Origin: Terasakiispira papahanaumokuakeensis
Lineage (GTDB): Bacteria; Pseudomonadota; Gammaproteobacteria; Pseudomonadales; Halomonadaceae
Assembly: GCF_001709345.1 (NCBI RefSeq)
Contig: NZ_MDTQ01000001.1
Coordinates: 372,001 to 436,000, forward strand
DNA: 64,000 bases
Direction of reading: 5' to 3'
Shown: positions 1 through 64,000 of the stretch, piece by piece
How positions within the stretch are numbered: position 1 is the stretch's first letter
How the letters are laid out: every line of letters begins with the position of its first letter
Notes under the pieces: generated by a model
Told to the model about the DNA's origin: nothing
The model's database searches: none
The model's input: only the letters and a program-made list of their open reading frames with translations
Position numbers and translations under genes: made by a program

Positions 1-666
1 TTAAGTCAGCCCTTGTCTGTTCTTGAAGCGGGTGGCGGATTGGGGCAGACCTCAGCGTGGCTGGCTCGACAGGGCCATCAGGTGATCATGGCAGAGCCTG
101 CTGAAGCCATGCGTGAACGGGCAAGATTGCGCATTGAACGTCATCGCGGGATTGTTTTAGATGCGGACATTCAGGCGTTAGTGCACCAGCTACCTGACCC
201 CGACCAGCAATTTGACTTGGGCGTTTGTCATGCGGTGATGGAGTGGCTTTATCAACCTGAGGCTGTTCTGCCTGCTTTATTCAAGCATATTAAGCCCGGT
301 GGTTGGCTGTCTCTGATGTTCTTTAATGAAGATGCCTTGTTGATGTCTAATGTGATTAAAGGCAACTGGGAAAAAGTATTGGCAGGGCGTTTGGCCGGAA
401 CCGGGCAGCGTCAGCGCTTGACGCCGATTTCGCCAAGGCGGCCTGACCAAGTTTTCCCGTGGCTGACCGCTCAGGGGTTTGATATTCATCATGTGAGCGG
501 CATTCGAGTGTTTCATGATTACTTACGTCGCCAGCTGCCGCCTCAGGCCAAACCTGAACTCCTGGTGTCACTAGAACGGCGTTATATGCAACAAGACCCA
601 TTCTGGCGTTTGGGGCGTTATATCTTAGTCCATGCCCGCAAACGCCATCTATCACATCAGGTCTGA
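1..666 (+). CDS. cmoM: tRNA 5-carboxymethoxyuridine methyltransferase CmoM (5' end outside window)
   Basis: SAM-dependent methyltransferase that esterifies 5-carboxymethoxyuridine at tRNA position 34 to its methyl ester (mcmo5U), widening wobble decoding. The frame is open from base 1, so the N-terminus (roughly 40 residues judged from the E. coli protein) lies outside the window. Visible signs are the SAM-binding loop LEAGGGLGQTSAWLA at the very start, the HAVMEW segment, the PGGWLSLMFFNEDALLM strand-loop, the VFHDYLR block and the C-terminal RYMQQDPFWRLGRYI, all matching CmoM from memory. The gene converges on the secreted protein gene at 683-1888 with only 16 bp between stop codons. The other two enzymes of this pathway, CmoA and CmoB, are encoded about 31 kb away in the same window. 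Confidence 0.9.
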   Translation, partial: LSQPLSVLEAGGGLGQTSAWLARQGHQVIMAEPAEAMRERARLRIERHRGIVLDADIQALVHQLPDPDQQFDLGVCHAVMEWLYQPEAVLPALFKHIKPGGWLSLMFFNEDALLMSNVIKGNWEKVLAGRLAGTGQRQRLTPISPRRPDQVFPWLTAQGFDIHHVSGIRVFHDYLRRQLPPQAKPELLVSLERRYMQQDPFWRLGRYILVHARKRHLSHQV

Positions 667-682
667 GCTGAGGCTCACTCAT

Positions 683-1888
683 TTACTGAGGATCAACGGC
701 TTCCAGCTTGAGTTCGTAGTTATTGCTACCTGAGTGCGATGAGCCGAATTTCTGACCTTTCACAAAAATTTGGTACTGGCCCGCCGGGAGTTGAGGGCTG
801 AAGTCAACATCGCCATCGAAGCCTTCACCGCTATCTTGGGCAACCACTTCACCTTGAGCATTACGCACCTCAGCCTCAATCCGGTAAGCCCCATTAGCGT
901 TAAAGAAGCTGGAGCTACTGATATGCACTTGCAGAGGCTCAGCCAGTTCAAAGCTCATAGCCAAGCCATTCGTGCGAATATTCAGGCTAGTGACCAATGT
1001 CTCAAAAGTGTGGGGCGCGTCAATCTCTTGTGTGGCTTCCTCTTGAGGGGAATGCTCTTGAGATGAGTGTGCTTGAGATGAGTGCGCTTGAGTTACAGAC
1101 TGTTGAGCGGCGGTGTTCTGGCTGTCTGGTTTGTCAGTTAAGCCCGTTGCAGCTGTTGCTGATTCAGTTGTTTGGGAAGACGCTTCTTTTGCGTGAGAAG
1201 GGCCCGTTTGTGGTGTTGTGTGTTGCGTTGTCTGAGGCGGCGTTTCAGGCTGAACAGCGGTTCTCTTGTCTGTATCAGGGGATTGTGACTCAGTTTCAGA
1301 TGATGAGGTCGTTTTTGACCGACCTAGGCGTGTGACCTGCTCCGGGTCGTGCACCAGCGCACTGGTTTGATTGGGGTCAGTTTTACGTAAAGGTTGGGAA
1401 TCTGCCACCGCTCCAGGGCGCTCTTTGCCTTGAGCATCCAAACCTAGCACATTGACATAGTAGCGGGCTCGGTTTTGGGCCTGGCTGCCGAAAAATTGGC
1501 CGTTGACTTTCAGCGTATAAGTGCCTGGGTCTAGGTGCTGTTTGAACTTGAGCCCACCGGTCTGGCCGTTAGCCTCTTGATGGGTGATTTCTTGGCCTTC
1601 ATCGTTTAGTAACGTGGCCGCTAAAGTGTATTGTTGAGAAACCTGCGCCATGATTTGGCCATTAATCTCAAATAAGCCACCTTGCTTGACGGTAAACGTA
1701 TGGGTTTGAGGTTGGCCAAAGGTATAGCTTTGGCTGTGAGCATCTTGGTCGCTGTTCAGAAAACGGGTCAGGTCCATCTGTTTGCCTTCGCTGCGAAAGC
1801 GATCCTGAACGTCACTGGCCAGAACCAGCGGTGCGCTGCAGGTCAGGGCGATACAGGCCAGCAGTGTTGAGGGCATACGGGGTTTCAT
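683..1888 (-). CDS. Secreted protein with two copies of a beta-sandwich-like domain and a Ser/Thr/Gln-rich linker
   Basis: Family not recognised. I chose the ATG at 1888 over the upstream GTG at 1894 because AGAGAAG lies about 10 nt before it and the signal peptide then starts cleanly. Residues 1-25 form a Sec signal peptide (basic start, hydrophobic core, cleavage after LVLA). Residues about 55-150 and 290-400 are recognisably the same domain: each has a Y-[TR]-[LI] strand, an N-x-[EQ]-G-[QE] turn, then L-x-[PA]-G-x-Y followed by a V-[NK]-G-Q-x-FGS block and a closing Y-[VE]-[NL] strand. They are joined by about 130 residues rich in S, T, Q and E, including a 15-bp tandem repeat (1043-1087). 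The domain resembles bacterial pre-peptidase-like or carbohydrate-binding beta-sandwiches only in general shape. Likely periplasmic or extracellular; no catalytic motif is evident. Confidence 0.75.
   Translation of the reverse strand: MKPRMPSTLLACIALTCSAPLVLASDVQDRFRSEGKQMDLTRFLNSDQDAHSQSYTFGQPQTHTFTVKQGGLFEINGQIMAQVSQQYTLAATLLNDEGQEITHQEANGQTGGLKFKQHLDPGTYTLKVNGQFFGSQAQNRARYYVNVLGLDAQGKERPGAVADSQPLRKTDPNQTSALVHDPEQVTRLGRSKTTSSSETESQSPDTDKRTAVQPETPPQTTQHTTPQTGPSHAKEASSQTTESATAATGLTDKPDSQNTAAQQSVTQAHSSQAHSSQEHSPQEEATQEIDAPHTFETLVTSLNIRTNGLAMSFELAEPLQVHISSSSFFNANGAYRIEAEVRNAQGEVVAQDSGEGFDGDVDFSPQLPAGQYQIFVKGQKFGSSHSGSNNYELKLEAVDPQ
1043..1087. repeat. 15-bp coding tandem repeat, three copies
   Basis: Three head-to-tail 15-bp units at 1043-1057, 1058-1072 and 1073-1087; copies 2 and 3 (TTGAGATGAGTGTGC and TTGAGATGAGTGCGC) differ at one base. 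On the minus strand they encode the repeated AHSSQ/EHSSQ-like pentapeptides in the linker of the secreted protein. The unit is a multiple of three, so the frame is kept. Confidence 0.85.
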
Positions 1889-2028
1889 AAGCACTCACTT
1901 CTCTGAAAATAAAAGTCGTAGATTAACACCCTTTGATTTGAGGTGTCAGGATAAAGGTATCGGGGTTGCTCGACGATTTCTGAGCGGCCTGTGTGATTGG
2001 CCTCCTCATCAAGTAGACTAAAACAAGA

Positions 2029-2055
2029 AAGGCCAGCCTGTCTCAGGCTGGCCTT
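2029..2055. terminator. Bidirectional Rho-independent terminator after the porin gene
   Basis: A perfect 12-bp stem, AAGGCCAGCCTG / CAGGCTGGCCTT, closes a TCT loop. It is followed by TTGTTT on the plus strand and by TTTCTTGTTTTA on the minus strand. It lies 27 bp beyond the porin stop codon and would end that transcript; it could also stop read-through from the opposite side. Confidence 0.85.
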
Positions 2056-2081
2056 TTGTTTAACTCATCATTGAAGATGAA

Positions 2082-3089
2082 TTAGAACATATAGGTGACA
2101 CCGACACCGAAGCCGTCGCCAGCGTCTTCATCACGGTCACGCTTAGCGATTTCTGCCCAAGTGTACATGGCGTCAGAAATGTTATAAGTGCCGCCTACGA
2201 TGAACTCATTGCGCTTGTCATCAACGCTATCATCGTCAACATTCTGGTAGGCACCGTAGACATCACCCATGCCATAGCCATAACGTGCACCAATACCCGC
2301 ATAGGTGACGTCAGAATTGCTTGCTTCAGCATCAAATACTTCATATTTCGCTGATAGGCGCAGTGCATTGATGGTGTACTGTGCATTGACACCGTAGCGA
2401 TCACCCAGATCATCGCCAGTTACGATATCGGTCTCATCGTCTTGAATGCCTAATGTGTCATAAACAGCCGCGACAGAGAAGGCACCTACGGCATATTTAA
2501 CACCGCCATAGAATGTTTGCTCTGAGCTGTTGGTCGAATTTTCGCTTTCTGCATCGCCCTTATAGTTCATGCCAAGAGCAAGTTGAACGCCACCCATGAC
2601 CGGTGACATATAGCGAATCTGATCAGTTTCGGCGCTACCACTTTTGTTGCCGTTGGCAAAGCCATTGGAATCGGTGGCATCAAAATATTCGTTATTGGTC
2701 AGCGGGTCTTGAATCCAGTCATCCATTACGGTGTCGAAAGAACCGATACGGAAGTCACCGAAGTTACCTTTAACACCGATGTAAGCTTGATCGCCACCAT
2801 CTTGGCGAGGACCGGTTTTCATTTCTGTGGCATCGATGTCGTCAATTTCAAGCTTCATGTAACCGATGACATCATTGGTGATCTGATGTTGAGCAGCAAA
2901 ACCGAAAGTGGTGCCGTTATCAAACAAGTCATCTCGTGAATCACCAGCATCATCTTTGATGTTGCGATAACCAATCTGGACGTTGCCGTAAACATCCAGT
3001 GTCGTGCCGTCTTCGTTATAAACAGTAGCAGCTTGGGCAGAGGAAGCAGCAGCCAGGGCTACAGCAGTCGCTAACAGCGTCTTTTTCAT
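2082..3089 (-). CDS. General outer-membrane porin (Gram-negative porin family)
   Basis: A 335-residue trimeric-porin-type protein for passive diffusion of small solutes. It has a typical Sec signal peptide (MKKTLLATAVALAAASSAQA, cleaved before ATVYNEDG), then the start strand TLDVYGNVQIGYRN. It is rich in acidic residues and alternating beta-strands, has loop segments such as KLEIDDIDAT and a PEFGR-like equivalent region, and ends with the terminal aromatic (VTYMF) needed for Bam-mediated insertion. The strongly acidic composition (many DDD/DED clusters) fits a salt-exposed surface. It is monocistronic, with a strong terminator at 2029-2055 and a 557-bp upstream region. The exact substrate class cannot be read from sequence; the fold and export assignment is secure. 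Confidence 0.9.
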   Translation of the reverse strand: MKKTLLATAVALAAASSAQAATVYNEDGTTLDVYGNVQIGYRNIKDDAGDSRDDLFDNGTTFGFAAQHQITNDVIGYMKLEIDDIDATEMKTGPRQDGGDQAYIGVKGNFGDFRIGSFDTVMDDWIQDPLTNNEYFDATDSNGFANGNKSGSAETDQIRYMSPVMGGVQLALGMNYKGDAESENSTNSSEQTFYGGVKYAVGAFSVAAVYDTLGIQDDETDIVTGDDLGDRYGVNAQYTINALRLSAKYEVFDAEASNSDVTYAGIGARYGYGMGDVYGAYQNVDDDSVDDKRNEFIVGGTYNISDAMYTWAEIAKRDRDEDAGDGFGVGVTYMF

Positions 3090-3646
3090 TTCGGGTTCCT
3101 TTGTTTCAGGTTGCGTGTTGCTTATTTTGTAGTCAACGGCTTCGGTCCTTCCGTCACCGTTTAACCTTATGAGTTGCCAGTATGCAGTCGCACATCAACT
3201 TTAAAACGCTCTTGCCGGGTTGGCAACACCTCAAGCTAATGGATTTCATACCTTTTGTTACCTGAACCCGGTTGAGTCGTCTTGTTATTACATTTTAATC
3301 GCACAGTATCGCGCCATTGTGGTCAAGTACTGAGCAATGGACTGCATCAGAATCATTCGCGACCTTAGCGGTCATTGATGACAAAGTTGTGAAACTTTGA
3401 TCTGATCTTGCAGTAACTTAATGCTAGTACAGGAATTTAGCGCGACCGTCCCCCTCTCATATGGCACAATTTACCTCTTTTATCCACCTATGCAATGCAT
3501 GATGGTGACTTTAAGCCATTCTCATGATGTCTTGTATTGTCTCGTGAGTGCTGTCTCTATCGACTATGGTGCACTTGACTGCAGACATCGTGTCATCGTG
3601 GCGTCAAGTTCGATAAATCTAAAAGTGTTAGAGGGAGATCGATCTA
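3090..3646. other. Gene-free divergent region between porin and Rieske genes
   Basis: This 557-bp A+T-rich stretch must hold the promoters of the porin (minus) and of the Rieske-orn-rsgA operon (plus). A perfect 7-bp inverted repeat, CAAAGTT-GTGA-AACTTTG, lies at 3382-3399, and a small GACC-TTAGC-GGTC hairpin at 3361-3373. A 79-codon open frame at 3421-3660 has no coding character and overlaps the next gene, so I do not call it. Candidate -10/-35 pairs are too many to choose between. Confidence 0.6.
3382..3399. promoter_or_regulatory. Inverted repeat, possible operator
   Basis: Perfect 7-bp arms CAAAGTT and AACTTTG around GTGA, in the long divergent region between the porin and Rieske genes. 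No T-tract follows, so a regulator-binding site is likelier than a terminator. The regulator is unknown. Confidence 0.4.
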
Positions 3647-3964
3647 ATGGCTTGGATTAAAGTGTGCCCAGCCGATGCCTTGACGGCGTCAACCTTCCGG
3701 GTGGTGGAGAATGACGACGGTGATGAAATTTTGGTGGCTCGTGTCGGCGATGAAATTTATGCCGTTGCGAATGAATGTAGCCATGATCGTCGTGGTTTTG
3801 AGGGCGGTTGTATTGAAGATGGCCAGATTGTGTGCCCGCGCCACGGGGCTCGGTTTTGTTTGAAAACCGGTGAAGTGAAAGCACCACCCGCTTATGTAGA
3901 TATTGAGGTTTATCCGGTACGTATTGAAGATCAATGGATCGAAGTGGAGGAGGAGCCGTTATGA
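3647..3964 (+). CDS. Rieske [2Fe-2S] ferredoxin-like protein
   Basis: Small soluble electron carrier of 105 residues, of the type annotated as ferredoxin subunit of non-heme iron oxygenases. The Rieske motif is complete: C44-x-H46 (CSH) and C63-x2-H66 (CPRH), with the [11 protein letters not shown] segment that follows the second motif in this family. A good ribosome site (GAGGGAG about 10 nt before ATG 3647) sets the start. The stop codon overlaps the orn start (ATGA), so the two are translationally coupled and probably head the operon with rsgA. No oxygenase subunit lies nearby, so its redox partner is not shown by context. In relatives, proteins of this type are often linked to iron-sulfur biogenesis loci, but that link is not visible here. 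Confidence 0.85.
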
Positions 3965-4530
3965 CATCGACAGCATCTCAAGAAGTTAAGCAAGATCGTT
4001 TGATCTGGATTGACCTTGAAATGACAGGGCTTGATCCGGAAAAAAACCGGATTATCGAAATTGCCACAATTGTGACCGACGGTGAGTTGAACCTTGTTGC
4101 TGAGGGCCCGGTCATCGCGATTCACCAGCCTAATGATGTGTTGGGCTTGATGGATGAGTGGTGTACCAAGACGCATGGACAGTCTGGCTTAACTCGACGG
4201 GTTAAAGACAGCAAGATCCAGACTGCTGAAGCAGAACAGCAGACGCTAGATTTCCTGCAGCAACATGTGAAGCCCGGCACATCGCCGATGTGTGGTAACA
4301 GTGTGCATCAGGATCGCCGCTTTATGCAGTATGAAATGCCATTGCTAGAGGCCTTTTTTCACTATCGCAATTTGGATGTATCGACGCTAAAAGAACTGGC
4401 CAAGCGCTGGCGGCCAGGGCTGGATAAGGGGTTCAAGAAAAAGAATACACATCTGGCTTTAGACGATATTCGTGAATCTATTCAGGAATTAGCCTACTAT
4501 CGCGATCACTTCCTCAAGCTTGAGCCCTGA
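3961..4530 (+). CDS. orn: Oligoribonuclease
   Basis: DEDDh 3'-5' exoribonuclease that removes 2-5 nt RNA fragments and the linear dinucleotide pGpG, so it completes cyclic-di-GMP breakdown. The start at 3961 is chosen because GGAGGAG precedes it and the ATG overlaps the stop of the Rieske gene; a longer frame to 3934 exists but has no better signal. This gives 189 residues. Visible are the first acidic motif [10 protein letters not shown] (D18, E20), [10 protein letters not shown], the [11 protein letters not shown] segment and the last motif H-LALDD near residue 164. The neighbour order orn-rsgA is the usual one in pseudomonads and enterics (the two are divergent in E. coli, co-directional here). 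Confidence 0.95.
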
Positions 4531-4536
4531 CCTCAT

Positions 4537-5550
4537 ATGGCAAAACGCAAGTTATCTCGCCAACAACGCTGGCGCATTGAAAAGGTTCAGCAGGAAAAAG
4601 TAGATCGTGCTGCGAAAAGAGCGCGCAAAGCTGATGATGCATTAGTCCATGATGCGCTCGGGGAGCCTCGTAATGGTCGGGTGATGGCGCACTTTGGCCA
4701 GCAAGTCGAGATTGAAGCGGTGGATGGGGAAGATTGTGGCCTTGTTCAACGTTGTCATGTGCGCGCCAATGTGACCTCGCTGGTGACTGGAGATGCTGTC
4801 ATTTGGCGGCAAGGGCCTGAGCTGGGCGTGGTGGAGTCTTGCTTACCTCGACATAGCCTGCTGGCCCGCCCCAATATGCAAGGCCAGATGAAGCCCGTTG
4901 CGGCGAATGTGGATCACTTGTTATTGGTGATTGCTCCGGAACCTGAACCGTTTGCCAATTTGATCGATCGTTATTTAGTGGCAGCAGAGGCCACTGGCAT
5001 TGAGCCAGTATTGGTGCTGAATAAAGTCGATTTACTGCAAATGCCAGAGAAGAGAGAGCGTTTAGAAGCGTTATTAAGTATTTATCAACGCATTGGTTAT
5101 CAAACCTTACAAGCGTCGACTCAACTCGAGCAGGGACTGGATCATTTAAAAAGCCTGTTGAAAGATCGCATCAGTGTTTTTGTCGGCCAGTCGGGGGTGG
5201 GGAAATCCTCTTTGATTAATGCGTTACTGCCGGGCGTAGACTTGCGTGTAGGCGCTTTATCTGAAGACACCCGCAAGGGACGGCATACGACAACAACTGC
5301 GCGTTTATTCCATTTTCCCGACGGTGGTGATTTGATCGACTCTCCGGGTATTCGTGAGTTTTCGTTAGAAAACTTATCTCCTGAGATTGTTGCTCAAGGA
5401 TTTCGGGAGTTTCATGACTATCTCGGGAGCTGCCGTTTTCGCGACTGCCGCCATCAGGGCGACCTCGGGTGTGCGTTGGCAGAGGCTGTTACGCGAGGGG
5501 ATATTCACCCTGAGCGGTTTGCCAGCTTTCTGCGCATTATTAATGCCTAG
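4537..5550 (+). CDS. rsgA: Small ribosomal subunit biogenesis GTPase RsgA
   Basis: Circularly permuted GTPase that checks late maturation of the 30S subunit. The 337-residue protein has a basic N-terminal tail (residues 1-35), an OB-fold (about 45-110), then G motifs in permuted order: G4 NKVD at 162-165 comes before the P-loop GQSGVGKS at 217-224 and DSPGIREF near 268. A C-terminal zinc site follows: C299, C304, H306, C312 in CRFRDCRHQGDLGC. It starts 6 bp after orn and completes a three-gene plus-strand operon. Its stop is 95 bp from the convergent epmA gene. Confidence 0.95.
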   Translation: MAKRKLSRQQRWRIEKVQQEKVDRAAKRARKADDALVHDALGEPRNGRVMAHFGQQVEIEAVDGEDCGLVQRCHVRANVTSLVTGDAVIWRQGPELGVVESCLPRHSLLARPNMQGQMKPVAANVDHLLLVIAPEPEPFANLIDRYLVAAEATGIEPVLVLNKVDLLQMPEKRERLEALLSIYQRIGYQTLQASTQLEQGLDHLKSLLKDRISVFVGQSGVGKSSLINALLPGVDLRVGALSEDTRKGRHTTTTARLFHFPDGGDLIDSPGIREFSLENLSPEIVAQGFREFHDYLGSCRFRDCRHQGDLGCALAEAVTRGDIHPERFASFLRIINA

Positions 5551-5584
5551 TGCTTCATTCGGCATCTCAGCGTCATTAGCTCTC

Positions 5585-5635
5585 TAGGCTTTATTAACCC
5601 TTAGGTTTTATTAACCCCTAGGTTTTATTAACCCA
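5585..5635. repeat. 17-bp tandem repeat, three copies
   Basis: Units TAGGCTTTATTAACCCT (5585-5601), TAGGTTTTATTAACCCC (5602-5618) and TAGGTTTTATTAACCCA (5619-5635) fill the convergent gap between rsgA and epmA. The copies differ at one or two bases. No terminator hairpin is evident in this gap. Confidence 0.9.
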
Positions 5636-5645
5636 CTAATGCTGC

Positions 5646-6614
5646 CTAGGCACGATCGATAGGAAAGGCCGTCACCTCATCTAATGATGAGGCACCGGCA
5701 GCGAGCATGATCAACCGATCTAAGCCTAAAGCGACGCCACTGGTACTGGGTAGCCCCGAGTTTAAAGCCTCAAGCAGTGCTTCATCAGCTTGGACATCGG
5801 GCTTACCCAGTTGTTGTCGAGCATCGCAGTCTGCCATAAACCGTTGTGCTTGTTCATGGGCGTCCGTTAATTCGTGATAAGCGTTCGCCAGTTCTATCCC
5901 CGCGACATACACTTCACAGCGTTCCGCGACTAAATGACCTTCGGCATTGGTGAAAGTACGGGCTAATGCGGCCTGGCTGGCGGGAAACTCGGTCAAGCAC
6001 ACGCGTCCAGCGGTTGCGAGTGCGGGTTCGACCCTGTGGCTAATCAATATATCTAAGCAATCATCACGGCTGAGTGGGCCATCAAGGCCTGAGCAGGCTC
6101 TGGCCTGATCACGTAATACTTCATCCGTTGCGGTAAATGGATCAACGTGAGCAAAATGTTGAAGTGCTTCGCTATAAGTCATGCACTGGTAGGGCGCTTT
6201 TCCCAGTAGTAGGTTAATCAACGCTTGGATTTCCCCGAGGAGTTCGCCCAGGTTCCAGCCCGGTCGATACCATTCAATCATGCTGAATTCAGGGTTATGA
6301 CGGCGGCTGCGCTCCCCGTTGCGAAAGCATCGGCTGAGTTGCCAGATGGCGCCGTACCCGGCCGCTAACAAGCGTTTCATATGGCATTCAGGTGATGTTT
6401 GCAGCCACAGGCGTTCTCCTTTTGCCGATGGGCGACCTGCAGGGGTCAGCTCGGTGATGAAACTGTCTAAAAAAGGGTCGGTACTGCCCGCTGAGCCGAG
6501 AATGGGCGTTTCAACTTCGAGCACGTCTCGTTGTTCAAAGAAGGTGCGGACCTGCTGGATGCATTGGGCTCGAAAACGCAGCTGCTCCAGCGAGGCAGAA
6601 GGACGCCAGCTCAT
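5646..6614 (-). CDS. epmA: EF-P--(R)-beta-lysine ligase EpmA (GenX/PoxA)
   Basis: A truncated paralogue of class II lysyl-tRNA synthetase that activates (R)-beta-lysine and attaches it to a lysine of elongation factor P. The start is the ATG at 6614 (MSWRPSASLEQ), preceded by AGGAA; the upstream in-frame extension lacks family similarity. The 322-residue length agrees with E. coli EpmA (325). Class II motif 2 is FRNGERSRRHNPEFSMIEW and motif 3 GVALGLDRLIM; there is no anticodon-binding domain. It lies 109 bp downstream of efp on the same strand, with a strong hairpin between. Its partner epmB is divergent from efp. Confidence 0.95.
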   Translation of the reverse strand: MSWRPSASLEQLRFRAQCIQQVRTFFEQRDVLEVETPILGSAGSTDPFLDSFITELTPAGRPSAKGERLWLQTSPECHMKRLLAAGYGAIWQLSRCFRNGERSRRHNPEFSMIEWYRPGWNLGELLGEIQALINLLLGKAPYQCMTYSEALQHFAHVDPFTATDEVLRDQARACSGLDGPLSRDDCLDILISHRVEPALATAGRVCLTEFPASQAALARTFTNAEGHLVAERCEVYVAGIELANAYHELTDAHEQAQRFMADCDARQQLGKPDVQADEALLEALNSGLPSTSGVALGLDRLIMLAAGASSLDEVTAFPIDRA

Positions 6615-6655
6615 GATGGGGTTCCTGCTCAAAAGAGAAAAACAACTGAGGATAG

Positions 6656-6682
6656 GCGGGAGCAGCGAGTGCTGTCTCCCGC
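6656..6682 (-). terminator. Hairpin between efp and epmA (terminator or attenuator)
   Basis: An 11-bp stem made of GCGGGAG + CAGC, paired with GCTG + CTCCCGC and broken by a single bulged T, closes a GAGT loop. In the direction of transcription it is followed by a pyrimidine-rich run with TTTTT about 15-20 nt later, so it may be a partial terminator reducing epmA expression relative to efp, or an RNA-stabilising 3' end for the efp message. Confidence 0.6.
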
Positions 6683-6723
6683 AACAAACAATGGTGCCAA
6701 ACAAACAGTGATGCAAAAGCGTA

Positions 6724-7290
6724 TCAGGCGCGGCTGACGTATTCACCTGTACGGGTGTCGACACGCAGTTTATCGCCGATATTGACAAACAGAGGTACTC
6801 GAACAACAGCGCCAGTGGAGACTGTCGCTGGTTTGGAGCCGCCTTGTGCGGTATCGCCTTTTAAACCAGGGTCTGTTTCAGTGACTTCCAGTTCCAAGAA
6901 GTTTGGCGGTGTCACACTGATGGGGGCGCCATTGAACAGTGTGATCAGATAGACCTCTTGTTCTTTCAGCCATTTGACGTTGTCGCCCACGGCTTTCGCA
7001 TCCGCGCCGATCTGCTCGAAAGAGCCATCGGTTTTCATGAAATGCCAGAACTCGCCATCGGTGTAGAGGTATTCCATGTCGGTTTCCATCACGTCAGCAG
7101 CTTCGACGCTATCACCCGACTTAAATGTCTTCTCACCTACGCGGCCTGTCAGTAGGTTACGATATTTAACGCGGTTGAAGGCTTGGCCTTTACCCGGCTT
7201 AACCATTTCATTTTCGACGATTGAACAAGGGTCTCCTTCGAGAATAATCTTGAGGCCGCCCTTGAATTCATTGGTAGAATAGCTTGCCAT
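6724..7290 (-). CDS. efp: Translation elongation factor P
   Basis: Binds between the P and E sites and rescues ribosomes stalled on polyproline. The 188-residue protein has the usual three beta-barrel domains. The modified loop PGKGQAF places K34 at the tip, the lysine that EpmA beta-lysylates, rather than the arginine of EarP-type [35 protein letters not shown] and the C-terminal [10 protein letters not shown] match E. coli EF-P closely. It is divergent from epmB, with the epmB start 86 bp away, and is followed by epmA on the same strand, so the factor and its modification enzymes form one locus. Confidence 0.97.
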
Positions 7291-7376
7291 AAATGCTGTT
7301 CTCAGTTTCGTTCACGCTGTCCCTACCGCAAACCGGTTTATTCGGGTTGCATAGGGCCTATTGTCATCCGGTCGCC

Positions 7377-8471
7377 ATGATAGCGAAAACCCTTCCTCTT
7401 GTGCAGTTATCTCCTGCCAATCCTCCCTCGCATGCCGAGGGGCCAGCAGATTGTTCTGAACACTCTGCTGTTAAACGAGATTGGCAAACCCAATTACGTC
7501 AGGCGATACGTGACCCTCACCAACTCTGTCAGCGGCTAGGGCTCGATGCTAAGGCATTGGGGGTTGAGCAGGGACACCGGCTATTTTCTACTCTGGTACC
7601 TGAGGCTTTGTTGTCCCGCATTCGGCCGGGCCAACCCGGAGATCCGATTTTACGACAAATCCTGCCCGTTGCCGAAGAAAACGATGAGGTTCTTGGGTTT
7701 GTTGAGGATCCTTTGTTGGAGCAAACTGCAAATCCGCTACCCGGGCTGGTGCATAAATATCGTAGTCGAGTCTTGCTGATTGGTGCCGGCGCCTGTGCGG
7801 TGAATTGTCGTTATTGTTTCAGGCGACATTTCCCATATGCCGATAATCGCTTGAGTCGTGAACATATCACACAGGTCATGGCTTATCTTAATGCGCACCC
7901 TGATGTGAATGAAGTGATTCTCTCAGGGGGTGATCCGTTGGCGACACCCGATCAGCGCTTATTGGGCTTGATCGAGCAGCTTACTGGGGGCTCACATCTC
8001 AAGCGGCTACGCATTCATTCACGGCTACCGGTTGTGATTCCCGATCGTGTGACGGATGCGCTTTGTGATGGCCTGGCGGCGACGGCTTTGCAAGCCGTAA
8101 TGGTGCTGCATATTAATCACCCCCAAGAAATTGATGATGCGGTGATCGAGGCCTGTCGGCGATTACGTCAGGCGGGCGTGACCTTGCTCAATCAAACGGT
8201 GTTACTGAAGGGCATTAATGACCAGGCTGATGTGTTGGCTGAACTGTCCGAGCAGTTGTTTGCGGCCGGCATCATGCCGTATTACTTACATGCCTTTGAT
8301 CCAGTCGCGGGGGCGGCTCATTTTGCTGTACCCGATACCCGTATGCAGCAGCTCTATGGTGAGCTGCTGGCGATATTGCCTGGGTTTTTGGTGCCTCGGC
8401 CTGTTCGGGAGGTGCCGGACCGGCCGGGCAAGACGCCGATGGCCCCCCCAGAGGCGTGGGCGTTATCGTGA
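7377..8471 (+). CDS. epmB: EF-P-associated lysine 2,3-aminomutase EpmB
   Basis: Radical SAM, PLP-dependent enzyme converting L-lysine to (R)-beta-lysine, the substrate of EpmA. The start at ATG 7377 gives 364 residues; the frame is open back to 7293 but the extra residues have no family likeness. The radical SAM cluster is C140-x3-C144-x2-C147 (CAVNCRYCFRRHFPY), followed by EVILSGGDPL, KRLRIHSRLPVVIP and the PLP/lysine region MPYYLHAFDPVAGAAHF. The first 30 residues are longer than in E. coli and poorly conserved, so the exact start is uncertain. The last 9 bp overlap the convergent serB stop region. Confidence 0.95.
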   Translation: MIAKTLPLVQLSPANPPSHAEGPADCSEHSAVKRDWQTQLRQAIRDPHQLCQRLGLDAKALGVEQGHRLFSTLVPEALLSRIRPGQPGDPILRQILPVAEENDEVLGFVEDPLLEQTANPLPGLVHKYRSRVLLIGAGACAVNCRYCFRRHFPYADNRLSREHITQVMAYLNAHPDVNEVILSGGDPLATPDQRLLGLIEQLTGGSHLKRLRIHSRLPVVIPDRVTDALCDGLAATALQAVMVLHINHPQEIDDAVIEACRRLRQAGVTLLNQTVLLKGINDQADVLAELSEQLFAAGIMPYYLHAFDPVAGAAHFAVPDTRMQQLYGELLAILPGFLVPRPVREVPDRPGKTPMAPPEAWALS

Positions 8472-9728
8472 GCCTTGAGTCGTTGGGTGGCCCTGATGAG
8501 TGCGTGAAAGATCACGGTCTGAAAAGCCGATCAGATACAGAATGCCATCCAGCCCTAGGGTCGATAGTGCATGGCGAGCATTCTGACGCACCATCGGTTT
8601 GGCACGAAAAGCGATTCCGAGCCCTGCGAGTCCTAGCATGGGGAGGTCATTAGCCCCATCGCCGACGGCAATGGTTTGTTCCAGGCCAATGCCGTCACGT
8701 TGGGCCAATTCTTTCAGTAGGGCGGCCTTGCGCTCACCGTCGACAATCTGGCCGGTGACTTCTCCGGTCACTTTTCCGTGGGCATCCACTTCCAGCTCGT
8801 TGGCATAGACTTCATCGATCCCAAGCTGTTGTTGCAGATAGCGCGCAAAATAAGTAAAACCGCCTGATAAAATGGCCGTGCGATAGCCCAAGGATTTCAA
8901 CGTGCTGATTAATTGAGGCGCCCCTTCGGTAATTTTCAGGCGTTCAGCAATCTGATCCAATACTTGGGTATCCAGTCCTTTCAGCAGGGCAACGCGTGCG
9001 CGGAAACTTTGCTGGAAGTCTAGCTCACCTTGCATGGCTCTTTCCGTGATAGCCGCCACTTGATCGCCGACGCCCGCTTCACGCGCTAATTCATCAATCA
9101 CTTCCGCCTCTATCAGGGTCGAGTCCATATCAAAGACCACGAGACGGCGGTTGCGGCGATAAATATTGTCTTCCTGAACGGCGATGTCGATACCCAGCTC
9201 GGCCGACAAAGCTAGAAATTGGCGACGCAGTTCGGCCGTATCGGCGGCTTCACCACGGACGGAAAATTCCACACAAGCGCGACTTTGTTGATCCAGTTGA
9301 TCCAGCCTGAGACGGCCACTTAACCGGTTGATACGGTCAATATTGAGGTCGTTATCCGCCACTTTCTGGGTGACCCTAGCAATCTGTTCCGCACTGATTT
9401 GACGGCCAAGCAGCGTGACGATGTAGCGAGGTTTGCCTTGACCTTCAACCCACTGGTGATAGCTGGCTTCGCTGACTGGAGTAAACCGGATTTGCATGCC
9501 TCTTTCATGGGCGGCAAACAGCAGATCCTGAAACACGGGGGAATGCTGAGCTGAGGCAGGCAAGTGGACCAGCATGCCCAGTGCAAGGGTGTCATGAATG
9601 ACCGCCTGACCGATATCCAGCACCTTGATATCGTGAGCGGCCAAGTGATTCATCATGGCTGAAGTGATGCCCGGTTTATCGGGGCCGGAAATATTGATCA
9701 GTACCGTACTGCGATCTTGCGTGCTCAT
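8463..9728 (-). CDS. serB: Phosphoserine phosphatase SerB with two N-terminal ACT-like domains
   Basis: HAD-family phosphatase for the last step of serine synthesis. The 421-residue protein has regulatory ACT-like domains at about 8-90 and 100-185 (VLINISGPDKPGITSAM at the first), then the HAD core: motif I D200-M-D202-S-T, motif II LSGGFTYFA, motif III lysine in DGERKAALL and motif IV VGDGANDLPML. The long ACT form is usual in pseudomonads and their relatives, whereas E. coli has a shorter regulatory part. It converges on epmB with overlapping 3' ends. Confidence 0.95.
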   Translation of the reverse strand: MSTQDRSTVLINISGPDKPGITSAMMNHLAAHDIKVLDIGQAVIHDTLALGMLVHLPASAQHSPVFQDLLFAAHERGMQIRFTPVSEASYHQWVEGQGKPRYIVTLLGRQISAEQIARVTQKVADNDLNIDRINRLSGRLRLDQLDQQSRACVEFSVRGEAADTAELRRQFLALSAELGIDIAVQEDNIYRRNRRLVVFDMDSTLIEAEVIDELAREAGVGDQVAAITERAMQGELDFQQSFRARVALLKGLDTQVLDQIAERLKITEGAPQLISTLKSLGYRTAILSGGFTYFARYLQQQLGIDEVYANELEVDAHGKVTGEVTGQIVDGERKAALLKELAQRDGIGLEQTIAVGDGANDLPMLGLAGLGIAFRAKPMVRQNARHALSTLGLDGILYLIGFSDRDLSRTHQGHPTTQGSR

Positions 9729-9833
9729 ATCAACATGCTCGTCGGGCTTGACGCATCTTCAAAAGATGCGCGTGACTTAAGTAAAAGAGTAAAGACCGTA
9801 ACGACGACGCAGGGCTTGAAAGCCCCGCGATGA

Positions 9834-12095
9834 TCAGTCCTGTTCAGTATACATTTGGTCGACTTTCTGGAATCCTCGTGGCAGTTTACTGCCTCGACGG
9901 CCTCTTTCGCCTTGGTAATGCACTAACTCATCGGCTTTTAGCGTCATGCTGCGTTTTCCCGCGACCACTCGCAAACGATCTCCCGGTGCTAAAATCGCAA
10001 AGGCGCGGACAAACTCTTCTCTGTTGGCGACACGTCGTCCAGGAATATCGATCAGTTTGTTGCCTTTCCCTTTGGATAACTGAGGTAAATCTTTCAATGG
10101 GTAGACCAGTAGCCGTCCTTCGTTGGACAAAATGGCCAGTAGGCCTTCTTCTTCCATCTCGGCAGTGACTAACTGCGGTGCCATGACCTCGCCCCCTGTG
10201 GGCACATTCAGTAAGGCTTTACCGGCTTTGTTACGGCTGCTCATATCACCGAGTGTGGTAATAAAGCCATAGCCCGCATCTGAAGCGATCACGACTTTTT
10301 GGTTGTCTCGCCCCATCAGAAGGCCGCGAAACTCGGCCCCGGCGGGGGGATTGAGTCGGCCGGTTAAAGGTTCGCCATGACTGCGTGCTGAAGGGAGATC
10401 ATGTACACTGATGGCATAGCTACGCCCCGTATCGTCTAGCAATAAAGCAGTTTGATTGGTCTTACCGCGGGCGGCCATGAAAAAGCTATCGCCTGATTTA
10501 TAGGTCATGCCTGTCGGGTCAATATCATGCCCTTTAGCTGCCCGAATCCAGCCTTTTTTCGACAGTACAATGGTGACAGGATCAGCCCCCATTAAATCAA
10601 CTTCTGAGAGCGCTTTGGCCTCTTCTCGTTCGACCAGAGGAGAGCGACGTTCATCGCCATATTGTTGAGCGGCTGCCTGTATTTCCTCAGCGATCAGATC
10701 ATTTAAGCGTTCAGCATCTGATAGCAGTGCCTGAAGCGATTGGCGCTCGGCTTCTAATTCATCCTGCTCACCACGTAACCGAATTTCCTCAAGCCGCGCC
10801 AGGTGGCGTAATCGTAGTTCTAGAATGGCTTCAGATTGGCGCTCGGAGAGCCCAAAATGTTGCATTAATGCTGCTTTCGGGGCCTCTTCTTCACGAATAA
10901 TACGAATGACTTCATCAATATTTAGGAACGCAACGAGTAAGCCTTCCAGGATGTGCAGCCGGTCATTCACTTTATTCAGACGATGCTGCAAGCGTCGCGT
11001 AACAGTCTCTCGTCGGAACGTTAACCATTCGCCTAGCAGCTGGTTCAGTGGCTTCACCTGGGGGCGACCATCAAGCCCAATCATGTTCATATTAACCCGG
11101 TAACTTTTTTCCAGGTCTGTAGTGGCGAATAAGTGGGTCATTAATTCATTGAGGTCGACCCGGTTAGAGCGCGGCACAATGATCAGGCGGACAGGGTTTT
11201 CGTGGTCAGACTCATCTCGAAGATCGGCGACCATGGGTAATTTTTTGGCCTGCATCTGACCGGCAATTTGCTCTAATACCTTAGCCGGTGAGACTTGACT
11301 GGGGAGGGTGTGGATGACGATTTCGCCCTCTTCAATCTCATAGCGGGCTCGTGCTTTGACTGAGCCTCGTCCCGAATGGTAGAGCTTACTCAGCTCCTGA
11401 TGAGGGGTAATGATTTCAGCCCCAGTAGGGAAGTCCGGCCCTTTGACAAACTGCATCAAGTCGTTGACGCTGGCGTTGGGGTGGCGCAGCAGGTGGACGG
11501 TGGCATCGGCCACCTCGCGCGCATTGTGGGGCGGAATATCGGTTGCCATACCGACGGCGATACCGGTGCCGCCATTGAGTAATACATGAGGCAGTCGCGC
11601 CGGTAGTACCTGCGGTTCGTCCATGGTGCCGTCAAAGTTAGGGACCCACTCCACTGTCCCTTGCCCCAGCTCTGCGAGCAGTACCTCTGAAAAACGCGCC
11701 AGACGAGACTCGGTATAACGCATGGCCGCAAACGATTTGGGATCATCTGGGCTGCCCCAGTTACCTTGACCATCGACCAAGGGATAGCGATAACTGAAAG
11801 GCTGGGCCATTAAAACCATGGCTTCATAGCAAGCGGAATCGCCGTGGGGGTGGAATTTACCCAAGACATCACCGACCGTACGGGCCGATTTTTTGAACTT
11901 GGCGGTGGCTGAGAGGCCCAGTTCACTCATGGCGTAAATAATGCGACGCTGAACCGGTTTCATGCCATCGCCGATATGGGGCAAGGCGCGGTCCAGAATG
12001 ACGTACATCGAATAATCAAGGTAAGCTTTTTCAGTGAAAGCGCTTAATGGCAAGCGCTCAAAATTATCATCCATCGGCATACTATGGCGGCTCAT
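9834..12095 (-). CDS. parC: DNA topoisomerase IV subunit A
   Basis: Cleaves and religates DNA for decatenation of daughter chromosomes, with ParE. Catalytic tyrosine Y127 lies in [10 protein letters not shown]. The quinolone-determining segment [10 protein letters not shown] carries S87 and E91, equivalent to the sensitive E. coli S80/E84. The C-terminal beta-pinwheel has GQGEPLTG-like (GEPLTGRL) and [13 protein letters not shown] motifs. Starts are possible at 12131 (TTG), 12107 and 12095; none has a clear ribosome site, and I prefer 12095 ([10 protein letters not shown]). It is separated from parE by the oppositely oriented NERD gene, so A and B subunits are not in one operon. Confidence 0.95.
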
Positions 12096-12496
12096 GGTTT
12101 GTTGCATCCGCGTTGAGAAAACAAAGCCCAAGCGTGAGAGGCTTGAGACCGTAAAGAATAAGTCGTGCTCGCGATTCTTGTTGGCGCAGGGGTAGCGCGA
12201 TCATGATCCCACCTGGGGTGGCGAGCCGTTGATCGAGGGGGCGCCTTGTCTATCATAGAGAGCATGATTTGATGCTGTGCGTATCGATCCCCATGATTTT
12301 GGTCACTAAATGATACCCACCCCTGACGCTGAGCTCGGGGCATGGCTATAATCAGAGGCCTGATCGAACGATACGTGATGAGTCTAGCGTCATGACAAGG
12401 CGTTTTATACGCTGACGATGACGAAGATTGCCAGTCAAATGTGGCGCATGAGGAGCATTTTGTCTCGGCGTACCGTTTTAACAAGGGGAGGTCCTG
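12096..12496. other. Divergent intergenic region between parC and the NERD gene
   Basis: No supported gene in about 400 bp. It contains the candidate promoter at 12323-12352 and the GGGGAGG ribosome site of the NERD gene. The long minus-strand frame crossing this region is an antisense shadow. Confidence 0.6.
12323..12352 (+). promoter_or_regulatory. Candidate sigma-70 promoter of the NERD gene
   Basis: CTGACG (12323-12328), 18-bp spacer, TATAAT (12347-12352). It would start transcription near 12360 and leave an untranslated leader of about 135 nt before the gene at 12497. Confidence 0.5.
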
Positions 12497-13279
12497 ATGA
12501 TCCTCAAAGAGTACAAGCATCGACCTGATGCCAACAGTAAGTCTGAAGAGAATTGTGCTGAGGTATCGACGCGTTTGCGTAATGCATTCAAGACCAATGA
12601 AGATGTGTTGGTCATGAGTGATGTGGTCGTCGAAGTCGAAGAACGTAAGGTCAATGTGGATCATGTCGTCTTGCACCCCTACGGCATCACTTTGATCAAC
12701 AGCCGAACCCTGTATGGCAAAATTGAGGTGAACTATCGGCAGGTTTGGAATCGTATCGTTAATGGCCGTGAGATTCCGATGGAGAACCCTATTGAGCTGT
12801 TTAAGTATGTCAGCCGGGAGTTGCGCAATAAGCTGAATAACCATACCGCTGAGGTCCTGACACGTCATAACGGTGTTCAAAAAGGCTTCGAAGTCTTGCC
12901 GATTGAGGTGATTTTTGTTCAAGCCCCTAAAACGACCATTCAGGGGAATGGCATTAATCAGTCTTTTATCATGACGGTCGAGCAGGTGACGCAAAGTATT
13001 AATCGGAGTTTCAGTTCCTATAAAAAGCGTGAATTTCAAATGTACGGCGGGATGGAGTCGTTCAAATTTACACCCTCGGATATGCATGCCACCGCAGATC
13101 TGTTGATGGGGAATGTGATCGACCGGAGTCAGTATCCTGCCGCTGAGTCTGCTCAGACTCAGGCGGTTAAACAAGGTCGACGGGGTATTGTGCGTGCGGT
13201 CAGTACCTTGCGCCCGCATATCATTAAAGGTCGCGATATTAAACCGGGCCGCCAGCGGGATAATGAGCCAGCCCAGTAA
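12497..13279 (+). CDS. NERD (nuclease-related) domain protein with altered active-site residues
   Basis: A 260-residue cytoplasmic protein with an excellent ribosome site (GGGGAGG before ATG 12497). The N-terminal 100 residues follow the NERD fold: an EE near residue 17, then VDHVVLHPYGITLIN, then YGKIEVN. NERD nucleases normally carry D, then E-x-K in the third strand; here the strand reads LINSRTLYGK, so E and K are replaced by N and R. Cleavage activity is therefore doubtful. The C-terminal half has no recognised domain. It lies between parE and parC on the opposite strand. Function unknown; NERD proteins are generally thought to act on DNA. Confidence 0.7.
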   Translation: MILKEYKHRPDANSKSEENCAEVSTRLRNAFKTNEDVLVMSDVVVEVEERKVNVDHVVLHPYGITLINSRTLYGKIEVNYRQVWNRIVNGREIPMENPIELFKYVSRELRNKLNNHTAEVLTRHNGVQKGFEVLPIEVIFVQAPKTTIQGNGINQSFIMTVEQVTQSINRSFSSYKKREFQMYGGMESFKFTPSDMHATADLLMGNVIDRSQYPAAESAQTQAVKQGRRGIVRAVSTLRPHIIKGRDIKPGRQRDNEPAQ

Positions 13280-13287
13280 GGGCTGGC
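13267..13287. terminator. Hairpin with the NERD stop codon in its loop
   Basis: Perfect 8-bp stem GCCAGCCC / GGGCTGGC with loop AGTAA; the TAA stop (13277-13279) is in the loop. It is a likely 3' end for the NERD message and, read from the other side, lies 69 bp beyond parE. The T-tract is weak on both strands. Confidence 0.6.
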
Positions 13288-13355
13288 AAGACCAATAGGC
13301 GTCGTGATGTAAAAGGTGCTGACGCTGAGACATGAGTGAGCCCATGGGAGTTCTT

Positions 13356-15245
13356 TCATGCACTCAGGTCGGCGAGATTACCATTCTGTTCCAGCCACTG
13401 GCGGCGATCTCCTGAGCGTTTGCGTGCTAATAACTTATCCATGAGCTCAAGGGTTTGATCACCACTTTCCAACTGAAGCTGAACGAGTCGACGAGTACTC
13501 GGGTCCATGGTTGTTTCGCGTAATTGGATTGGGTTCATTTCACCCAGCCCTTTAAAACGCTGCACATTGATTTTCGCTTTGGGTTTGCTGGCCTTGAGTC
13601 GATCGATGACCGATTCGCGCTCTCCATCATCCAGGGCATAAAAAACTTCTTTGCCACAATCAATACGATAAAGCGGTGGCATCGCGACAAAAATGTGTCC
13701 GGCTTGGACGAGTGCCGGGAAGTGGCGGACAAACAAAGCGCATAGCAGTGTTGCAATATGCAGCCCGTCGGAGTCAGCATCTGCCAGAATACAGATCTTG
13801 CCGTAGCGTAAACTGCCCAGATCGGACTGGCCAGGATCGAGCCCCAGTGCGACGGCAATATCATGGACTTCCTGGCTTGACAGTATTTCGCTGGGATCGA
13901 CTTCCCAAGTATTCAGAATCTTGCCGCGTAACGGCATGATGGCTTGAAACTCTTTATCTCGCGCTTGCTTGGCCGAGCCGCCTGCAGAGTCACCTTCCAC
14001 GAGGAAAAGCTCGCTTCGAGCAGGGTCTGAGCTGGCACAATCAGCCAATTTCCCAGGCAATGCCGGGCCCTGCGTCACTTTTTTTCGAGCTACTTTTTTG
14101 GCGGCTTTTAAGCGCTTGCTGGCACGATTGATGACCAACTCAACCAGCCGTTCGGCATCCACCGTATGTTGATTGAGCCACAGCGAGAATGCATCTTTCA
14201 CGGCGCTGGCAATAAAGGTGGCGCTTTGTCGGGAAGATAAGCGCTCTTTGGTCTGTCCTGCAAACTGAGGGTCCTGCATTTTCAGCGAGAGCACAAAGCT
14301 GGCATCTTGCCAGAGATCATCGGCCGTGAGCTTGATGCCTCTGGGTAACAGGTTGCGGAACTCGCAGAATTCTCGAAGCGCATCCAGCAGACCATTACGA
14401 AGCCCGTTAACATGAGTGCCGCCGAGTGGCGTCGGAATCAGGTTGACGTAGCTTTCCTGGACCAGCTCGCCCCCTTCTGGAAGCCAGAAAATAGCCCAGT
14501 CTACGGCCTCACTGGCGGTGGCAAAGTGTCCTCGAAATGGTGAAGCGGGTAAGGTTTCATCACCGTCACAGGCCTGTCGAAGATAATCCGTGAGCCCATC
14601 CTCGTAACACCACTGATCGACATGATCATCTCCAGCCTGTTTAAAGGTGATCGTTAAACCCGGGCACAGCACCGCTTTGGCCCGCAATAGATGTCGTAAC
14701 CGAGGTATGGCAAAGCGGGGGTTGTCGAAGAAACTGGTATCAGGCCAAAAATGCACTTCAGTTCCGGTACGACGCTTGCCGCAGCTCCCGAGCAAGGTTA
14801 AGTCTTCGGCACGCTGACCGCTGGCAAAGGCAATACGCTTCACTTCGCCATCTCGCCACACGGTGACTTCTAGGCGAGTCGAAAGCGCATTGACCACTGA
14901 GACCCCAACGCCGTGCAGTCCTCCTGAAAACTGGTAATTCTTATTGGAGAATTTTCCACCAGCGTGTAGACGCGTCAGAATGAGCTCCACCCCACTAATG
15001 CCATACTCGGGGTGAAGATCAGTCGGCATACCGCGGCCGTTATCTGAGACTGAAAGTGAATTGTCTTCGTGCAGGACAACATCAATCTGTGTCGCATAAC
15101 CTGCGAGCGCTTCATCGACACTATTATCGATGACTTCTTGGGCCAGGTGATTTGGACGGGTTGTATCGGTATACATCCCCGGACGTTTGCGAACGGGTTC
15201 AAGGCCCGTTAAAACTTCGATGCTGTCAGAGGTATATTGACTCAT
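13356..15245 (-). CDS. parE: DNA topoisomerase IV subunit B
   Basis: ATPase subunit of topoisomerase IV, 629 residues (E. coli 630). The GHKL ATP-binding region shows the IDNSVDEALAGYA helix, SDNGRGMPTD and GGLHGVGVSVVNALS. The Toprim part carries EGDSAGGSAKQARD and the metal-binding DADSDGLHIATL. The C-terminus has QRFKGLGEMNPIQLRETTM. Its ATG overlaps the yqiA stop (ATGA), so it is the last gene of the gshA-yqiA-parE unit. Sequence motifs are normal; nothing suggests resistance changes. Confidence 0.96.
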   Translation of the reverse strand: MSQYTSDSIEVLTGLEPVRKRPGMYTDTTRPNHLAQEVIDNSVDEALAGYATQIDVVLHEDNSLSVSDNGRGMPTDLHPEYGISGVELILTRLHAGGKFSNKNYQFSGGLHGVGVSVVNALSTRLEVTVWRDGEVKRIAFASGQRAEDLTLLGSCGKRRTGTEVHFWPDTSFFDNPRFAIPRLRHLLRAKAVLCPGLTITFKQAGDDHVDQWCYEDGLTDYLRQACDGDETLPASPFRGHFATASEAVDWAIFWLPEGGELVQESYVNLIPTPLGGTHVNGLRNGLLDALREFCEFRNLLPRGIKLTADDLWQDASFVLSLKMQDPQFAGQTKERLSSRQSATFIASAVKDAFSLWLNQHTVDAERLVELVINRASKRLKAAKKVARKKVTQGPALPGKLADCASSDPARSELFLVEGDSAGGSAKQARDKEFQAIMPLRGKILNTWEVDPSEILSSQEVHDIAVALGLDPGQSDLGSLRYGKICILADADSDGLHIATLLCALFVRHFPALVQAGHIFVAMPPLYRIDCGKEVFYALDDGERESVIDRLKASKPKAKINVQRFKGLGEMNPIQLRETTMDPSTRRLVQLQLESGDQTLELMDKLLARKRSGDRRQWLEQNGNLADLSA

Positions 15246-15871
15246 GGCGCGTTACCCTGCACTGAAACGGGCTCGTACTGTCGAGCCTTCGTAGAATGAA
15301 TAAGACCTAATTGACCGGCTAGCGCCGGTAAGCAGCGCTTAAAGTGTTTAAAACCGTGGTCACCGCCCCCTTCTATCCAGCTCGGTATGCCCGGGAGTGC
15401 TTGTAATGCTTCGCGATAGTCCAGGGTCATATCACCGGTTTGAAGAAACAGTGATAAAGGTAATCCGGAAGGGATGTCATGGTGCTTGATCCGCTTTAAG
15501 GCGGCTAAATGAGCCTCAGTCACGATGAAGGGCTCGCCGGTGTGCCAGTTGTACTGCTTGCCCAACTTCGTGGGCAACAGTCGGTCAGGATGCATCGCCG
15601 GATTCACTAAGGCGGCCGGCACACTATGCTGAATGCATAGATGAAGCGCATAGAAGCCGCCGAGAGAACTGCCGACTAAAGCCGTTTCTCCGGGGGCTTC
15701 GGCTATCAAGGTTTCTGCTTGGGCAAAGGCTTCTGCAGGGTCGATTGATAGTGCCGGTACTTGATAGTCCAATCCCGTGGTATGTTGCTGCAGCCACTGA
15801 CCTAGCGCGACTGCCTTGGTTGATTGTGGACTGCTGGCAAAACCGTGCAAATAAATCAGTCGCTTAATCAT
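15242..15871 (-). CDS. yqiA: Esterase YqiA (alpha/beta hydrolase)
   Basis: Small alpha/beta hydrolase (209 residues) active on short acyl esters in E. coli; physiological substrate not established. The N-terminal IYLHGFASSPQSTKA oxyanion region, nucleophile elbow GSSLGG (serine between the two glycine-flanked positions), an acidic residue in QTGDMTLDYREA and the terminal histidine in GGGDHGFKHF complete the triad. It overlaps gshA upstream (TAATG) and parE downstream (ATGA). The yqiA-parE pair is conserved across many gammaproteobacteria, while gshA in front of it is less usual. Confidence 0.92.
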   Translation of the reverse strand: MIKRLIYLHGFASSPQSTKAVALGQWLQQHTTGLDYQVPALSIDPAEAFAQAETLIAEAPGETALVGSSLGGFYALHLCIQHSVPAALVNPAMHPDRLLPTKLGKQYNWHTGEPFIVTEAHLAALKRIKHHDIPSGLPLSLFLQTGDMTLDYREALQALPGIPSWIEGGGDHGFKHFKRCLPALAGQLGLIHSTKARQYEPVSVQGNAP

Positions 15872-17505
15872 TAGGAGGCAACAACCGCTTGCCCAAAATA
15901 GTCGGCGAGATAAGTATCAAAATCGACCGTGTCCGATGCTTCAATGTTGGCTTGTTCCACCAGTGAGTTTTGGGCTTGCTGTGCAAAAAGCGCCCCCCGG
16001 CCTTGGTCGATCGGGTTTGAACCCATGGTGTCGTGCTGAGCTTGTGCCAATTGCAGGCCTGTCGCCAAGTGGCCCTGGGTTCGTGCCAGTTCAACAAGGC
16101 GGGCAGATGGTGTCCGCTCGGGATGATCCAAACGTGCCCTCATCTCGGCTAATGCGGCTTGAAAAGGCGTTTTAATATCAGCTTGTGGGGTTTCTTGATC
16201 GATTGAAGTGCCTTGATCTATTGAGGCCCCTTGATCCATTAAAACAGCAATCGCTTCGAGGTGATCGCAAAGCTGGTGCCCGGCGGTGGCCAAGGGTAAT
16301 GAGTGGCCGTCGATTGAGAGTCGGGTTTCAGGGTGGCGTCCTTGGCGAGCGACGACCAGCTTGTTTGCATCCAGCGCTTGGCACTCTTCATCACTGATTT
16401 CAGGGCTGTCGGCCAGTAGGCAGAACAGTAGAAAGACATCCAGGAAACGCATTTGCTCAACATCAATACCACCCGATAGAAATGGATTGATGTCGAGGCA
16501 GCGGACTTCAATATATTCAACACCGCCATGAGCTAATGCTTCGGAGGGTTTCTGACCGCTGCGAGCGACGCGTTTGGGTCGAATATCACTGTAATATTCG
16601 TTCTCAATTTGCAGAATGCTGGTGTTGAGTTGTTGATACTGATGTTGAGCATCGCGCACACCAAGCTCTTGATAAGGGCCATAAGGTGTTTGCGTCGCTT
16701 GAGTCAGGGTGTTGACGTAGTTATCCAATGTATTAAAGCAGACGTGTAGATCTGATTGGGCTTCATTTTGATAGCCCAGATCTGACATTCGTAGACTGGT
16801 GGCATGGGGTAGACCGAAGGTGTCTGGGCCAATGGCTTCTAGGCCATGATCAGGGTGAGCGGCGAGGAAGCTTTGATCAACCACAGGGCTGGCACCAAAC
16901 AGGTAAAGCAGGAGCCAGGAATGACGTCGGAAATTACGAATCAGGGCAAAGTAACGGTCGGACTGAAAGGCACTTGAATCTTGTTGTGCCACCCCCGCAT
17001 ATTCGGCCAGGAGTGGCCAGAGCTCATCGGGGAAAGAGAGGTTGTAATGAATGCCGGCGATGGCTTGCATAATGCGGCCATAACGGACATCTAGACCTCG
17101 CCGATAGACATATTTCATTCGGCCCACATTGGATGTGCCGTATTCCGCAATGCGGATCGAATCATTACCGTCCAATCGACAGGGCATGCTCATGGGCCAG
17201 AGCAACTCGTTATCGTCCAGCCTTTTAAATGTAAAGCGATGGAGGTCTTGCAGGAAATCCAGGGTGTGCTGCCGATCAATATCCACCGGCGTGATGTACT
17301 CCATCAAGGCTTCAGAGTAATCCGTCGTGATGTGTGGGTTGGTCAGTGTCGACCCTAGCGCCTTTGGGTGTTGGCGTTGACTGATTCGCCCCGTGGGGGT
17401 GATGCGCAGGGTTTCTTTTTCCAGACCACGCCTTATTTGCTGAAAAAGCCCTTTACGAGCGGCGGCTGAAAGGTGTTGTAGGCGGGAGTTAAGTTGTTCA
17501 GTCAC
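15871..17505 (-). CDS. gshA: Glutamate--cysteine ligase (proteobacterial type)
   Basis: First enzyme of glutathione synthesis: joins L-glutamate to L-cysteine with ATP. The 544-residue protein (E. coli 518) begins with a GTG at 17505. Recognisable blocks are GLEKETLRI, TDYSEALMEYITP, the LWPMSMPCRL segment, YGTSNVGRMKYVYRRGL, and EVRCLDINPF. Residues about 421-440 contain a six-residue repeat (DQGASI / DQGTSI / DQETPQ) from an 18-bp DNA duplication, which accounts for part of the extra length. It overlaps yqiA, and so sits at the head of a gshA-yqiA-parE operon. Confidence 0.95.
   Translation of the reverse strand: MTEQLNSRLQHLSAAARKGLFQQIRRGLEKETLRITPTGRISQRQHPKALGSTLTNPHITTDYSEALMEYITPVDIDRQHTLDFLQDLHRFTFKRLDDNELLWPMSMPCRLDGNDSIRIAEYGTSNVGRMKYVYRRGLDVRYGRIMQAIAGIHYNLSFPDELWPLLAEYAGVAQQDSSAFQSDRYFALIRNFRRHSWLLLYLFGASPVVDQSFLAAHPDHGLEAIGPDTFGLPHATSLRMSDLGYQNEAQSDLHVCFNTLDNYVNTLTQATQTPYGPYQELGVRDAQHQYQQLNTSILQIENEYYSDIRPKRVARSGQKPSEALAHGGVEYIEVRCLDINPFLSGGIDVEQMRFLDVFLLFCLLADSPEISDEECQALDANKLVVARQGRHPETRLSIDGHSLPLATAGHQLCDHLEAIAVLMDQGASIDQGTSIDQETPQADIKTPFQAALAEMRARLDHPERTPSARLVELARTQGHLATGLQLAQAQHDTMGSNPIDQGRGALFAQQAQNSLVEQANIEASDTVDFDTYLADYFGQAVVAS
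16194..16245. repeat. 18-bp tandem repeat inside gshA, nearly three copies
   Basis: Units CTTGATCGATTGAAGTGC (16194-16211), CTTGATCTATTGAGGCCC (16212-16229) and a partial CTTGATCCATTAAAAC (from 16230). They encode the repeated DQ-[GE]-x-[ST]-[IP] hexapeptide in a loop-like segment of the ligase. The unit length preserves the reading frame. Confidence 0.85.
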
Positions 17506-17733
17506 GATAGAAAGCCCTGCTGCTGTTCCGTCATCGTTGGACGAAGGCGGAGCACGGAGTCATACCCCGGAATAGCCGGGGCCTGTTGATATCGATGATC
17601 AGTGGACATGAATCGAGTCGTGATCATCATGGCATGCAGATCAAGCTGCTATTTAATCATATGGCCTTTTAATCACAAATCGGGTTATTTCGATCAGGCT
17701 TGATTTGTCAGTGAAAGGCATCTCTGGCAGATG

Positions 17734-17764
17734 GGGGTGACGGCAATAGATTCAAGTCACCCCG
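17734..17764. other. Inverted repeat downstream of tex
   Basis: GGGGTGAC and GTCACCCC, 8-bp arms around a 15-nt loop, just beyond the tex stop codon at 17776. No T-tract follows in the tex direction, so it may be an RNA 3' stabiliser or a weak terminator. Confidence 0.4.
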
Positions 17765-17775
17765 CTCTGTCAGTG

Positions 17776-20103
17776 CTAGCGTTTACGCTTTTGCTGAGCT
17801 TGCTTGAACAGATCGCCTAATGTGGGTGCTGCCGGTGCCGACCCACCTGTTCGGTTGCCTTTCTGGCGTGGATGAGGTGCGGCGCGATGCTGATGATTGC
17901 TCGAGCTTGTAGGCGATTGTGTCTGCTCGTTGGGGTCATCACTCATCCGCATCGAGAGACCGACACGTTTGCGCTCAATATCCACACTCATGACTTTGAC
18001 TTTCACGATATCGCCCGCTTTGACCACTTGTCTTGGGTCTTCCACGAACTTCTCTGACAATGCTGAAATATGGACTAAGCCATCCTGGTGGACGCCAATA
18101 TCAACAAAGGCCCCAAAGTGGGTGACATTGGTGACTGCGCCTTCGAGTATCATGCCGGGTTCCAAATCTTTCAGTGTTTCCACACCGTCTTGGAATTCAG
18201 CAAAACGAAATTCTGGGCGGGGATCGCGCCCCGGTTTATCCAGCTCTTTCAGAATATCGTTAATGGTGACGGTACCGAACTGCTCGGTGGCATAGTCCGT
18301 CGGTTTGATCTGTCGAATAAAGGCGCTATCACCAATAAGTGAGGTCACTTCACGTTGATGCTGTTTGGCCATTGCTTCGACAACTGAATAAGTTTCAGGG
18401 TGCACGGCTGAGGCATCCAGTGGGTTGTCGCCCTGCATGATGCGTAAAAAACCGGCGCACTGTTCGAAGGTTTTAGGCCCTAGGCGGCTCACGTCTAGGA
18501 GTTGTTGGCGATTATTGAAAGCGCCGTGGCTATCCCGCCATTGGATAATATTTTCGGCTAAGCCGGTATTCAGGCCTGAGACTCGAGTTAAGAGGGGCAC
18601 TGATGCGGTGTTTAAGTCCACACCGACGGCGTTTACACAGTCTTCAACGACAGCATCCAGCGAGCGGGCGAGCTGTACCTGTGAGACATCATGCTGGTAT
18701 TGGCCGACGCCAATTGATTTGGGATCAATTTTAACCAGTTCAGCCAATGGATCCTGTAGACGGCGGGCGATTGATACGGCACCCCGAATGGTGACATCCA
18801 ACTCAGGAAATTCACGCGCGGCAAATTCTGATGCGGAGTAAACCGAAGCACCTGCTTCGTTGACCATGATTTTCGCGACTTTCTGAGTCTCTGCCAGCGC
18901 GCGTACAACTTCGGCGGCCAGCTTGTCGGTTTCGCGGCTGGCCGTGCCATTACCGATGGCGATCAGTTCGACCTGATGACGTCGACATAAATCGGTGAGC
19001 GTTTTGATCGATTGTTGCCATTGATTTTTCGGGGCATGTGGATAAATGGCCGTATAATCCAGCACTTTCCCGGTGGCATCGACTACCGCGACCTTGACGC
19101 CAGTACGCAGCCCTGGGTCTAGCCCTAGTGTCGCTTTAGGGCCTGCCGGTGCTGCCAGTAATAGATCTTTTAAGTTCGCCGCAAAAACTTCAATCGCGGC
19201 AATTTCTGCGCTTTCACGTAGCCGGCTTAGCAGTTCTGTTTCCAGGTGGGTATAAAGTTTAACTTTCCAAGTCCAGCGAACGACCTCAGCTAACCAGCGA
19301 TCTGCGGGGCGTTGCTGATCCAGAATATTGAAGTGTTGGGCAATACGGTTTTCAGCCGGATGACTGCGCAGCTCTTCCTCGCCTTCCAGCTTGAGGCTGA
19401 GAGAGAGTACGCCTTCATTGCGGCCACGGAACATGGCTAACGCTCGGTGAGAGGGAACTTTTTTGATGGCCTCATCATGTTCAAAGTAATCTCTGAATTT
19501 GGCCCCTTCTTGCGCCTGACCTTCCAATAACCGACTGGTCAAAACACCCTCTTGCCAGAGCCATTGACGCAATTGACCGACCAGCTCGGCATCTTCAGCA
19601 AAGCGTTCCATCAGGATCTGTTTAGCCCCATCCAGTGCGGCTTTAACATCATCGATCTGATGATCCGGATTGAGATAGCCCTCAGCCACTAACTCGGGTG
19701 TTTGAGTGGGGTCAGTCAGTAGCGCATCGGCTAAAGGCTCTAGGCCGGCTTCGCGAGCAATCTGGGCTTTGGTTCTGCGCTTGGGTTTGTAGGGGAGGTA
19801 GAGATCTTCCAGTCGTTGCTTGGTTTCGGCTGCAAGAATCTGTGCTTTTAGCGCGTCGTCCAGCTTACCTTGCTCATCAATTGAGGCGAGCACTGCACTT
19901 CGACGTTCTTCCAATTCGCGTAAATAACGCAGGCGTTCTTCCAGTTGGCGCAGCTGTCCATCGTCTAGCCCGCCGGTGGCTTCTTTTCGGTAACGGGCGA
20001 CAAAAGGAACCGTTGCGCCGCCATCTAATAAGTCTATTGCCGCGGCCACTTGGGCATCGCGAACCGAGAGTTCTTCCGCAATACGTTGAGAAATGCTTGG
20101 CAT
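17776..20103 (-). CDS. tex: RNA-binding transcriptional accessory protein Tex
   Basis: Large nucleic-acid-binding protein (775 residues from ATG 20103, [12 protein letters not shown]). Order of domains: N-terminal helical region with [16 protein letters not shown], YqgF-like fold with [18 protein letters not shown], helix-hairpin-helix pair ([18 protein letters not shown]), and a C-terminal S1 domain (residues about 640-715, [24 protein letters not shown]). A basic, Q-rich tail follows. The longer in-frame start at 20211 lacks homology. Tex affects transcription and RNA handling in several pathogens, but its exact role is unsettled. Confidence 0.95.
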
Positions 20104-20223
20104 CGTTATGTGAGTCCTAGTGCATCGTCTATCGGGTTCAGCCCTGCGTGGCCTGATCGAGTGAGCCTCGCTTTCAGTGCGGCAAAGGTAGCATAAGACT
20201 GGATGAATCAACAGTCATTATCT

Positions 20224-20262
20224 GTGAGCAGTTTTTGTGGGCTGTTTTTGTGAGCTGCTTTT
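20224..20262. repeat. 13-bp tandem repeat, three copies
   Basis: GTGAGCAGTTTTT (20224-20236), GTGGGCTGTTTTT (20237-20249), GTGAGCTGCTTTT (20250-20262), between hrpB and tex. Any two copies differ at two or three positions. Confidence 0.85.
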
Positions 20263-20280
20263 GTAACGAGCGCCACTGCA

Positions 20281-22743
20281 TTAACGTCCTTTGGCTGCTT
20301 TTTGTGTTTTCAATGTCGGAATGGCGACGAGGGGGTCGTCTGGCCAAGGGTGTTTGGGATAACGACCTTTGAGGTCTTTTTTAACGTCAAAGTAACCTTG
20401 TCGCCAAAAATTAGCCAAATCTTGAGTGACCTGAACAGGGCGCTGTGCGGGTGACAGCAAGTGCATCATGACGGCAATGCGGCCCTGGACCACTTTGGGG
20501 GTGTCGGAGAGCCCAAAGACCGCTTGTAATTTGACCGCCAATACCGGCGGTGTTGACCGGTAGTCTAGCCGGATACGATCGCCGCTGGGGACGGTGATAT
20601 GGGTTGGCGCCAGGGTGTCTAGCTCACGTTGTTGTGACCAGGGTAAGGATTCCAGCAGATACTGGCCTAAGGGTAAACGCGCGAGCTCACTAAAGCGGGT
20701 GATGCCGATAAGATGAGGTCCCAGCCAGTCATCTAACGAGGTCATTAAGGCTTCTGGACTGACATCCGGCCAGGGGGCGCCGAGCTGCTCGTGTAGCAGG
20801 CTTAGTCTACCCAGTAACTGCTGGTCATGATCTGACCAAGGGAGTGTCCCTTTTTGTTGCAAGGCTTTCAAAAGTGCCTGACGAGCCGCTTCTTCGGGCC
20901 ATTCGGTCAATGGTTTTTGTTGAATAATTAAAGGCCCTAGGGATCTGACTTGTTCACCAATGAGCCGTTCAGCCGTGGTTGACCAGTACAAATGAGTGTG
21001 CCAGTGCTGAGTTTCCAAGCAATCTGTTTCAAGTGTGTCCAGATCAATCGCGACCGCTTGATAAATACGACTTTGATCCGCACGCCCATCGGCGTCAACC
21101 ACCACAAGCCATGGGCTTTGGGCCAGTGGGTGATGTTCTGGCAATCGGCTTTGCATACCATTGACTAACTTGAAGCGCCCGGCTTCTCCTTGATATTGAG
21201 CAATACGATCAGGGAAAGCGGCCGCTAGCAAGCGGGGTAATGGCGTCATATCGACGGGTTCTAGCGAGACGTTAAGGCGTTTGGCCCAGAGCCGGGCTTG
21301 CTGATACCAGTGTCTCAATGTGCCCTGGGTTTGAGATCCAGGGCGTTGGGCAAGCAGGGTCTCTAAGTCGGTCGTGCGGTGAAACTGTCCCTCAAGTGCG
21401 GCCACCAACCAGCATGCTAAAGATTGAGCATGGTGTTTCTGGGCCTGTTCGATTAAATGAGCCAGCCTCGGGTGGGTTGGCCAGCGACTGGCCTGGCGCC
21501 CTGACGCGGTTAAGGTATTGTCTTTGGCCAGTAACTCTAACTTTTGCAGCAACTGTCGGCCTTGAGCCAATGCTGCCGGAGGCGGCGGCGTCACCCAAGA
21601 TAAGTGACTCGGGTCGGCAATGCCCCAGCGGGCTAATTCGAATGCCAACGTTGTGAGGTCATCCTGTTGAATGGCGGGGTCGCCGTGAGCAGGTAATGGT
21701 TCTTCTGCTGACCAGAGCCGATACGCCACGCCGGGAGCTACTCGGCCTGCTCGACCACGGCGTTGGTCGGCACTGGCTCGGTTAATGCTAAAAGTGTCGA
21801 GCTGCGTTAGTCCTGTTCGAGCTGAAAAGCGTGGGCTGCGCACTTTTCCGGCATCAATCACGACGCGTACGCCGGGTACGGTCAAGCTTGATTCGGCAAT
21901 GTCTGTGGCCAGGATGATGCGACGTTGATCACTGGCGTGTAATACGGCCTGCTGAGTTTTGAGCGGTAGTTGCCCGTGTAAGGCGTGCCATTCAATGTGT
22001 GGCGGAAGCTGTGCCGTCAGTGCTTGCCCTAAGCGATTAATTTCCGCTTGGCCAGGCAAAAAGACCAAAATGTCACCACTGGTTTGCGCCAGCGCTTCTT
22101 GAATGACGTTCAACTGGTGATCCACAGGGGGTTGTCGGCGAGTAGGAGGGCGATAGTGAGTCTCGATCGGAAATGTCCGGCCGGCACACGCTATCACTGG
22201 TGTTGACTCTCCCATCACCGCGAGCAATGCGTTGACATCCAATGTGGCGGACATGACCAACAGCTGAAGGTCTTCTCGGAGCCCGTGTTTGATATCCAGG
22301 CTCAGTGCCAAGCCTAAGTCGGCTTCTAGACTGCGTTCATGAAACTCATCAAAGATAATGCCGGCAACGCCTTCCAGCATGGGGTCGTCTTGTAACCAAC
22401 GGGTCAATATGCCTTGAGTGATGACTTCAAGTCGGGTTTTGGGGCTGACACGAGACTCGCCTCTAACGCGATAACCGACTGTTTGGCCTACGTTTTCCCC
22501 TAGATGTTGAGCCATGTAAGTGGCGGCTAAACGTGTCGCGACTCGACGTGGCTCTAGCAGTAGCCAGCGGCCCTGGGTGGGTGTCTCTTGAATCAATCGA
22601 AGCGGCACACGGGTAGTTTTACCTGCGCCAGGTTCGGCAACCAGAATTGCTTGTGAGTGTTGAGAGAGCTGAATCACGAGGTCATCCAGCACTTGTTCGA
22701 TGGGTAAGGGATCCGTTGGGGTTTGTTCGAGAGATAATGTCAT
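20281..22743 (-). CDS. hrpB: ATP-dependent helicase HrpB
   Basis: DEAH-box superfamily 2 helicase of 820 residues. Walker A is GAGKTTRVPLRL, motif II is DEFHERSLEADLGLAL (DEFH rather than DEAH, the normal HrpB variant), motif III SATLD, and motif VI region QRRGRAGRVAPGVAYRLW. The C-terminal HrpB-specific domain carries LDYRSTPPVLAVKLQ and VFGLSDTPKV. Cellular substrate is not well defined in this family. It is followed by tex 177 bp downstream on the same strand, and preceded by the tRNA-Arg gene. Confidence 0.95.
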   Translation of the reverse strand: MTLSLEQTPTDPLPIEQVLDDLVIQLSQHSQAILVAEPGAGKTTRVPLRLIQETPTQGRWLLLEPRRVATRLAATYMAQHLGENVGQTVGYRVRGESRVSPKTRLEVITQGILTRWLQDDPMLEGVAGIIFDEFHERSLEADLGLALSLDIKHGLREDLQLLVMSATLDVNALLAVMGESTPVIACAGRTFPIETHYRPPTRRQPPVDHQLNVIQEALAQTSGDILVFLPGQAEINRLGQALTAQLPPHIEWHALHGQLPLKTQQAVLHASDQRRIILATDIAESSLTVPGVRVVIDAGKVRSPRFSARTGLTQLDTFSINRASADQRRGRAGRVAPGVAYRLWSAEEPLPAHGDPAIQQDDLTTLAFELARWGIADPSHLSWVTPPPPAALAQGRQLLQKLELLAKDNTLTASGRQASRWPTHPRLAHLIEQAQKHHAQSLACWLVAALEGQFHRTTDLETLLAQRPGSQTQGTLRHWYQQARLWAKRLNVSLEPVDMTPLPRLLAAAFPDRIAQYQGEAGRFKLVNGMQSRLPEHHPLAQSPWLVVVDADGRADQSRIYQAVAIDLDTLETDCLETQHWHTHLYWSTTAERLIGEQVRSLGPLIIQQKPLTEWPEEAARQALLKALQQKGTLPWSDHDQQLLGRLSLLHEQLGAPWPDVSPEALMTSLDDWLGPHLIGITRFSELARLPLGQYLLESLPWSQQRELDTLAPTHITVPSGDRIRLDYRSTPPVLAVKLQAVFGLSDTPKVVQGRIAVMMHLLSPAQRPVQVTQDLANFWRQGYFDVKKDLKGRYPKHPWPDDPLVAIPTLKTQKAAKGR

Positions 22744-22980
22744 CGTGACCGGCTTGGATGTTGGACGAGAGTGCCAGTATACCGATAGGGTTTAACCCGA
22801 AAAAGCCAAGCTCAGTCATTAGAGCTGGTTGGTTGCTCAGGGGCAAATTGAGTGATGATCTAAAGCTGAGATCTCAATGGGTGGCCAATAGGGGGCAGGC
22901 AAGGAGGGATTCGAGGTAGGGCTAGTAAACTAGGGTCAGTGGGTTAGGAAGGGGAAATAGGACAAAGTAGGCTGGATGAC

Positions 22981-23057
22981 TGGTGCCCCAGGCAGGACTC
23001 GAACCTGCTACCTTCAGCTTAGGAGGCCGACGCTCTATCCTGATGAGCTACTGGGGC
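22981..23057 (-). tRNA. tRNA-Arg (anticodon CCT)
   Basis: A complete cloverleaf of 77 nt including an encoded CCA. Acceptor stem GCCCCAG / CTGGGGC with discriminator A; D-arm GCTC...GAGC; anticodon stem TCGGC / GCTGA around loop CTCCTAA, giving anticodon CCT for AGG codons; T-arm GCAGG-TTCGAGT-CCTGC. It lies between hrpB and ycgR and has its own promoter at 23068-23095. Confidence 0.97.
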
Positions 23058-23067
23058 ACGGGCGGCT

Positions 23068-23095
23068 ATTATACGGGGCGTGGCTCAGTCTGCAA
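23068..23095 (-). promoter_or_regulatory. Promoter of tRNA-Arg
   Basis: Reading the minus strand: TTGCAG, 16-bp spacer, TATAAT, then a G+C-rich AGCCGCCCG discriminator as expected for stringently controlled stable-RNA promoters. It lies just beyond the ycgR stop codon. Confidence 0.75.
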
Positions 23096-23098
23096 GGC

Positions 23099-23830
23099 TC
23101 AGCGTAGCGCCAAGCGGCGAGCTTCTCGCTGTAAATAGATGACGTAGCGGTCAATATCCTGTTGGGTTTTGCCATCGACATTGAGGAAGCGAAAGCCACA
23201 CTCGGTGCGGCCTTTTTGTTCGTCATAGGTCGCGTGACGGGCTTCCATGGCCAGTTGTAGCGGTACTTCGTGTTCTGGTAAATGAATCAAACAGCGTTCG
23301 AACACTTCCATCTCATGAAATGGGGGCTGGATGATTTGATCGAAGACCAGCTTACATCCGGTGGATGAAAGGTCCTGCATATAGCTTTGTAGTGCCGCTT
23401 CTCGAGTGCTGGCATTGAGTTCGACGGCAATTTCCAGGCTACGGAAGACATGAGCACGAAAAGCTTCACGGCGTTGGTTATGTGTTAGCGCATTAGGAAA
23501 GCGAACGGTATATAGAAATCCATCCTGTGCTTCTTCTACTTCGATGACGCTACAGCCTGAAAAAAAGACTGCGACCCCGTTATCACTCCCACGAATCGAG
23601 AATGTATCCCCTGCGACAGCTTTAGGATGGCCGCTGGGTGGGTTGAGCTCGTCGAGAGTGAAGAGTTGGCGCTCGGGATCGACATCCAGAATCATGGTGA
23701 GATAAGTTTGATTGCCTTGTCCCCTGAAGTGCAGGCTGAGCGATGAATGCTGGCGCTGGAGCGCCCGGAGGACTGTGGCAATTTCGCTTGAGCGAGTAAT
23801 CAGCGTATCGTCATCGTAACCTGATGGCAT
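23099..23830 (-). CDS. ycgR: Flagellar brake protein YcgR (PilZ domain)
   Basis: Cyclic-di-GMP receptor that slows the flagellar motor. The 243-residue protein has an N-terminal YcgR domain (about 1-115) and a C-terminal PilZ domain with both ligand motifs: RREAFRAHV (RxxxR type) near residue 120 and DLSSTGCKL (D/NxSxxG) near 155. The ATG at 23830 has GGAG upstream. It is 73 bp downstream of flgN on the same strand, which puts it in the motility cluster and supports the brake role. Confidence 0.92.
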   Translation of the reverse strand: MPSGYDDDTLITRSSEIATVLRALQRQHSSLSLHFRGQGNQTYLTMILDVDPERQLFTLDELNPPSGHPKAVAGDTFSIRGSDNGVAVFFSGCSVIEVEEAQDGFLYTVRFPNALTHNQRREAFRAHVFRSLEIAVELNASTREAALQSYMQDLSSTGCKLVFDQIIQPPFHEMEVFERCLIHLPEHEVPLQLAMEARHATYDEQKGRTECGFRFLNVDGKTQQDIDRYVIYLQREARRLALR

Positions 23831-23903
23831 CTCAGGGATCTCCGGATCATTAAGATGAAAGGCTTGGCGTGAAGTTTCACCTTGAAGACAAGGCCCATCA
23901 GCA

Positions 23904-24407
23904 TCATGCTTTACCTAAATTTCTTGGCACTGACAAGTCGCCACGATCGCCGCCAGCACGATAAACTTTGACGCTGCTGCCTTGAGATTGTTGTACAGCG
24001 GTTAAGAACACTTCTACCTGTTGCTGAACATGGTTGACGAGTCGACCATTGAGCATATTGCTTTCTTGCAGTTGAGCCATCAGTTGTTGCAGTTGTTGCC
24101 AGCCTTTGTTGAGCGCTTGAGCCACCGCAGGGGGTTGCTGTGATAAAAACTGCTCAACACCGGCCTCATTGAGTTCAACCCCTTGCGCTTCAAGAAACTC
24201 GTTACGATTCTTCGTGTCAGTGATCACTTGCTCCAACGCGACCTGCTTTTTGTTGACAATGGCCTCAAGTTGCTCGTGGGGCTCATGTGCCGTTAAACAC
24301 TGACGTTCTTCTTGCAGTAAGCTATCCAGAGCTCTTAGATGATGGATACTTTCTAAGAGCAAGTCGCGAAATGTCTGGCTGGCTTTGGTCTTCACGAGAG
24401 TATTCAC
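23904..24407 (-). CDS. flgN: Flagellar export chaperone FlgN
   Basis: Predicted chaperone for the hook-filament junction proteins FlgK and FlgL. The 167-residue helical protein starts with GTG at 24407, preceded by AGGAGC at good spacing. It shows the family pattern: an acidic, leucine-rich first helix (LLLESIHHLRALDSLLQEE), then LEAIVNKKQVALEQV, and a long C-terminal coiled helix rich in Q and L (WQQLQQLMAQLQESNMLNG). It is followed by ycgR. The gap to flgM upstream is unusually long (548 bp) and holds a terminator and repeats. Confidence 0.88.
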   Translation of the reverse strand: MNTLVKTKASQTFRDLLLESIHHLRALDSLLQEERQCLTAHEPHEQLEAIVNKKQVALEQVITDTKNRNEFLEAQGVELNEAGVEQFLSQQPPAVAQALNKGWQQLQQLMAQLQESNMLNGRLVNHVQQQVEVFLTAVQQSQGSSVKVYRAGGDRGDLSVPRNLGKA

Positions 24408-24497
24408 GAAGGCTCCTGCTGTGTTTCTAAAAAGGGTTCTGTCACGAGTTTCGTGAGCTCATTACAAGCGCCAAGGCTTGTATATATTGCCCCAAGT

Positions 24498-24628
24498 GTA
24501 ACTGATCATGGTGTCCGTACAACTGATGTTAGTGTAACTCAAGTGTCAGTATAACCCACTGTTCGTGTAACTCGTGTTGGTGAAATCAGATGTTGGTAAA
24601 ACCAGATATTGGTAAAACCAGAGTTCGC
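24498..24628. repeat. Degenerate tandem repeat, about eight units of 15-19 bp
   Basis: Successive units begin at 24498, 24517, 24534, 24551, 24567, 24582, 24598 and 24614. Adjacent late units are closest (AAAACCAGATATTGGT and AAAACCAGAGTTCGC), while early units such as GTACAACTGATGTTAGT and GTAACTCAAGTGTCAGT have drifted. The pattern is a series that grew by repeated duplication and then decayed. Confidence 0.8.
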
Positions 24629-24737
24629 ACTGATTATCGCCACGGCAGCCCTTTGAATGGCAACTTGCTGATGGTTGTTTCTTCTATTAGTGAAAGCTGT
24701 ATAAGGGATTGTCTATGTGGGTGGGGTGTGATCAACA

Positions 24738-24766
24738 AGAAAGGCCCGGCATTGCCGAGCCTTTCT
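24738..24766 (-). terminator. Rho-independent terminator of flgM
   Basis: Stem AGAAAGGCTCGGC / GCCGGGCCTTTCT (one mismatch) on the minus strand, followed by TGTT; it lies 190 bp beyond flgM and ends its transcript before flgN. Confidence 0.75.
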
Positions 24767-24815
24767 GAATAATCCAGGCGACCAGATCTTGGCAGTCCAT
24801 TCAGCTTACTGTGCA

Positions 24816-24895
24816 TTTCAGTACTGTTTATTTCAGTACTAGTAAGGCATTTCAGTACTATAAGAATTTAATACTCGAAATAAGCATTAAGTACT
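24816..24895. repeat. Interspersed TTTCAGTACT repeats
   Basis: TTTCAGTACT occurs exactly at 24816-24825, 24831-24840 and 24850-24859, with the variant ATTAAGTACT at 24886-24895. Each copy carries the palindrome AGTACT. They lie 60-140 bp beyond the flgM stop. Confidence 0.75.
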
Positions 24896-24955
24896 AAAAA
24901 CTCAAGGCACTCAAAGGACTAGCTAAAGCTAAGCACTGAGTGGTGGATGAAAACC

Positions 24956-25249
24956 TTAAAAATCGTTTTCAAACGACATCATGTCTTTAGCTAGCTTTTG
25001 CGCATCAATGCCATATTGGCCTTGATTGATGGCCGCTTTAATAGCATCAACACGAGACTGGTCGATGTCTGAATTCGGGTTGCCCGCCAGCTGTTGAGCC
25101 TGGTCACTGAACTTGACGTTCTCGTTCAGATTGGCACTGCTGGTCGGGGTATCCACGTCGGATGAACGGTTTGCTGGCGTATTTTGATCAGCACCGCGAA
25201 CCCGCTGATTCGGGGTATTAGACCCCAGGCCATTGAGTTCAATTGCCAT
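24956..25249 (-). CDS. flgM: Anti-sigma-28 factor FlgM
   Basis: Binds and inhibits the flagellar sigma factor FliA until it is exported through the finished hook. The 97-residue protein has a disordered N-terminal half (polar, rich in N, T, S and D) and the conserved C-terminal binding region: VKFSDQAQQLAG, then SRVDAIKAAINQGQYGIDAQKLAKDMMSFE. It is transcribed from an excellent sigma-28 promoter at 25285-25311, so FliA drives its own inhibitor. Confidence 0.95.
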   Translation of the reverse strand: MAIELNGLGSNTPNQRVRGADQNTPANRSSDVDTPTSSANLNENVKFSDQAQQLAGNPNSDIDQSRVDAIKAAINQGQYGIDAQKLAKDMMSFENDF

Positions 25250-25284
25250 GATTGCTGCCCCGGATGTCAGTATGTTTGGTTCTT

Positions 25285-25311
25285 TTATCGACCGTATTTC
25301 AGAAAACTTTA
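25285..25311 (-). promoter_or_regulatory. Sigma-28 (FliA) promoter of flgM
   Basis: Minus strand reads TAAAGTTT, 11 bp, GTCGATAA, against the consensus TAAAGTTT-N11-GCCGATAA: a single mismatch with exact spacing. It is about 36 bp upstream of the flgM start codon. Confidence 0.9.
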
Positions 25312-25470
25312 GCCTAAGTCAAAAAAATAGTCTTTAGTTGTTTTAGGCCATGTGTTTTCAGTCACTACTGTCGGTAAGTCGATATTCATTTGCTGTCTAC
25401 TAGCTTGTATCGGCAGGTGTGGACTCAACTTGAGCTTTTTTATGATTGGAAATTTGCTGACGCCGGCTCG

Positions 25471-26232
25471 TTATAGGCCTACCTGCACCACGCCCTTACT
25501 GACAATTCGGGCACGTAGTACTTTGCCTGAACGAATATTTTTAATCCTGACTTGATCTCCGACCTGCCCATCTTCAAGGGCTTCTCCCAACATTTTGACT
25601 TCTAACGAGCCTACTTGGGCATGAATGACGACTTGATCGCCCTCATTGACCGCGTTGGCTGCCAGTAGACGTTTGGCCGCGATAACATTACCTGCCCGAA
25701 TCGGCCAGCGTGTGCGCATGCCCTGTAGCGCTTTGGGGTCAGTAAAATAACGATCACGTAGTCGCGAGGTATCCATTTCTTCAAGCGAGAGCATGCTCTG
25801 TGTAATGGGGGTGTCGCGGGGAATACTCTGCCTTGCGGTGACAACCGCTTCATAGTGTTTAATGGTGGCCGATAAATAAATGAACCATCCTTGTGCGGGA
25901 CATTCGACCCGAAGTGTGATTCGGCCGATGAGGTCGCTGCGCCCTTGGGGGGCGATCTTTAGCGGGGTTGGACATCGGTCGAGGCGTAGTTGATGATCAA
26001 GGGGGCTGATCACAATTTCGCTTCGGCCAGGAAAATCTTGTGTTGCTTGCATAAGATAATCGTATGCTTGTGTTCTAAGATTTTCGATATCCATTGAAGG
26101 GTTCGCCTGAGAAGACGAAGATGAGTCGGCGTGAGCTAAAGGGCTGATGAGTGATAAGCTACCCATTAATGTAGTAAGCAAGACGCATAAAGCAGCACGA
26201 TGTTTCAGCTTGAGTAGGATCATTGACATCAT
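25471..26232 (-). CDS. flgA: Flagellar P-ring assembly chaperone FlgA
   Basis: Periplasmic protein needed to assemble the P ring. From the ATG at 26232 it has a signal peptide (hydrophobic core ALCVLLTTLMGSLSLI, cleavage after AHA) and 253 residues; an ATG at 26268 is also open. The C-terminal SAF-like part is characteristic: ITQSMLSLEEMDTSRLRD, GMRTRWPIRAGNVIAAKRL and VNEGDQVVIHAQ, ending in IVSKGVVQVGL. It is divergent from cheV, with 112 bp between start codons, and lies upstream of flgM on the same strand, but the strong flgM promoter makes separate control likely. Confidence 0.92.
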   Translation of the reverse strand: MMSMILLKLKHRAALCVLLTTLMGSLSLISPLAHADSSSSSQANPSMDIENLRTQAYDYLMQATQDFPGRSEIVISPLDHQLRLDRCPTPLKIAPQGRSDLIGRITLRVECPAQGWFIYLSATIKHYEAVVTARQSIPRDTPITQSMLSLEEMDTSRLRDRYFTDPKALQGMRTRWPIRAGNVIAAKRLLAANAVNEGDQVVIHAQVGSLEVKMLGEALEDGQVGDQVRIKNIRSGKVLRARIVSKGVVQVGL

Positions 26233-26344
26233 GTCACGATATTCAGAAGCTTGAGCTCGCTGTATCATTTACTATTCCTGTATCCCCTCGGGCATGCGCC
26301 GTGTTCGTTGGAACATCCAGATACAGACCCGGGTCAATTTGCCT

Positions 26345-27286
26345 ATGAACGATTCTTCTGCAGTGAAATTGGCTGATCGTGCCAAGCTGGTTGGTGGCAA
26401 CCGAATGGAGTTGCTGTTATTTCGCCTGCGTGGTCGACAGTTGTATGGTATCAATGTTTTCAAGGTCAAGGAGATCATTCCTTGTCCACGTTTGACTAAT
26501 CTACCTCATCATGTACCTGAGGTTAGAGGTGTTGCCCATGTGCGTGAAGGTGCGGTGTCTATCATCGACCTTGGCATGGCGATTCGTCAGCCCGCAGTGG
26601 AAAACCCTTCTGATCATGTGGTGATTGTGACTGAGTATAATCGTCGCACCCAAGGATTTATGGTGCGACAAGTTGATCGAATCATCAATGTGGATTGGCA
26701 AGAAGTTCATCCACCCCCCAAAGGCAGCGGCCGTGAAAGCTTTTTAACGGCAATCACACGGGTGGGGGATGATTTGATTGAAATTATTGATGTTGAAAAA
26801 GTGATCGCTAGCGTCGATCCTTTTGCTGATGGCGTCTCTCCTGAGCTGTTAAGTGATGAATTGCGAACTGCGTGTGCTCAGTTTCATGTATTAGTTGTGG
26901 ATGATTCGAGTGTGGCGCGTCACCAGGTAGAGCGTAATTTGGCTGAGACAGGTGTTCAGGTGACAAGCCTTAAAAATGGGGTTGAAGCTCTGGATCATCT
27001 GGATGCGCTAGCGCGTAGTGGGCATAAAGTCGCGGAAGAGTATCTGATGGTCATTTCAGATATTGAAATGCCTGAAATGGATGGCTATACCCTTACATCG
27101 AAGGTTAAACAGGATGATAGACTGGCAGAATTGCCTGTTCTGTTGCATTCTTCATTGAGTGGGATATTTAATCAGGCCATGGTTCGGCGGGTAGGGGCAG
27201 ATTATTTCTTACCCAAGTATAATGCGGATGAATTGGCTAGTATTGTTCTTGATCGGGTCCGGGAAGTGGCTGGATTAGATGCATGA
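26345..27286 (+). CDS. cheV: Chemotaxis coupling protein CheV
   Basis: CheW-like adaptor fused to a response-regulator receiver; links receptors to CheA and may buffer signalling by phosphorylation. From ATG 26345 (MNDSSAVKLADR), 313 residues: CheW domain at about 20-165 (LLLFRLRGRQLYGINVFKVKEI, GSGRESFLTAI), receiver at about 180-305 with DD near its start (VVDDSS), phosphoryl acceptor D in MVISDIEMPEMDG, and the conserved lysine in FLPKYNADEL. It is co-directional with cheR, separated by 143 bp. Confidence 0.94.
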   Translation: MNDSSAVKLADRAKLVGGNRMELLLFRLRGRQLYGINVFKVKEIIPCPRLTNLPHHVPEVRGVAHVREGAVSIIDLGMAIRQPAVENPSDHVVIVTEYNRRTQGFMVRQVDRIINVDWQEVHPPPKGSGRESFLTAITRVGDDLIEIIDVEKVIASVDPFADGVSPELLSDELRTACAQFHVLVVDDSSVARHQVERNLAETGVQVTSLKNGVEALDHLDALARSGHKVAEEYLMVISDIEMPEMDGYTLTSKVKQDDRLAELPVLLHSSLSGIFNQAMVRRVGADYFLPKYNADELASIVLDRVREVAGLDA

Positions 27287-27300
27287 GCACTTGTTTGCTG

Positions 27301-27340
27301 TGAAGCGACTTTGATATGAAGTGACTTTTCGGTGAAGAAG
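27301..27340. repeat. Degenerate 16-bp tandem repeat between cheV and cheR
   Basis: TGAAGCGACTTTGATA (27301-27316), TGAAGTGACTTTTCGG (27317-27332) and a diverged partial unit beginning TGAAGAAG at 27333. Confidence 0.6.
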
Positions 27341-27429
27341 TTGTAGCGCTCAGTCATCTTGATTCAGTTACAAGACCTTTGGCTTTCATTGATCACTTGA
27401 AGTTGATCAATCACTGACGGTGGGTGGGG

Positions 27430-28269
27430 ATGTCGACTACCAAGACCATATCACCACAAGAGTTTCAGGTTTTTCGCAAGTTTCTTCAGGAAGCCTGCGG
27501 CATACTCCTGGGCGATAACAAGCAGTATTTGGTGACCAGCCGCTTGGGCAAGATTATGGCGCAAAACGGTTTGGGCACACTGACTGACTTGATGAGGGAG
27601 ATACAGCGTAACCCTCGATCTCCTCTGAAGGAGGCCGTGGTCGATGCGATGACCACCAACGAAACATTGTGGTTTCGTGATGTTCACCCGTTTAACATTC
27701 TGGAGAATCAGGTTCTGCCCGAAGTAGCTCAAAAATTGGGTAGCCAGCCATTGAAAATTTGGTCGGCAGCAGCCTCAACTGGGCAGGAGCCTTACTCCAT
27801 ATCGATGACGATTGAGTCCTTCAAGCAGAAAAAGCCTGGAGCGCTCAAAGGTGCTGAGAAAATTGTTGCGACAGATATCTCGCCTTCTGTATTGGCCACT
27901 GCCCGTAAAGGGGAGTATGAGATGCTGGCGCTTGGGCGGGGTCTTTCACGGGATCGGCTGACCAAATATTTCTCGCAAACCGGAGAGGGGCGCTGGAAGA
28001 TTAATCCAGTGATCCAACGTCGTGTTGAGTTCCGCATGATGAACCTGCTCCATAGCTACTCATTGTTAGGTAAATTTGATGTGGTCTTCTGCCGAAATGT
28101 GTTGATTTATTTCTCGGCGGACTTAAAGAAAGATATTCTCAAGCGTATTCACGCCACTTTAAAACCAGGCGGGTATTTATTCCTGGGGGCATCAGAGGCA
28201 CTGTCCAACATGCCTGATCATTATGAGATGGTGCAGTGTCGACCTGGGATTATCTACCGCGCCAAATAA
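27430..28269 (+). CDS. cheR: Chemoreceptor glutamate methyltransferase CheR
   Basis: Methylates receptor glutamates for adaptation. The ATG at 27430 (MSTTKTISPQEF) is preferred over the upstream GTG at 27424. N-terminal helical CheR domain with LLGDNKQYLVTSRL and TTNETLWFRDVHPF; SAM domain with IWSAAASTGQEPYSI, IVATDISPSVLATA, FRMMNLLHSYSLLGKFDVVFCRNVLIYF, and the final GGYLFLGASEAL. In many relatives flgB and the rod genes follow cheR; here a terminator and an antiporter gene follow. Confidence 0.95.
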   Translation: MSTTKTISPQEFQVFRKFLQEACGILLGDNKQYLVTSRLGKIMAQNGLGTLTDLMREIQRNPRSPLKEAVVDAMTTNETLWFRDVHPFNILENQVLPEVAQKLGSQPLKIWSAAASTGQEPYSISMTIESFKQKKPGALKGAEKIVATDISPSVLATARKGEYEMLALGRGLSRDRLTKYFSQTGEGRWKINPVIQRRVEFRMMNLLHSYSLLGKFDVVFCRNVLIYFSADLKKDILKRIHATLKPGGYLFLGASEALSNMPDHYEMVQCRPGIIYRAK

Positions 28270-28304
28270 TGATGCTGACCTGGCCGATGTTCTGCAGGCC
28301 AGCA

Positions 28305-28336
28305 TCTTTACGACATTGTTTCTTTACGACATTGTT
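28305..28336. repeat. Exact 16-bp tandem duplication
   Basis: TCTTTACGACATTGTT occurs twice without any change at 28305-28320 and 28321-28336, just after cheR. The identity suggests a recent event. Confidence 0.92.
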
Positions 28337-28370
28337 TTTGTTTGCGTTATTATCAGTGATGTGCTGATCA

Positions 28371-28395
28371 GGGCCCCTTTCTTGGGGCCCTTTTT
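28371..28395 (+). terminator. Rho-independent terminator of cheV-cheR
   Basis: GGGCCCC, loop TTTCTT, GGGGCCC, followed by TTTTT. It closes the chemotaxis pair before the antiporter gene. Confidence 0.9.
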
Positions 28396-28449
28396 ATCTG
28401 AGCGTGCTTATTGAACCCTTTCTCGTGAGTGTCTACATCAGGTCTATTT

Positions 28450-30423
28450 ATGCAGGATGCGTTTAACCAAGTGATGTTAATGCTGGCCGCTGCCGTGTTT
28501 GCCAGTACAGTGTTTCGTCGTTTACAGCTTCCCCCTGTGTTGGCTTATATGCTGGTTGGGGCCGCACTAGGGCCTTACGGCATGGGGTGGTTGAATGCCG
28601 GAGAAGAACTGAACTTTTTGTCCGAGTTGGGGCTGGTGTTTTTGCTGTTTTCCTTGGGGCTTGAGTTCTCACTTCCACGTATGTTGGCTTTACGGCAAAC
28701 GGTATTTGCACTCGGTGGTGCTCAGGTTGTGGTCTCTAGCTTGATTATGGGGCTCGGGCTGTGGGGGCTGCTGGGTTTACCGGGCAGTGCCTCTATTGTT
28801 GTGGCGGGCGCATTGGCATTATCGTCTACGGCAATTGTGACCCAGGAATTGAGCCGCTGGAAGGAGCTGAATACTGCTCATGGCACGGCTGCGATTGGTA
28901 TTCTGCTTTTCCAAGATCTCGCGGCGGTTGTGTTTTTGATCTTGGTGCCGGCGTTGGCAGGCGATCAGGAGTCGACTTTATCCTGGACGTTATTGCTGAT
29001 GCTAGGTAAAGGGCTTGTCTTGTTTGCCGGGATGTTGACTTTAGGGCGTTGGTTGATGCCACGGATTTTCCATGAGGTCAGCAAAACACGTTCTGATGAA
29101 TTATTTGTATTGACGGTCTTGCTTGTAGCATTGACCGCGGGGTGGATTACGCATGCGGTTGGGCTTTCGATGGCATTGGGCGCATTTATTGCGGGGATGC
29201 TACTGGGCGAAAGCCACTTTCGTCATCAGATCGAAGCTGATATCCGGCCTTTTCGGGATATTTTATTAGGTCTATTTTTCATTTCTGTCGGAATGTTGGT
29301 TGACCCCTCAAGTCTGTTTCAACACTGGGTTTGGGTCCTCATTGGGCTGGTGGTGTTATTACTAGGCAAAGCGCTCCTGATCACGGTGATTGCCAGGTTT
29401 CTGGGGCATTCGCCAGAAGCCTCCTTCCGGACCGGGGTGGTACTGGCTCAAGGCGGAGAATTTGGGTTTGCCTTGTTGAGCCTTGCGGTCGGTCGTCATG
29501 TTGTGCCAGAAGAAACCGCGGCGGTTGTGGTGACGATTATTATCTTGTCGATTGCGCTTACGCCAATGCTGGTGCGCTACAGCGGTTCGATCAGTCAGCG
29601 TTGGCTAAAGCCGGTTCAGCCGGAAACCCCCAGCTCTCCTTTGGCGTCGGCTCATCATGAGTTAAACGACCATGTCATTATTTGTGGTTTTGGCCGTGTA
29701 GGACAGATCTTGCACCGTTTTTTGACGCATGAGCAAATTCCTCACATTGCTGTTGATCATGATCCTGTTCGAGTGCAGGCGGCTTCAATGGCCGGAGCGC
29801 CTGTCGTTTATGGCGATGTCAGTCGACATGAGCTGCTGAAGGGGCTCGGGGCTGAGCATGCACGCTTAATTGTGGTGACGGTGAATGACCGTGATGCCAC
29901 CTTGAGAACACTGCATGCGTTACAGCCCTTATCTTTGGCGCAGCCTATTTTGGTTCGCACCCAAGATGACAGTGATCTGGAACGCTTAAAAGACGCTGGC
30001 GCAACAGCGGTGATTCCAGAGGTACTGGAAGGGAGTTTGACACTGGTTTCCCAGGTGTTGATGTGCGTGGGGATGTCGGACGAGCAGGTGGCGGCGACCG
30101 TTCAGCAAACGCGTAATGAACGATATCGACTCTTACATGGTTTTTTCCATGGTCGTGCGTCTAATGTGACTGATGAAACAGGGCGTCCGCTGGAACGGCG
30201 TCACTCGGTGTCTCTAGTGGGGTCTGCCTGGGCGGTTGGGCACTCTGTTGCGGAGGTGCGGACGCTTTTACAAGATGTTGAGGTGCTCTCGTTAAAAAGG
30301 GCCGACGGTGAAGAACTCGAAGCGCCTGATGGAGACTTGGTCCTAGCTTCAGAGGATACATTGGTGTTGTTTGGCACGAGTGAACAAGTTGAAGAGGCCG
30401 AGCACCACTTGCTTGCGGGTTAA
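28450..30423 (+). CDS. CPA2-family cation/proton antiporter with RCK (TrkA-N) domain
   Basis: Inner-membrane KefB/KefC/YbaL-like antiporter, 657 residues from ATG 28450. The first about 385 residues are membrane-spanning, with the family blocks LGLVFLLFSLGLEF, ALALSSTAIVTQEL, LFQDLAAVVFL and VVLAQGGEFGFALLSLA. Residues about 415-530 form a Rossmann RCK domain (HVIICGFGRVGQIL, VYGDVSRHELL, RTQDDSDLERLKDAGA). A TrkA-C domain ends the protein (SLVGSAWAVGHSVAEVRTLL, EDTLVLFGTSEQVEEAE). The cation (potassium or sodium) cannot be decided from sequence. Glutathione gating, known for Kef proteins, is possible but no ancillary kefF/kefG gene is near. Confidence 0.88.
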   Translation: MQDAFNQVMLMLAAAVFASTVFRRLQLPPVLAYMLVGAALGPYGMGWLNAGEELNFLSELGLVFLLFSLGLEFSLPRMLALRQTVFALGGAQVVVSSLIMGLGLWGLLGLPGSASIVVAGALALSSTAIVTQELSRWKELNTAHGTAAIGILLFQDLAAVVFLILVPALAGDQESTLSWTLLLMLGKGLVLFAGMLTLGRWLMPRIFHEVSKTRSDELFVLTVLLVALTAGWITHAVGLSMALGAFIAGMLLGESHFRHQIEADIRPFRDILLGLFFISVGMLVDPSSLFQHWVWVLIGLVVLLLGKALLITVIARFLGHSPEASFRTGVVLAQGGEFGFALLSLAVGRHVVPEETAAVVVTIIILSIALTPMLVRYSGSISQRWLKPVQPETPSSPLASAHHELNDHVIICGFGRVGQILHRFLTHEQIPHIAVDHDPVRVQAASMAGAPVVYGDVSRHELLKGLGAEHARLIVVTVNDRDATLRTLHALQPLSLAQPILVRTQDDSDLERLKDAGATAVIPEVLEGSLTLVSQVLMCVGMSDEQVAATVQQTRNERYRLLHGFFHGRASNVTDETGRPLERRHSVSLVGSAWAVGHSVAEVRTLLQDVEVLSLKRADGEELEAPDGDLVLASEDTLVLFGTSEQVEEAEHHLLAG

Positions 30424-30477
30424 GTCACATAGACAATGCGCGTTTTATCTTGATGCGATCGATTGAATAGTTGGTTT

Positions 30478-30495
30478 GGGGGCTTGATGGCCCCC
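30478..30495 (+). terminator. Hairpin after the antiporter gene
   Basis: GGGGGC, loop TTGATG, GCCCCC in the 118-bp gap before rsmC. A weak, late T-tract makes termination only probable. Confidence 0.5.
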
Positions 30496-30541
30496 TCAAC
30501 TTTGAAACTCGGTTTTGCCCCTGGTTGGTTAGGATTCCCTT

Positions 30542-31576
30542 ATGTTAACGCCTCCTTCGCAACTGCTTCAGCGCCATTTAGCACAATGGCGAGAGCAGTC
30601 TCTCACATTAGTGGCGCCGCCAGATGATGAAGTCCTGACTGAATGTCTGCGCCATGGTTTAGCGTTGTCCGTATGGACCTCAGACTGGCGTGTCAGCCGT
30701 GCCTGTGAACAGCAAGGAATTCCAGCGTGGCATCAGCTCGCGCTACCGTCATTAAGTGGGCGTGTCGTGCTGTTTTGGCCGAAAGCCATGGAGGAAGGTA
30801 TGGCTTGGTTGAATCTATTGACTCAGCTGCAAGGCATTGAGCTGCTGATTGTGGGTGAAACGCGAGGCGGGATTCGTAATGCTCAAAAGAAATTACAGGA
30901 CGTTGGCGCACAGGTGGCTAAACAGGATAGTGCGCGCCGCTGTGCTTTATTGCAGGTGAAATATTGTCCGGCTGCGCCCTGGCCTGCTTTGGGACAGCAG
31001 TGTTTTAACGGGCCTGATGGGTTGACGTTATGTTCTCGCCCTGGCGTATTCAGTCACGGGCGTCTTGATGAAGGCAGTGAGTGCTTGTTATCGGTATGGC
31101 AACAGGCATTGCAAGAGGCAATCCCCCGTTTAGAAGGCGTTGACTGCTTGCTGGATGTCGGTTGCGGTAATGGTGTTTTGGGCGCCTGGATGAAGCATCA
31201 GCATTTAGCCCACCATTTGACGGCCTGTGATGTCAGCAGCTTTGCCTTGGCTGCAACCGCTGATACTTTGGCGGCGAATGGGCTAAGTGACCAGGCGGCG
31301 GTTATAGGCAGTGATATTTATGACGGGTTAACCGCGGAGCAAACGTTTGACCGCATTATCAGCAATCCCCCGTTTCATACTGGACGCTCTACCGATTATG
31401 CATTGGCGGAGCGGATGATCAAAGAGGCACCGCAAAGGTTGAATCAAGGGGGGGATCTGTGGATTGTCGCTAATGCATTTTTACCTTATCGAGAGTGGCT
31501 CACTCAGTCTTTTGATCAAGTCTCTGTGATGGCCGATGATGGCCGTTTTCGCATCTATTATGCGCGTAAAACCTGA
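30542..31576 (+). CDS. rsmC: 16S rRNA m2G1207 methyltransferase RsmC
   Basis: Methylates N2 of G1207 in helix 34 of the 30S subunit. The 344-residue protein shows the RsmC two-domain form: a degenerate N-terminal methyltransferase-like half and an active C-terminal half with LLDVGCGNGVLGAW (SAM loop), the catalytic NPPFHTGRSTDYALAERMI (NPPF motif), and GGDLWIVANAFLPYREWL. A classical terminator at 31591-31616 separates it from cmoA. Confidence 0.93.
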   Translation: MLTPPSQLLQRHLAQWREQSLTLVAPPDDEVLTECLRHGLALSVWTSDWRVSRACEQQGIPAWHQLALPSLSGRVVLFWPKAMEEGMAWLNLLTQLQGIELLIVGETRGGIRNAQKKLQDVGAQVAKQDSARRCALLQVKYCPAAPWPALGQQCFNGPDGLTLCSRPGVFSHGRLDEGSECLLSVWQQALQEAIPRLEGVDCLLDVGCGNGVLGAWMKHQHLAHHLTACDVSSFALAATADTLAANGLSDQAAVIGSDIYDGLTAEQTFDRIISNPPFHTGRSTDYALAERMIKEAPQRLNQGGDLWIVANAFLPYREWLTQSFDQVSVMADDGRFRIYYARKT

Positions 31577-31590
31577 CGTTTAACGCTTTG

Positions 31591-31616
31591 GGCGCTATCA
31601 TAGCGCCTTCTTTTTC
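31591..31616 (+). terminator. Rho-independent terminator of rsmC
   Basis: GGCGCTA, loop TCA, TAGCGCC, then TTCTTTTTC. It lies 14 bp beyond the rsmC stop and just ahead of cmoA, so cmoA probably has its own promoter or depends on read-through. Confidence 0.85.
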
Positions 31617-31631
31617 AGCCAAGTGATCGGC

Positions 31632-32417
31632 ATGACTCAAGATTCTACAGTCTCTTTCGGGCGTGATGCCCTTTATGTGAACCCGCTCGATCAAGCTGCC
31701 AGCTTTTCTTTTGACGAGCAGGTGGCTCGGGTTTTTCCCGATATGATCAAACGTTCTGTGCCTGGTTATTCGCAGATCATCGGCATGTTGGGTGTGATTG
31801 CACGCCAGCATGTGAAAACCGGTGGGCGGGTTTATGACCTTGGGGCCTCTTTAGGGGCTGCGACCTTGTCAGTCGGTCACCAATTGCAAGATTCAAGTGT
31901 TGAGCTGGTGGCGGTTGATAATGCCCCCGCTATGGTGACTCGTTGCCGTGAGGTACTGCAGCGTGAGCTGCCGGCACAGCCTTTAAGCGTGATTGAATCC
32001 GATATCCGTGCGTTGGATTATAAGCCCTGCGATTTGGTGATTTTGAATTTTACGCTTCAGTTTTTACCCCCTGAAGATCGTACCCCTTTGTTACAAAAAC
32101 TGTATGCCGCCTTGAAGCCAGGAGGTGCGCTGATTGTGGGGGAGAAGATTCATTTTGCCGATGAAGTGCAACAACAGTGGCTCTATGAATTACATCATGA
32201 TTTTAAGCGCGCCAATGGTTACTCCGATATGGAAATCAGTCAAAAACGCTCTGCCATTGAGGATGTTTTGCGAACGGATACTGCGGATGATCATCTGAAG
32301 CGTTTGACGGATATTGGCTTTATTCCGGTGACGCAGTGGTTTCAATATTTAAACTTTGCCGCTTTTTTGGCGATCAAACCCAGTCAAAACGATGGAGGGG
32401 TTTATGCCGCGACATGA
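31632..32417 (+). CDS. cmoA: Carboxy-S-adenosyl-L-methionine synthase CmoA
   Basis: Makes carboxy-SAM from SAM and prephenate, the donor for cmo5U34 in tRNA. ATG 31632 (MTQDSTVSFG) gives 261 residues (E. coli 247). SAM loop VYDLGASLGAATLSV, NFTLQFLPPEDR, LKPGGALIVGEK and HHDFKRANGYSDMEISQKR are diagnostic. Its 3' end overlaps cmoB by 14 bp. Confidence 0.95.
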   Translation: MTQDSTVSFGRDALYVNPLDQAASFSFDEQVARVFPDMIKRSVPGYSQIIGMLGVIARQHVKTGGRVYDLGASLGAATLSVGHQLQDSSVELVAVDNAPAMVTRCREVLQRELPAQPLSVIESDIRALDYKPCDLVILNFTLQFLPPEDRTPLLQKLYAALKPGGALIVGEKIHFADEVQQQWLYELHHDFKRANGYSDMEISQKRSAIEDVLRTDTADDHLKRLTDIGFIPVTQWFQYLNFAAFLAIKPSQNDGGVYAAT

Positions 32418-33417
32418 TGACCGAGCGATGCTGTATACGCAGCTGGCGACGTTAGGCGAGGAGCGGCCTGGTTTGCATCGTTGGCTGGCACGTTTGCCTG
32501 AGCAGATGGCGGCTGGTTTGGATGAGCATCGCCATGGTGATCTTGCTGGTTGGTGGCGAGTGCTTGATAAGCTGCCTCAGATTGCCGCGGATCGAGTGCA
32601 CTTGAATCAAGCGGCAGTGACCGTGCAGGCGAATGATGTGCCTGTGGGCCAAGTTAAACAGATCGAGGGTTTGCTCAAGCAATTGATGCCTTGGCGTAAA
32701 GGGCCTTTTAATCTGCATGGCGTTGAAATTGATACTGAGTGGCGCTCTGATCTAAAGTGGGATCGTGTTGTGCCCCACTTGGATGATCTGACGGATCGCC
32801 TGATTTTAGATGTGGGCTGCGGTAGTGGCTATCATGCTTGGCGTATGGCGGGAGCCGGGGCACGTTTAGTGTTAGGGATAGACCCTTCACCGCGTTTTCA
32901 TGTGCAGTTTCAGGCCGTGCGCCATTTTATGCCTGTAGATGAACCGCAATGCGTCTTCCATTTGCCCGTAGGCATTGAGCATGTGCCCGAGCAAGTGAGT
33001 GCTTTTGACACCGTGTTTAGCATGGGGGTTTTATATCATCGTCGCTCACCTTTGGAGCATCTTGCTCAATTGTGGGAGGCGCTGATCCCGGGGGGTCAAT
33101 TGGTGCTGGAAACCTTGGTCGTTGAAGGGGATGTACACACGGTATTGGTCCCCGGTGAGCGTTATGCCGCGATGGGGAATGTCTGGTTTTTGCCCTCGAC
33201 TGCGGCTTTGGAGCACTGGTTGGCACGTTGTGGCTTTACGGATATCAAAACCGTTGATGTCGCCCAAACAACAGCTGAAGAGCAGCGTGCGACTGAGTGG
33301 ATGACTTTCCAATCATTGGCTGACTTTCTTGACCCAGAGAATCCGAATTTAACCCGAGAAGGCTATCCGGCACCTGTTCGGGCGGTCACGATTGCGCGTC
33401 GGCCTGTGAGCGTTTAA
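32404..33417 (+). CDS. cmoB: tRNA U34 carboxymethyltransferase CmoB
   Basis: Transfers the carboxymethyl group from carboxy-SAM to 5-hydroxyuridine at tRNA position 34. The ATG at 32404 has GGAGGGG at ideal spacing and lies within the end of cmoA. 337 residues (E. coli 323), with RKGPFNLHGVEIDTEWRSDLKW, the SAM loop LDVGCGSGYHAWRMAGAGA, the GIDPSPRFHVQF segment, FSMGVLYHRRSP and FLPSTAALEHWL. CmoM, the third enzyme, is encoded at the left edge of this window. Confidence 0.96.
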   Translation: MPRHDDRAMLYTQLATLGEERPGLHRWLARLPEQMAAGLDEHRHGDLAGWWRVLDKLPQIAADRVHLNQAAVTVQANDVPVGQVKQIEGLLKQLMPWRKGPFNLHGVEIDTEWRSDLKWDRVVPHLDDLTDRLILDVGCGSGYHAWRMAGAGARLVLGIDPSPRFHVQFQAVRHFMPVDEPQCVFHLPVGIEHVPEQVSAFDTVFSMGVLYHRRSPLEHLAQLWEALIPGGQLVLETLVVEGDVHTVLVPGERYAAMGNVWFLPSTAALEHWLARCGFTDIKTVDVAQTTAEEQRATEWMTFQSLADFLDPENPNLTREGYPAPVRAVTIARRPVSV

Positions 33418-33442
33418 TCATCCCGCTTATGAAGCGCTCTTT

Positions 33443-33468
33443 TTTACGGGCTTTGTTTACGGGCTCTT
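33443..33468. repeat. 13-bp tandem duplication after cmoB
   Basis: TTTACGGGCTTTG (33443-33455) and TTTACGGGCTCTT (33456-33468), two mismatches at the end. Confidence 0.6.
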
Positions 33469-33487
33469 TTGCTCAAGGCCATATGAC

Positions 33488-33512
33488 AAGGCCCCGCCAG
33501 TGGCGGGGCCTT
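33488..33512. terminator. Bidirectional terminator between cmoB and putP
   Basis: AAGGCCCCGCC / GGCGGGGCCTT with an AGT loop, followed by TTGTCAT on the minus side and GTGTT on the plus side. It serves the convergent cmoB and putP genes. Confidence 0.85.
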
Positions 33513-33557
33513 GTGTTGAATGACACCGAATAAGTGCCATTCGAGCATCGACAGGGT

Positions 33558-35048
33558 TTAGTTATTGTTCGCCACCTGATCGAATTCTTTCTCCATTTCT
33601 TCGGTCGGTGGGTTACCGATCAAGCTAAAGAGAATGGTGGCAATGGTGGCAAAGATGAAGCCCGGTACAATTTCGTAGAGCCCAAAGATGTTCCAAAGGT
33701 CGGTGCCCAGTTGCTTCCAGATGACGACGGTGACACCGCCGACAACGATCCCGGCAATGGCCCCTAGTGCAGTGGCGCGTTTCCAGAATAGTGACAGCAG
33801 TAACACTGGACCAAACGCTGCCCCAAAGCCTGCCCAAGCGTAAGAGACCAATCCTAAAACGTTGCTGTCTGGATTCAATGCCAGAATACAAGCAATCACG
33901 GCAATGGCGATGACGGCAATGCGCCCCACTTTGACCAGTTCTTGCTGGGAGGCATCTTTGCGGAACAACGACTTATAGAAATCTTCGGTTAATGCAGAAG
34001 AGCAGACCAGCAACTGTGAGTCAGCGGTGGACATGACTGCAGCGAGAATGGCGGCCAGTAGAATACCCGCGACGACCGGGTGGAAGATCGCATTCACCAT
34101 CACCATGAAGACGGTTTCACCGTCTCCCAGGCCATTGCTGAGGAAGACGTTACCGGTCAAGCCAATCATCATCGCAGCAATCAGGCAGATGATGGTCCAG
34201 ATGACAGCAATACGACGTGCCGCCGGGACTTCTTTCTCGGATTTGATCGCCGCAAAGCGAGCCAGAATATGAGGTTGGCCAAAGTAGCCTAAGCCCCAGG
34301 CGAGCGAGCTGACAATGCCAATGAAACTTAAACTTTCCCCTGTACTGGCGTCCATAAACCACTTGAGCAAGTTGGGATCTTTTGCGGCCAGTGTGTTCAT
34401 GGTGGCGCTATAGCCGCCCATATCACTCATCGCCACAATGGGTACGATGACCAAGGCCGCTGCCATCATCAAGCCTTGAATCAAGTCGGTCCAGGCAACG
34501 GCCAAGAAGCCCCCAAACAAGGTGTAGGAGACGACCGCGAGGGTGCCGACAACTACGGCGATTTTATAATCCAGGCTGAAGACGGTTTCAAAGAGCTTAC
34601 CACCAGCAACGAGCCCAGAAGCGGTATAGAAGAGGAAGAACAGCAGAATAAACAGTGCAGAAATCACCCGCAGCATATTGCTATTATCACGGAAGCGCTG
34701 CTCCAGAAATTCTGGAATGGTCAGGGAGTTATTCACCACGAAAGTGTAGGTGCGTAGGCGACGGGCGACCAGTAACCAGTTTAGCCAAGTGCCAATGCCC
34801 AGCCCCACCGCTATCCAAGCAGCCGATAGCCCTGAAACATAAGCTGCACCAGGCAGCCCGAGAAGTAACCAGCCTGACATGTCAGACGCGCCGGCTGAAA
34901 TGGCTGTTGTCCAGGGGCCTATGGTACGTCCCCCGAGGATGTAATCAGACAGGTCTTGAGTGCGACGATAAGCGGTGATCCCGATGCCTAACATCAAAAT
35001 GATGTAGACGACAAAGGTCCAACCGATAATACCACTTGTCTCAACCAT
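33558..35048 (-). CDS. putP: Sodium/proline symporter
   Basis: SSS-family inner-membrane transporter taking up proline with sodium, for nutrition and osmotic balance. ATG 35048 (MVETSGIIGWTF) has AGGA upstream; 496 residues and about 13 membrane segments. Family signature: SDYILGGRTIGPWTTAISAGASDMSGWLLLGLPG near residue 35 and the sodium/substrate segment AWGLGYFGQPHILARF. It is downstream of putA on the same strand (258 bp), with an inverted repeat between, and beside a likely regulator. Confidence 0.95.
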   Translation of the reverse strand: MVETSGIIGWTFVVYIILMLGIGITAYRRTQDLSDYILGGRTIGPWTTAISAGASDMSGWLLLGLPGAAYVSGLSAAWIAVGLGIGTWLNWLLVARRLRTYTFVVNNSLTIPEFLEQRFRDNSNMLRVISALFILLFFLFYTASGLVAGGKLFETVFSLDYKIAVVVGTLAVVSYTLFGGFLAVAWTDLIQGLMMAAALVIVPIVAMSDMGGYSATMNTLAAKDPNLLKWFMDASTGESLSFIGIVSSLAWGLGYFGQPHILARFAAIKSEKEVPAARRIAVIWTIICLIAAMMIGLTGNVFLSNGLGDGETVFMVMVNAIFHPVVAGILLAAILAAVMSTADSQLLVCSSALTEDFYKSLFRKDASQQELVKVGRIAVIAIAVIACILALNPDSNVLGLVSYAWAGFGAAFGPVLLLSLFWKRATALGAIAGIVVGGVTVVIWKQLGTDLWNIFGLYEIVPGFIFATIATILFSLIGNPPTEEMEKEFDQVANNN

Positions 35049-35255
35049 GGTCTTTGTCCTTGTTGGCGATGTTGTCAATTATTGTATTGATCCTCTGTAT
35101 CCAGTCCGTCGCCGGTTATCGCGGAATGCAGTGGCGACGACTATCGGGCACCCACAAGAGCGCCAATGATCGATCTGAATACAGAAAGCGGCTTTACTGT
35201 GCCTGAGTCTGTGGTGGCTGCTCAGACGTGCCGTCCATGGCAATTTTCTCCATAA

Positions 35256-35274
35256 ATTTGATTTTGAATCAAAT
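35256..35274. promoter_or_regulatory. Inverted repeat between putA and putP
   Basis: Perfect 8-bp arms ATTTGATT / AATCAAAT around TTG. It is A+T-rich and lacks the G+C stem of a terminator, so an operator for the putP promoter is plausible. Confidence 0.45.
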
Positions 35275-35306
35275 GGTTAAGCTTTTATTTGTTGGCTGAT
35301 CCGCAG

Positions 35307-38300
35307 TTACTCATCTCCTTGAGCCAACAATGAGGCATTCCCCCCAACGGCTGCAGTATTGATGGTACGCGTTCTTTCTGTTGCAAAGCGTAGCAGGTAA
35401 TGAGGTCCGCCTGCTTTAGGACCTGTCCCGGATAAGCCCATGCCGCCAAAAGGTTGAACCCCGACCACGGCCCCGATGATATTACGGTTAACATAAACGT
35501 TGCCAATGCGCACTTTGCGATCAATTTCTTCTGCAAAGCCTTCATTACGGCTGTGAATACCCATCGTTAAGCCATAGCCGGCGGCATTGATTTTGTTGAT
35601 TACCGTATCCAGCTCAGTCGCCTTCCAGCGTACGATGTGCAGAATCGGGCCAAACTGTTCGCGCTCCAGTTCATTCATGTCATCCAGTGCGATCGCGACC
35701 GGTACGACAAAGTGACCATGCTCAGCACCTGCCGGTAGTTTACCTTCAGCGATAATACGGCCCTTGGCACGGAATTTCTCGACATGGGCTAGCAGACCTG
35801 CTTTCGCATCGGCATCAATAACAGGGCCGACATCAGTAGTCAGTTCGCGAGGATCGCCCAGCTCAAGTTCCTGCATGGCGCCAGCCAAAATCTCGATGAC
35901 CTTGTCAGCAATATCTTCTTGCAAGAACAGCACTCGCAGTGCTGAACAACGCTGACCGGCGCTGGTAAAGGAGGATTCCACTACATCAGCCACCACTTGC
36001 TCTGGCAGTGCGGTTGAATCCACGATCATCGCGTTTTGGCCACCGGTTTCCGCGACCAGCGCGGCCAGCGGTGCGTTGTCGCGTGCTGCCAGTGCTCGGT
36101 TGATGACCTGCGCTGTTTCTGTTGAGCCGGTGAAAGCGACGCCCGTCACGCGAGAATCTGCAGTGAGGACTTGACCGACAGTGGGGCCGTCGCCTGGCAG
36201 GAGTTGAAGCACCGCTTTCGGTAAGCCTGCTTGATACATCAGTTCGACACAGCGACAGGCGACCAGCGAGGTTTGCTCTGCGGGTTTGGCGACCACGGTG
36301 TTACCCGAGACCACGGCGGCCATGATTTGACCCATAAAAATGGCGACGGGGAAGTTCCAGGGGCTGATCGCTACGAAAGGTCCGCGACCGGTCAGATACA
36401 ACTCGTTGGATTCACCTGTCGGCCCGGGCAGCGTTTCAGTCTGACCGAACAGCTGCTCGGCTCGATTCGCATAATAGCGGCAGAAGTCAACGGCTTCGCG
36501 AACTTCAGCGACACCATCGGAGAGCTGCTTACCCGCTTCTCGACAACACAGGGCCATCAGTTCCGGCATGTGCTCTTCTAACAGGTCGCCGATTTTGCGC
36601 ACAATAGCGGCCCGTTCACTGACATCCGTCGCATTCCAGCCCGGGAAGGCGTCAACGGCTGCATCCAAAGCGGCTTGTGTTTGTGCCGCGTTGGCCCATT
36701 GAACCGTACCGACTGTCTGACGGTGGTCAAACGGGCTCACGACCGTTTGTTTCAACGCTGGATCGGCTTCGAGCTTGTTGGCGACCATGGGACCGCCTGT
36801 CCACTGCTGTGAGTCGTAGTGACGGACTTTTTCGAGCAGGGGTTCGAGCTGGCTGTTAATAGTCAAGTTAACACCTCGTGAGTTCTTGCGTCCTTCGCCG
36901 TACATATCCGGTGGCAGAGGAATATGGGGGTTCGCGAATGTCGTTTTGCCTTCAATGCGCGATAAGGGATGATCACACAGCGCCTCAACTGGGACGCGAG
37001 GGTCGACCAGCTGATGCACAAAGGAGCTATTAGCCCCGTTCTCCAATAGGCGGCGCACTAGGTAGGGCAGAAGGTCTTTATGCGCGCCACAGGGCGCATA
37101 AATACGGCAGTAGGTCCCTTGTGGTGACTGCTTTAAGGCGGTGTCGTAAAGGGCTTCACCCATGCCGTGCAAGCGCTGGAATTCAAATGGACGCTGGCCC
37201 GCGATATCAATAATGCTCATCAAGGTGTGGGCATTATGGGTGGCAAACTGAGGGAAAATACGACCCTCAGTCGCTTCTGACAGCAGGTAACGAGCACACG
37301 CAAGGTAGGATAAGTCGGTATTCGCCTTGCGCGTAAAGACCGGGTAAGCCTCAACCCCTAATACCTGGGTCAGTTTAATTTCGGTGTCCCAATAAGCCCC
37401 TTTGACCAAGCGAACTGGAATTTCATCGCCAGCTTCTAGTGCTAAACGGTTGATCAATTGGAGCGCCGGTAAGGCACGTTTTGAGTAGGCCTGTACCACG
37501 AGGCCAAATTTCCCCCAGCCCTGGCAGGTTTTGCTTTTCAGGACCTGCTCAAATAACTCTAAAGACAATTCAAGACGATCGACCTCTTCCGCATCAATCG
37601 TGAGTGCCACATCCAGTGCTCTGGCGCGCTCAACCAATTGGCGAACTCGTTCGACCAGTTCGGTCAACACCCGCTCGCGATGACTGCGTTCGTAGCGTGG
37701 GTGAAGGGCCGAGAGTTTGATCGATACGGAGGGTGCGGGTGCCCCTTTGGCGACACCATTACGGGCTTTACCTACTTCATCAATGGCATCACAGTAATCT
37801 TTGAAATAGCGATCAGCATCTTTCATGGTGCGTGCCGCTTCGCCCAGCATATCGAAGGAATAGGTATAGCCTTTCTGGAACTGGCTCTTACCATTTTTGA
37901 GCGCTTCCTCGATGGTGCGTCCTAGCACAAACTGGTGGCCCATGATTTTCATTGCTTGCGCCATAGCGCTGCGAATGACCGGTTCACCCAAGCGGTTGAC
38001 CATACGGTTAATGATGTTGGCGGGTTTGCCTTCAGCCGTCTTGTCCATGCTGACGACTTTTCCCGTCATCAATAAGCCCCAGGTTGAAGCATTCACGAAT
38101 AGTGAATCGCTTTGGCCCATGTGGCTTTTCCAATCAGCGACTGATAGCTTGTTTTCGATCAGCGCATCGGCGGTGTAGCTATCAGGAATACGTAACAATG
38201 CCTCTGCCAGACACATCAGGATGACCCCTTCCTGGGTATCTAGGCTGTACTGTTGTAATAACTTATCGATACCATCAACAGCATTATCCTGGGCTCGGAT

Positions 38301-38507
38301 GTCGCGAATCAGCGCCGCTGTTTTCTCTCCAATGCGCTTGATATCGTCATGATGATGATCCAGCGCTTTCACTAACTCGCTCAGATACTGATCTTCATCC
38401 ACGATATAATGTTCGCTGAGCACAGTCGCCAGCGTATTAACAGGTAGCTCGACACGCGTCGGGTCGAGCATTTGCTCGGCGCTAAGCATAGGCATGTCTT
38501 TTGACAT
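35307..38507 (-). CDS. putA: Bifunctional proline dehydrogenase / delta-1-pyrroline-5-carboxylate dehydrogenase
   Basis: Oxidises proline to glutamate in two steps, feeding electrons to the quinone pool through FAD and reducing NAD. 1066 residues. Proline dehydrogenase barrel at about 130-480 (RLVKGAYWDTEIK, FATHNAHT, EFQRLHGMGEALYD, GANSSFVHQL); aldehyde dehydrogenase at about 560-1040 (ISPWNFPVAIFMGQ, VAETGGQNAMIVD, catalytic cysteine in SAGQRCSALR). The N-terminus lacks the ribbon-helix-helix DNA-binding domain of the 1320-residue enteric PutA, so it should not repress itself; the divergent AraC-type gene is the likely controller. Confidence 0.96.
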   Translation of the reverse strand: MSKDMPMLSAEQMLDPTRVELPVNTLATVLSEHYIVDEDQYLSELVKALDHHHDDIKRIGEKTAALIRDIRAQDNAVDGIDKLLQQYSLDTQEGVILMCLAEALLRIPDSYTADALIENKLSVADWKSHMGQSDSLFVNASTWGLLMTGKVVSMDKTAEGKPANIINRMVNRLGEPVIRSAMAQAMKIMGHQFVLGRTIEEALKNGKSQFQKGYTYSFDMLGEAARTMKDADRYFKDYCDAIDEVGKARNGVAKGAPAPSVSIKLSALHPRYERSHRERVLTELVERVRQLVERARALDVALTIDAEEVDRLELSLELFEQVLKSKTCQGWGKFGLVVQAYSKRALPALQLINRLALEAGDEIPVRLVKGAYWDTEIKLTQVLGVEAYPVFTRKANTDLSYLACARYLLSEATEGRIFPQFATHNAHTLMSIIDIAGQRPFEFQRLHGMGEALYDTALKQSPQGTYCRIYAPCGAHKDLLPYLVRRLLENGANSSFVHQLVDPRVPVEALCDHPLSRIEGKTTFANPHIPLPPDMYGEGRKNSRGVNLTINSQLEPLLEKVRHYDSQQWTGGPMVANKLEADPALKQTVVSPFDHRQTVGTVQWANAAQTQAALDAAVDAFPGWNATDVSERAAIVRKIGDLLEEHMPELMALCCREAGKQLSDGVAEVREAVDFCRYYANRAEQLFGQTETLPGPTGESNELYLTGRGPFVAISPWNFPVAIFMGQIMAAVVSGNTVVAKPAEQTSLVACRCVELMYQAGLPKAVLQLLPGDGPTVGQVLTADSRVTGVAFTGSTETAQVINRALAARDNAPLAALVAETGGQNAMIVDSTALPEQVVADVVESSFTSAGQRCSALRVLFLQEDIADKVIEILAGAMQELELGDPRELTTDVGPVIDADAKAGLLAHVEKFRAKGRIIAEGKLPAGAEHGHFVVPVAIALDDMNELEREQFGPILHIVRWKATELDTVINKINAAGYGLTMGIHSRNEGFAEEIDRKVRIGNVYVNRNIIGAVVGVQPFGGMGLSGTGPKAGGPHYLLRFATERTRTINTAAVGGNASLLAQGDE

Positions 38508-38687
38508 TGTTTTCTCCGAAGTTGTCTGGCGCTAACGAATCGATTGTCTATGCGGGCCCTTTGAAACGGTGCCTTTGGCAATCATCATAGGCATGTTTTG
38601 TTCGAATACGTTGAGTCCGATCTGTTGTGTTCGGTTTTCTCGAAACGGTCTCTTTTGATTGACGCTGTTTTTAAGGCGCTGTTTTAC

Positions 38688-38715
38688 TTGAAATCGTCTT
38701 ATTGAAATCGCCTTT
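38688..38715. repeat. 14-bp tandem duplication
   Basis: TTGAAATCGTCTTA (38688-38701) and TTGAAATCGCCTTT (38702-38715), two substitutions. Confidence 0.65.
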
Positions 38716-38770
38716 GCAGAAACCTTTGGCCCCTATGACGACGCCCATTCGAATAGCTGCGTGACACAAT

Positions 38771-38799
38771 AGACGTGCGGGTCATATGACCGGACGTCT
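38771..38799. promoter_or_regulatory. Large dyad in the putA/araC region, candidate operator
   Basis: Outer arms AGACGT / ACGTCT and an inner perfect 12-bp palindrome GGTCATATGACC (38780-38791), separated by 2-3 unpaired bases on each side. Position and size suit a site for the adjacent regulator or for a global regulator. Confidence 0.55.
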
Positions 38800-39017
38800 T
38801 ATCGATTTTGATGAACATGAGGTGATTACGTCTTGCTTAAAGCTCAGGATTTTTTGTTTAATCCTCGGAGTGTGACGCTTTGATCTAGCGTTTATTGGTC
38901 TAAAGTCTGAGTTAAACGCAAGCTGGCGCATAAATTGCTTGAATTCTAGTTAGGGCAAGATAATGTGTCTCATTACATCTTAATGTCAGCGTGCGGCTGT
39001 CGGGGGCTGGTTTGGCA

Positions 39018-39770
39018 ATGAATACCCGCATTCAAACATACCCTTTACCAAATAACTGTTTGCACCATGATCACGAGCATCATCAGCTCGTCATTGCGGT
39101 GCGCGGTCAAGCCGAATTTGAGATTGCTGGGCGGGGCGGCCGAGTGGACGCCTTGCATGGTTGTTTAGTGCCTGCCAGTGAAGTGCATTTTTATGAAGGC
39201 ATTGGCGATAACGACCACATGGTGATCGATATGCCCAGCCTTGATATCAGCACCGAATTACAGCGTTTGTTTGAACGGCCGCTCTATTTTGAAGCCGATG
39301 CCAGTTTGCGTCTGTTATTAGCCTATATTCAGCGTGAAGCCTCAATGTGGAACTTGTTTCCTGAAGCGGCTGAAGGGGTGGCGACAGGGTTATTGGCGAC
39401 GCTGTATAAGCACCTGCATGCTGATCAACTGGCGGTGAAGACGCCTGTTCGAGGCAAGCTAGATCTGGCAGCGATTGAGGCTTATATCCAATTACATTTG
39501 AATGAGCCGTTACCGGTGGCGCGATTGGCAGAGATCGCTTATGTCAGTCCTGGGCATTTCCATGAGCTTTTCCGTGATGCCACAGGGATGACGCCTTACC
39601 AGTATTTGCTGGATGCGCGCCTAAAACGTGCGCGGTCGTTACTTTTGGAAACACGGTTATCTCTGCCCGATATTGCAGAACAAGTTGGTTTTTCTAGTCA
39701 GAGCGCACTGACTCATGCTTTCCGGCGTCAGTTCGGACTCACGCCCGGCCGCTTGCGCCGCTTACATTGA
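39018..39770 (+). CDS. AraC-family regulator, likely controlling proline catabolism
   Basis: 250 residues from ATG 39018 (MNTRIQTYPLP). N-terminal cupin (about 1-90) with HHDHEHHQLVIAVRGQAEF and HGCLVPASEVHFY; C-terminal two helix-turn-helix units with LPVARLAEIAYVSPGHFHELFRD and the AraC signature LPDIAEQVGFSSQSALTHAFRRQFGLTPG. It is divergent from putA. In pseudomonads an AraC/XylS regulator (PruR) activates proline genes in response to proline; the location suggests the same role, but that is inference. Confidence 0.9.
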   Translation: MNTRIQTYPLPNNCLHHDHEHHQLVIAVRGQAEFEIAGRGGRVDALHGCLVPASEVHFYEGIGDNDHMVIDMPSLDISTELQRLFERPLYFEADASLRLLLAYIQREASMWNLFPEAAEGVATGLLATLYKHLHADQLAVKTPVRGKLDLAAIEAYIQLHLNEPLPVARLAEIAYVSPGHFHELFRDATGMTPYQYLLDARLKRARSLLLETRLSLPDIAEQVGFSSQSALTHAFRRQFGLTPGRLRRLH

Positions 39771-39777
39771 GACCTTA

Positions 39778-39853
39778 CGTCATTATTGAGGCTTCTCGTC
39801 ATTATTGAGGCTTCTCGTCATTATTGAGGCTTCTCGTCATTATTGAGGCTTCT
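39778..39853. repeat. 19-bp tandem repeat, four exact copies
   Basis: CGTCATTATTGAGGCTTCT repeats exactly at 39778-39796, 39797-39815, 39816-39834 and 39835-39853, followed by a diverged fifth start CGTCATCATTGTG. It begins seven bases after the regulator's stop codon, in the convergent gap. Confidence 0.95.
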
Positions 39854-39904
39854 CGTCATCATTGTGATTTCCCGTTATCTTTTAGTCTAAAGCCATAGGC
39901 GCTA

Positions 39905-40282
39905 TCAGGGACGGAAAATGCCACTTTTCTGTACCTGGTGGTACTGCCAAAGCTCCATTTTTTTGCGTTGATGTGCCAAGGCTTGGCACCCCGCCTGATT
40001 AAATTTGAGTTGGCCTGCACGCTCTCCAATTTGGTGCATTTGCTCGATGATGAGCAGTTGCTCACGTATGGCCTCAATGTCTGGGTCATGGAAGCGTAAA
40101 GCCAGCGTGACCGCCCATTGCGCGGCATCAACCTGACCTTGCTCGGCTGCCTTGAGCAAGTCTAACAAGCGTTCAGGCGATGCACGTAAGCCCCCGCCAT
40201 TGGTTCGCCACAAGAGCCATAGTGTGACGCTAAGAAAGCAAAATGCGATGGCCGTCGTGGCCAAAAAAACAGCCCAGTTCAT
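39905..40282 (-). CDS. Small single-pass membrane protein, unknown function
   Basis: 125 residues from ATG 40282 (MNWAVFLATTAIAF). One N-terminal transmembrane segment (about residues 4-24, ending WLLWR), then a soluble charged helical domain rich in Q, L and A (LLDLLKAAEQGQVDAAQWAVTL, EQLLIIEQMHQIGERA). No family recognised. It is divergent from prkA with 165 bp between starts, so co-regulation with the stress operon is possible but unproven. The ribosome site is weak; the membrane-then-helical pattern is the main support. Confidence 0.65.
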   Translation of the reverse strand: MNWAVFLATTAIAFCFLSVTLWLLWRTNGGGLRASPERLLDLLKAAEQGQVDAAQWAVTLALRFHDPDIEAIREQLLIIEQMHQIGERAGQLKFNQAGCQALAHQRKKMELWQYHQVQKSGIFRP

Positions 40283-40447
40283 CTTTTTTCTGCCCAGTTT
40301 GGTGTGGATCCTGCATGTGTCATCTCGCAAGAGACTTGATGAAAAATCCTGTATCAATGGAACCTTGCAGATGGCTTATCTTGTCTATGCTAACAGGCAT
40401 GAAACATCTTTTGAGGTTTTGCGGGCCTAAACGGCAGGAGGTTGTTC

Positions 40448-42370
40448 ATGAGCATTTTTGATCATGTCCAGAGTCGCTTTGAGCGAACCCAGCAGGAGGA
40501 AATGAGTCTGCAGGAGTATTTAAGACTCTGCCGAGAAGATAGTACGACATATGCCAGTGCTGCAGAACGAATGCTAATGGCGATTGGTGAACCTGAGGTG
40601 ATCGATACCTCAAAGGATACGCGTTTATCGCGTATTTTTATGAACCGAGTCATTCGTCGTTATCCTGCCTTTGCCGAGTTTTATGGCATGGAAGAGGCGA
40701 TCGAGAAGATCGTGTCTTACTTTCGCCATGCCGCTCAGGGGTTGGAAGAGCGGAAACAGATTTTGTATTTGCTTGGGCCTGTAGGGGGCGGTAAGTCCTC
40801 ACTGGCTGAACGCCTCAAGGCCTTAATCGAGCAAGTACCCTTTTATGCGATTAAGGGATCGCCGGTCTTTGAATCCCCATTGGGGCTATTTGATGATGAC
40901 GAAGATGGAGAGCTGTTGGAGCAAGAGTACGGCATTCCACGACGTTATCTGAGGTCTATTCTCTCGCCTTGGGCAAGTAAACGCCTTAAAGAGTATGGCG
41001 GTGACATCAGTCAGTTTCGTGTCGTGAAGCTTTATCCTTCGCGATTAAATCAGGTCGGGGTCGCGAAAACCGAACCGGGGGATGAAAACAACCAGGATAT
41101 TTCATCACTGGTGGGCAAGGTGGATATTCGACAGCTGGAACACTATGCCCAGGATGATCCAGATGCTTACAGCTTTTCTGGTGGCTTATGTCATGCCAAC
41201 CAGGGGATGCTGGAGTTTGTCGAGATGTTCAAGGCGCCGATCAAAGTACTGCACCCTTTGCTGACAGCGACTCAAGAGGGCAACTACAACCCCACTGAAG
41301 GGCTTGGCGCGATTCCTTTTGATGGCATTATTATGGCGCACTCCAATGAGTCTGAATGGCAGGCGTTTCGTAATAATAAAAATAATGAGGCTTTTCTTGA
41401 TCGCATCTATATCGTCAAAGTGCCTTATTGTCTGCGGGTGACCGAAGAGGTCAAAATTTACGATAAGTTGCTGGAAAACTCTTCTTTAAATCAAGCCCCT
41501 TGCGCGCCAGATACGCTGCGTATGCTAGGCCAGTTCAGTGTGCTCTCACGGCTCAAAGAGCCTGAAAACTCAAGCGTTTACTCCAAGATACGGATCTATG
41601 ATGGTGAAAACCTCAAAGATACCGACCCGAAAGCCAAGTCGATTCAAGAATATCGTGATGCTGCGGGCGTTAACGAAGGCATGGATGGTTTGTCGACGCG
41701 CTTTGCTTTCAAAATCCTGTCTAAAGTTTTTAACTTTGATAGCACTGAAGTTGCTGCCAACCCTGTGCATCTCTTGTATGTATTGGAGCAGCAGATTGAG
41801 CAAGAGCAATTCCCTGATGAAACCCGTGAACGTTACCTGCGTTATTTAAAAGAATGGTTGGCACCTCGTTATGTGGACTTTATCGGTAAGGAAATCCAAA
41901 CCGCCTATCTCGAGTCTTACAGCGAGTATGGTCAGAATATTTTCGATCGCTATGTGACTTATGCTGACTTCTGGATTCAGGATCAAGAATACCGTGACCC
42001 CGAAACCGGCGAGATGTTCGATCGTGGTGCGCTGAATGAGGAGCTGGAAAAAATTGAAAAGCCGGCCGGTATTTCTAATCCGAAAGACTTCCGCCATGAA
42101 GTGGTGAATTTTGTCCTTCGTGCTCGCGCGCAAAATAACGGTAACAATCCCAGCTGGCAGAGCTATGAAAAACTCAAACGAGTGATTGAGCATAAGATGT
42201 TTGCCAATACCGAAGAGCTACTGCCTGTCATTTCCTTTAATGCCAAAGCATCAGCTAATGATCAGCAAAAACACGAAGACTTTGTCGCCCGTATGAAAGA
42301 TCGGGGCTATACCGAAAAACAGGTACGGCTCTTATCTGAATGGTATTTGCGTGTGCGTAAGTCCCAGTAA
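40448..42370 (+). CDS. prkA: PrkA-type serine protein kinase / AAA+ protein (YeaG)
   Basis: Stress and stationary-phase protein of 640 residues. AGGAGG lies 7 bp before ATG 40448. AAA+ N-terminal part with Walker A G110-PVGGGKSS, then EYGIPRRYLRSILSPWASKRL, GLCHANQGMLEFVEMFKAP and the FDGIIMAHSNESEW stretch; the C-terminal kinase-like part includes FLDRIYIVKVPYCLRVTEEVKIY. In E. coli the orthologue yeaG is induced by RpoS and nitrogen starvation. It is first of the prkA-yeaH-spoVR operon; hairpins occupy the gap after it. Confidence 0.95.
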   Translation: MSIFDHVQSRFERTQQEEMSLQEYLRLCREDSTTYASAAERMLMAIGEPEVIDTSKDTRLSRIFMNRVIRRYPAFAEFYGMEEAIEKIVSYFRHAAQGLEERKQILYLLGPVGGGKSSLAERLKALIEQVPFYAIKGSPVFESPLGLFDDDEDGELLEQEYGIPRRYLRSILSPWASKRLKEYGGDISQFRVVKLYPSRLNQVGVAKTEPGDENNQDISSLVGKVDIRQLEHYAQDDPDAYSFSGGLCHANQGMLEFVEMFKAPIKVLHPLLTATQEGNYNPTEGLGAIPFDGIIMAHSNESEWQAFRNNKNNEAFLDRIYIVKVPYCLRVTEEVKIYDKLLENSSLNQAPCAPDTLRMLGQFSVLSRLKEPENSSVYSKIRIYDGENLKDTDPKAKSIQEYRDAAGVNEGMDGLSTRFAFKILSKVFNFDSTEVAANPVHLLYVLEQQIEQEQFPDETRERYLRYLKEWLAPRYVDFIGKEIQTAYLESYSEYGQNIFDRYVTYADFWIQDQEYRDPETGEMFDRGALNEELEKIEKPAGISNPKDFRHEVVNFVLRARAQNNGNNPSWQSYEKLKRVIEHKMFANTEELLPVISFNAKASANDQQKHEDFVARMKDRGYTEKQVRLLSEWYLRVRKSQ

Positions 42371-42395
42371 ATTTCGCCTGCTAAGTGGGCAGGGA

Positions 42396-42429
42396 GGCCT
42401 GTGGTGAGGTCACGGAGTGACCGCAGGCC
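42396..42429 (+). other. First of two strong hairpins between prkA and yeaH
   Basis: Outer stem GGCCTG / CAGGCC and inner perfect stem GGTCAC-GGA-GTGACC (42408-42422), with short mismatched connections. No T-tract follows, so termination is unlikely; RNA processing or 3' protection of prkA is more probable. Confidence 0.65.
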
Positions 42430-42434
42430 CTGTG

Positions 42435-42455
42435 CTGCAGAAGTGTGTTCTGCAG
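42435..42455 (+). other. Second hairpin between prkA and yeaH
   Basis: Perfect 8-bp stem CTGCAGAA / TTCTGCAG around GTGTG, 19 bp before the yeaH start codon (42475). It lies just ahead of the yeaH ribosome site and could affect access to it. Confidence 0.65.
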
Positions 42456-42474
42456 TAGTGGCAGGGAGGTGAGC

Positions 42475-43752
42475 ATGAGCTATTTTATTGATCGTCGACC
42501 CAATGGTCGCAACAAAAGTGCGGTGAACCGCCAGCGCTTTCTGCGACGTTATCGCGACCATATTCGTAAATCGGTGGATCAGGCAGTGCGTAAGCGCTCA
42601 ATTACGGATATGGAGCGTGGGGAAGAGGTCAGTATTCCAACTCGGGATATTCATGAGCCGACATTCCATCACTCACAAAGTGGTCGGCGTGAAGGTGTTT
42701 TGCCAGGCAACAAAGCGTTTCACCAAGGGGATCGTATCGCTCGACCACAAGGTGGAGGGAGTGGTTCAGGGGGCCAGGGGCAAGCGAGCCCTGACGGCGA
42801 AGGAATGGATGAATTTGTCTTTTCGTTGACCCGTGATGAGTTTATGGAGTTCTTGTTCGAAGGTCTGGAGCTTCCGAATCTCGTCAAAAATGACTTAGGG
42901 TCGGCCGAAGAAACACGCCCTATTCATGGCGGTATCGTCCGTGAAGGGACGCCCTCTCGCTTACATGTCGTGCGCTCTATGCGCTCAGCTTATGCGCGTC
43001 GTCTTGCCATGGGGGCTAGCGTGCGCCGTGAACTGAAAGCCTGTGAGGCCGAGCGAGATGCATTGCTGGCTCAGCCTGCCGGATTGCAGGATACCCAGCA
43101 GCTGGCGGCACTGGAATCGACCATTGAGCAACTACGCCAACGCTTGAAGAAGGTGCCTTTTCTCGATACAGAAGATTTGCGTTATCGACATTTAAAACAT
43201 GAGCCTGTGCCATCAACCAAAGCGGTCATGGTGTGCATCATGGATGTTTCTGGCTCGATGACTGAGCAGCACAAGGATATTGCGAAACGGTTTTTCCTGT
43301 TGTTGTACCTTTTCCTTGAACGCAATTACGACAAGGTCGATTTAGTCTTTATTCGTCACCACACCAGTGCCCGCGAAGTGGATGAAGAAGAGTTTTTTTA
43401 TTCCCGTGAAACGGGGGGCACGATTGTGTCCAGTGCACTGAAAATGGCCTCTAATATTATTGAGGCACGTTATCCTCCAGCCCAATGGAATATTTATTTG
43501 GCGCAGGCTTCTGATGGTGATAACTGGGATGATGACTCTGACGTCTGTGTCCAGTGGCTGACCCAAAAGTTGCTGCCCAAATCACGCTATTACGCTTATG
43601 TGGAAATCACGCCGCACGCGCATCAGGCTTTATGGGAGGCCTATGAAACGGTTCAATCCCGTTTTCCCGAGCGTTTTGCGATGCGACAGATCGTAGAAGC
43701 TGGTGATATTTTTCCAGTCTTCCGTGATCTGTTTAAAAAAACCACAGCCTGA
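42475..43752 (+). CDS. yeaH: YeaH/YhbH family protein (UPF0229) with von Willebrand A domain
   Basis: 425 residues; GGGAGG precedes ATG 42475 ([15 protein letters not shown]). The N-terminal half is basic and polar with a glycine-rich hinge (about residues 92-110); coiled-coil-like segment 185-225; C-terminal vWA domain with MIDAS motif D257-x-S259-x-S261 ([15 protein letters not shown]) and [13 protein letters not shown]. In Bacillus the homologue YhbH is linked to sporulation; in non-sporeformers it accompanies PrkA and SpoVR under stress. Biochemical role not established. Confidence 0.93.
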
Positions 43753-43770
43753 GTCTGAAGGGAGGTGGGT

Positions 43771-45279
43771 ATGACACAACGTCAACCTATATCAACCGGC
43801 AGTGAGTGGAATTTTGAGCTGCTACAGGCGTATGACCAAGCCATTGGACGGTTAGCGGCTGAGTATCGGTTAGACACCTATCCGAATCAGATCGAGGTCA
43901 TCTCCAGTGAGCAGATGATGGACGCTTATGCTGCAATCGGGATGCCTGTGGGTTATCACCACTGGTCTTTTGGTAAGCATTTTATGTCTGTTGAGCAGGC
44001 GTATCGGCGTGGCCAAATGGGGCTGGCTTATGAGCTGGTGATCAACTCTAATCCCTGTATTGCGTATTTAATGGAAGAAAATACGATCACCATGCAGGCG
44101 CTAGTGATTGCTCATGCCTGTTATGGTCACAATTCATTCTTTAAGAACAATTACTTATTTAAAACATGGACGGATGCTGAAGGCATCATTGATTACCTCG
44201 TATTTGCCCGGCAGTACATCACCGAGTGCGAAGAGCGTCATGGTGTCGATGAAGTTGAGCGCTTATTGGATGCTTGCCATGCGTTACAGAGCCATGGTGT
44301 GGATCGATATAAGCGGCCTCGTCCCTTATCTGCCCATGAAGAGCGTGAGCGTCAGCAGGAGCGAGAAGCGCTCCTACAGCAACAGGTGAATGATCTGTGG
44401 CGAACCGTGCCCACCTCGCTGGAAGCTAATGCGGATCAAGCAATGGCTCGCTTTCCGTTAGAACCGCAGGAAAATCTGCTCTATTTTGTTGAAAAACACG
44501 CGCCTTTGCTTGAGCCCTGGCAGCGAGAAGTGGTCCGGATTGTGCGTAAGATTGCCCAGTATTTTTACCCTCAACGTCAAACGCAGGTGATGAACGAGGG
44601 CTGGGCGACATTCTGGCACTATACGCTGATGAATCGGCTCTACGATGAGGGTCTCGTCACCGATGGTTTTATTATGGAGTTTTTGCAGTCGCATACCTCG
44701 GTTGTGCATCAGCTGCCTTATGACCATCCAGGATACAATGGCATTAATCCGTATGCCTTAGGGTTTGCGATGTTTACGGACTTGAAACGCATCTGTGAAG
44801 ACCCGACTGAAGAAGATCGTCTCTGGTTTCCTGATATTGCCGGTAGTGATTGGCTGGATACACTACATTTTGCCATGCAGAATTTTAAAGATGATTCCTT
44901 TATTCAGCAGTTTCTTTCACCTCATTTGATGCGAGAATTCCATTTGTTCTCCATGTTGGATGATGACCAACAAAGTGAACTGGAGGTTACTGCGATTCAT
45001 GATGACCAGGGGTACCACTACATTCGTAATGCCCTCGCCCAACAATATAGCCTCAGTTTGAAAGAGCCGGACATTCAGATTTGGGATACCGATTTACGTG
45101 GTGGTCGTTCGTTGACTTTGCGTCATCAACGGCAAAGTCGACGGGGACTAGACCGGGAAGCCACAGAAGTTTTGCGCCATCTTCATGCGTTGTGGGGGTT
45201 TCCTATTGTGTTAGAAACTTGGGAAGGCGATCACTGTATCGCGAAAATGAAATGGCCGGATGTGTCTGATGCGGCCTAA
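43771..45279 (+). CDS. spoVR: SpoVR family protein (YcgB)
   Basis: 502 residues; GGGAGG precedes ATG 43771, 18 bp after yeaH. Diagnostic blocks: MPVGYHHWSFGKHFMSVEQAY, AYELVINSNPCIAYLMEENT, HACYGHNSFFKNNYLFKTW, MNEGWATFWHYTLMNRLYDEG and GINPYALGFAMFTDLKRI. Named for a Bacillus spore-cortex gene but widespread in Gram-negatives. It is the last gene of the operon; in E. coli the homologue ycgB is separate from yeaGH, so here the trio is complete. Confidence 0.95.
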   Translation: MTQRQPISTGSEWNFELLQAYDQAIGRLAAEYRLDTYPNQIEVISSEQMMDAYAAIGMPVGYHHWSFGKHFMSVEQAYRRGQMGLAYELVINSNPCIAYLMEENTITMQALVIAHACYGHNSFFKNNYLFKTWTDAEGIIDYLVFARQYITECEERHGVDEVERLLDACHALQSHGVDRYKRPRPLSAHEERERQQEREALLQQQVNDLWRTVPTSLEANADQAMARFPLEPQENLLYFVEKHAPLLEPWQREVVRIVRKIAQYFYPQRQTQVMNEGWATFWHYTLMNRLYDEGLVTDGFIMEFLQSHTSVVHQLPYDHPGYNGINPYALGFAMFTDLKRICEDPTEEDRLWFPDIAGSDWLDTLHFAMQNFKDDSFIQQFLSPHLMREFHLFSMLDDDQQSELEVTAIHDDQGYHYIRNALAQQYSLSLKEPDIQIWDTDLRGGRSLTLRHQRQSRRGLDREATEVLRHLHALWGFPIVLETWEGDHCIAKMKWPDVSDAA

Positions 45280-45391
45280 TCACAACCTGGGGCGTTAAAA
45301 CGCCGCTATTTATCTGAATGGTTGTTGTCTGAACGACTGGGAGCCTATCCCTATCGCTGGCTTCGATGATGATATCCCTGAAAGATTACGA

Positions 45392-45417
45392 AAACGCCCG
45401 GCTGATGCCGGGCGTTT
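45392..45417. terminator. Bidirectional terminator between spoVR and the HiPIP gene
   Basis: AAACGCCCGGC, loop TGAT, GCCGGGCGTTT; a strong 11-bp stem with A/T arms that supply T-tracts in both directions, in the convergent gap. Confidence 0.9.
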
Positions 45418-45449
45418 GATGTGACTCATTATCTGCTATAACGCATGCC

Positions 45450-45764
45450 TTAGCCTGGTTTTTTGGTCCAGGACTGACACCAACCGTCTGGGTTGACGGA
45501 GTTAGCTGGGAAGAGAGCACAACCATTGTTGCCAGGTTTAAAGAACATGCAGTTATGGCAAGCCTGCCCTTCTTGGTATTTCGGGTGGTTCACTTGAGTG
45601 GCATCATGCTTATAGTGCAGTGCTTTGGCTTGGGGGTTGTCTTCGGGCAGCATGGGTAGATCGGCTGCAAAGGCTTGGCGTGTCATGGCACCCATGCCAA
45701 ATGGAAGTGCTGCTAGCCCGAATAAGCCTGCCTTCAGTAGTCGGCGTCTTTGTTGATTAGCCAT
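45450..45764 (-). CDS. High-potential iron-sulfur protein (HiPIP)
   Basis: Periplasmic [4Fe-4S] electron carrier of 104 residues. A twin-arginine export signal (RRRLLKAGLFGLAALPFG) ends before ADLPML. The mature domain has the four cluster cysteines C69, C72, C82 and C96 (CX2C, CX9C, CX13C) and the typical C-terminal W-CQSW segment. HiPIPs carry electrons from the bc1 complex in purple bacteria and occur in some halophilic respirers; the partner here is not visible. Confidence 0.95.
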   Translation of the reverse strand: MANQQRRRLLKAGLFGLAALPFGMGAMTRQAFAADLPMLPEDNPQAKALHYKHDATQVNHPKYQEGQACHNCMFFKPGNNGCALFPANSVNPDGWCQSWTKKPG

Positions 45765-46105
45765 CTTAGGTCCTCATCATCACGTCTTATCGTTAGGTTT
45801 CTTATTACGAGTCAGGTCTAGTGTGGCCATCCTTCTTTTGATTTGAGGATGTACCGTCTTAAACATTAGACCTTAATTGGAAAAGAAGTGCCTTAACCTA
45901 AGTCAAGCGATCGCTTGATGCCTGCTTGGATTGAGGGTTTGCCGAATATGGACAATCCCGCTATGGGGCGTGTTGGAGAGAAGATGTTGTTAGGGGGGCA
46001 GTGTAAAGGTGAATGTTTGAGGTGATGGTTGAGGTGAGTGTTTGAGGTGAGTGTTAGCGGTGATGATTGAGGATGAGTCACCCACTTCGACGACGCATTT
46101 GCAAT
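45765..46105. other. Gene-free region with degenerate repeats
   Basis: Upstream of the HiPIP gene and downstream of the secreted unknown. No ORF is supported; the repeat at 46009-46071 is the only distinct structure, and the HiPIP promoter must lie near 45780-45850. Confidence 0.6.
46009..46071. repeat. Degenerate 12-13-bp tandem repeat, five units
   Basis: GTGAATGTTTGAG, GTGATGGTTGAG, GTGAGTGTTTGAG, GTGAGTGTTAGCG and GTGATGATTGAG follow each other without gaps. Confidence 0.8.
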
Positions 46106-46870
46106 TTAAGGCTCACTTTGATGCCAGCTCAGTAACTGATCTGTCGTCATAGTGGCCTCTAGGTGTTCTTGGCCTTTTGCATCAACACTGACCTTTCGGA
46201 TGCCGTCTGTCGTAGGGTAAAAGCGCAAGTGATGGCCATTCCCCATTAACACCTCCAAGTAAGTCGTGGCTTTGAGCATTAAAGGGCTTGGCGGTAATAG
46301 GCCCTTGCGCTGACCGAAAGCATCCACCATTAATTGGCCGCTATCGTGAGCCAACCAGCCTTGCCCTAGCAATATATCCGCAGTCGCTGGCAGCGTTCTG
46401 CGAATATGAGGCAGTGCCATGGCTAAATGAGGGTGCTCAAGCATGAGGGGGAGGTACTGTTCTGCAATAAATTCCGGCACCAGTGATGAAATATCAACAG
46501 TGAGTGTTTCGCCAGGCAAGCCTAAGTGTTGAGCATTGAAAATCAATTGAATCCGCGCTTCAGTAGGCAAATCTCGCGCCATAAATTCTGTACTGTTGAC
46601 CAATCTGAATGCGGTATCATCCGTCGTATTGGGAAGGCGGATTAGAAGAATGGGTTCTTGCCGACCTTGTCGCAGTAGCGTGTGTATCCCGACTTGAGCC
46701 TCAGGATGATGACGTAAAATGGCTGCACGTAATTGAGCCAGGCTTTCAGGCAGGGCGATATCGCCAGCCAAGGGGTCGGCTTTGACGCCCATCGCTGCGC
46801 ACAAGGCAATCAATAGCATCAATGTTTGGGCGATCAATCCGCTGAGTATCTGTACACGCTTGAGCAACAT
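46106..46870 (-). CDS. Secreted protein of unknown function
   Basis: 254 residues if started at ATG 46870 (MLLKRVQILSGL), which gives a clean signal peptide cut after GVKA; an ATG 36 bp upstream is also possible. The mature protein is mostly beta/alpha with no recognised domain; features include the IRLPNTTDDTAFRLVNSTEF segment, a helical middle part (FIAEQYLPLMLEHPHLAMAL) and a C-terminal MKATTYLEVLMGNGHHLRFYPTTDG. No cysteines in the mature part and no enzymatic motif. It stands alone between the HiPIP gene and the divergent Lrp-like gene. Confidence 0.7.
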   Translation of the reverse strand: MLLKRVQILSGLIAQTLMLLIALCAAMGVKADPLAGDIALPESLAQLRAAILRHHPEAQVGIHTLLRQGRQEPILLIRLPNTTDDTAFRLVNSTEFMARDLPTEARIQLIFNAQHLGLPGETLTVDISSLVPEFIAEQYLPLMLEHPHLAMALPHIRRTLPATADILLGQGWLAHDSGQLMVDAFGQRKGLLPPSPLMLKATTYLEVLMGNGHHLRFYPTTDGIRKVSVDAKGQEHLEATMTTDQLLSWHQSEP

Positions 46871-47223
46871 CTGGCCATGGCCTATATGGTCGAACCCTTT
46901 GATCATGCTATATGCACTGAGGGTGTGTTGACGTTTGTTTATCGCGACTTGTTACCCATCAAACGCCTGGATGGTTAAACGTTTATCTCTGTTAAAAGCG
47001 AGCAACCCCATTCACTGGGCTCTACAAACGGTAGCTTTATCTATGATTCCTGAATACGATGGCGCGGTGATGGCGGCACGTCAAGTGTTCTCCGGTACAA
47101 TATGGGTTGGGTCGGTCAAAGGTGGTGTGCTTGAAATGAATAGCGACTGATAGACATCGAATTAACCGTTTAAAGTGACCGTTGTGTGGAATGGCTTTTA
47201 TAGGAATGGAACTGGAGTGTCTT
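46871..47223. other. Gene-free divergent region
   Basis: About 350 bp between the secreted unknown and the Lrp-domain gene. Short open frames on both strands lack ribosome sites. I see no hairpin or repeat; promoters for both genes are expected here. Confidence 0.5.
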
Positions 47224-47499
47224 ATGTTAAACGCGATTGTATTAATTAATACTTCTCCCAACACTGTGCGCCAGACAGCGGAACGCTTAGCTGAGCTAGA
47301 GGGGATTAGTGAAGTATATTCAGTGTGTGGGCGTTACGACCTGGTGGCGATTGCGCGCGTGGCAGATTTTGAGCATTTAGCCAATCTGGTGACTGAGCGT
47401 ATTAACATGCTGGAAGGTATTATCGAGACAGAAACCTTAAATGCCTTACAAGTGCATTCAAAACATGATCTGGAAACTATGTTTTCCGTCGGGCTTTGA
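47224..47499 (+). CDS. Stand-alone Lrp/AsnC ligand-binding (RAM) domain protein
   Basis: 91 residues from ATG 47224, with GGAG at 8-nt spacing. The whole protein is one alpha-beta RAM domain: AIVLINTSPNTVRQTAERLAEL, then GISEVYSVCGRYDLVAIARV and NMLEGIIETETLNAL. It lacks the helix-turn-helix of full Lrp regulators, so it cannot bind DNA alone; such proteins (SraA-like) sense amino acids or modify partners. No neighbour indicates a pathway. Confidence 0.88.
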   Translation: MLNAIVLINTSPNTVRQTAERLAELEGISEVYSVCGRYDLVAIARVADFEHLANLVTERINMLEGIIETETLNALQVHSKHDLETMFSVGL

Positions 47500-47604
47500 T
47501 GCCTTTGAAGATATTGATGGGCATGGTTTATGGGGTACGGCCAGATACCTTGAGCTTGATATGGCCGTTTATGAGCTGGGTATGAGTACTGGAACCTGTT
47601 GGAC

Positions 47605-48564
47605 ATGAAAATCGTACGTCCTGCTTTACGTGCACTTTTTTGGGGGCGACGGCGTCTCATGGTGTGGGCTTTGGCGGTGCTCTTCGGCTCCCTAGGCTAT
47701 TGGCAAGAAACGCGCTGGCGAGAACAGCAGTCTTTCGCCGGTCTGCCTGCAATGACGGACTGGAAAGACTGGCGCCAGTGGCATCGTGTTTTACGTAACC
47801 CCGGCTTTATGGTGGGATACTCTGATATTCGGGGCCTGCCTTTATGGGCCATTTATCAACTGACGCCAGTCTCCGATAATCATTCAGGCATTGGTGCGAG
47901 GCCCTCTCGATTTGCTTCTGATTGGCGGGCACTGGTCCCTGTCACGCATGAGGCCTATAGCCATTCAGGCTATGATCGTGGTCATATGGCGCCGAATTAT
48001 GCGATTGCGTCGCTTTATGGACGTGAGGCCCAAGTATCCACCTTCACCATGACCAACATCGCGCCTCAAAAGCCTGATTTGAATCGGCAATGGTGGCAAC
48101 GATTGGAAGAGGTGGCGATTGATCGGTTGGCACCGATGCAGGGGGAGCTTTGGGTGATCACTGGCCCTATTTTTGATGATCAACCACAACGGCTACCGAT
48201 TCAGCATCAATGTGATCTCAATGTCATGGTTGAGCATTTCACGCTTCACCGCATGGGGGAGTGCCTAGGGAGTGGCTGGCGGGTTGAAATTCCCGATGCC
48301 TTTTTTAAAATCTTTCTCGTGCCAGGGCGTGGGCCCGGCCTGGAAGGTATGAAAGCGCTTGCGTTTATTGTGCCGCAGGATGTGAATGGCCAAGCGCCGT
48401 TGGCACGCTATCATGTGTCTATTGATGATATCGAAGCACGGGTTGGGCTGGATTTTTTTCCTGAATTGCCGCCAGATATGGCGCGTACACTGGAAGCGAG
48501 TGACAGCTTAGAGGGTTGGCACCCTGAGCAGTGGAGTCAGATTAAGGGGCGATTTTCCCGTTAA
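47605..48564 (+). CDS. Membrane-anchored DNA/RNA non-specific endonuclease
   Basis: 319 residues from ATG 47605. An uncleaved N-terminal anchor (about residues 17-33, VWALAVLFGSLGYW after a basic RRR) precedes a beta-beta-alpha metal nuclease. The signature is complete: YDRGHMAP (catalytic H127), TMTNIAPQKPDLNRQWW (metal-binding N) and the GPIFDD segment. Likely periplasmic, degrading nucleic acid for nutrition or defence. No immunity or toxin-delivery gene lies next to it, so an antibacterial effector role is not supported. Confidence 0.9.
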   Translation: MKIVRPALRALFWGRRRLMVWALAVLFGSLGYWQETRWREQQSFAGLPAMTDWKDWRQWHRVLRNPGFMVGYSDIRGLPLWAIYQLTPVSDNHSGIGARPSRFASDWRALVPVTHEAYSHSGYDRGHMAPNYAIASLYGREAQVSTFTMTNIAPQKPDLNRQWWQRLEEVAIDRLAPMQGELWVITGPIFDDQPQRLPIQHQCDLNVMVEHFTLHRMGECLGSGWRVEIPDAFFKIFLVPGRGPGLEGMKALAFIVPQDVNGQAPLARYHVSIDDIEARVGLDFFPELPPDMARTLEASDSLEGWHPEQWSQIKGRFSR

Positions 48565-48578
48565 AATTGGCCTGCACC

Positions 48579-48606
48579 GTGGCGTTGAATCTGTGGCGTT
48601 GAATAA
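48579..48606. repeat. 14-bp tandem duplication
   Basis: GTGGCGTTGAATCT (48579-48592) and GTGGCGTTGAATAA (48593-48606), just after the nuclease stop. Confidence 0.7.
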
Positions 48607-48628
48607 AGGCGGTGCTGAATACAGTGCT

Positions 48629-48681
48629 TTTGATCAATACATGTCGTTTGATCAGTGCATGTCGTTTGGTCAGTACGGGGT
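48629..48681. repeat. 18-bp tandem repeat, about three copies
   Basis: TTTGATCAATACATGTCG (48629-48646), TTTGATCAGTGCATGTCG (48647-48664) and a diverged TTTGGTCAGTACGGGGT (48665-48681), between the nuclease and the tRNA genes. Confidence 0.85.
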
Positions 48682-48778
48682 GGGAAGGTCAATCAAATCA
48701 ACAAGAAGGATCACGTATCGCTACAGTGATTAAAGATTGTGTAGAGAGGATGTCAACAAAGAGAAGAAATATCTTGGA

Positions 48779-48865
48779 TGGTGCCCAGGAGAGGACTTGA
48801 ACCTCCACGACCGTAAGGTCACTAACACCTGAAGCTAGCGCGTCTACCAATTCCGCCACCTGGGC
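48779..48865 (-). tRNA. tRNA-Leu (anticodon CAG), third transcribed copy
   Basis: 87-nt class II tRNA with encoded CCA: acceptor GCCCAGG / CCTGGGC, GGCGGAATTGGTAGACGCG D-arm, anticodon CAG in GCTTCAGGT, long variable arm (GACC-TTAC-GGTC) and T-arm GAGG-TTCAAGT-CCTC. Downstream end of the three-gene minus-strand array. Confidence 0.97.
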
Positions 48866-48896
48866 ATGAGCCTACTGCTTGATCCGTATTCGCTGA

Positions 48897-48983
48897 TGGT
48901 GCCCAGGAGAGGACTTGAACCTCCACGACCGTAAGGCCACTAACACCTGAAGCTAGCGCGTCTACCAATTCCGCCACCTGGGC
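48897..48983 (-). tRNA. tRNA-Leu (anticodon CAG), second copy
   Basis: Same as its neighbours except one base in the variable arm: GGCC-TTAC-GGTC in place of GACC-TTAC-GGTC, turning an A-U pair into a G-U pair. Spacers to the neighbours (31 and 35 bp) are unrelated to each other. Confidence 0.97.
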
Positions 48984-49018
48984 AGGAATACGTCTCAACT
49001 GGCTTGGATGTAACAAGA

Positions 49019-49105
49019 TGGTGCCCAGGAGAGGACTTGAACCTCCACGACCGTAAGGTCACTAACACCTGAAGCTAGCGCGTCTACCAATTCCGCCACC
49101 TGGGC
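49019..49105 (-). tRNA. tRNA-Leu (anticodon CAG), first transcribed copy
   Basis: Same 87-nt sequence as the copy at 48779-48865. It lies 23 bp after the -10 hexamer of the promoter at 49128-49155 and heads the array. Confidence 0.97.
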
Positions 49106-49497
49106 TCTTGGTTACATCTGGCCGCGTATTCTACGGGTAAATTTCCGATGTGCAAGTATTTTTTTAGAAAAGATAAAGGGATTATGGCTTCGCTATGAAT
49201 AAAGCTGTCAAGACGCTATCAGCTTAGGCTACAATCGCTCATATGTTCATTCAGTTCAGCGATGACGTGATCTCAACGTCCTGCTTGCACGTACAGGCAG
49301 AGTGGCTTTTTACATCTGTGTTAGCTCCATATGCGTTAGTTCGATTCCTCCCACTGAGTCCTTCTTTCCCGCCTGGCGTGAAGTGCCCTGCTGCTTTTGA
49401 CTTGTTTTCTTTTCATATTAAACCTACCTGCACCCTACGAGGCCCTAAACCGGTCATTAATGCGGGTGGGTTACAGATTAATAATGGATGTGCCTAG
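49106..49497. other. Gene-free region between the tRNA array and rnr
   Basis: 392 bp: the tRNA promoter on the minus strand, otherwise the upstream region of rnr. An 84-codon plus-strand frame ending one base before rnr has no ribosome site or family likeness. Confidence 0.6.
49128..49155 (-). promoter_or_regulatory. Promoter of the tRNA-Leu array
   Basis: Minus strand: TTGCAC, 16-bp spacer, TAGAAT, then a G+C-rich ACGCGGCC discriminator. Architecture equals that of the tRNA-Arg promoter in this window. Confidence 0.75.
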
Positions 49498-52032
49498 ATG
49501 AGTGCTTCCTGGCCTTTAAGCCAAGATCCTTATGCTGCCCGTGAGGCAGATAAATACGACAGTCCGGTCCCGAGCCGTGAATATATCCTGCAATGTCTAG
49601 AAGCTTCGGGTAAGCCGTTGACTCACGATCAGTTGATCAGAGCTTTCGGTTTGACGGATGACAATGCCATTGAAGCGCTACGCCGTCGTTTGATTGCGAT
49701 GGAGCGTGATGCTCAATTATTTTCCAATCGGCGCAAAGCTTATGCGCTGCTGAATAAACTTGACCTGATCAAAGGGCGGGTTCAGGCCCATAAAGATGGT
49801 TATGGGTTCTTGATTCCAGAAGATGGCCGCTCTGATCTTTACTTGCATGCCCGACAGATGCGTAAGGTCTGGAGTGGTGATGTGGTGCTGGTGCGTGATG
49901 CCGGTGTGGACCAGCGTGGTCGTTCTGAAGGCGTGATCGTCGAAGTCTTGGAGCGTGCGCTAACTTCGGTGGTTGGGCGTTTACGCTTTCAGTCCGGTGG
50001 GTTCGCAATGGTGACGCCAGAGAATGCACGTCAGCAACATGAGCTGCTTATTCCGGCAGATAAGTTGGGCGGCGCTCGCGAAGGTGATGTGGTTGAGGCG
50101 CGTATTATTGAGCACCCAGGCCGTCGCCAATCCCCTGTCGGTGAAGTCGTTGAGGTGATGGGGGCCTTTATGGCCGCAGGGATGGAAATCGATATTGCGC
50201 TGCGTGCTCATGAAATTCCGCATCAGTGGCCGGAAGCGGTTGAGGCCGCCGTGGCTCAGATTGCACCAGAAGTTCAGGCCGCGGATCTGGCCGGACGAGT
50301 GGACCTCCGCGACTTACCGCTTGTTACGATTGATGGTGAAGATGCCAAAGATTTTGATGACGCGGTCTATTGTCAAAAGCAGAAGTCGGGTAGTTGGAAG
50401 CTCTATGTCGCTATTGCGGATGTCTCACACTATGTCCGTCATGATGAGCCGCTTGATCAAGAGGCCTTTCAACGGGGTAACTCGGTGTATTTTCCTGGGC
50501 GTGTAGTGCCCATGTTGCCCGAAGTGCTATCGAATGGCTTGTGCTCACTGAACCCACAAGTGGATCGTCTGTGCATGGTGTGTGAAATGAACATCAGTGC
50601 CCAGGGGCGTCTGACTCGATACCGGTTTTATGAAGGCGTGATGCGTTCCAAAGCACGCTTAACATACACCCAGGTCGGGGCCTTTTTGGACGATCCAGAC
50701 AGTGAAGCTGGACAGGCATTCACGCAACAGTTTGGTCATTTAGTTAAGCCTATTCACCACCTGCATGCATTGTATCAAGTGCTACGGCAGGCCCGTACTG
50801 AGCGTGGTGCGATTGATTTCGATACGGTGGAAACGCGTATTGTTTTTGGTGAGGATCGTAAAATTGACCGGATTGTGCCGGTTGAGCGTAATGATGCCCA
50901 TAAGCTCATCGAAGAATGTATGTTGTGCGCTAATGTCGCAACCGCTCGCTTCTTGGCTAAGCATAAGTTGCCAGGTTTGTATCGGGTGCATGAAGGGCCT
51001 AGTGCCGATCGATTACAGAAATTGAAGAGCTTTCTAGCAGAGCTCGGTCTCACGTTGGGGGGGGGCGATGAGCCCACGCCAGGGGATTATTTAGCATTGG
51101 CGGCTCAGATCGAAGAGCGACCGGATAAAAATGTGATCCAGACCATGATGCTCCGCTCGATGCAGCAAGCCGTGTATACGCCGCATAATGAAGGCCACTT
51201 TGGTCTGGCCTACCAAGCTTATGCTCACTTTACATCGCCGATCCGTCGTTACCCTGATTTATTGGTGCACCGGGCGATTCGTGGTTATATCCGCTCTGGC
51301 GAGCCCTCTAACCACGTGTTGCGGGCTGATGATGCCACGCTGCAGCCGCTGAGTGAGTGGGCGCCTTATAGTTTTGAACGAATGTTGGTACTCGGTGAGC
51401 ATTGTTCGATGACTGAGCGTCGTGCTGATGATGCAGTGCGTGATGTCACTGATTGGCTTAAGTGCGAGTACCTATCGGGATATTTAGGCGAACAATTCCC
51501 AGGAACGGTCGCATCTGTTGTTGGTTTTGGCCTCTTTGTGCGCTTGAATGATATTTATGTCGAAGGGCTCGTGCATATCAGCTCTTTGCCGCAGGATTAT
51601 TATCACTTTGAGCCCGAGAAACAGCGTCTGAAAGGTGAGCGTTCTGGGCGCAGTTATCGCCTGGGGGATGGTTTAGATGTCGTTGTCGCGCGGGTCGATT
51701 TGGATGAGCGTAATATCGACTTTGAGTTGGCTGATCCAGAGGCTTGGCCACGTTCAAGTCGCAAACCTCGTCGCCGTGGTGCGAGTCGTTCGACTGCACC
51801 GGCTCCTGAAGCCAAAAAGTCGGGCCGTGGAAAATCTGGGCAGCGTAAGACTGATCCGCGAAAAACAACACCGCGCAAAAAAAGTAAAGCCGGAGCCTCG
51901 ACCAAATCTGCTGGGGCGGCGCCATTAGGTGCTGAGCCTTCGACCGTTAAAGAAAAGCCCAAGGCCAAGAAAAAGCGCCCTGGACGTAAAGAACGGATGA
52001 AGCAGCGAGCGAAAGCGAAAAAGACGTCATGA
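49498..52032 (+). CDS. rnr: Ribonuclease R
   Basis: Processive 3'-5' exoribonuclease able to digest structured RNA, important in RNA quality control. 844 residues (E. coli 813). Winged-helix-like N-terminus (SREYILQCLEASGKPLTHDQL), cold-shock domains (GRVQAHKDGYGFLIPEDG), RNB catalytic domain with VTIDGEDAKDFDDAVY (metal-binding aspartates), the HFTSPIRRYPDLLVHR block, S1 domain (VASVVGFGLFVRLNDIYVEGLVH), and a lysine/arginine-rich tail of about 90 residues. Followed by rlmB, as is usual in gammaproteobacteria. Confidence 0.97.
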   Translation: MSASWPLSQDPYAAREADKYDSPVPSREYILQCLEASGKPLTHDQLIRAFGLTDDNAIEALRRRLIAMERDAQLFSNRRKAYALLNKLDLIKGRVQAHKDGYGFLIPEDGRSDLYLHARQMRKVWSGDVVLVRDAGVDQRGRSEGVIVEVLERALTSVVGRLRFQSGGFAMVTPENARQQHELLIPADKLGGAREGDVVEARIIEHPGRRQSPVGEVVEVMGAFMAAGMEIDIALRAHEIPHQWPEAVEAAVAQIAPEVQAADLAGRVDLRDLPLVTIDGEDAKDFDDAVYCQKQKSGSWKLYVAIADVSHYVRHDEPLDQEAFQRGNSVYFPGRVVPMLPEVLSNGLCSLNPQVDRLCMVCEMNISAQGRLTRYRFYEGVMRSKARLTYTQVGAFLDDPDSEAGQAFTQQFGHLVKPIHHLHALYQVLRQARTERGAIDFDTVETRIVFGEDRKIDRIVPVERNDAHKLIEECMLCANVATARFLAKHKLPGLYRVHEGPSADRLQKLKSFLAELGLTLGGGDEPTPGDYLALAAQIEERPDKNVIQTMMLRSMQQAVYTPHNEGHFGLAYQAYAHFTSPIRRYPDLLVHRAIRGYIRSGEPSNHVLRADDATLQPLSEWAPYSFERMLVLGEHCSMTERRADDAVRDVTDWLKCEYLSGYLGEQFPGTVASVVGFGLFVRLNDIYVEGLVHISSLPQDYYHFEPEKQRLKGERSGRSYRLGDGLDVVVARVDLDERNIDFELADPEAWPRSSRKPRRRGASRSTAPAPEAKKSGRGKSGQRKTDPRKTTPRKKSKAGASTKSAGAAPLGAEPSTVKEKPKAKKKRPGRKERMKQRAKAKKTS

Positions 52033-52058
52033 CGTTTTAGGGCTCATGGGTCTGTCAT

Positions 52059-52081
52059 TTCATGCTGACGCGCTGCATGAA
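52059..52081. other. Inverted repeat between rnr and rlmB
   Basis: TTCATGC and GCATGAA with a 9-nt loop. No T-tract, so not an obvious terminator; probably an RNA hairpin within the rnr-rlmB message. Confidence 0.4.
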
Positions 52082-52152
52082 GTGCCATGAGTGTGCTCAA
52101 AGCGTTTCCTTGATTGACGTTGTACTTGTATTGAAATGGGAATAAAGCCTGA

Positions 52153-53037
52153 ATGAAGTCGAAAAAAGCGCCACGCCGAGCAGCGGCTCAGCCGAACACC
52201 AAAAGCCCGAGAGCTTCTGGAGCTCCACGCCGTTCTCATGCATCCAGTGGTCGTCAGGGAAATCGCCCTGGCTGGGCTCACGAATCTTTGGTCTTTGGTT
52301 TGCATGCGGTGACTACCTTGTTGGCGCGGCATCCCGAGCAGGTGCGCCAATTATTGGTGCAAAAAGGTCGTGAAGATGAACGCATGCAGACCGTATTGCG
52401 TCTGGCTCAAGATGCGGGCATTGCTTGTCATGTCTGCGACAAAGAGACTCTAGATGCGGGTATTGAGGGTGTTCACCAAGGCGTTGTGGCTTTGTGTCGC
52501 CCATTGGAGGCAGGTAATGAGCAGGCATTGGACCAGCGCTTGGCTGAGGTTGCGCGTGAAGGTCGAATGCCCTTGCTGCTGGTGTTGGATGGTGTGACTG
52601 ACCCGCATAATTTTGGGGCTTGCTTACGTTCGGCTGATGCCGCCGGGGTTGATGCTATCGTGGTCCCCAAAGATAAGGCGGCGCCACTCAATGCGACTGT
52701 ACGTAAAGTGGCATGTGGCGCCGCTGAAGCCTTGCCTGTTATTGCCGTGACCAATTTAGCTCGAACGTTGCGCCAACTCGCCGATCAAGGGATGTGGGTG
52801 GTGGGGACTGCCGGAGAGGCTGACCAGTTGGTCTATGAGGTCGACTTGAATCGACCGTTAGTCATGGTGATGGGGGCTGAAGGCAAAGGTATGCGTCGCC
52901 TGACCCGAGAGCATTGTGATGAGCTGATTAAGTTGCCTATGGCTGGAGAGGTTTCTAGCTTAAACGTCTCGGTGGCTGCCGGTGTGTGTCTTTACGAGGT
53001 GGTGCGCCAGCGAATAGCTTGCCAGGTCAAGCGCTGA
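52153..53037 (+). CDS. rlmB: 23S rRNA Gm2251 2'-O-methyltransferase RlmB
   Basis: SPOUT-class methyltransferase for G2251 in the ribosomal P-loop. 294 residues; a basic, disordered N-terminal extension of about 45 residues (rich in R, S, A, P) precedes the substrate-binding domain (VFGLHAVTTLL), then the knot: VLDGVTDPHNFGACLRSADAAG, VMVMGAEGKGMRRL and LPMAGEVSSLNVSVAAGV. The extension is longer than in E. coli (243 residues), giving the size difference. Confidence 0.95.
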   Translation: MKSKKAPRRAAAQPNTKSPRASGAPRRSHASSGRQGNRPGWAHESLVFGLHAVTTLLARHPEQVRQLLVQKGREDERMQTVLRLAQDAGIACHVCDKETLDAGIEGVHQGVVALCRPLEAGNEQALDQRLAEVAREGRMPLLLVLDGVTDPHNFGACLRSADAAGVDAIVVPKDKAAPLNATVRKVACGAAEALPVIAVTNLARTLRQLADQGMWVVGTAGEADQLVYEVDLNRPLVMVMGAEGKGMRRLTREHCDELIKLPMAGEVSSLNVSVAAGVCLYEVVRQRIACQVKR

Positions 53038-53184
53038 CGCGTAGAATTCTGCGGCTACGTTTGTGGGGCTCTGTAAATTGTGAGTGACAGCAAACGTACC
53101 GACAAGATATTGGGCGTGTCCCCTTATCGTGTGGATTTTTTGGGGTTGTGCTTGTGATGTAAGTCGTGACAAGTAACAGCCATT

Positions 53185-53244
53185 CTCCTTGCTTTCGGTG
53201 TTTACGCATCATCGGAAGCTGTTAAAACCGTAAGGAGCTGTAAT
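53185..53244 (+). promoter_or_regulatory. Candidate rpsF leader controlling ribosomal proteins S6/S18
   Basis: A stem GCTTTCGGTG / CATCATCGGAAGC (53191-53219) lies directly before ACCGTAAGGAG. CTCCTT (53185-53190) is complementary to AAGGAG (53232-53237), the rpsF ribosome site, so the leader can fold to hide it. S6:S18 autoregulation through such leaders is known in other bacteria; this instance is predicted. Confidence 0.5.
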
Positions 53245-53604
53245 ATGCGTCATTATGAAGTGGTATTCATGGTGCACCCGGACCAGAGTGAACAGGTCCC
53301 GGCCATGATCGAGCGTTACACTACGCTGATTCAGGAAAATGGTGGTCAGATTCACCGTATGGAAGATTGGGGTCGTCGCCACTTGGCTTACCCGATCAAC
53401 AAGCTGGTGAAAGCACACTATGTGCTGATGAACATCGAATGTAACGATGACACCATGAAAGAACTGAGCGACATTTTCCGCTACAACGATGCGGTTATTC
53501 GTAACTTGGTTGTGCGCATGAAAGAAGCGGTCACTGCTGCTTCTCCAATGAAAGCCAATGAAGCACGCCAGACTGAACGTCAGGCTGAAAAAGCGGCTTC
53601 CTGA
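53245..53604 (+). CDS. rpsF: 30S ribosomal protein S6
   Basis: 119 residues, ferredoxin-like fold that pairs with S18 on the platform of the small subunit. Starts [18 protein letters not shown] and contains [22 protein letters not shown] and [16 protein letters not shown], ending in an alanine/lysine-rich tail; no poly-glutamate tail like that of E. coli S6. AAGGAG lies 7 bp upstream of the ATG. First gene of rpsF-rpsR-membrane protein-rplI. Confidence 0.98.
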
Positions 53605-53638
53605 TTCTTTTCACGCACAGACTAAGTAGGAGTTTAAA

Positions 53639-53866
53639 ATGGCTCGTTTTTTCCGTCGTCGTAAGTTTTGCCGTTTCACCGCTGAAGGAATCAAACAGAT
53701 CGACTATAAAGATCTGGATATCCTGAAAGGTTATATCACTGAAAGCGGTAAAATTGTCCCGAGTCGTATCACTGGGACTAAAGCCCGTTATCAGCGTCAG
53801 CTGGCTACTGCCATCAAGCGCGCTCGTTATCTGGCGCTGTTGCCGTACACTGACGGTCATCAGTAA
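53639..53866 (+). CDS. rpsR: 30S ribosomal protein S18
   Basis: 75 residues, normal length; begins [17 protein letters not shown], with [26 protein letters not shown] and [22 protein letters not shown] good ribosome site (TAGGAG) precedes it, 34 bp after rpsF. Confidence 0.98.
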
Positions 53867-53880
53867 TCCGATTGTCTCCA

Positions 53881-54744
53881 ATGAGAGCCCTTGCCGCTAA
53901 TATCATGCAAAGCCGGGTCCGCGCGACCTCGGTTGCCACTATTGCCGCGGCAGTTCCTTTCTTAGGTTGGTTGGCTGCTGCATTAGTGGCGCTGGTGAGC
54001 CTGAGAATGGGGCCGAAAGAAGGGCTGATGATTATGCTGTGGACCCTGCTGCCCGGTATTTATTACTGGGTGACAGGGGGAAGCCCTGGAGTGGTGGTTG
54101 GCCAAGTCACTGTCGGGTTGATGGCATTGATGCTCTTTAGTGGTTATCAATTGTCATTGGCTTTGCTGGCTGGTGCAGGAGTTTTGATTGGCGTCGCGCT
54201 GAGTGTGACTTGGTTGCCTCCAGACGCAGAACAGTTTCTGATGAGTCGACTCGTTGATTTCCAGTCTCTGCAATCTTCTTTAGGGCTGGATGCCAGTGCG
54301 ATTGGTCAGGTGAAAGTCCAGGTGAGTGCACTATTGAATGGTGTGATTTCGGCCGTGCAATGGGTGATGACCTGTCTAAGCCTATTTCTGGCGCGTTGGC
54401 TTCAGTCTGCACTATATGGCCCTGCCGAAGCTTTTGGACAAGAGTTTCGCCGATTACAGCTGCCGCGTTGGAGTGTGGTCGCTGCGATTGTGCTTGGCTT
54501 TTTGGCTTCTCAGCAAATGTGGCTCTTGCCATTATTGCCGGTACTCATGGGGCCTTTCCTGATTGCTGGTTTATCTGTGATTCATGGCATTTTCATGCTC
54601 AGAGGTTGGAGTAGTTTTTGGTTAGGTGGGATCTATGTGGCTTTGATCTTTGCCTTACCCGAAGTAAGTTTGCTGCTGGTGCTTGTCGCCATGGCGGACA
54701 GTTGGGTGGATTTCCGACACCGATTGGCGCCACCGCGCGCCTAA
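53881..54744 (+). CDS. Integral membrane protein (DUF2232-like) between rpsR and rplI
   Basis: 287 residues from ATG 53881, with about seven to eight hydrophobic segments (VPFLGWLAAALVALVSL, LLPGIYYWVTG, LMALMLFSGYQL, AIVLGFLASQQMWLLPLLPVL, LGGIYVALIFALPEVSLLLVL). The same position is occupied by a predicted membrane protein in pseudomonads. Function unknown. It starts 14 bp after rpsR without a clear Shine-Dalgarno, so it may depend on coupling; it ends 21 bp before rplI. Confidence 0.8.
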   Translation: MRALAANIMQSRVRATSVATIAAAVPFLGWLAAALVALVSLRMGPKEGLMIMLWTLLPGIYYWVTGGSPGVVVGQVTVGLMALMLFSGYQLSLALLAGAGVLIGVALSVTWLPPDAEQFLMSRLVDFQSLQSSLGLDASAIGQVKVQVSALLNGVISAVQWVMTCLSLFLARWLQSALYGPAEAFGQEFRRLQLPRWSVVAAIVLGFLASQQMWLLPLLPVLMGPFLIAGLSVIHGIFMLRGWSSFWLGGIYVALIFALPEVSLLLVLVAMADSWVDFRHRLAPPRA

Positions 54745-54765
54745 CGTCATTTAAGGGGTTTTATA

Positions 54766-55218
54766 ATGCAAGTCATTCTACTGGAAAATATCGCTAAGCT
54801 GGGTGAGCTGGGCGATGTGGTTAATGTTAAAAACGGTTATGGCCGTAACTTCCTGATCCCGCAAGGTAAAGCCGTGCGTGCAACGGAAGAAAGCAAAAAA
54901 GCTTTTGAAGCACGTCGTGCTGAATTGGTGGCTCAAGCTGCTGAACGCAAAGCGGCTGCTGAAGCACGTAAAGCCAAAATGGATGAGATCGAAGTGGTCA
55001 CTATCCCGGCACGTGCAGGTGATGAAGGCAAACTGTTTGGTTCTATCGGCCCGCGTGATCTGGCTGAAGCACTGACTGACAATGGCTTCGAAATTGCCAA
55101 GAGCGAAATCCGTATGCCGAATGGCCCGCTGCGCGCTGTCGGCGAGTACGACATCACGGTTCACTTCCATGCTGAAGTGGAAGGCGCTCTGCACGTTGCG
55201 GTTATCGCTGACGAGTAA
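54766..55218 (+). CDS. rplI: 50S ribosomal protein L9
   Basis: 150 residues with the two-domain L9 form: N-terminal rRNA-binding part [35 protein letters not shown]; long connecting helix rich in A, K, E and R (about 40-75); C-terminal domain with [14 protein letters not shown] and [21 protein letters not shown] lies upstream of the ATG, and a strong terminator follows. Confidence 0.98.
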
Positions 55219-55269
55219 GGGTTGCTTCGGAAGTACCAATGCGGTTTGATTGGCTTTCGTGGATGATGC

Positions 55270-55302
55270 AAAGGGTACGGATTTTCCGTACCCTTTCTTT
55301 TT
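55270..55302 (+). terminator. Rho-independent terminator of the rpsF operon
   Basis: AAAGGGTACGG / CCGTACCCTTT closed by ATTTT, then CTTTTTGT. It separates rplI from dnaB. Confidence 0.92.
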
Positions 55303-55455
55303 GTCTGTTACTCCCCATATGGCCTCTATTCAGATGTGAATGCACTCAGCAGTAAGCGGTTGCAGGCTTTGGCATTCGTTATCATCGTGTTGTTTTTTGT
55401 ATAAGCTTAGGTGTGTATTTCCGTGAGGTTATGTCGTGTCAGTTGAGGATCAAGC

Positions 55456-56844
55456 ATGAGTCGAGTCGATCAAGATACTGCTCAGATCAAGATGTCCCCT
55501 TACTCGTTAGAAGCTGAACAGTCGGTTTTGGGTGGGCTGATGCTAGATAATGCCGCCTGGGATAGTGTATCTGAGCGGCTGACTGACAGTGATTTCTATC
55601 GCCTTGAACACCGCCAGATTTATCGCGTTATGGGGCGTTTGGCAGGGAAGGCGGAGCCCTTTGACCCGGTGATCCTCGCTGAAGCGCTCAAGGCCGAAGG
55701 TTTGTTAGAGAAGGTCGGAGGAGAGGATTATCTCTTTGAGCTGTCTGCAGTGACGCCAGCGGCTAGCAATATCCTCGCTTATGCCGATATTGTCCGTGAA
55801 CGTTCGGCAAGGCGGCAGTTAATTGAGGCCGCACAGACGATCGCCGATAGTTGTTATCACCCAGAAGGGCGTTCGTCAGATGAATTGTTGAATGAAGCTG
55901 AACGTCAAGTCTTTGCGATCAGTGAAGCTCGCCCCAAGTTAGGGGGCCCGATTGGGACTCAGGATTTGCTCCGTGAAGCCATGTCACGTGTCCGCTCGCT
56001 TTATGAGATGAAGGGGCGAATGACGGGCCTTTCGACGGGATTTAAAGACCTGGATGATATGACCTCTGGGCTACAACCCTCCGATCTGGTGATTGTGGCG
56101 GGACGTCCGTCAATGGGGAAAACCACTTTTGCGATGAATCTGGTTGAGCATGCGGTCATCAGTAGTGATAAGCCTGTTGTGGTTTTCTCGATGGAGATGC
56201 CTGCTGATCAGTTGATGCTGAGAATGTTTTCATCGCTAAGTCGTATCGATCAAACCCGTATTCGTACTGGTAATCTCGAGGATGAAGACTGGCCGAGGAT
56301 TACGTCGACGGTGAATTTGCTGATGAGCAAATCTTTATTTGTGGATGACACACCCGCTTTATCGCCCAGTGAAGTGCGCTCACGTACCCGCCGTATTGCC
56401 AGGGAGCATGGTGATATTGGCATGATCATGTTGGATTATTTGCAGTTGATGCGGGTGCCGGGTCTGTCAGAAAACCGTACTGCAGAGATTTCCGAAATCT
56501 CACGCTCACTCAAGGGCATCGCGAAAGAATTCAATTGCCCCGTCGTCGCCTTATCTCAGCTTAACCGCTCTTTGGAGCAGCGCCCCAATAAACGTCCGGT
56601 GATGTCTGACTTGCGTGAATCGGGTGCGATTGAGCAGGATGCGGATGTGATTGCGTTTGTTTATCGCGATGAGGTTTACAACAAGGATAATCCTGACAAT
56701 AAAGGGCTGGCCGAAGTGATTATCGGTAAGCAACGTAATGGACCTATTGGTTCTGTACACTTGGCCTTTATTGGGAAATATACTCGCTTCGAGGATCTGG
56801 CACCCGAGGCCTACAATCAGTACCGTGAAGCCATGGCGGATTAG
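55456..56844 (+). CDS. dnaB: Replicative DNA helicase DnaB
   Basis: Hexameric 5'-3' helicase that unwinds the replication fork. 462 residues. N-terminal domain with SLEAEQSVLGGLMLDN and FYRLEHRQIYRVM; linker helix; RecA-like domain with GLSTGFKDLDDMTSGLQPSDLVI, Walker A AGRPSMGKTTF, VVFSMEMPADQL, Walker B MIMLDYLQLM, and LSQLNRSLEQRPNKRPVMSDLRESGAIEQDAD. No intein. GAGGATC precedes the ATG. The stop codon is part of a small hairpin. Confidence 0.98.
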   Translation: MSRVDQDTAQIKMSPYSLEAEQSVLGGLMLDNAAWDSVSERLTDSDFYRLEHRQIYRVMGRLAGKAEPFDPVILAEALKAEGLLEKVGGEDYLFELSAVTPAASNILAYADIVRERSARRQLIEAAQTIADSCYHPEGRSSDELLNEAERQVFAISEARPKLGGPIGTQDLLREAMSRVRSLYEMKGRMTGLSTGFKDLDDMTSGLQPSDLVIVAGRPSMGKTTFAMNLVEHAVISSDKPVVVFSMEMPADQLMLRMFSSLSRIDQTRIRTGNLEDEDWPRITSTVNLLMSKSLFVDDTPALSPSEVRSRTRRIAREHGDIGMIMLDYLQLMRVPGLSENRTAEISEISRSLKGIAKEFNCPVVALSQLNRSLEQRPNKRPVMSDLRESGAIEQDADVIAFVYRDEVYNKDNPDNKGLAEVIIGKQRNGPIGSVHLAFIGKYTRFEDLAPEAYNQYREAMAD

Positions 56845-56897
56845 TCTTTGTCTTCGACTAGGCTTTGTTGGGGGCCAGTCTTTGTCTTCGACTGGCC
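56842..56897. other. Two hairpins with the same loop after dnaB
   Basis: Hairpin 1: TAGTC-TTTGTCTTC-GACTA (56842-56860), containing the dnaB stop codon in its left arm. Hairpin 2: GGCCAGTC-TTTGTCTTC-GACTGGCC (56873-56897). Loop and inner stem are identical; the outer pairs differ but remain paired. They lie in the convergent gap between dnaB and the DUF3392 gene and probably end transcripts from one or both sides. Confidence 0.7.
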
Positions 56898-56919
56898 TCC
56901 TCTGTCTTCATTGTGCTGG

Positions 56920-57252
56920 TCAGATTTGATGCCGTCTTTCGGCCAGCCAGCCAATCAGCAAGAAAATGCCGGCGACGGCAGGGGCTAGCCATTGAGTGCT
57001 GATCATGCCAATCCACTGGGCTAAGTATGGTGTTAAAAAGACTGTCATGGCGCCATAGCCAAAAGCGCACATCAGGACAAAGCCTAATATCCGGACCGGT
57101 AAGGGGTAGGGTCGTAAGCGTTTTTTGAGCCAGTTATTGATATCGTTGCCATACACGACCAGCAGGGTGGCGACGATGGCCAGTGCAATCGCCTGGGTAT
57201 GCTCTCGAGTCCAACTCCCCAGGCGCCACAGTAACTCTTGTATTAAGTCCAT
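56920..57252 (-). CDS. DUF3392 family membrane protein
   Basis: 110 residues with three hydrophobic segments (ALAIVATLLVVYG, ILGFVLMCAFGYGAM, WLAPAVAGIFLLIGWL). The GNDINNWLKKRLRPYP loop and short C-terminal LAERRHQI fit the small DUF3392 family of proteobacterial inner-membrane proteins, as I recall it. Function unknown. Convergent with dnaB. Confidence 0.8.
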   Translation of the reverse strand: MDLIQELLWRLGSWTREHTQAIALAIVATLLVVYGNDINNWLKKRLRPYPLPVRILGFVLMCAFGYGAMTVFLTPYLAQWIGMISTQWLAPAVAGIFLLIGWLAERRHQI

Positions 57253-57709
57253 CCTTCTTCCTTCAATACTGATTTTTCAATACCAGTCTATTCGTTCAGG
57301 ATATGGTTCAGCACTGGCGTGCGGCTCTACCTTACGCCAATTCGGTAGCTATGCTTGCCTAAGCTACGGTTATTTTATAAGTCCAGGATCTTAAGCATTT
57401 ATTTATATTTGTTTGTCAGATGTCATGGACAAACAAGGTATTCAACCTCTATAACGCGCTACTGACTGTAATGTTGATTAGTCTAATATAAATTACTTGT
57501 CTTTTAGCGCTCTGAGATGCCGTTATTTGTCATTACTTGTAACGCATGGACGCTGACAAATCTGTGTGCAGGCGATAGCCACTGTCGACCTCATGCATTC
57601 CGTGTACAGATTCAGTATATCAGCGTATCCAGCAAGGCCTTGGGAGCTCAGATATTCTAATATTAATCACAAAGCCTGTACAAAGCTGAAGGCTGAGAGG
57701 GAACTTTCA
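57253..57709. other. Gene-free region upstream of the chemoreceptor
   Basis: 457 bp, clearly A+T-rich from about 57380 to 57510. It holds a 14-bp tandem duplication (57262-57289) near the DUF3392 start. I looked for a sigma-28 promoter before the receptor and did not find a convincing one. The in-frame extension of the receptor frame to 57566 has no coding character. Confidence 0.6.
57262..57289. repeat. 14-bp tandem duplication
   Basis: TTCAATACTGATTT (57262-57275) and TTCAATACCAGTCT (57276-57289), four substitutions. Confidence 0.6.
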
Positions 57710-59338
57710 ATGATGAAGCCGCGTTTCATGAACGCTTCCATCCAGACCAAAATTAATTTGGCATTATTGGGTGTCTTATTAGTGGTGATGGTTGTCTCGA
57801 TTACGCTGACGATTCGCAGCGAGCGTTCCATGGCTGAGGCGATGATGTGGGAGCGGGCTCATGATACGGCTGATGCTTATCTTGATGGGCTGAATCTTAT
57901 GATGATTACTGGCACCTTGGCGGATCATCGCGATACGTTGCGTACCAAGGTTTTGAGCCAAAAGGATGTCGTTGGTGCCCGCGTGATACGAGGTGAACCG
58001 GTTAAGCGCTTCTTTGGTACAGGTACTGACTCTGAACAGGTGATAGATGATTTGGATCAGCGTGGGCTTGAAGGTGAAGCGCTCAACATTATTCAAGACT
58101 CACCTAAAGGGCGTGTGTTGACGGTGGTAAAACCGGTTACGGCGATGTCGGACTACCGGGGAACGAATTGCCTAACATGCCATGTTGTTGAAGAAGACAC
58201 CGTATTAGGGGCCATTCGGGTCAGCTACTCTTTAGCTGGTGTGGATCAGGAGATTAATCAAAATCTACTGCGCCTAGGTGGTGTTCAAGCCATCTTATTT
58301 GCGGCCGGAGTGGCTTTGATCTCTTTCTTGCTTTATCGCTTGATTATTCGGCCCGTTAAACGGTTGCGGACGGTAATGCGGCAAGTCGATGAAACGTCGG
58401 ACCTGACATTAAGAGTGACATCTGTGCACTCTCGCGATGAAGTCGGGCTGATGGCCATGGCCTTCAATCGTATGGTTGAGCGATTGGCGAATAGTTTCGA
58501 GCAAGTCGCTGAGCAAACCTCTCGATTGCAATCCTCTGCAACGCAGATTGCGGATGTCGCTGAAGAGACCCGCCGCGCAGTGTCGGTTCAACATGGGGAA
58601 ACCGATCAAATGGCGAATGCCATGGCGGAGGTTGAAGCCTCAGCGCATGAGGCTCGGGCCCGCGCAATGAATGCGACAGAAGCTTCCAGCGCTGCGGATC
58701 AGCAAGCTCAGTCTGGACGAGCGTTAACCGAAGGGGCTTCTGCCAGTATTCGACAGCTGACTGAGCAGGTGATGCAGTCGGCTCAAGTGATTCGCCAGCT
58801 AGATGATTACAGTGGTCAAGTGGGCCATGTTTTGGAAATGATCACCGATATTGCTGAGCAAACGAATTTATTGGCGTTGAATGCAGCGATTGAAGCCGCT
58901 CGCGCAGGAGAGTCGGGTCGTGGCTTTGCCGTGGTGGCCGACGAGGTGCGGTCTTTGGCGACTCGAACTCATGAGTCGACCCAGGAAGTAAAGCGTACTA
59001 TCGTTCAGCTCCAACAAGAAGCTAAAGAGGCGGTCAGTATGATGGAGGCCGCACAAGAAGATGCACGCCGAAGTGTTGATGATGTCAGTCAGGTTGGCAC
59101 CTCTTTATCTGAAATTGTCGATGCGGTGGCCCATATCGATACGCTGAATGGGCAAATGACCGAAGCGGCAGAAGCTCAGGCTGAAATGGCTGTGCGGGTC
59201 AATGGACAGGTCCAGCATATCAGCACGATTGCGGAGCAAACTTCTGGAGATGCCGAGCGGTTAACTCAAGTGAGCGATGATTTAGTGGCTTTGTCACAAA
59301 GTCTTGAGCAATTGGTGGGACAATTCCGCCTGAAGTGA
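57710..59338 (+). CDS. Methyl-accepting chemotaxis protein with periplasmic CxxCH heme motif
   Basis: 542 residues from ATG 57710 (AGAGGGAAC upstream). Transmembrane segment about 17-35; periplasmic sensor 38-190; second segment about 192-212; HAMP about 213-265 ([15 protein letters not shown]); cytoplasmic signalling domain with the invariant tip [20 protein letters not shown] and [15 protein letters not shown]. The sensor contains C154-L-T-C157-H158 ([19 protein letters not shown]), the c-type heme attachment motif, so it may sense redox state, oxygen or a gas. No C-terminal NWETF tether is present. CheV and CheR of the same window are likely partners. Confidence 0.92.
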
Positions 59339-59571
59339 TGATTGGCTTGGACCTGCCTGTTGCTTGAAGGGCATGTCCAGTGCGTGGTCTTGAGTAGGGG
59401 GGCAGGAAAAGGCGTGTATAAGGGGAGCAACTATTTCATCTGAAGAGGATTGATATCAGTATTTTTTATCAATCTTATGTCGGGCTGTCTTCAGACTGTC
59501 ATCTAATGTTGCTTTTATGGTCATAAATTGTGTGGTTGATTTTCGACTGATGATCTTAGGGGCTCATTGCG

Positions 59572-61395
59572 ATGTCGTCTTTTCCCCGGCCGCCTTCTGT
59601 CCAGGCCGATCGAGCCAGTGCTATTGACCATAATAGCGTCCTCACCATCATTCAAAAGCGTTTGGTGGAAACTCATTTTCAACCGATTGTCAGTAGTCAA
59701 CAGGCCTCGATTGTCGCCTATGAGGCCTTGACTCGAGGGCCTTCTGATAGTCGTTTACATGCGCCGACTCAGTTATTTGCTGAGGCCCGCCAACAAGGCT
59801 GCCTATCGGCACTGGAACACATCTGTCGTGAGGCCGCTTTAGCCCGTTTTCAACAGCTTCAGCTGCCGGGCCAGTTATTTCTTAATGTCAGCCCTGATGT
59901 GATTCTGCAAGAAGATCACCAGCCTGGCCAAACCTTAGCTTTGATTCAGCGCTATGGTCTTCGGCCTGAGCAGGTTGTGATTGAGCTGACTGAGCAGGGT
60001 CCGGTTCATGATGTTGCTTTAATGCGCCAGGCCATGGCCCACTATAAGCGGATGGGATTTGCCATTGCCTTGGATGACCTGGGAGCAGGCTATTCTAGTT
60101 TACGTTTGTGGTCTGAGTTATCGCCTGCCTACGTCAAAATCGATCGCCACTTTGTCCAGTACATCGATCAGGATCGAGTTAAGCGCGATTTTGTCCGTTT
60201 TATTGTCGAGATTGCCCGGGCGGTGGGATCACAGGTCGTGGCTGAGGGTATCGAAACTGAGGCTGAGTATCTTGAGCTTAAAGGGTTGGGCGTTGACTTA
60301 CTGCAAGGCTACTATTTTGGTCGACCGGCGCGTGATCCTATCCGTCAGATCGGCGTGCCTCTTGCCAGTCATATGCCAGCGAATGCATCGATTTACGGGG
60401 ATTGCGACACGGCGCTTCATTTGTGTCGGCATGTCACCCCAATGCCGCCTGAAGCATTAACGGGGGAGGCATTACAGCGTTTTGTGGATAACCCTGAGCT
60501 GTTTTCAATCCCAGTAGTGGATGCTGCTGGACAGGCACAAGGCTTGTTATTACGCAATAAATTATTAACCCAGTTGACTCGACCTTATGGTCAAGAACTC
60601 CATAGCCGTAAGCCTGTAAGTAAAATGATGAATTCGACACCGCTGCTGGTGGCGCATGATCTTAAGCTCGAGCAGGTCAGTCAGTGGGTGACGACACGCC
60701 CGCGTGCTCACCTTGAAGATGATTTTATTCTCACGAAAGAAGGTCAATATCTCGGTGTTGGGCAAGTTATTGATTTGCTGCGAGCGATTACTGATCTTCA
60801 AGTACGCTATGCCCAGCAGGCAAACCCTTTAACGTTATTACCCGGCAATGGGCCGATTCAGGCGACACTCGATCAGTGGTTGAGTGCGGATGAAGACTTT
60901 ATTGCTGCTTATCTTGATTTGGATAACTTCAAAGCATTTAACGACACCTATGGCTATGCCAAGGGTGATCAGCTATTGATGGTACTGGCGCGTTTATTGC
61001 CGCGCTATTTTCAAACTGGAGAAGATTTTGTTGGCCACATTGGGGGAGATGATTTTGTGGTGGTTTGCCGTCATCCCCAGTGGCTGCAATGTATGACCGC
61101 GCTGTTGCAGGCTTTCGATCAAGAAGTGGCTCAACTTTACAGTCCGGAGGATCGAGCAGCGGGCGGCATCATGGCGCAAGACCGTTATGGTGCTGAACGT
61201 TTTTTCCCTATGGTGAGCGTTTCGGTAGCGGTATTGGACAGTCGTTATTTAAGTAACCGCTCTGCTCATGCCTTATCGGCCGATTTGGCCCACTTGAAAC
61301 ACGAAGCGAAGAAACAGCCAGGCTCTTGTGTGGTACTGCAGCGTGATCAGCAGCTGGAGTGCCTTTGGTGCAGCCAATCTCAATCTTGTTCGTGA
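59572..61395 (+). CDS. EAL-CBS-GGDEF cyclic-di-GMP signalling protein
   Basis: 607 residues, soluble, with domains in the order EAL (about 25-270), CBS pair (about 275-420) and GGDEF (about 425-590), the reverse of the common arrangement. The EAL part looks active: E51-A-L, NVSP, ELTE, ALDDLGAG, KID, EGIET and LQGYYFG. The GGDEF signature is G491-G-D-D-F495, with LDNFKAFND before it; GGDDF could retain cyclase activity or serve as a GTP-binding regulatory domain. CBS domains usually bind adenine nucleotides. Its substrate pool is read by YcgR encoded in the same window. Confidence 0.92.
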   Translation: MSSFPRPPSVQADRASAIDHNSVLTIIQKRLVETHFQPIVSSQQASIVAYEALTRGPSDSRLHAPTQLFAEARQQGCLSALEHICREAALARFQQLQLPGQLFLNVSPDVILQEDHQPGQTLALIQRYGLRPEQVVIELTEQGPVHDVALMRQAMAHYKRMGFAIALDDLGAGYSSLRLWSELSPAYVKIDRHFVQYIDQDRVKRDFVRFIVEIARAVGSQVVAEGIETEAEYLELKGLGVDLLQGYYFGRPARDPIRQIGVPLASHMPANASIYGDCDTALHLCRHVTPMPPEALTGEALQRFVDNPELFSIPVVDAAGQAQGLLLRNKLLTQLTRPYGQELHSRKPVSKMMNSTPLLVAHDLKLEQVSQWVTTRPRAHLEDDFILTKEGQYLGVGQVIDLLRAITDLQVRYAQQANPLTLLPGNGPIQATLDQWLSADEDFIAAYLDLDNFKAFNDTYGYAKGDQLLMVLARLLPRYFQTGEDFVGHIGGDDFVVVCRHPQWLQCMTALLQAFDQEVAQLYSPEDRAAGGIMAQDRYGAERFFPMVSVSVAVLDSRYLSNRSAHALSADLAHLKHEAKKQPGSCVVLQRDQQLECLWCSQSQSCS

Positions 61396-61547
61396 TGGCG
61401 GTTGTTACTTGAGTTGGGGCTGATCGTATCAGGAGAGCTCTGCCTGGCCATCACTCGTCGGCTTTTAAGACAAGCCCTCGTCCTCACTGCATGCGACCTC
61501 CCTCATTGACTTCACTCATTTAGGTGGCCGAGACAACAATTGATGTT

Positions 61548-61566
61548 GGTAATGATAATTGTTATG
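61548..61566 (+). promoter_or_regulatory. Fur-box-like sequence
   Basis: GGTAATGATAATTGTTATG matches 15 of 19 positions of the classical Fur consensus GATAATGATAATCATTATC. TTGATG (61540-61545) and TATGAG (61563-61568), spaced by 17 bp, could form a promoter that the box overlaps. The nearest downstream gene starts 354 bp away. Confidence 0.55.
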
Positions 61567-61589
61567 AGTGTTGGAGTGTTGGAGTGTTG
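61566..61589. repeat. 8-bp repeat, three copies
   Basis: GAGTGTTG occurs three times head to tail, followed by GAGTGATAG. Confidence 0.85.
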
Positions 61590-61637
61590 GAGTGATAGAG
61601 GAACTTCATTTGGCTAAGTGGAGTCTAACCGCCTAAT

Positions 61638-61665
61638 CTATCTTGACCGCACTATCTTGACTGCT
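61638..61665. repeat. 14-bp tandem duplication
   Basis: CTATCTTGACCGCA (61638-61651) and CTATCTTGACTGCT (61652-61665), two substitutions. Confidence 0.75.
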
Positions 61666-61746
61666 ATGAGGTCATGCTGTCATAGCCTTGTCATGCTATT
61701 CAGGCATGCTGCTGAGCAGTCTTATGTATTGCACCGAAATGGTGCT

Positions 61747-61794
61747 ATGTTGAAATAGAAGTATGTCGAAATAGACGTATTTTGAAACAGATGT
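61747..61794. repeat. 16-bp tandem repeat, three copies
   Basis: ATGTTGAAATAGAAGT (61747-61762), ATGTCGAAATAGACGT (61763-61778), ATTTTGAAACAGATGT (61779-61794). Confidence 0.85.
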
Positions 61795-61919
61795 GAGTAC
61801 ATAAGGATATGAGAAGTACTCATGATGTTGAACTCATGATCACGTGATAGCCGGAGTGGCGTATAGCGTGATACAACGACCCAACGTTACGATGATATTA
61901 TTCAATGAGGTTAATCGAT

Positions 61920-62216
61920 ATGACACCGAAGCAACTCAAGCAACACCATCAGGATGATCTGGAAATTCGTGTGATTGGACATGCCGACAGTCGCTATTAT
62001 GTGATTCAGGTGGTCCGTGGGGATGATATGGACCTGCTCACTAATGAGCGAGGCCAGCCTGTGGTATACCGCAATCTGGATGAGGTTTATCACGAACTTC
62101 GGCGACAACAGGTCAATAAAGCTTGGCTTGTCCACCATGTTGCCAATGATGAAATGATTGGTCGTGATCCCTACTACCAGAATCCGCCCACCAGCCGTAT
62201 CGCGCTGCATTTTTAA
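61920..62216 (+). CDS. Small cytoplasmic protein, DUF6482-like
   Basis: 98 residues from ATG 61920, chosen because GAGG lies nine bases upstream; an ATG at 61905 lacks such a site. The compact alpha-beta sequence (LEIRVIGHADSRYYVIQVV, DDMDLLTNERGQPVVYRNLDEV, HELRRQQVNKAWLVHH) resembles small DUF6482 proteins of pseudomonads and halomonads, as I recall the family. Function unknown. The Fur-like box lies upstream. Confidence 0.75.
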   Translation: MTPKQLKQHHQDDLEIRVIGHADSRYYVIQVVRGDDMDLLTNERGQPVVYRNLDEVYHELRRQQVNKAWLVHHVANDEMIGRDPYYQNPPTSRIALHF

Positions 62217-62680
62217 TCATGATGGTGACGATCATGAGTCATCCGTGCTGGTTGGCATATGATCACTCGTTGATTGATGAGATTGAAGTCTACGTTCAGA
62301 GACGTATGTACTGAAACTGATTGAGCCTTGACTTTTAGCCCTTGAAGCTAATATCACAGTGCTCGCCCTTTGGGGCTTCCAATCGACCGGCGCTTTGATT
62401 GCGTCGGTCTGAATTTGGGGCTCATTCGATCGATCAAGTTCTTCTTTTCTCTCCTCGTTTGCGTCTTTCTTTTCCTATTTGCTCTCTTCTTTGTTGGGTT
62501 CTTTTCGTTTGATGAGCTTGTTTCTATCTGCTGTATCATCGAATCACTCTTCCCGACATGAGTCACTGAGTTGTGCTGTATCATGCTGTTTTGAGATCAT
62601 TCCTTGTACAGATTCGATACACTCTGGTCATCTGGTACACTCTTGAGATTCATGCCGCTTTCGACAGCAGGAGTAGTGTT
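62217..62680. other. Gene-free region upstream of hemH with a pyrimidine-rich tract
   Basis: 464 bp. Bases 62439-62515 are almost free of A on the plus strand (long C/T runs). Frames on either strand here encode low-complexity hydrophobic or lysine/arginine-rich peptides and have no ribosome site, so I do not call a gene. The hemH promoter must lie near 62590-62650. Confidence 0.6.
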
Positions 62681-63679
62681 ATGACGTCATCTTCGAAGCC
62701 TCGCTTTGGGGTTATGCTGGTTAATTTGGGAACCCCTGAGGCTCCGACGCCTGATGCTGTTCGACGTTATCTAGGTGAATTCCTTTGGGATCAGCGTGTG
62801 GTGGATGTATCGAGACCGCTCTGGTGGTTGATTTTAAATGGCATTATTTTGCGCATTCGGCCGCAACGCGTCGCAAAGGCTTATGCCAGTGTCTGGACTG
62901 ATCAAGGATCCCCTTTGATGAAGGTGAGTCAAGCTCAGGCTATCGAGCTTAAACAACGTCTTGAGGATATGTTAGGCACGTCTGTTCCTGTTGAACTCGC
63001 CATGACATATGGCGTGCCGACGATGGAGTCGGCAGGGCAAGCGTTTCGCCAAGCGGGTGTTGAACGGATTATCGTGTTGCCGCTTTATCCCCAGTTTTCA
63101 GCAACCACAACGGGGGCGGTGTTTGATCGTTTAGCAAAAGCGCTTAAGCCGTGCCCTTCCCTGCCAGAGCTTCATTTTATTCGAGATTATCATCAGAACC
63201 CAGACTATATCGAAGCGCTTGCCAATAGTGTTAGAGAGTATCAGGCGGCTCATGGCATGCCCGATCGATTGCTCATGTCCTTCCATGGTATTCCGCAACG
63301 CTATGCCCGCCAAGGTGATCCTTATCCACAACAGTGTGAAGCGACGGCACAGGCATTGGCTGAAGCCTTAGGGCTTGAGACGGATCAATGGGCCCTGACG
63401 TTTCAATCGCGTTTTGGACGTGAGCCTTGGCTACAACCCTATACCGATAAAACTTTGGCTGAATGGGGTCAATCAGGGCTTGAACGCGTGGCCGTGATTT
63501 GCCCGGGGTTTGCTGCTGACTGTTTGGAAACGCTGGAAGAAATTGCACTGCAAAATGCCGAAATTTTTACTGAGGCAGGTGGCGGGACGCTAGACTATAT
63601 TCCTGCCCTGAATGATCGAGTTGACCATATACAAATGCTGGCCGATTTAGTGGTATCGCAAACGCAAGGCTGGCGTTGA
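62681..63679 (+). CDS. hemH: Ferrochelatase
   Basis: Inserts Fe(II) into protoporphyrin IX, the final step of heme b synthesis. 332 residues from ATG 62681, with AGGAG upstream; the in-frame extension to 62573 is not conserved. Signature parts: GVMLVNLGTPEAPTPDAVRRYL, PLYPQFSATTTGAVFD, LLMSFHGIPQRYARQGDPY (catalytic histidine), TFQSRFGREPWLQPYTD and VICPGFAADCLETLEEI. Membrane-peripheral. Confidence 0.97.
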   Translation: MTSSSKPRFGVMLVNLGTPEAPTPDAVRRYLGEFLWDQRVVDVSRPLWWLILNGIILRIRPQRVAKAYASVWTDQGSPLMKVSQAQAIELKQRLEDMLGTSVPVELAMTYGVPTMESAGQAFRQAGVERIIVLPLYPQFSATTTGAVFDRLAKALKPCPSLPELHFIRDYHQNPDYIEALANSVREYQAAHGMPDRLLMSFHGIPQRYARQGDPYPQQCEATAQALAEALGLETDQWALTFQSRFGREPWLQPYTDKTLAEWGQSGLERVAVICPGFAADCLETLEEIALQNAEIFTEAGGGTLDYIPALNDRVDHIQMLADLVVSQTQGWR

Positions 63680-63695
63680 GTTTAGTGATCGAATA

Positions 63696-63733
63696 ACGGG
63701 TCGTGTCAGGGGCGGTTAACCCTGACGACCCGT
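63696..63733. terminator. Inverted repeat between hemH and mnhG
   Basis: ACGGGTCGTGTCAGGG pairs with CCCTGACGACCCGT, with one bulged base, in the convergent gap. No strong T-tract, but position and stem strength suggest a shared transcription end. Confidence 0.6.
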
Positions 63734-63759
63734 GTTAGATAACGCTGAATGGCGCTCTT

Positions 63760-64000
63760 CTACGTTATTTTGTGGCTGGCTGTCGTTGAATCGCCGCCTT
63801 TTTCGCTGTCTTTTTTCTCTTCTGCTTGGCGTTCATTCGACTGCACTTGGCTATGGCCTTGGGCTTTGAGCAGCGCCTCGCCTTGAGTCCCGTGCATTTG
63901 AGGGAGCTCTTGATGCATCGCCGCCTTCGCCAGCAAGTGAGCGCTGACGGGTGCAGTGATCAGCAGAAATATTGTGATCAAGAGTTCATGAATACTCAGA
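63760..64000 (-). CDS. mnhG: Mrp-type Na+/H+ antiporter subunit G, C-terminal part (5' end outside window)
   Basis: The minus-strand frame is open to the window edge. The visible 79 residues start in a transmembrane helix with the family signature FLLITAPVSAHLLAKAA, followed by a polar, glutamine- and lysine-rich C-terminal tail. The rest of the mnh/mrp/pha operon should lie to the right. Mrp complexes expel sodium and help in alkaline or saline conditions. Confidence 0.8.
   Translation of the reverse strand, partial: LSIHELLITIFLLITAPVSAHLLAKAAMHQELPQMHGTQGEALLKAQGHSQVQSNERQAEEKKDSEKGGDSTTASHKIT

Follow-up and report, generated by a model that had tools for sequence, protein, structure and literature searches.

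The stretch of DNA analysed here (the window, 64,000 nucleotides of the genome of Terasakiispira papahanaumokuakeensis) carries a coding sequence for a two-domain, PPC-like protein with an export signal at 683..1888 (-), with its ATG at 1888 and its stop codon at 683-685. The coordinates and the frame given in the initial annotation were borne out by the ORF list, the product being 401 aa long, and the family profile recovered this CDS in its own genome with E 5.8e-129. Directly upstream and on the same strand lies a gene for a general porin (Porin_4, Pfam E 1.4e-42; 2082..3089 (-)), and a strong terminator-like stem of 13 bp is found between the two genes (2028..2056 (-)). On the other side, a convergent gene encodes a cmoM-like SAM-dependent methyltransferase identified with Pfam (1..666 (+), its start lying before the window), a neighbour that some other family genomes also have close to the gene.

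A Sec-type signal peptide was recognized at residues 1-24 (...PLVLA|SDV; 1817..1888 (-)) from the sequence and the alignment of relatives, and from this signal-peptide-like N-terminus we infer that the protein is exported. Anchoring as a lipoprotein through the residues LLAC (9-12) was considered and rejected, because these residues leave too little length for a signal and the aligned relatives of the window protein do not share a lipobox cysteine. The mature proteins are acidic, with a computed pI of 4.2-5.4 for the eight family members listed. The window protein had no credible match to a catalytic family in Pfam or NCBIfam, and no peptidase domain was found either in it (Pfam, NCBIfam) or in the aligned full-length relatives. 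A defence origin was discarded as well, since PADLOC returned no match and the gene resides in housekeeping neighbourhoods across the family. The window protein closes with the final strand of domain 2. It shows no sorting tail of the type IX or PEP-CTERM kind, no autotransporter and no outer-membrane anchor, the matches to Por_Secre_tail and PEP_CTERM_FxDxF being weak and sub-threshold. These features bear on the proposal that the protein is a polysaccharide binder or a two-headed adhesin. Its binding part fits the fold class described below, which includes collagen- and glycan-binding domains and of which some solved members bind proteins or glycans, as illustrated by the match to the carbohydrate-binding domain of a pectate lyase (8wc1, Foldseek E 4e-4). 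However, plain Sec export predicts a periplasmic location and no surface anchor was seen, so that an adhesin for polysaccharide or for the surface of another cell appears unlikely.

The two halves of the protein were then compared. A BLASTP alignment of the N and C halves gave 25% identity over 103 columns (E 2e-8), and the N and C family profiles were aligned by hhalign with a probability of 99.7% (E 2.3e-25), whereas 20 column-shuffled control profiles gave 0.0-0.2%. The two halves are homologous, which supports the idea of an exported protein with a duplicated domain. The ordered motifs that had led to this idea are present in both halves, as D-P-G-T-Y and V-N-G-Q-F-FGS in the N half and as A-G-Q-Y and V-K-G-Q-K-FGS in the C half. 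A tree built from the 104 domains of 52 proteins separated all N domains from all C domains at one branch (SH-aLRT 99), and over these 52 proteins the N-C identity was 27.9% within proteins and 27.7% between proteins. Given the two clades and the equal identity within and between proteins, the most fitting reading is that the domain was duplicated once, long ago, before the family radiated. A recent duplication by unequal exchange was rejected on the same grounds, as the N and C clades are separate and the halves are equally alike within and between proteins. Besides, the two domain clades extend across the 52 proteins, indicating that both copies were kept throughout and suggesting that both matter.

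According to the AlphaFold2 models, the protein consists of two beta-sandwiches that share their strand order. Domain 1 is predicted to be an 8-strand PPC-like beta-sandwich at about residues 48-156 (1421..1747 (-)), and the bulk of domain 2, homologous to it, lies at about residues 292-401 (686..1015 (-)). The best fold match of domain 1 was the jelly roll of Tk-SP (3afg; VIA Z 10.5, rmsd 2.6, 98 aligned) and that of domain 2 the ColG collagen-binding domain (5iku; VIA Z 10.4, rmsd 2.5, 101 aligned). The predicted model of domain 2 also matched the PPC domain of the Bacillus anthracis collagenase (5sv5; Z 9.7, rmsd 3.0, 96 aligned). The fold matches are led by binding or accessory domains, namely those of Tk-SP, ColG/ColH and the B. 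anthracis collagenase, at Z scores that exceed a large background of about 8 by only a small margin. A search of PDB sequences gave nothing credible, the best match being an antibody chain (6o89, E 0.015). Against the Pfam PPC family (PF04151, gathering cut-off 25.9 bits), domain 1 of the window protein scored 18.7 bits (E 0.0034), below the cut-off, as did the family members L005 (24.5 bits) and L011 (21.2 bits), while the orthologue L014 passed it with 32.4 bits; at E<=0.1, PPC was matched by 11 of 17 family members. Both domains show, on predicted models, the beta-sandwich fold of solved PPC domains. As modelled, both halves thus have the structure of the PPC/collagen-binding-domain (CBD) fold class, and their sequences point weakly to it too. 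The initial annotation had regarded the domain as one that could not be placed, a view that no longer holds now that structure prediction and fold search have returned PPC-like beta-sandwiches for both halves (Z about 10) and one orthologue passes Pfam PPC. The fold family reached in this way is well described, but functions vary within it, and a shared fold is no proof of a shared function. Moreover, the most conserved residues of the family are mainly structural (G, P, Y, L), and no conserved binding patch was demonstrated. That this fold class and the duplication are both correctly assigned is highly probable.

The window protein shares with the PPC domain the predicted beta-sandwich and the PG-x-Y motif before the penultimate strand. 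It differs in its setting, since PPC domains usually, if not strictly, occur as extensions of secreted peptidases, whereas here two stand-alone copies without a protease make up one exported protein, the second of them containing a predicted disordered loop of about 100 residues. As to ColG and ColH of Hathewaya histolytica, their CBDs are the best fold matches of domain 2 (Z about 10) and ColG carries two of them in tandem, but identity is about 16-22%, the likeness is one of predicted fold, and the window protein is not fused to a collagenase. Similarly, the matching domain of Tk-SP is part of a subtilisin-like protease. A parallel in architecture is offered by DeCLIC, whose NTD1 and NTD2 form two periplasmic tandem lobes, although these are fused to an ion channel. 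The study of DeCLIC independently assigned one common architecture to Tk-SP, PliG and the collagen-binding domain (PMC12664993). This grouping by fold, together with the match of PliG to domain 2 (4dzg; Z 8.4, rmsd 3.5, 100 aligned), would agree with a periplasmic protein that inhibits an attacking hydrolase, for instance a two-headed inhibitor of lysozyme resembling PliG. Yet the PliG score is no better than those of many unrelated entries near Z 8 and no PDB chain gave a credible sequence match, which makes such an inhibitor very unlikely. Weak profile matches to DVUA0089 (NF038127) and to FxDxF PEP-CTERM (NF038126), at best 7e-4 and 9e-5, probably arise through the shared fold; the latter reached 22.7 of the 50 bits needed to pass, and the window protein has no PEP-CTERM sorting tail that could be seen.

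The repeat-rich stretch between the two motif sets, initially described as a linker, is placed differently by the models. A conserved segment at about residues 173-190 (1319..1372 (-); AlphaFold2 and VIA alignment), with the common family pattern SxFVRxxDxVATL, is predicted to fold with domain 2. Indeed, residues 178-187 had a block pLDDT of 95 in a prediction without domain 1, and the alignment to ColG (4hpk, VIA) starts at residue 173 of the window protein, corresponding to ColG 891; both results place the segment with domain 2 in the model. In ColG/ColH, the region aligned to it is the N-terminal linker, the site of calcium-binding ligands. As a consequence, the connection between the domains would be short (about residues 157-172), and the repeat-rich stretch at about residues 191-291 (1016..1318 (-)) is modelled as a disordered loop within domain 2, its pLDDT being mostly <50 in the full model and about 50 in the model without domain 1, with a length that varies in relatives. 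The low complexity itself is real, residues 166-288 consisting for 80% of A/G/S/T/P/E/Q/D, but in the models it sits inside domain 2, not between the domains. The reported 15-bp tandem repeat was also recovered (TRF; 1042..1092, 3.4 copies, 83% matches) and encodes H-S-S/P-Q-A/E repeats. The 137 residues that separate the halves of the window protein are the longest such stretch among 53 relatives (others 68-131). Weak matches of the low-complexity stretch to RodZ, DnaX and Mitofilin were set aside as an effect of composition. The placement of the loop is less sure in part of one clade (the context-B subset described below, L068, L075, L076 and kin), in which the middle segments are divergent and the SxFVRxxDxVATL motif is weak.

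The window protein itself matched in 21 of 58 relatives. With the family profile, matches were obtained in 202 of 275 Halomonadaceae genomes, about 130 of which hold near full-length copies (counted from the listed matches of the profile search), and no match at all was found in the remaining 73. The weaker matches in other Halomonadaceae genomes include single-domain relatives. A sample of 369 genomes of the class gave no match outside Halomonadaceae, its two positives being the window genome and one further family member. Within what was searched, the protein family is specific to Halomonadaceae. This restriction to a salt-loving family, together with the low pI of the mature proteins and the binding of calcium by the related domains of Tk-SP, collagenase and DeCLIC (PMC12664993), would be compatible with a calcium- or salt-responsive periplasmic stabilizer or spacer that has no specific ligand and whose acidity and loop serve solubility or crowding. 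Nevertheless, halophile proteins generally have an acidic pI, a conserved acidic cluster like the known calcium ligands was not demonstrated, and a full-length copy is absent from about half of the family genomes, so this explanation seems improbable.

Two genomic contexts were observed. In context A (36 copies of the tree set), the order is lgt-thyA-folA-proQ-porin-gene-GGDEF-cmoM-like, with some neighbours absent in some genomes; in context B (14 copies), it is pdxB-rlmL-pyrD-gene-gdhB. The porin, proQ, GGDEF and methyltransferase neighbours were named by Pfam and the others from their sequences. The window represents a rearranged context A, in which the porin and the methyltransferase still adjoin the gene while thyA lies about 36 kb away. 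Apart from one long-branch A copy among them, the B copies cluster on the tree, which fits one relocation. As a porin gene immediately precedes this one in the same orientation at 37 loci examined, including the rearranged locus of the window, the protein could be an accessory or assembly factor that binds the porin or barrel intermediates in the periplasm. However, a terminator-like hairpin stands between both genes in 36 of these 37 loci, 73 of the 275 family genomes lack any match, and in seven B genomes checked thyA and the porin are still no more than a few kb apart, without the gene beside the porin, the gene being located between pyrD and gdhB. Because of the hairpin and of the porins without the gene, the link looks like conserved synteny with no obligatory partnership, and a porin factor is quite unlikely.

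Our preferred reading, with a probability of about 0.42, is that of a soluble, periplasmic or secreted, non-catalytic two-site binding protein of Halomonadaceae built of two PPC/CBD-type sandwiches. Each sandwich would present a face or a loop to a glycan or protein in the envelope or outside the cell, and the extended disordered loop in domain 2 may serve as a flexible spacer or arm. The duplication and its age, the fold class of the models, the range and the two contexts were computed and the export signal was read from the sequence; from these we infer binding, two-site action and the role of the loop. This is in line with the binding of collagen by the PPC-containing segment of the Grimontia hollisae collagenase and by the ColG/ColH domains (PMC6168687), although collagen itself is not indicated for the window protein. 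The papers searched on the Halomonas exoproteome, periplasm and porin yielded nothing usable on this protein or subfamily. More tentatively, it may be a two-headed, Halomonadaceae-specific protein of the envelope in which a disordered loop, grown by repeats and changing fast, breaks up the second PPC-like sandwich behind its first strand; if true, a binding domain that itself displays such an arm would be an architecture not yet described for the PPC class. With the two-site reading, a domain of unknown family becomes a testable exported binding protein, present in about half of the sampled genomes of a family used in biotechnology, and a stand-alone, protease-free setting is provided for asking what PPC-like domains bind.

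Two further proteins of the window genome are a lipoprotein whose PPC domain passes the Pfam cut-off (L085, 25-1785 (+)) and a single-domain lipoprotein-like relative (L084, 1387-1923 (-)); this pair represents PPC-like exported proteins with lipoprotein-type signals, one of them with several PPC-like repeats. In genome G084, the porin-adjoining copy is split into two overlapping ORFs (L081, 7459-8531, and L080, 6460-7476), and a second copy elsewhere in the genome forms one ORF. The copy of genome G142 (L127) lies in three ORFs. Finally, three head-to-tail copies of the 17-bp unit CTAGGTTTTATTAACCC were observed at positions 5584-5634 of the window, between rsgA-like and epmA-like genes.
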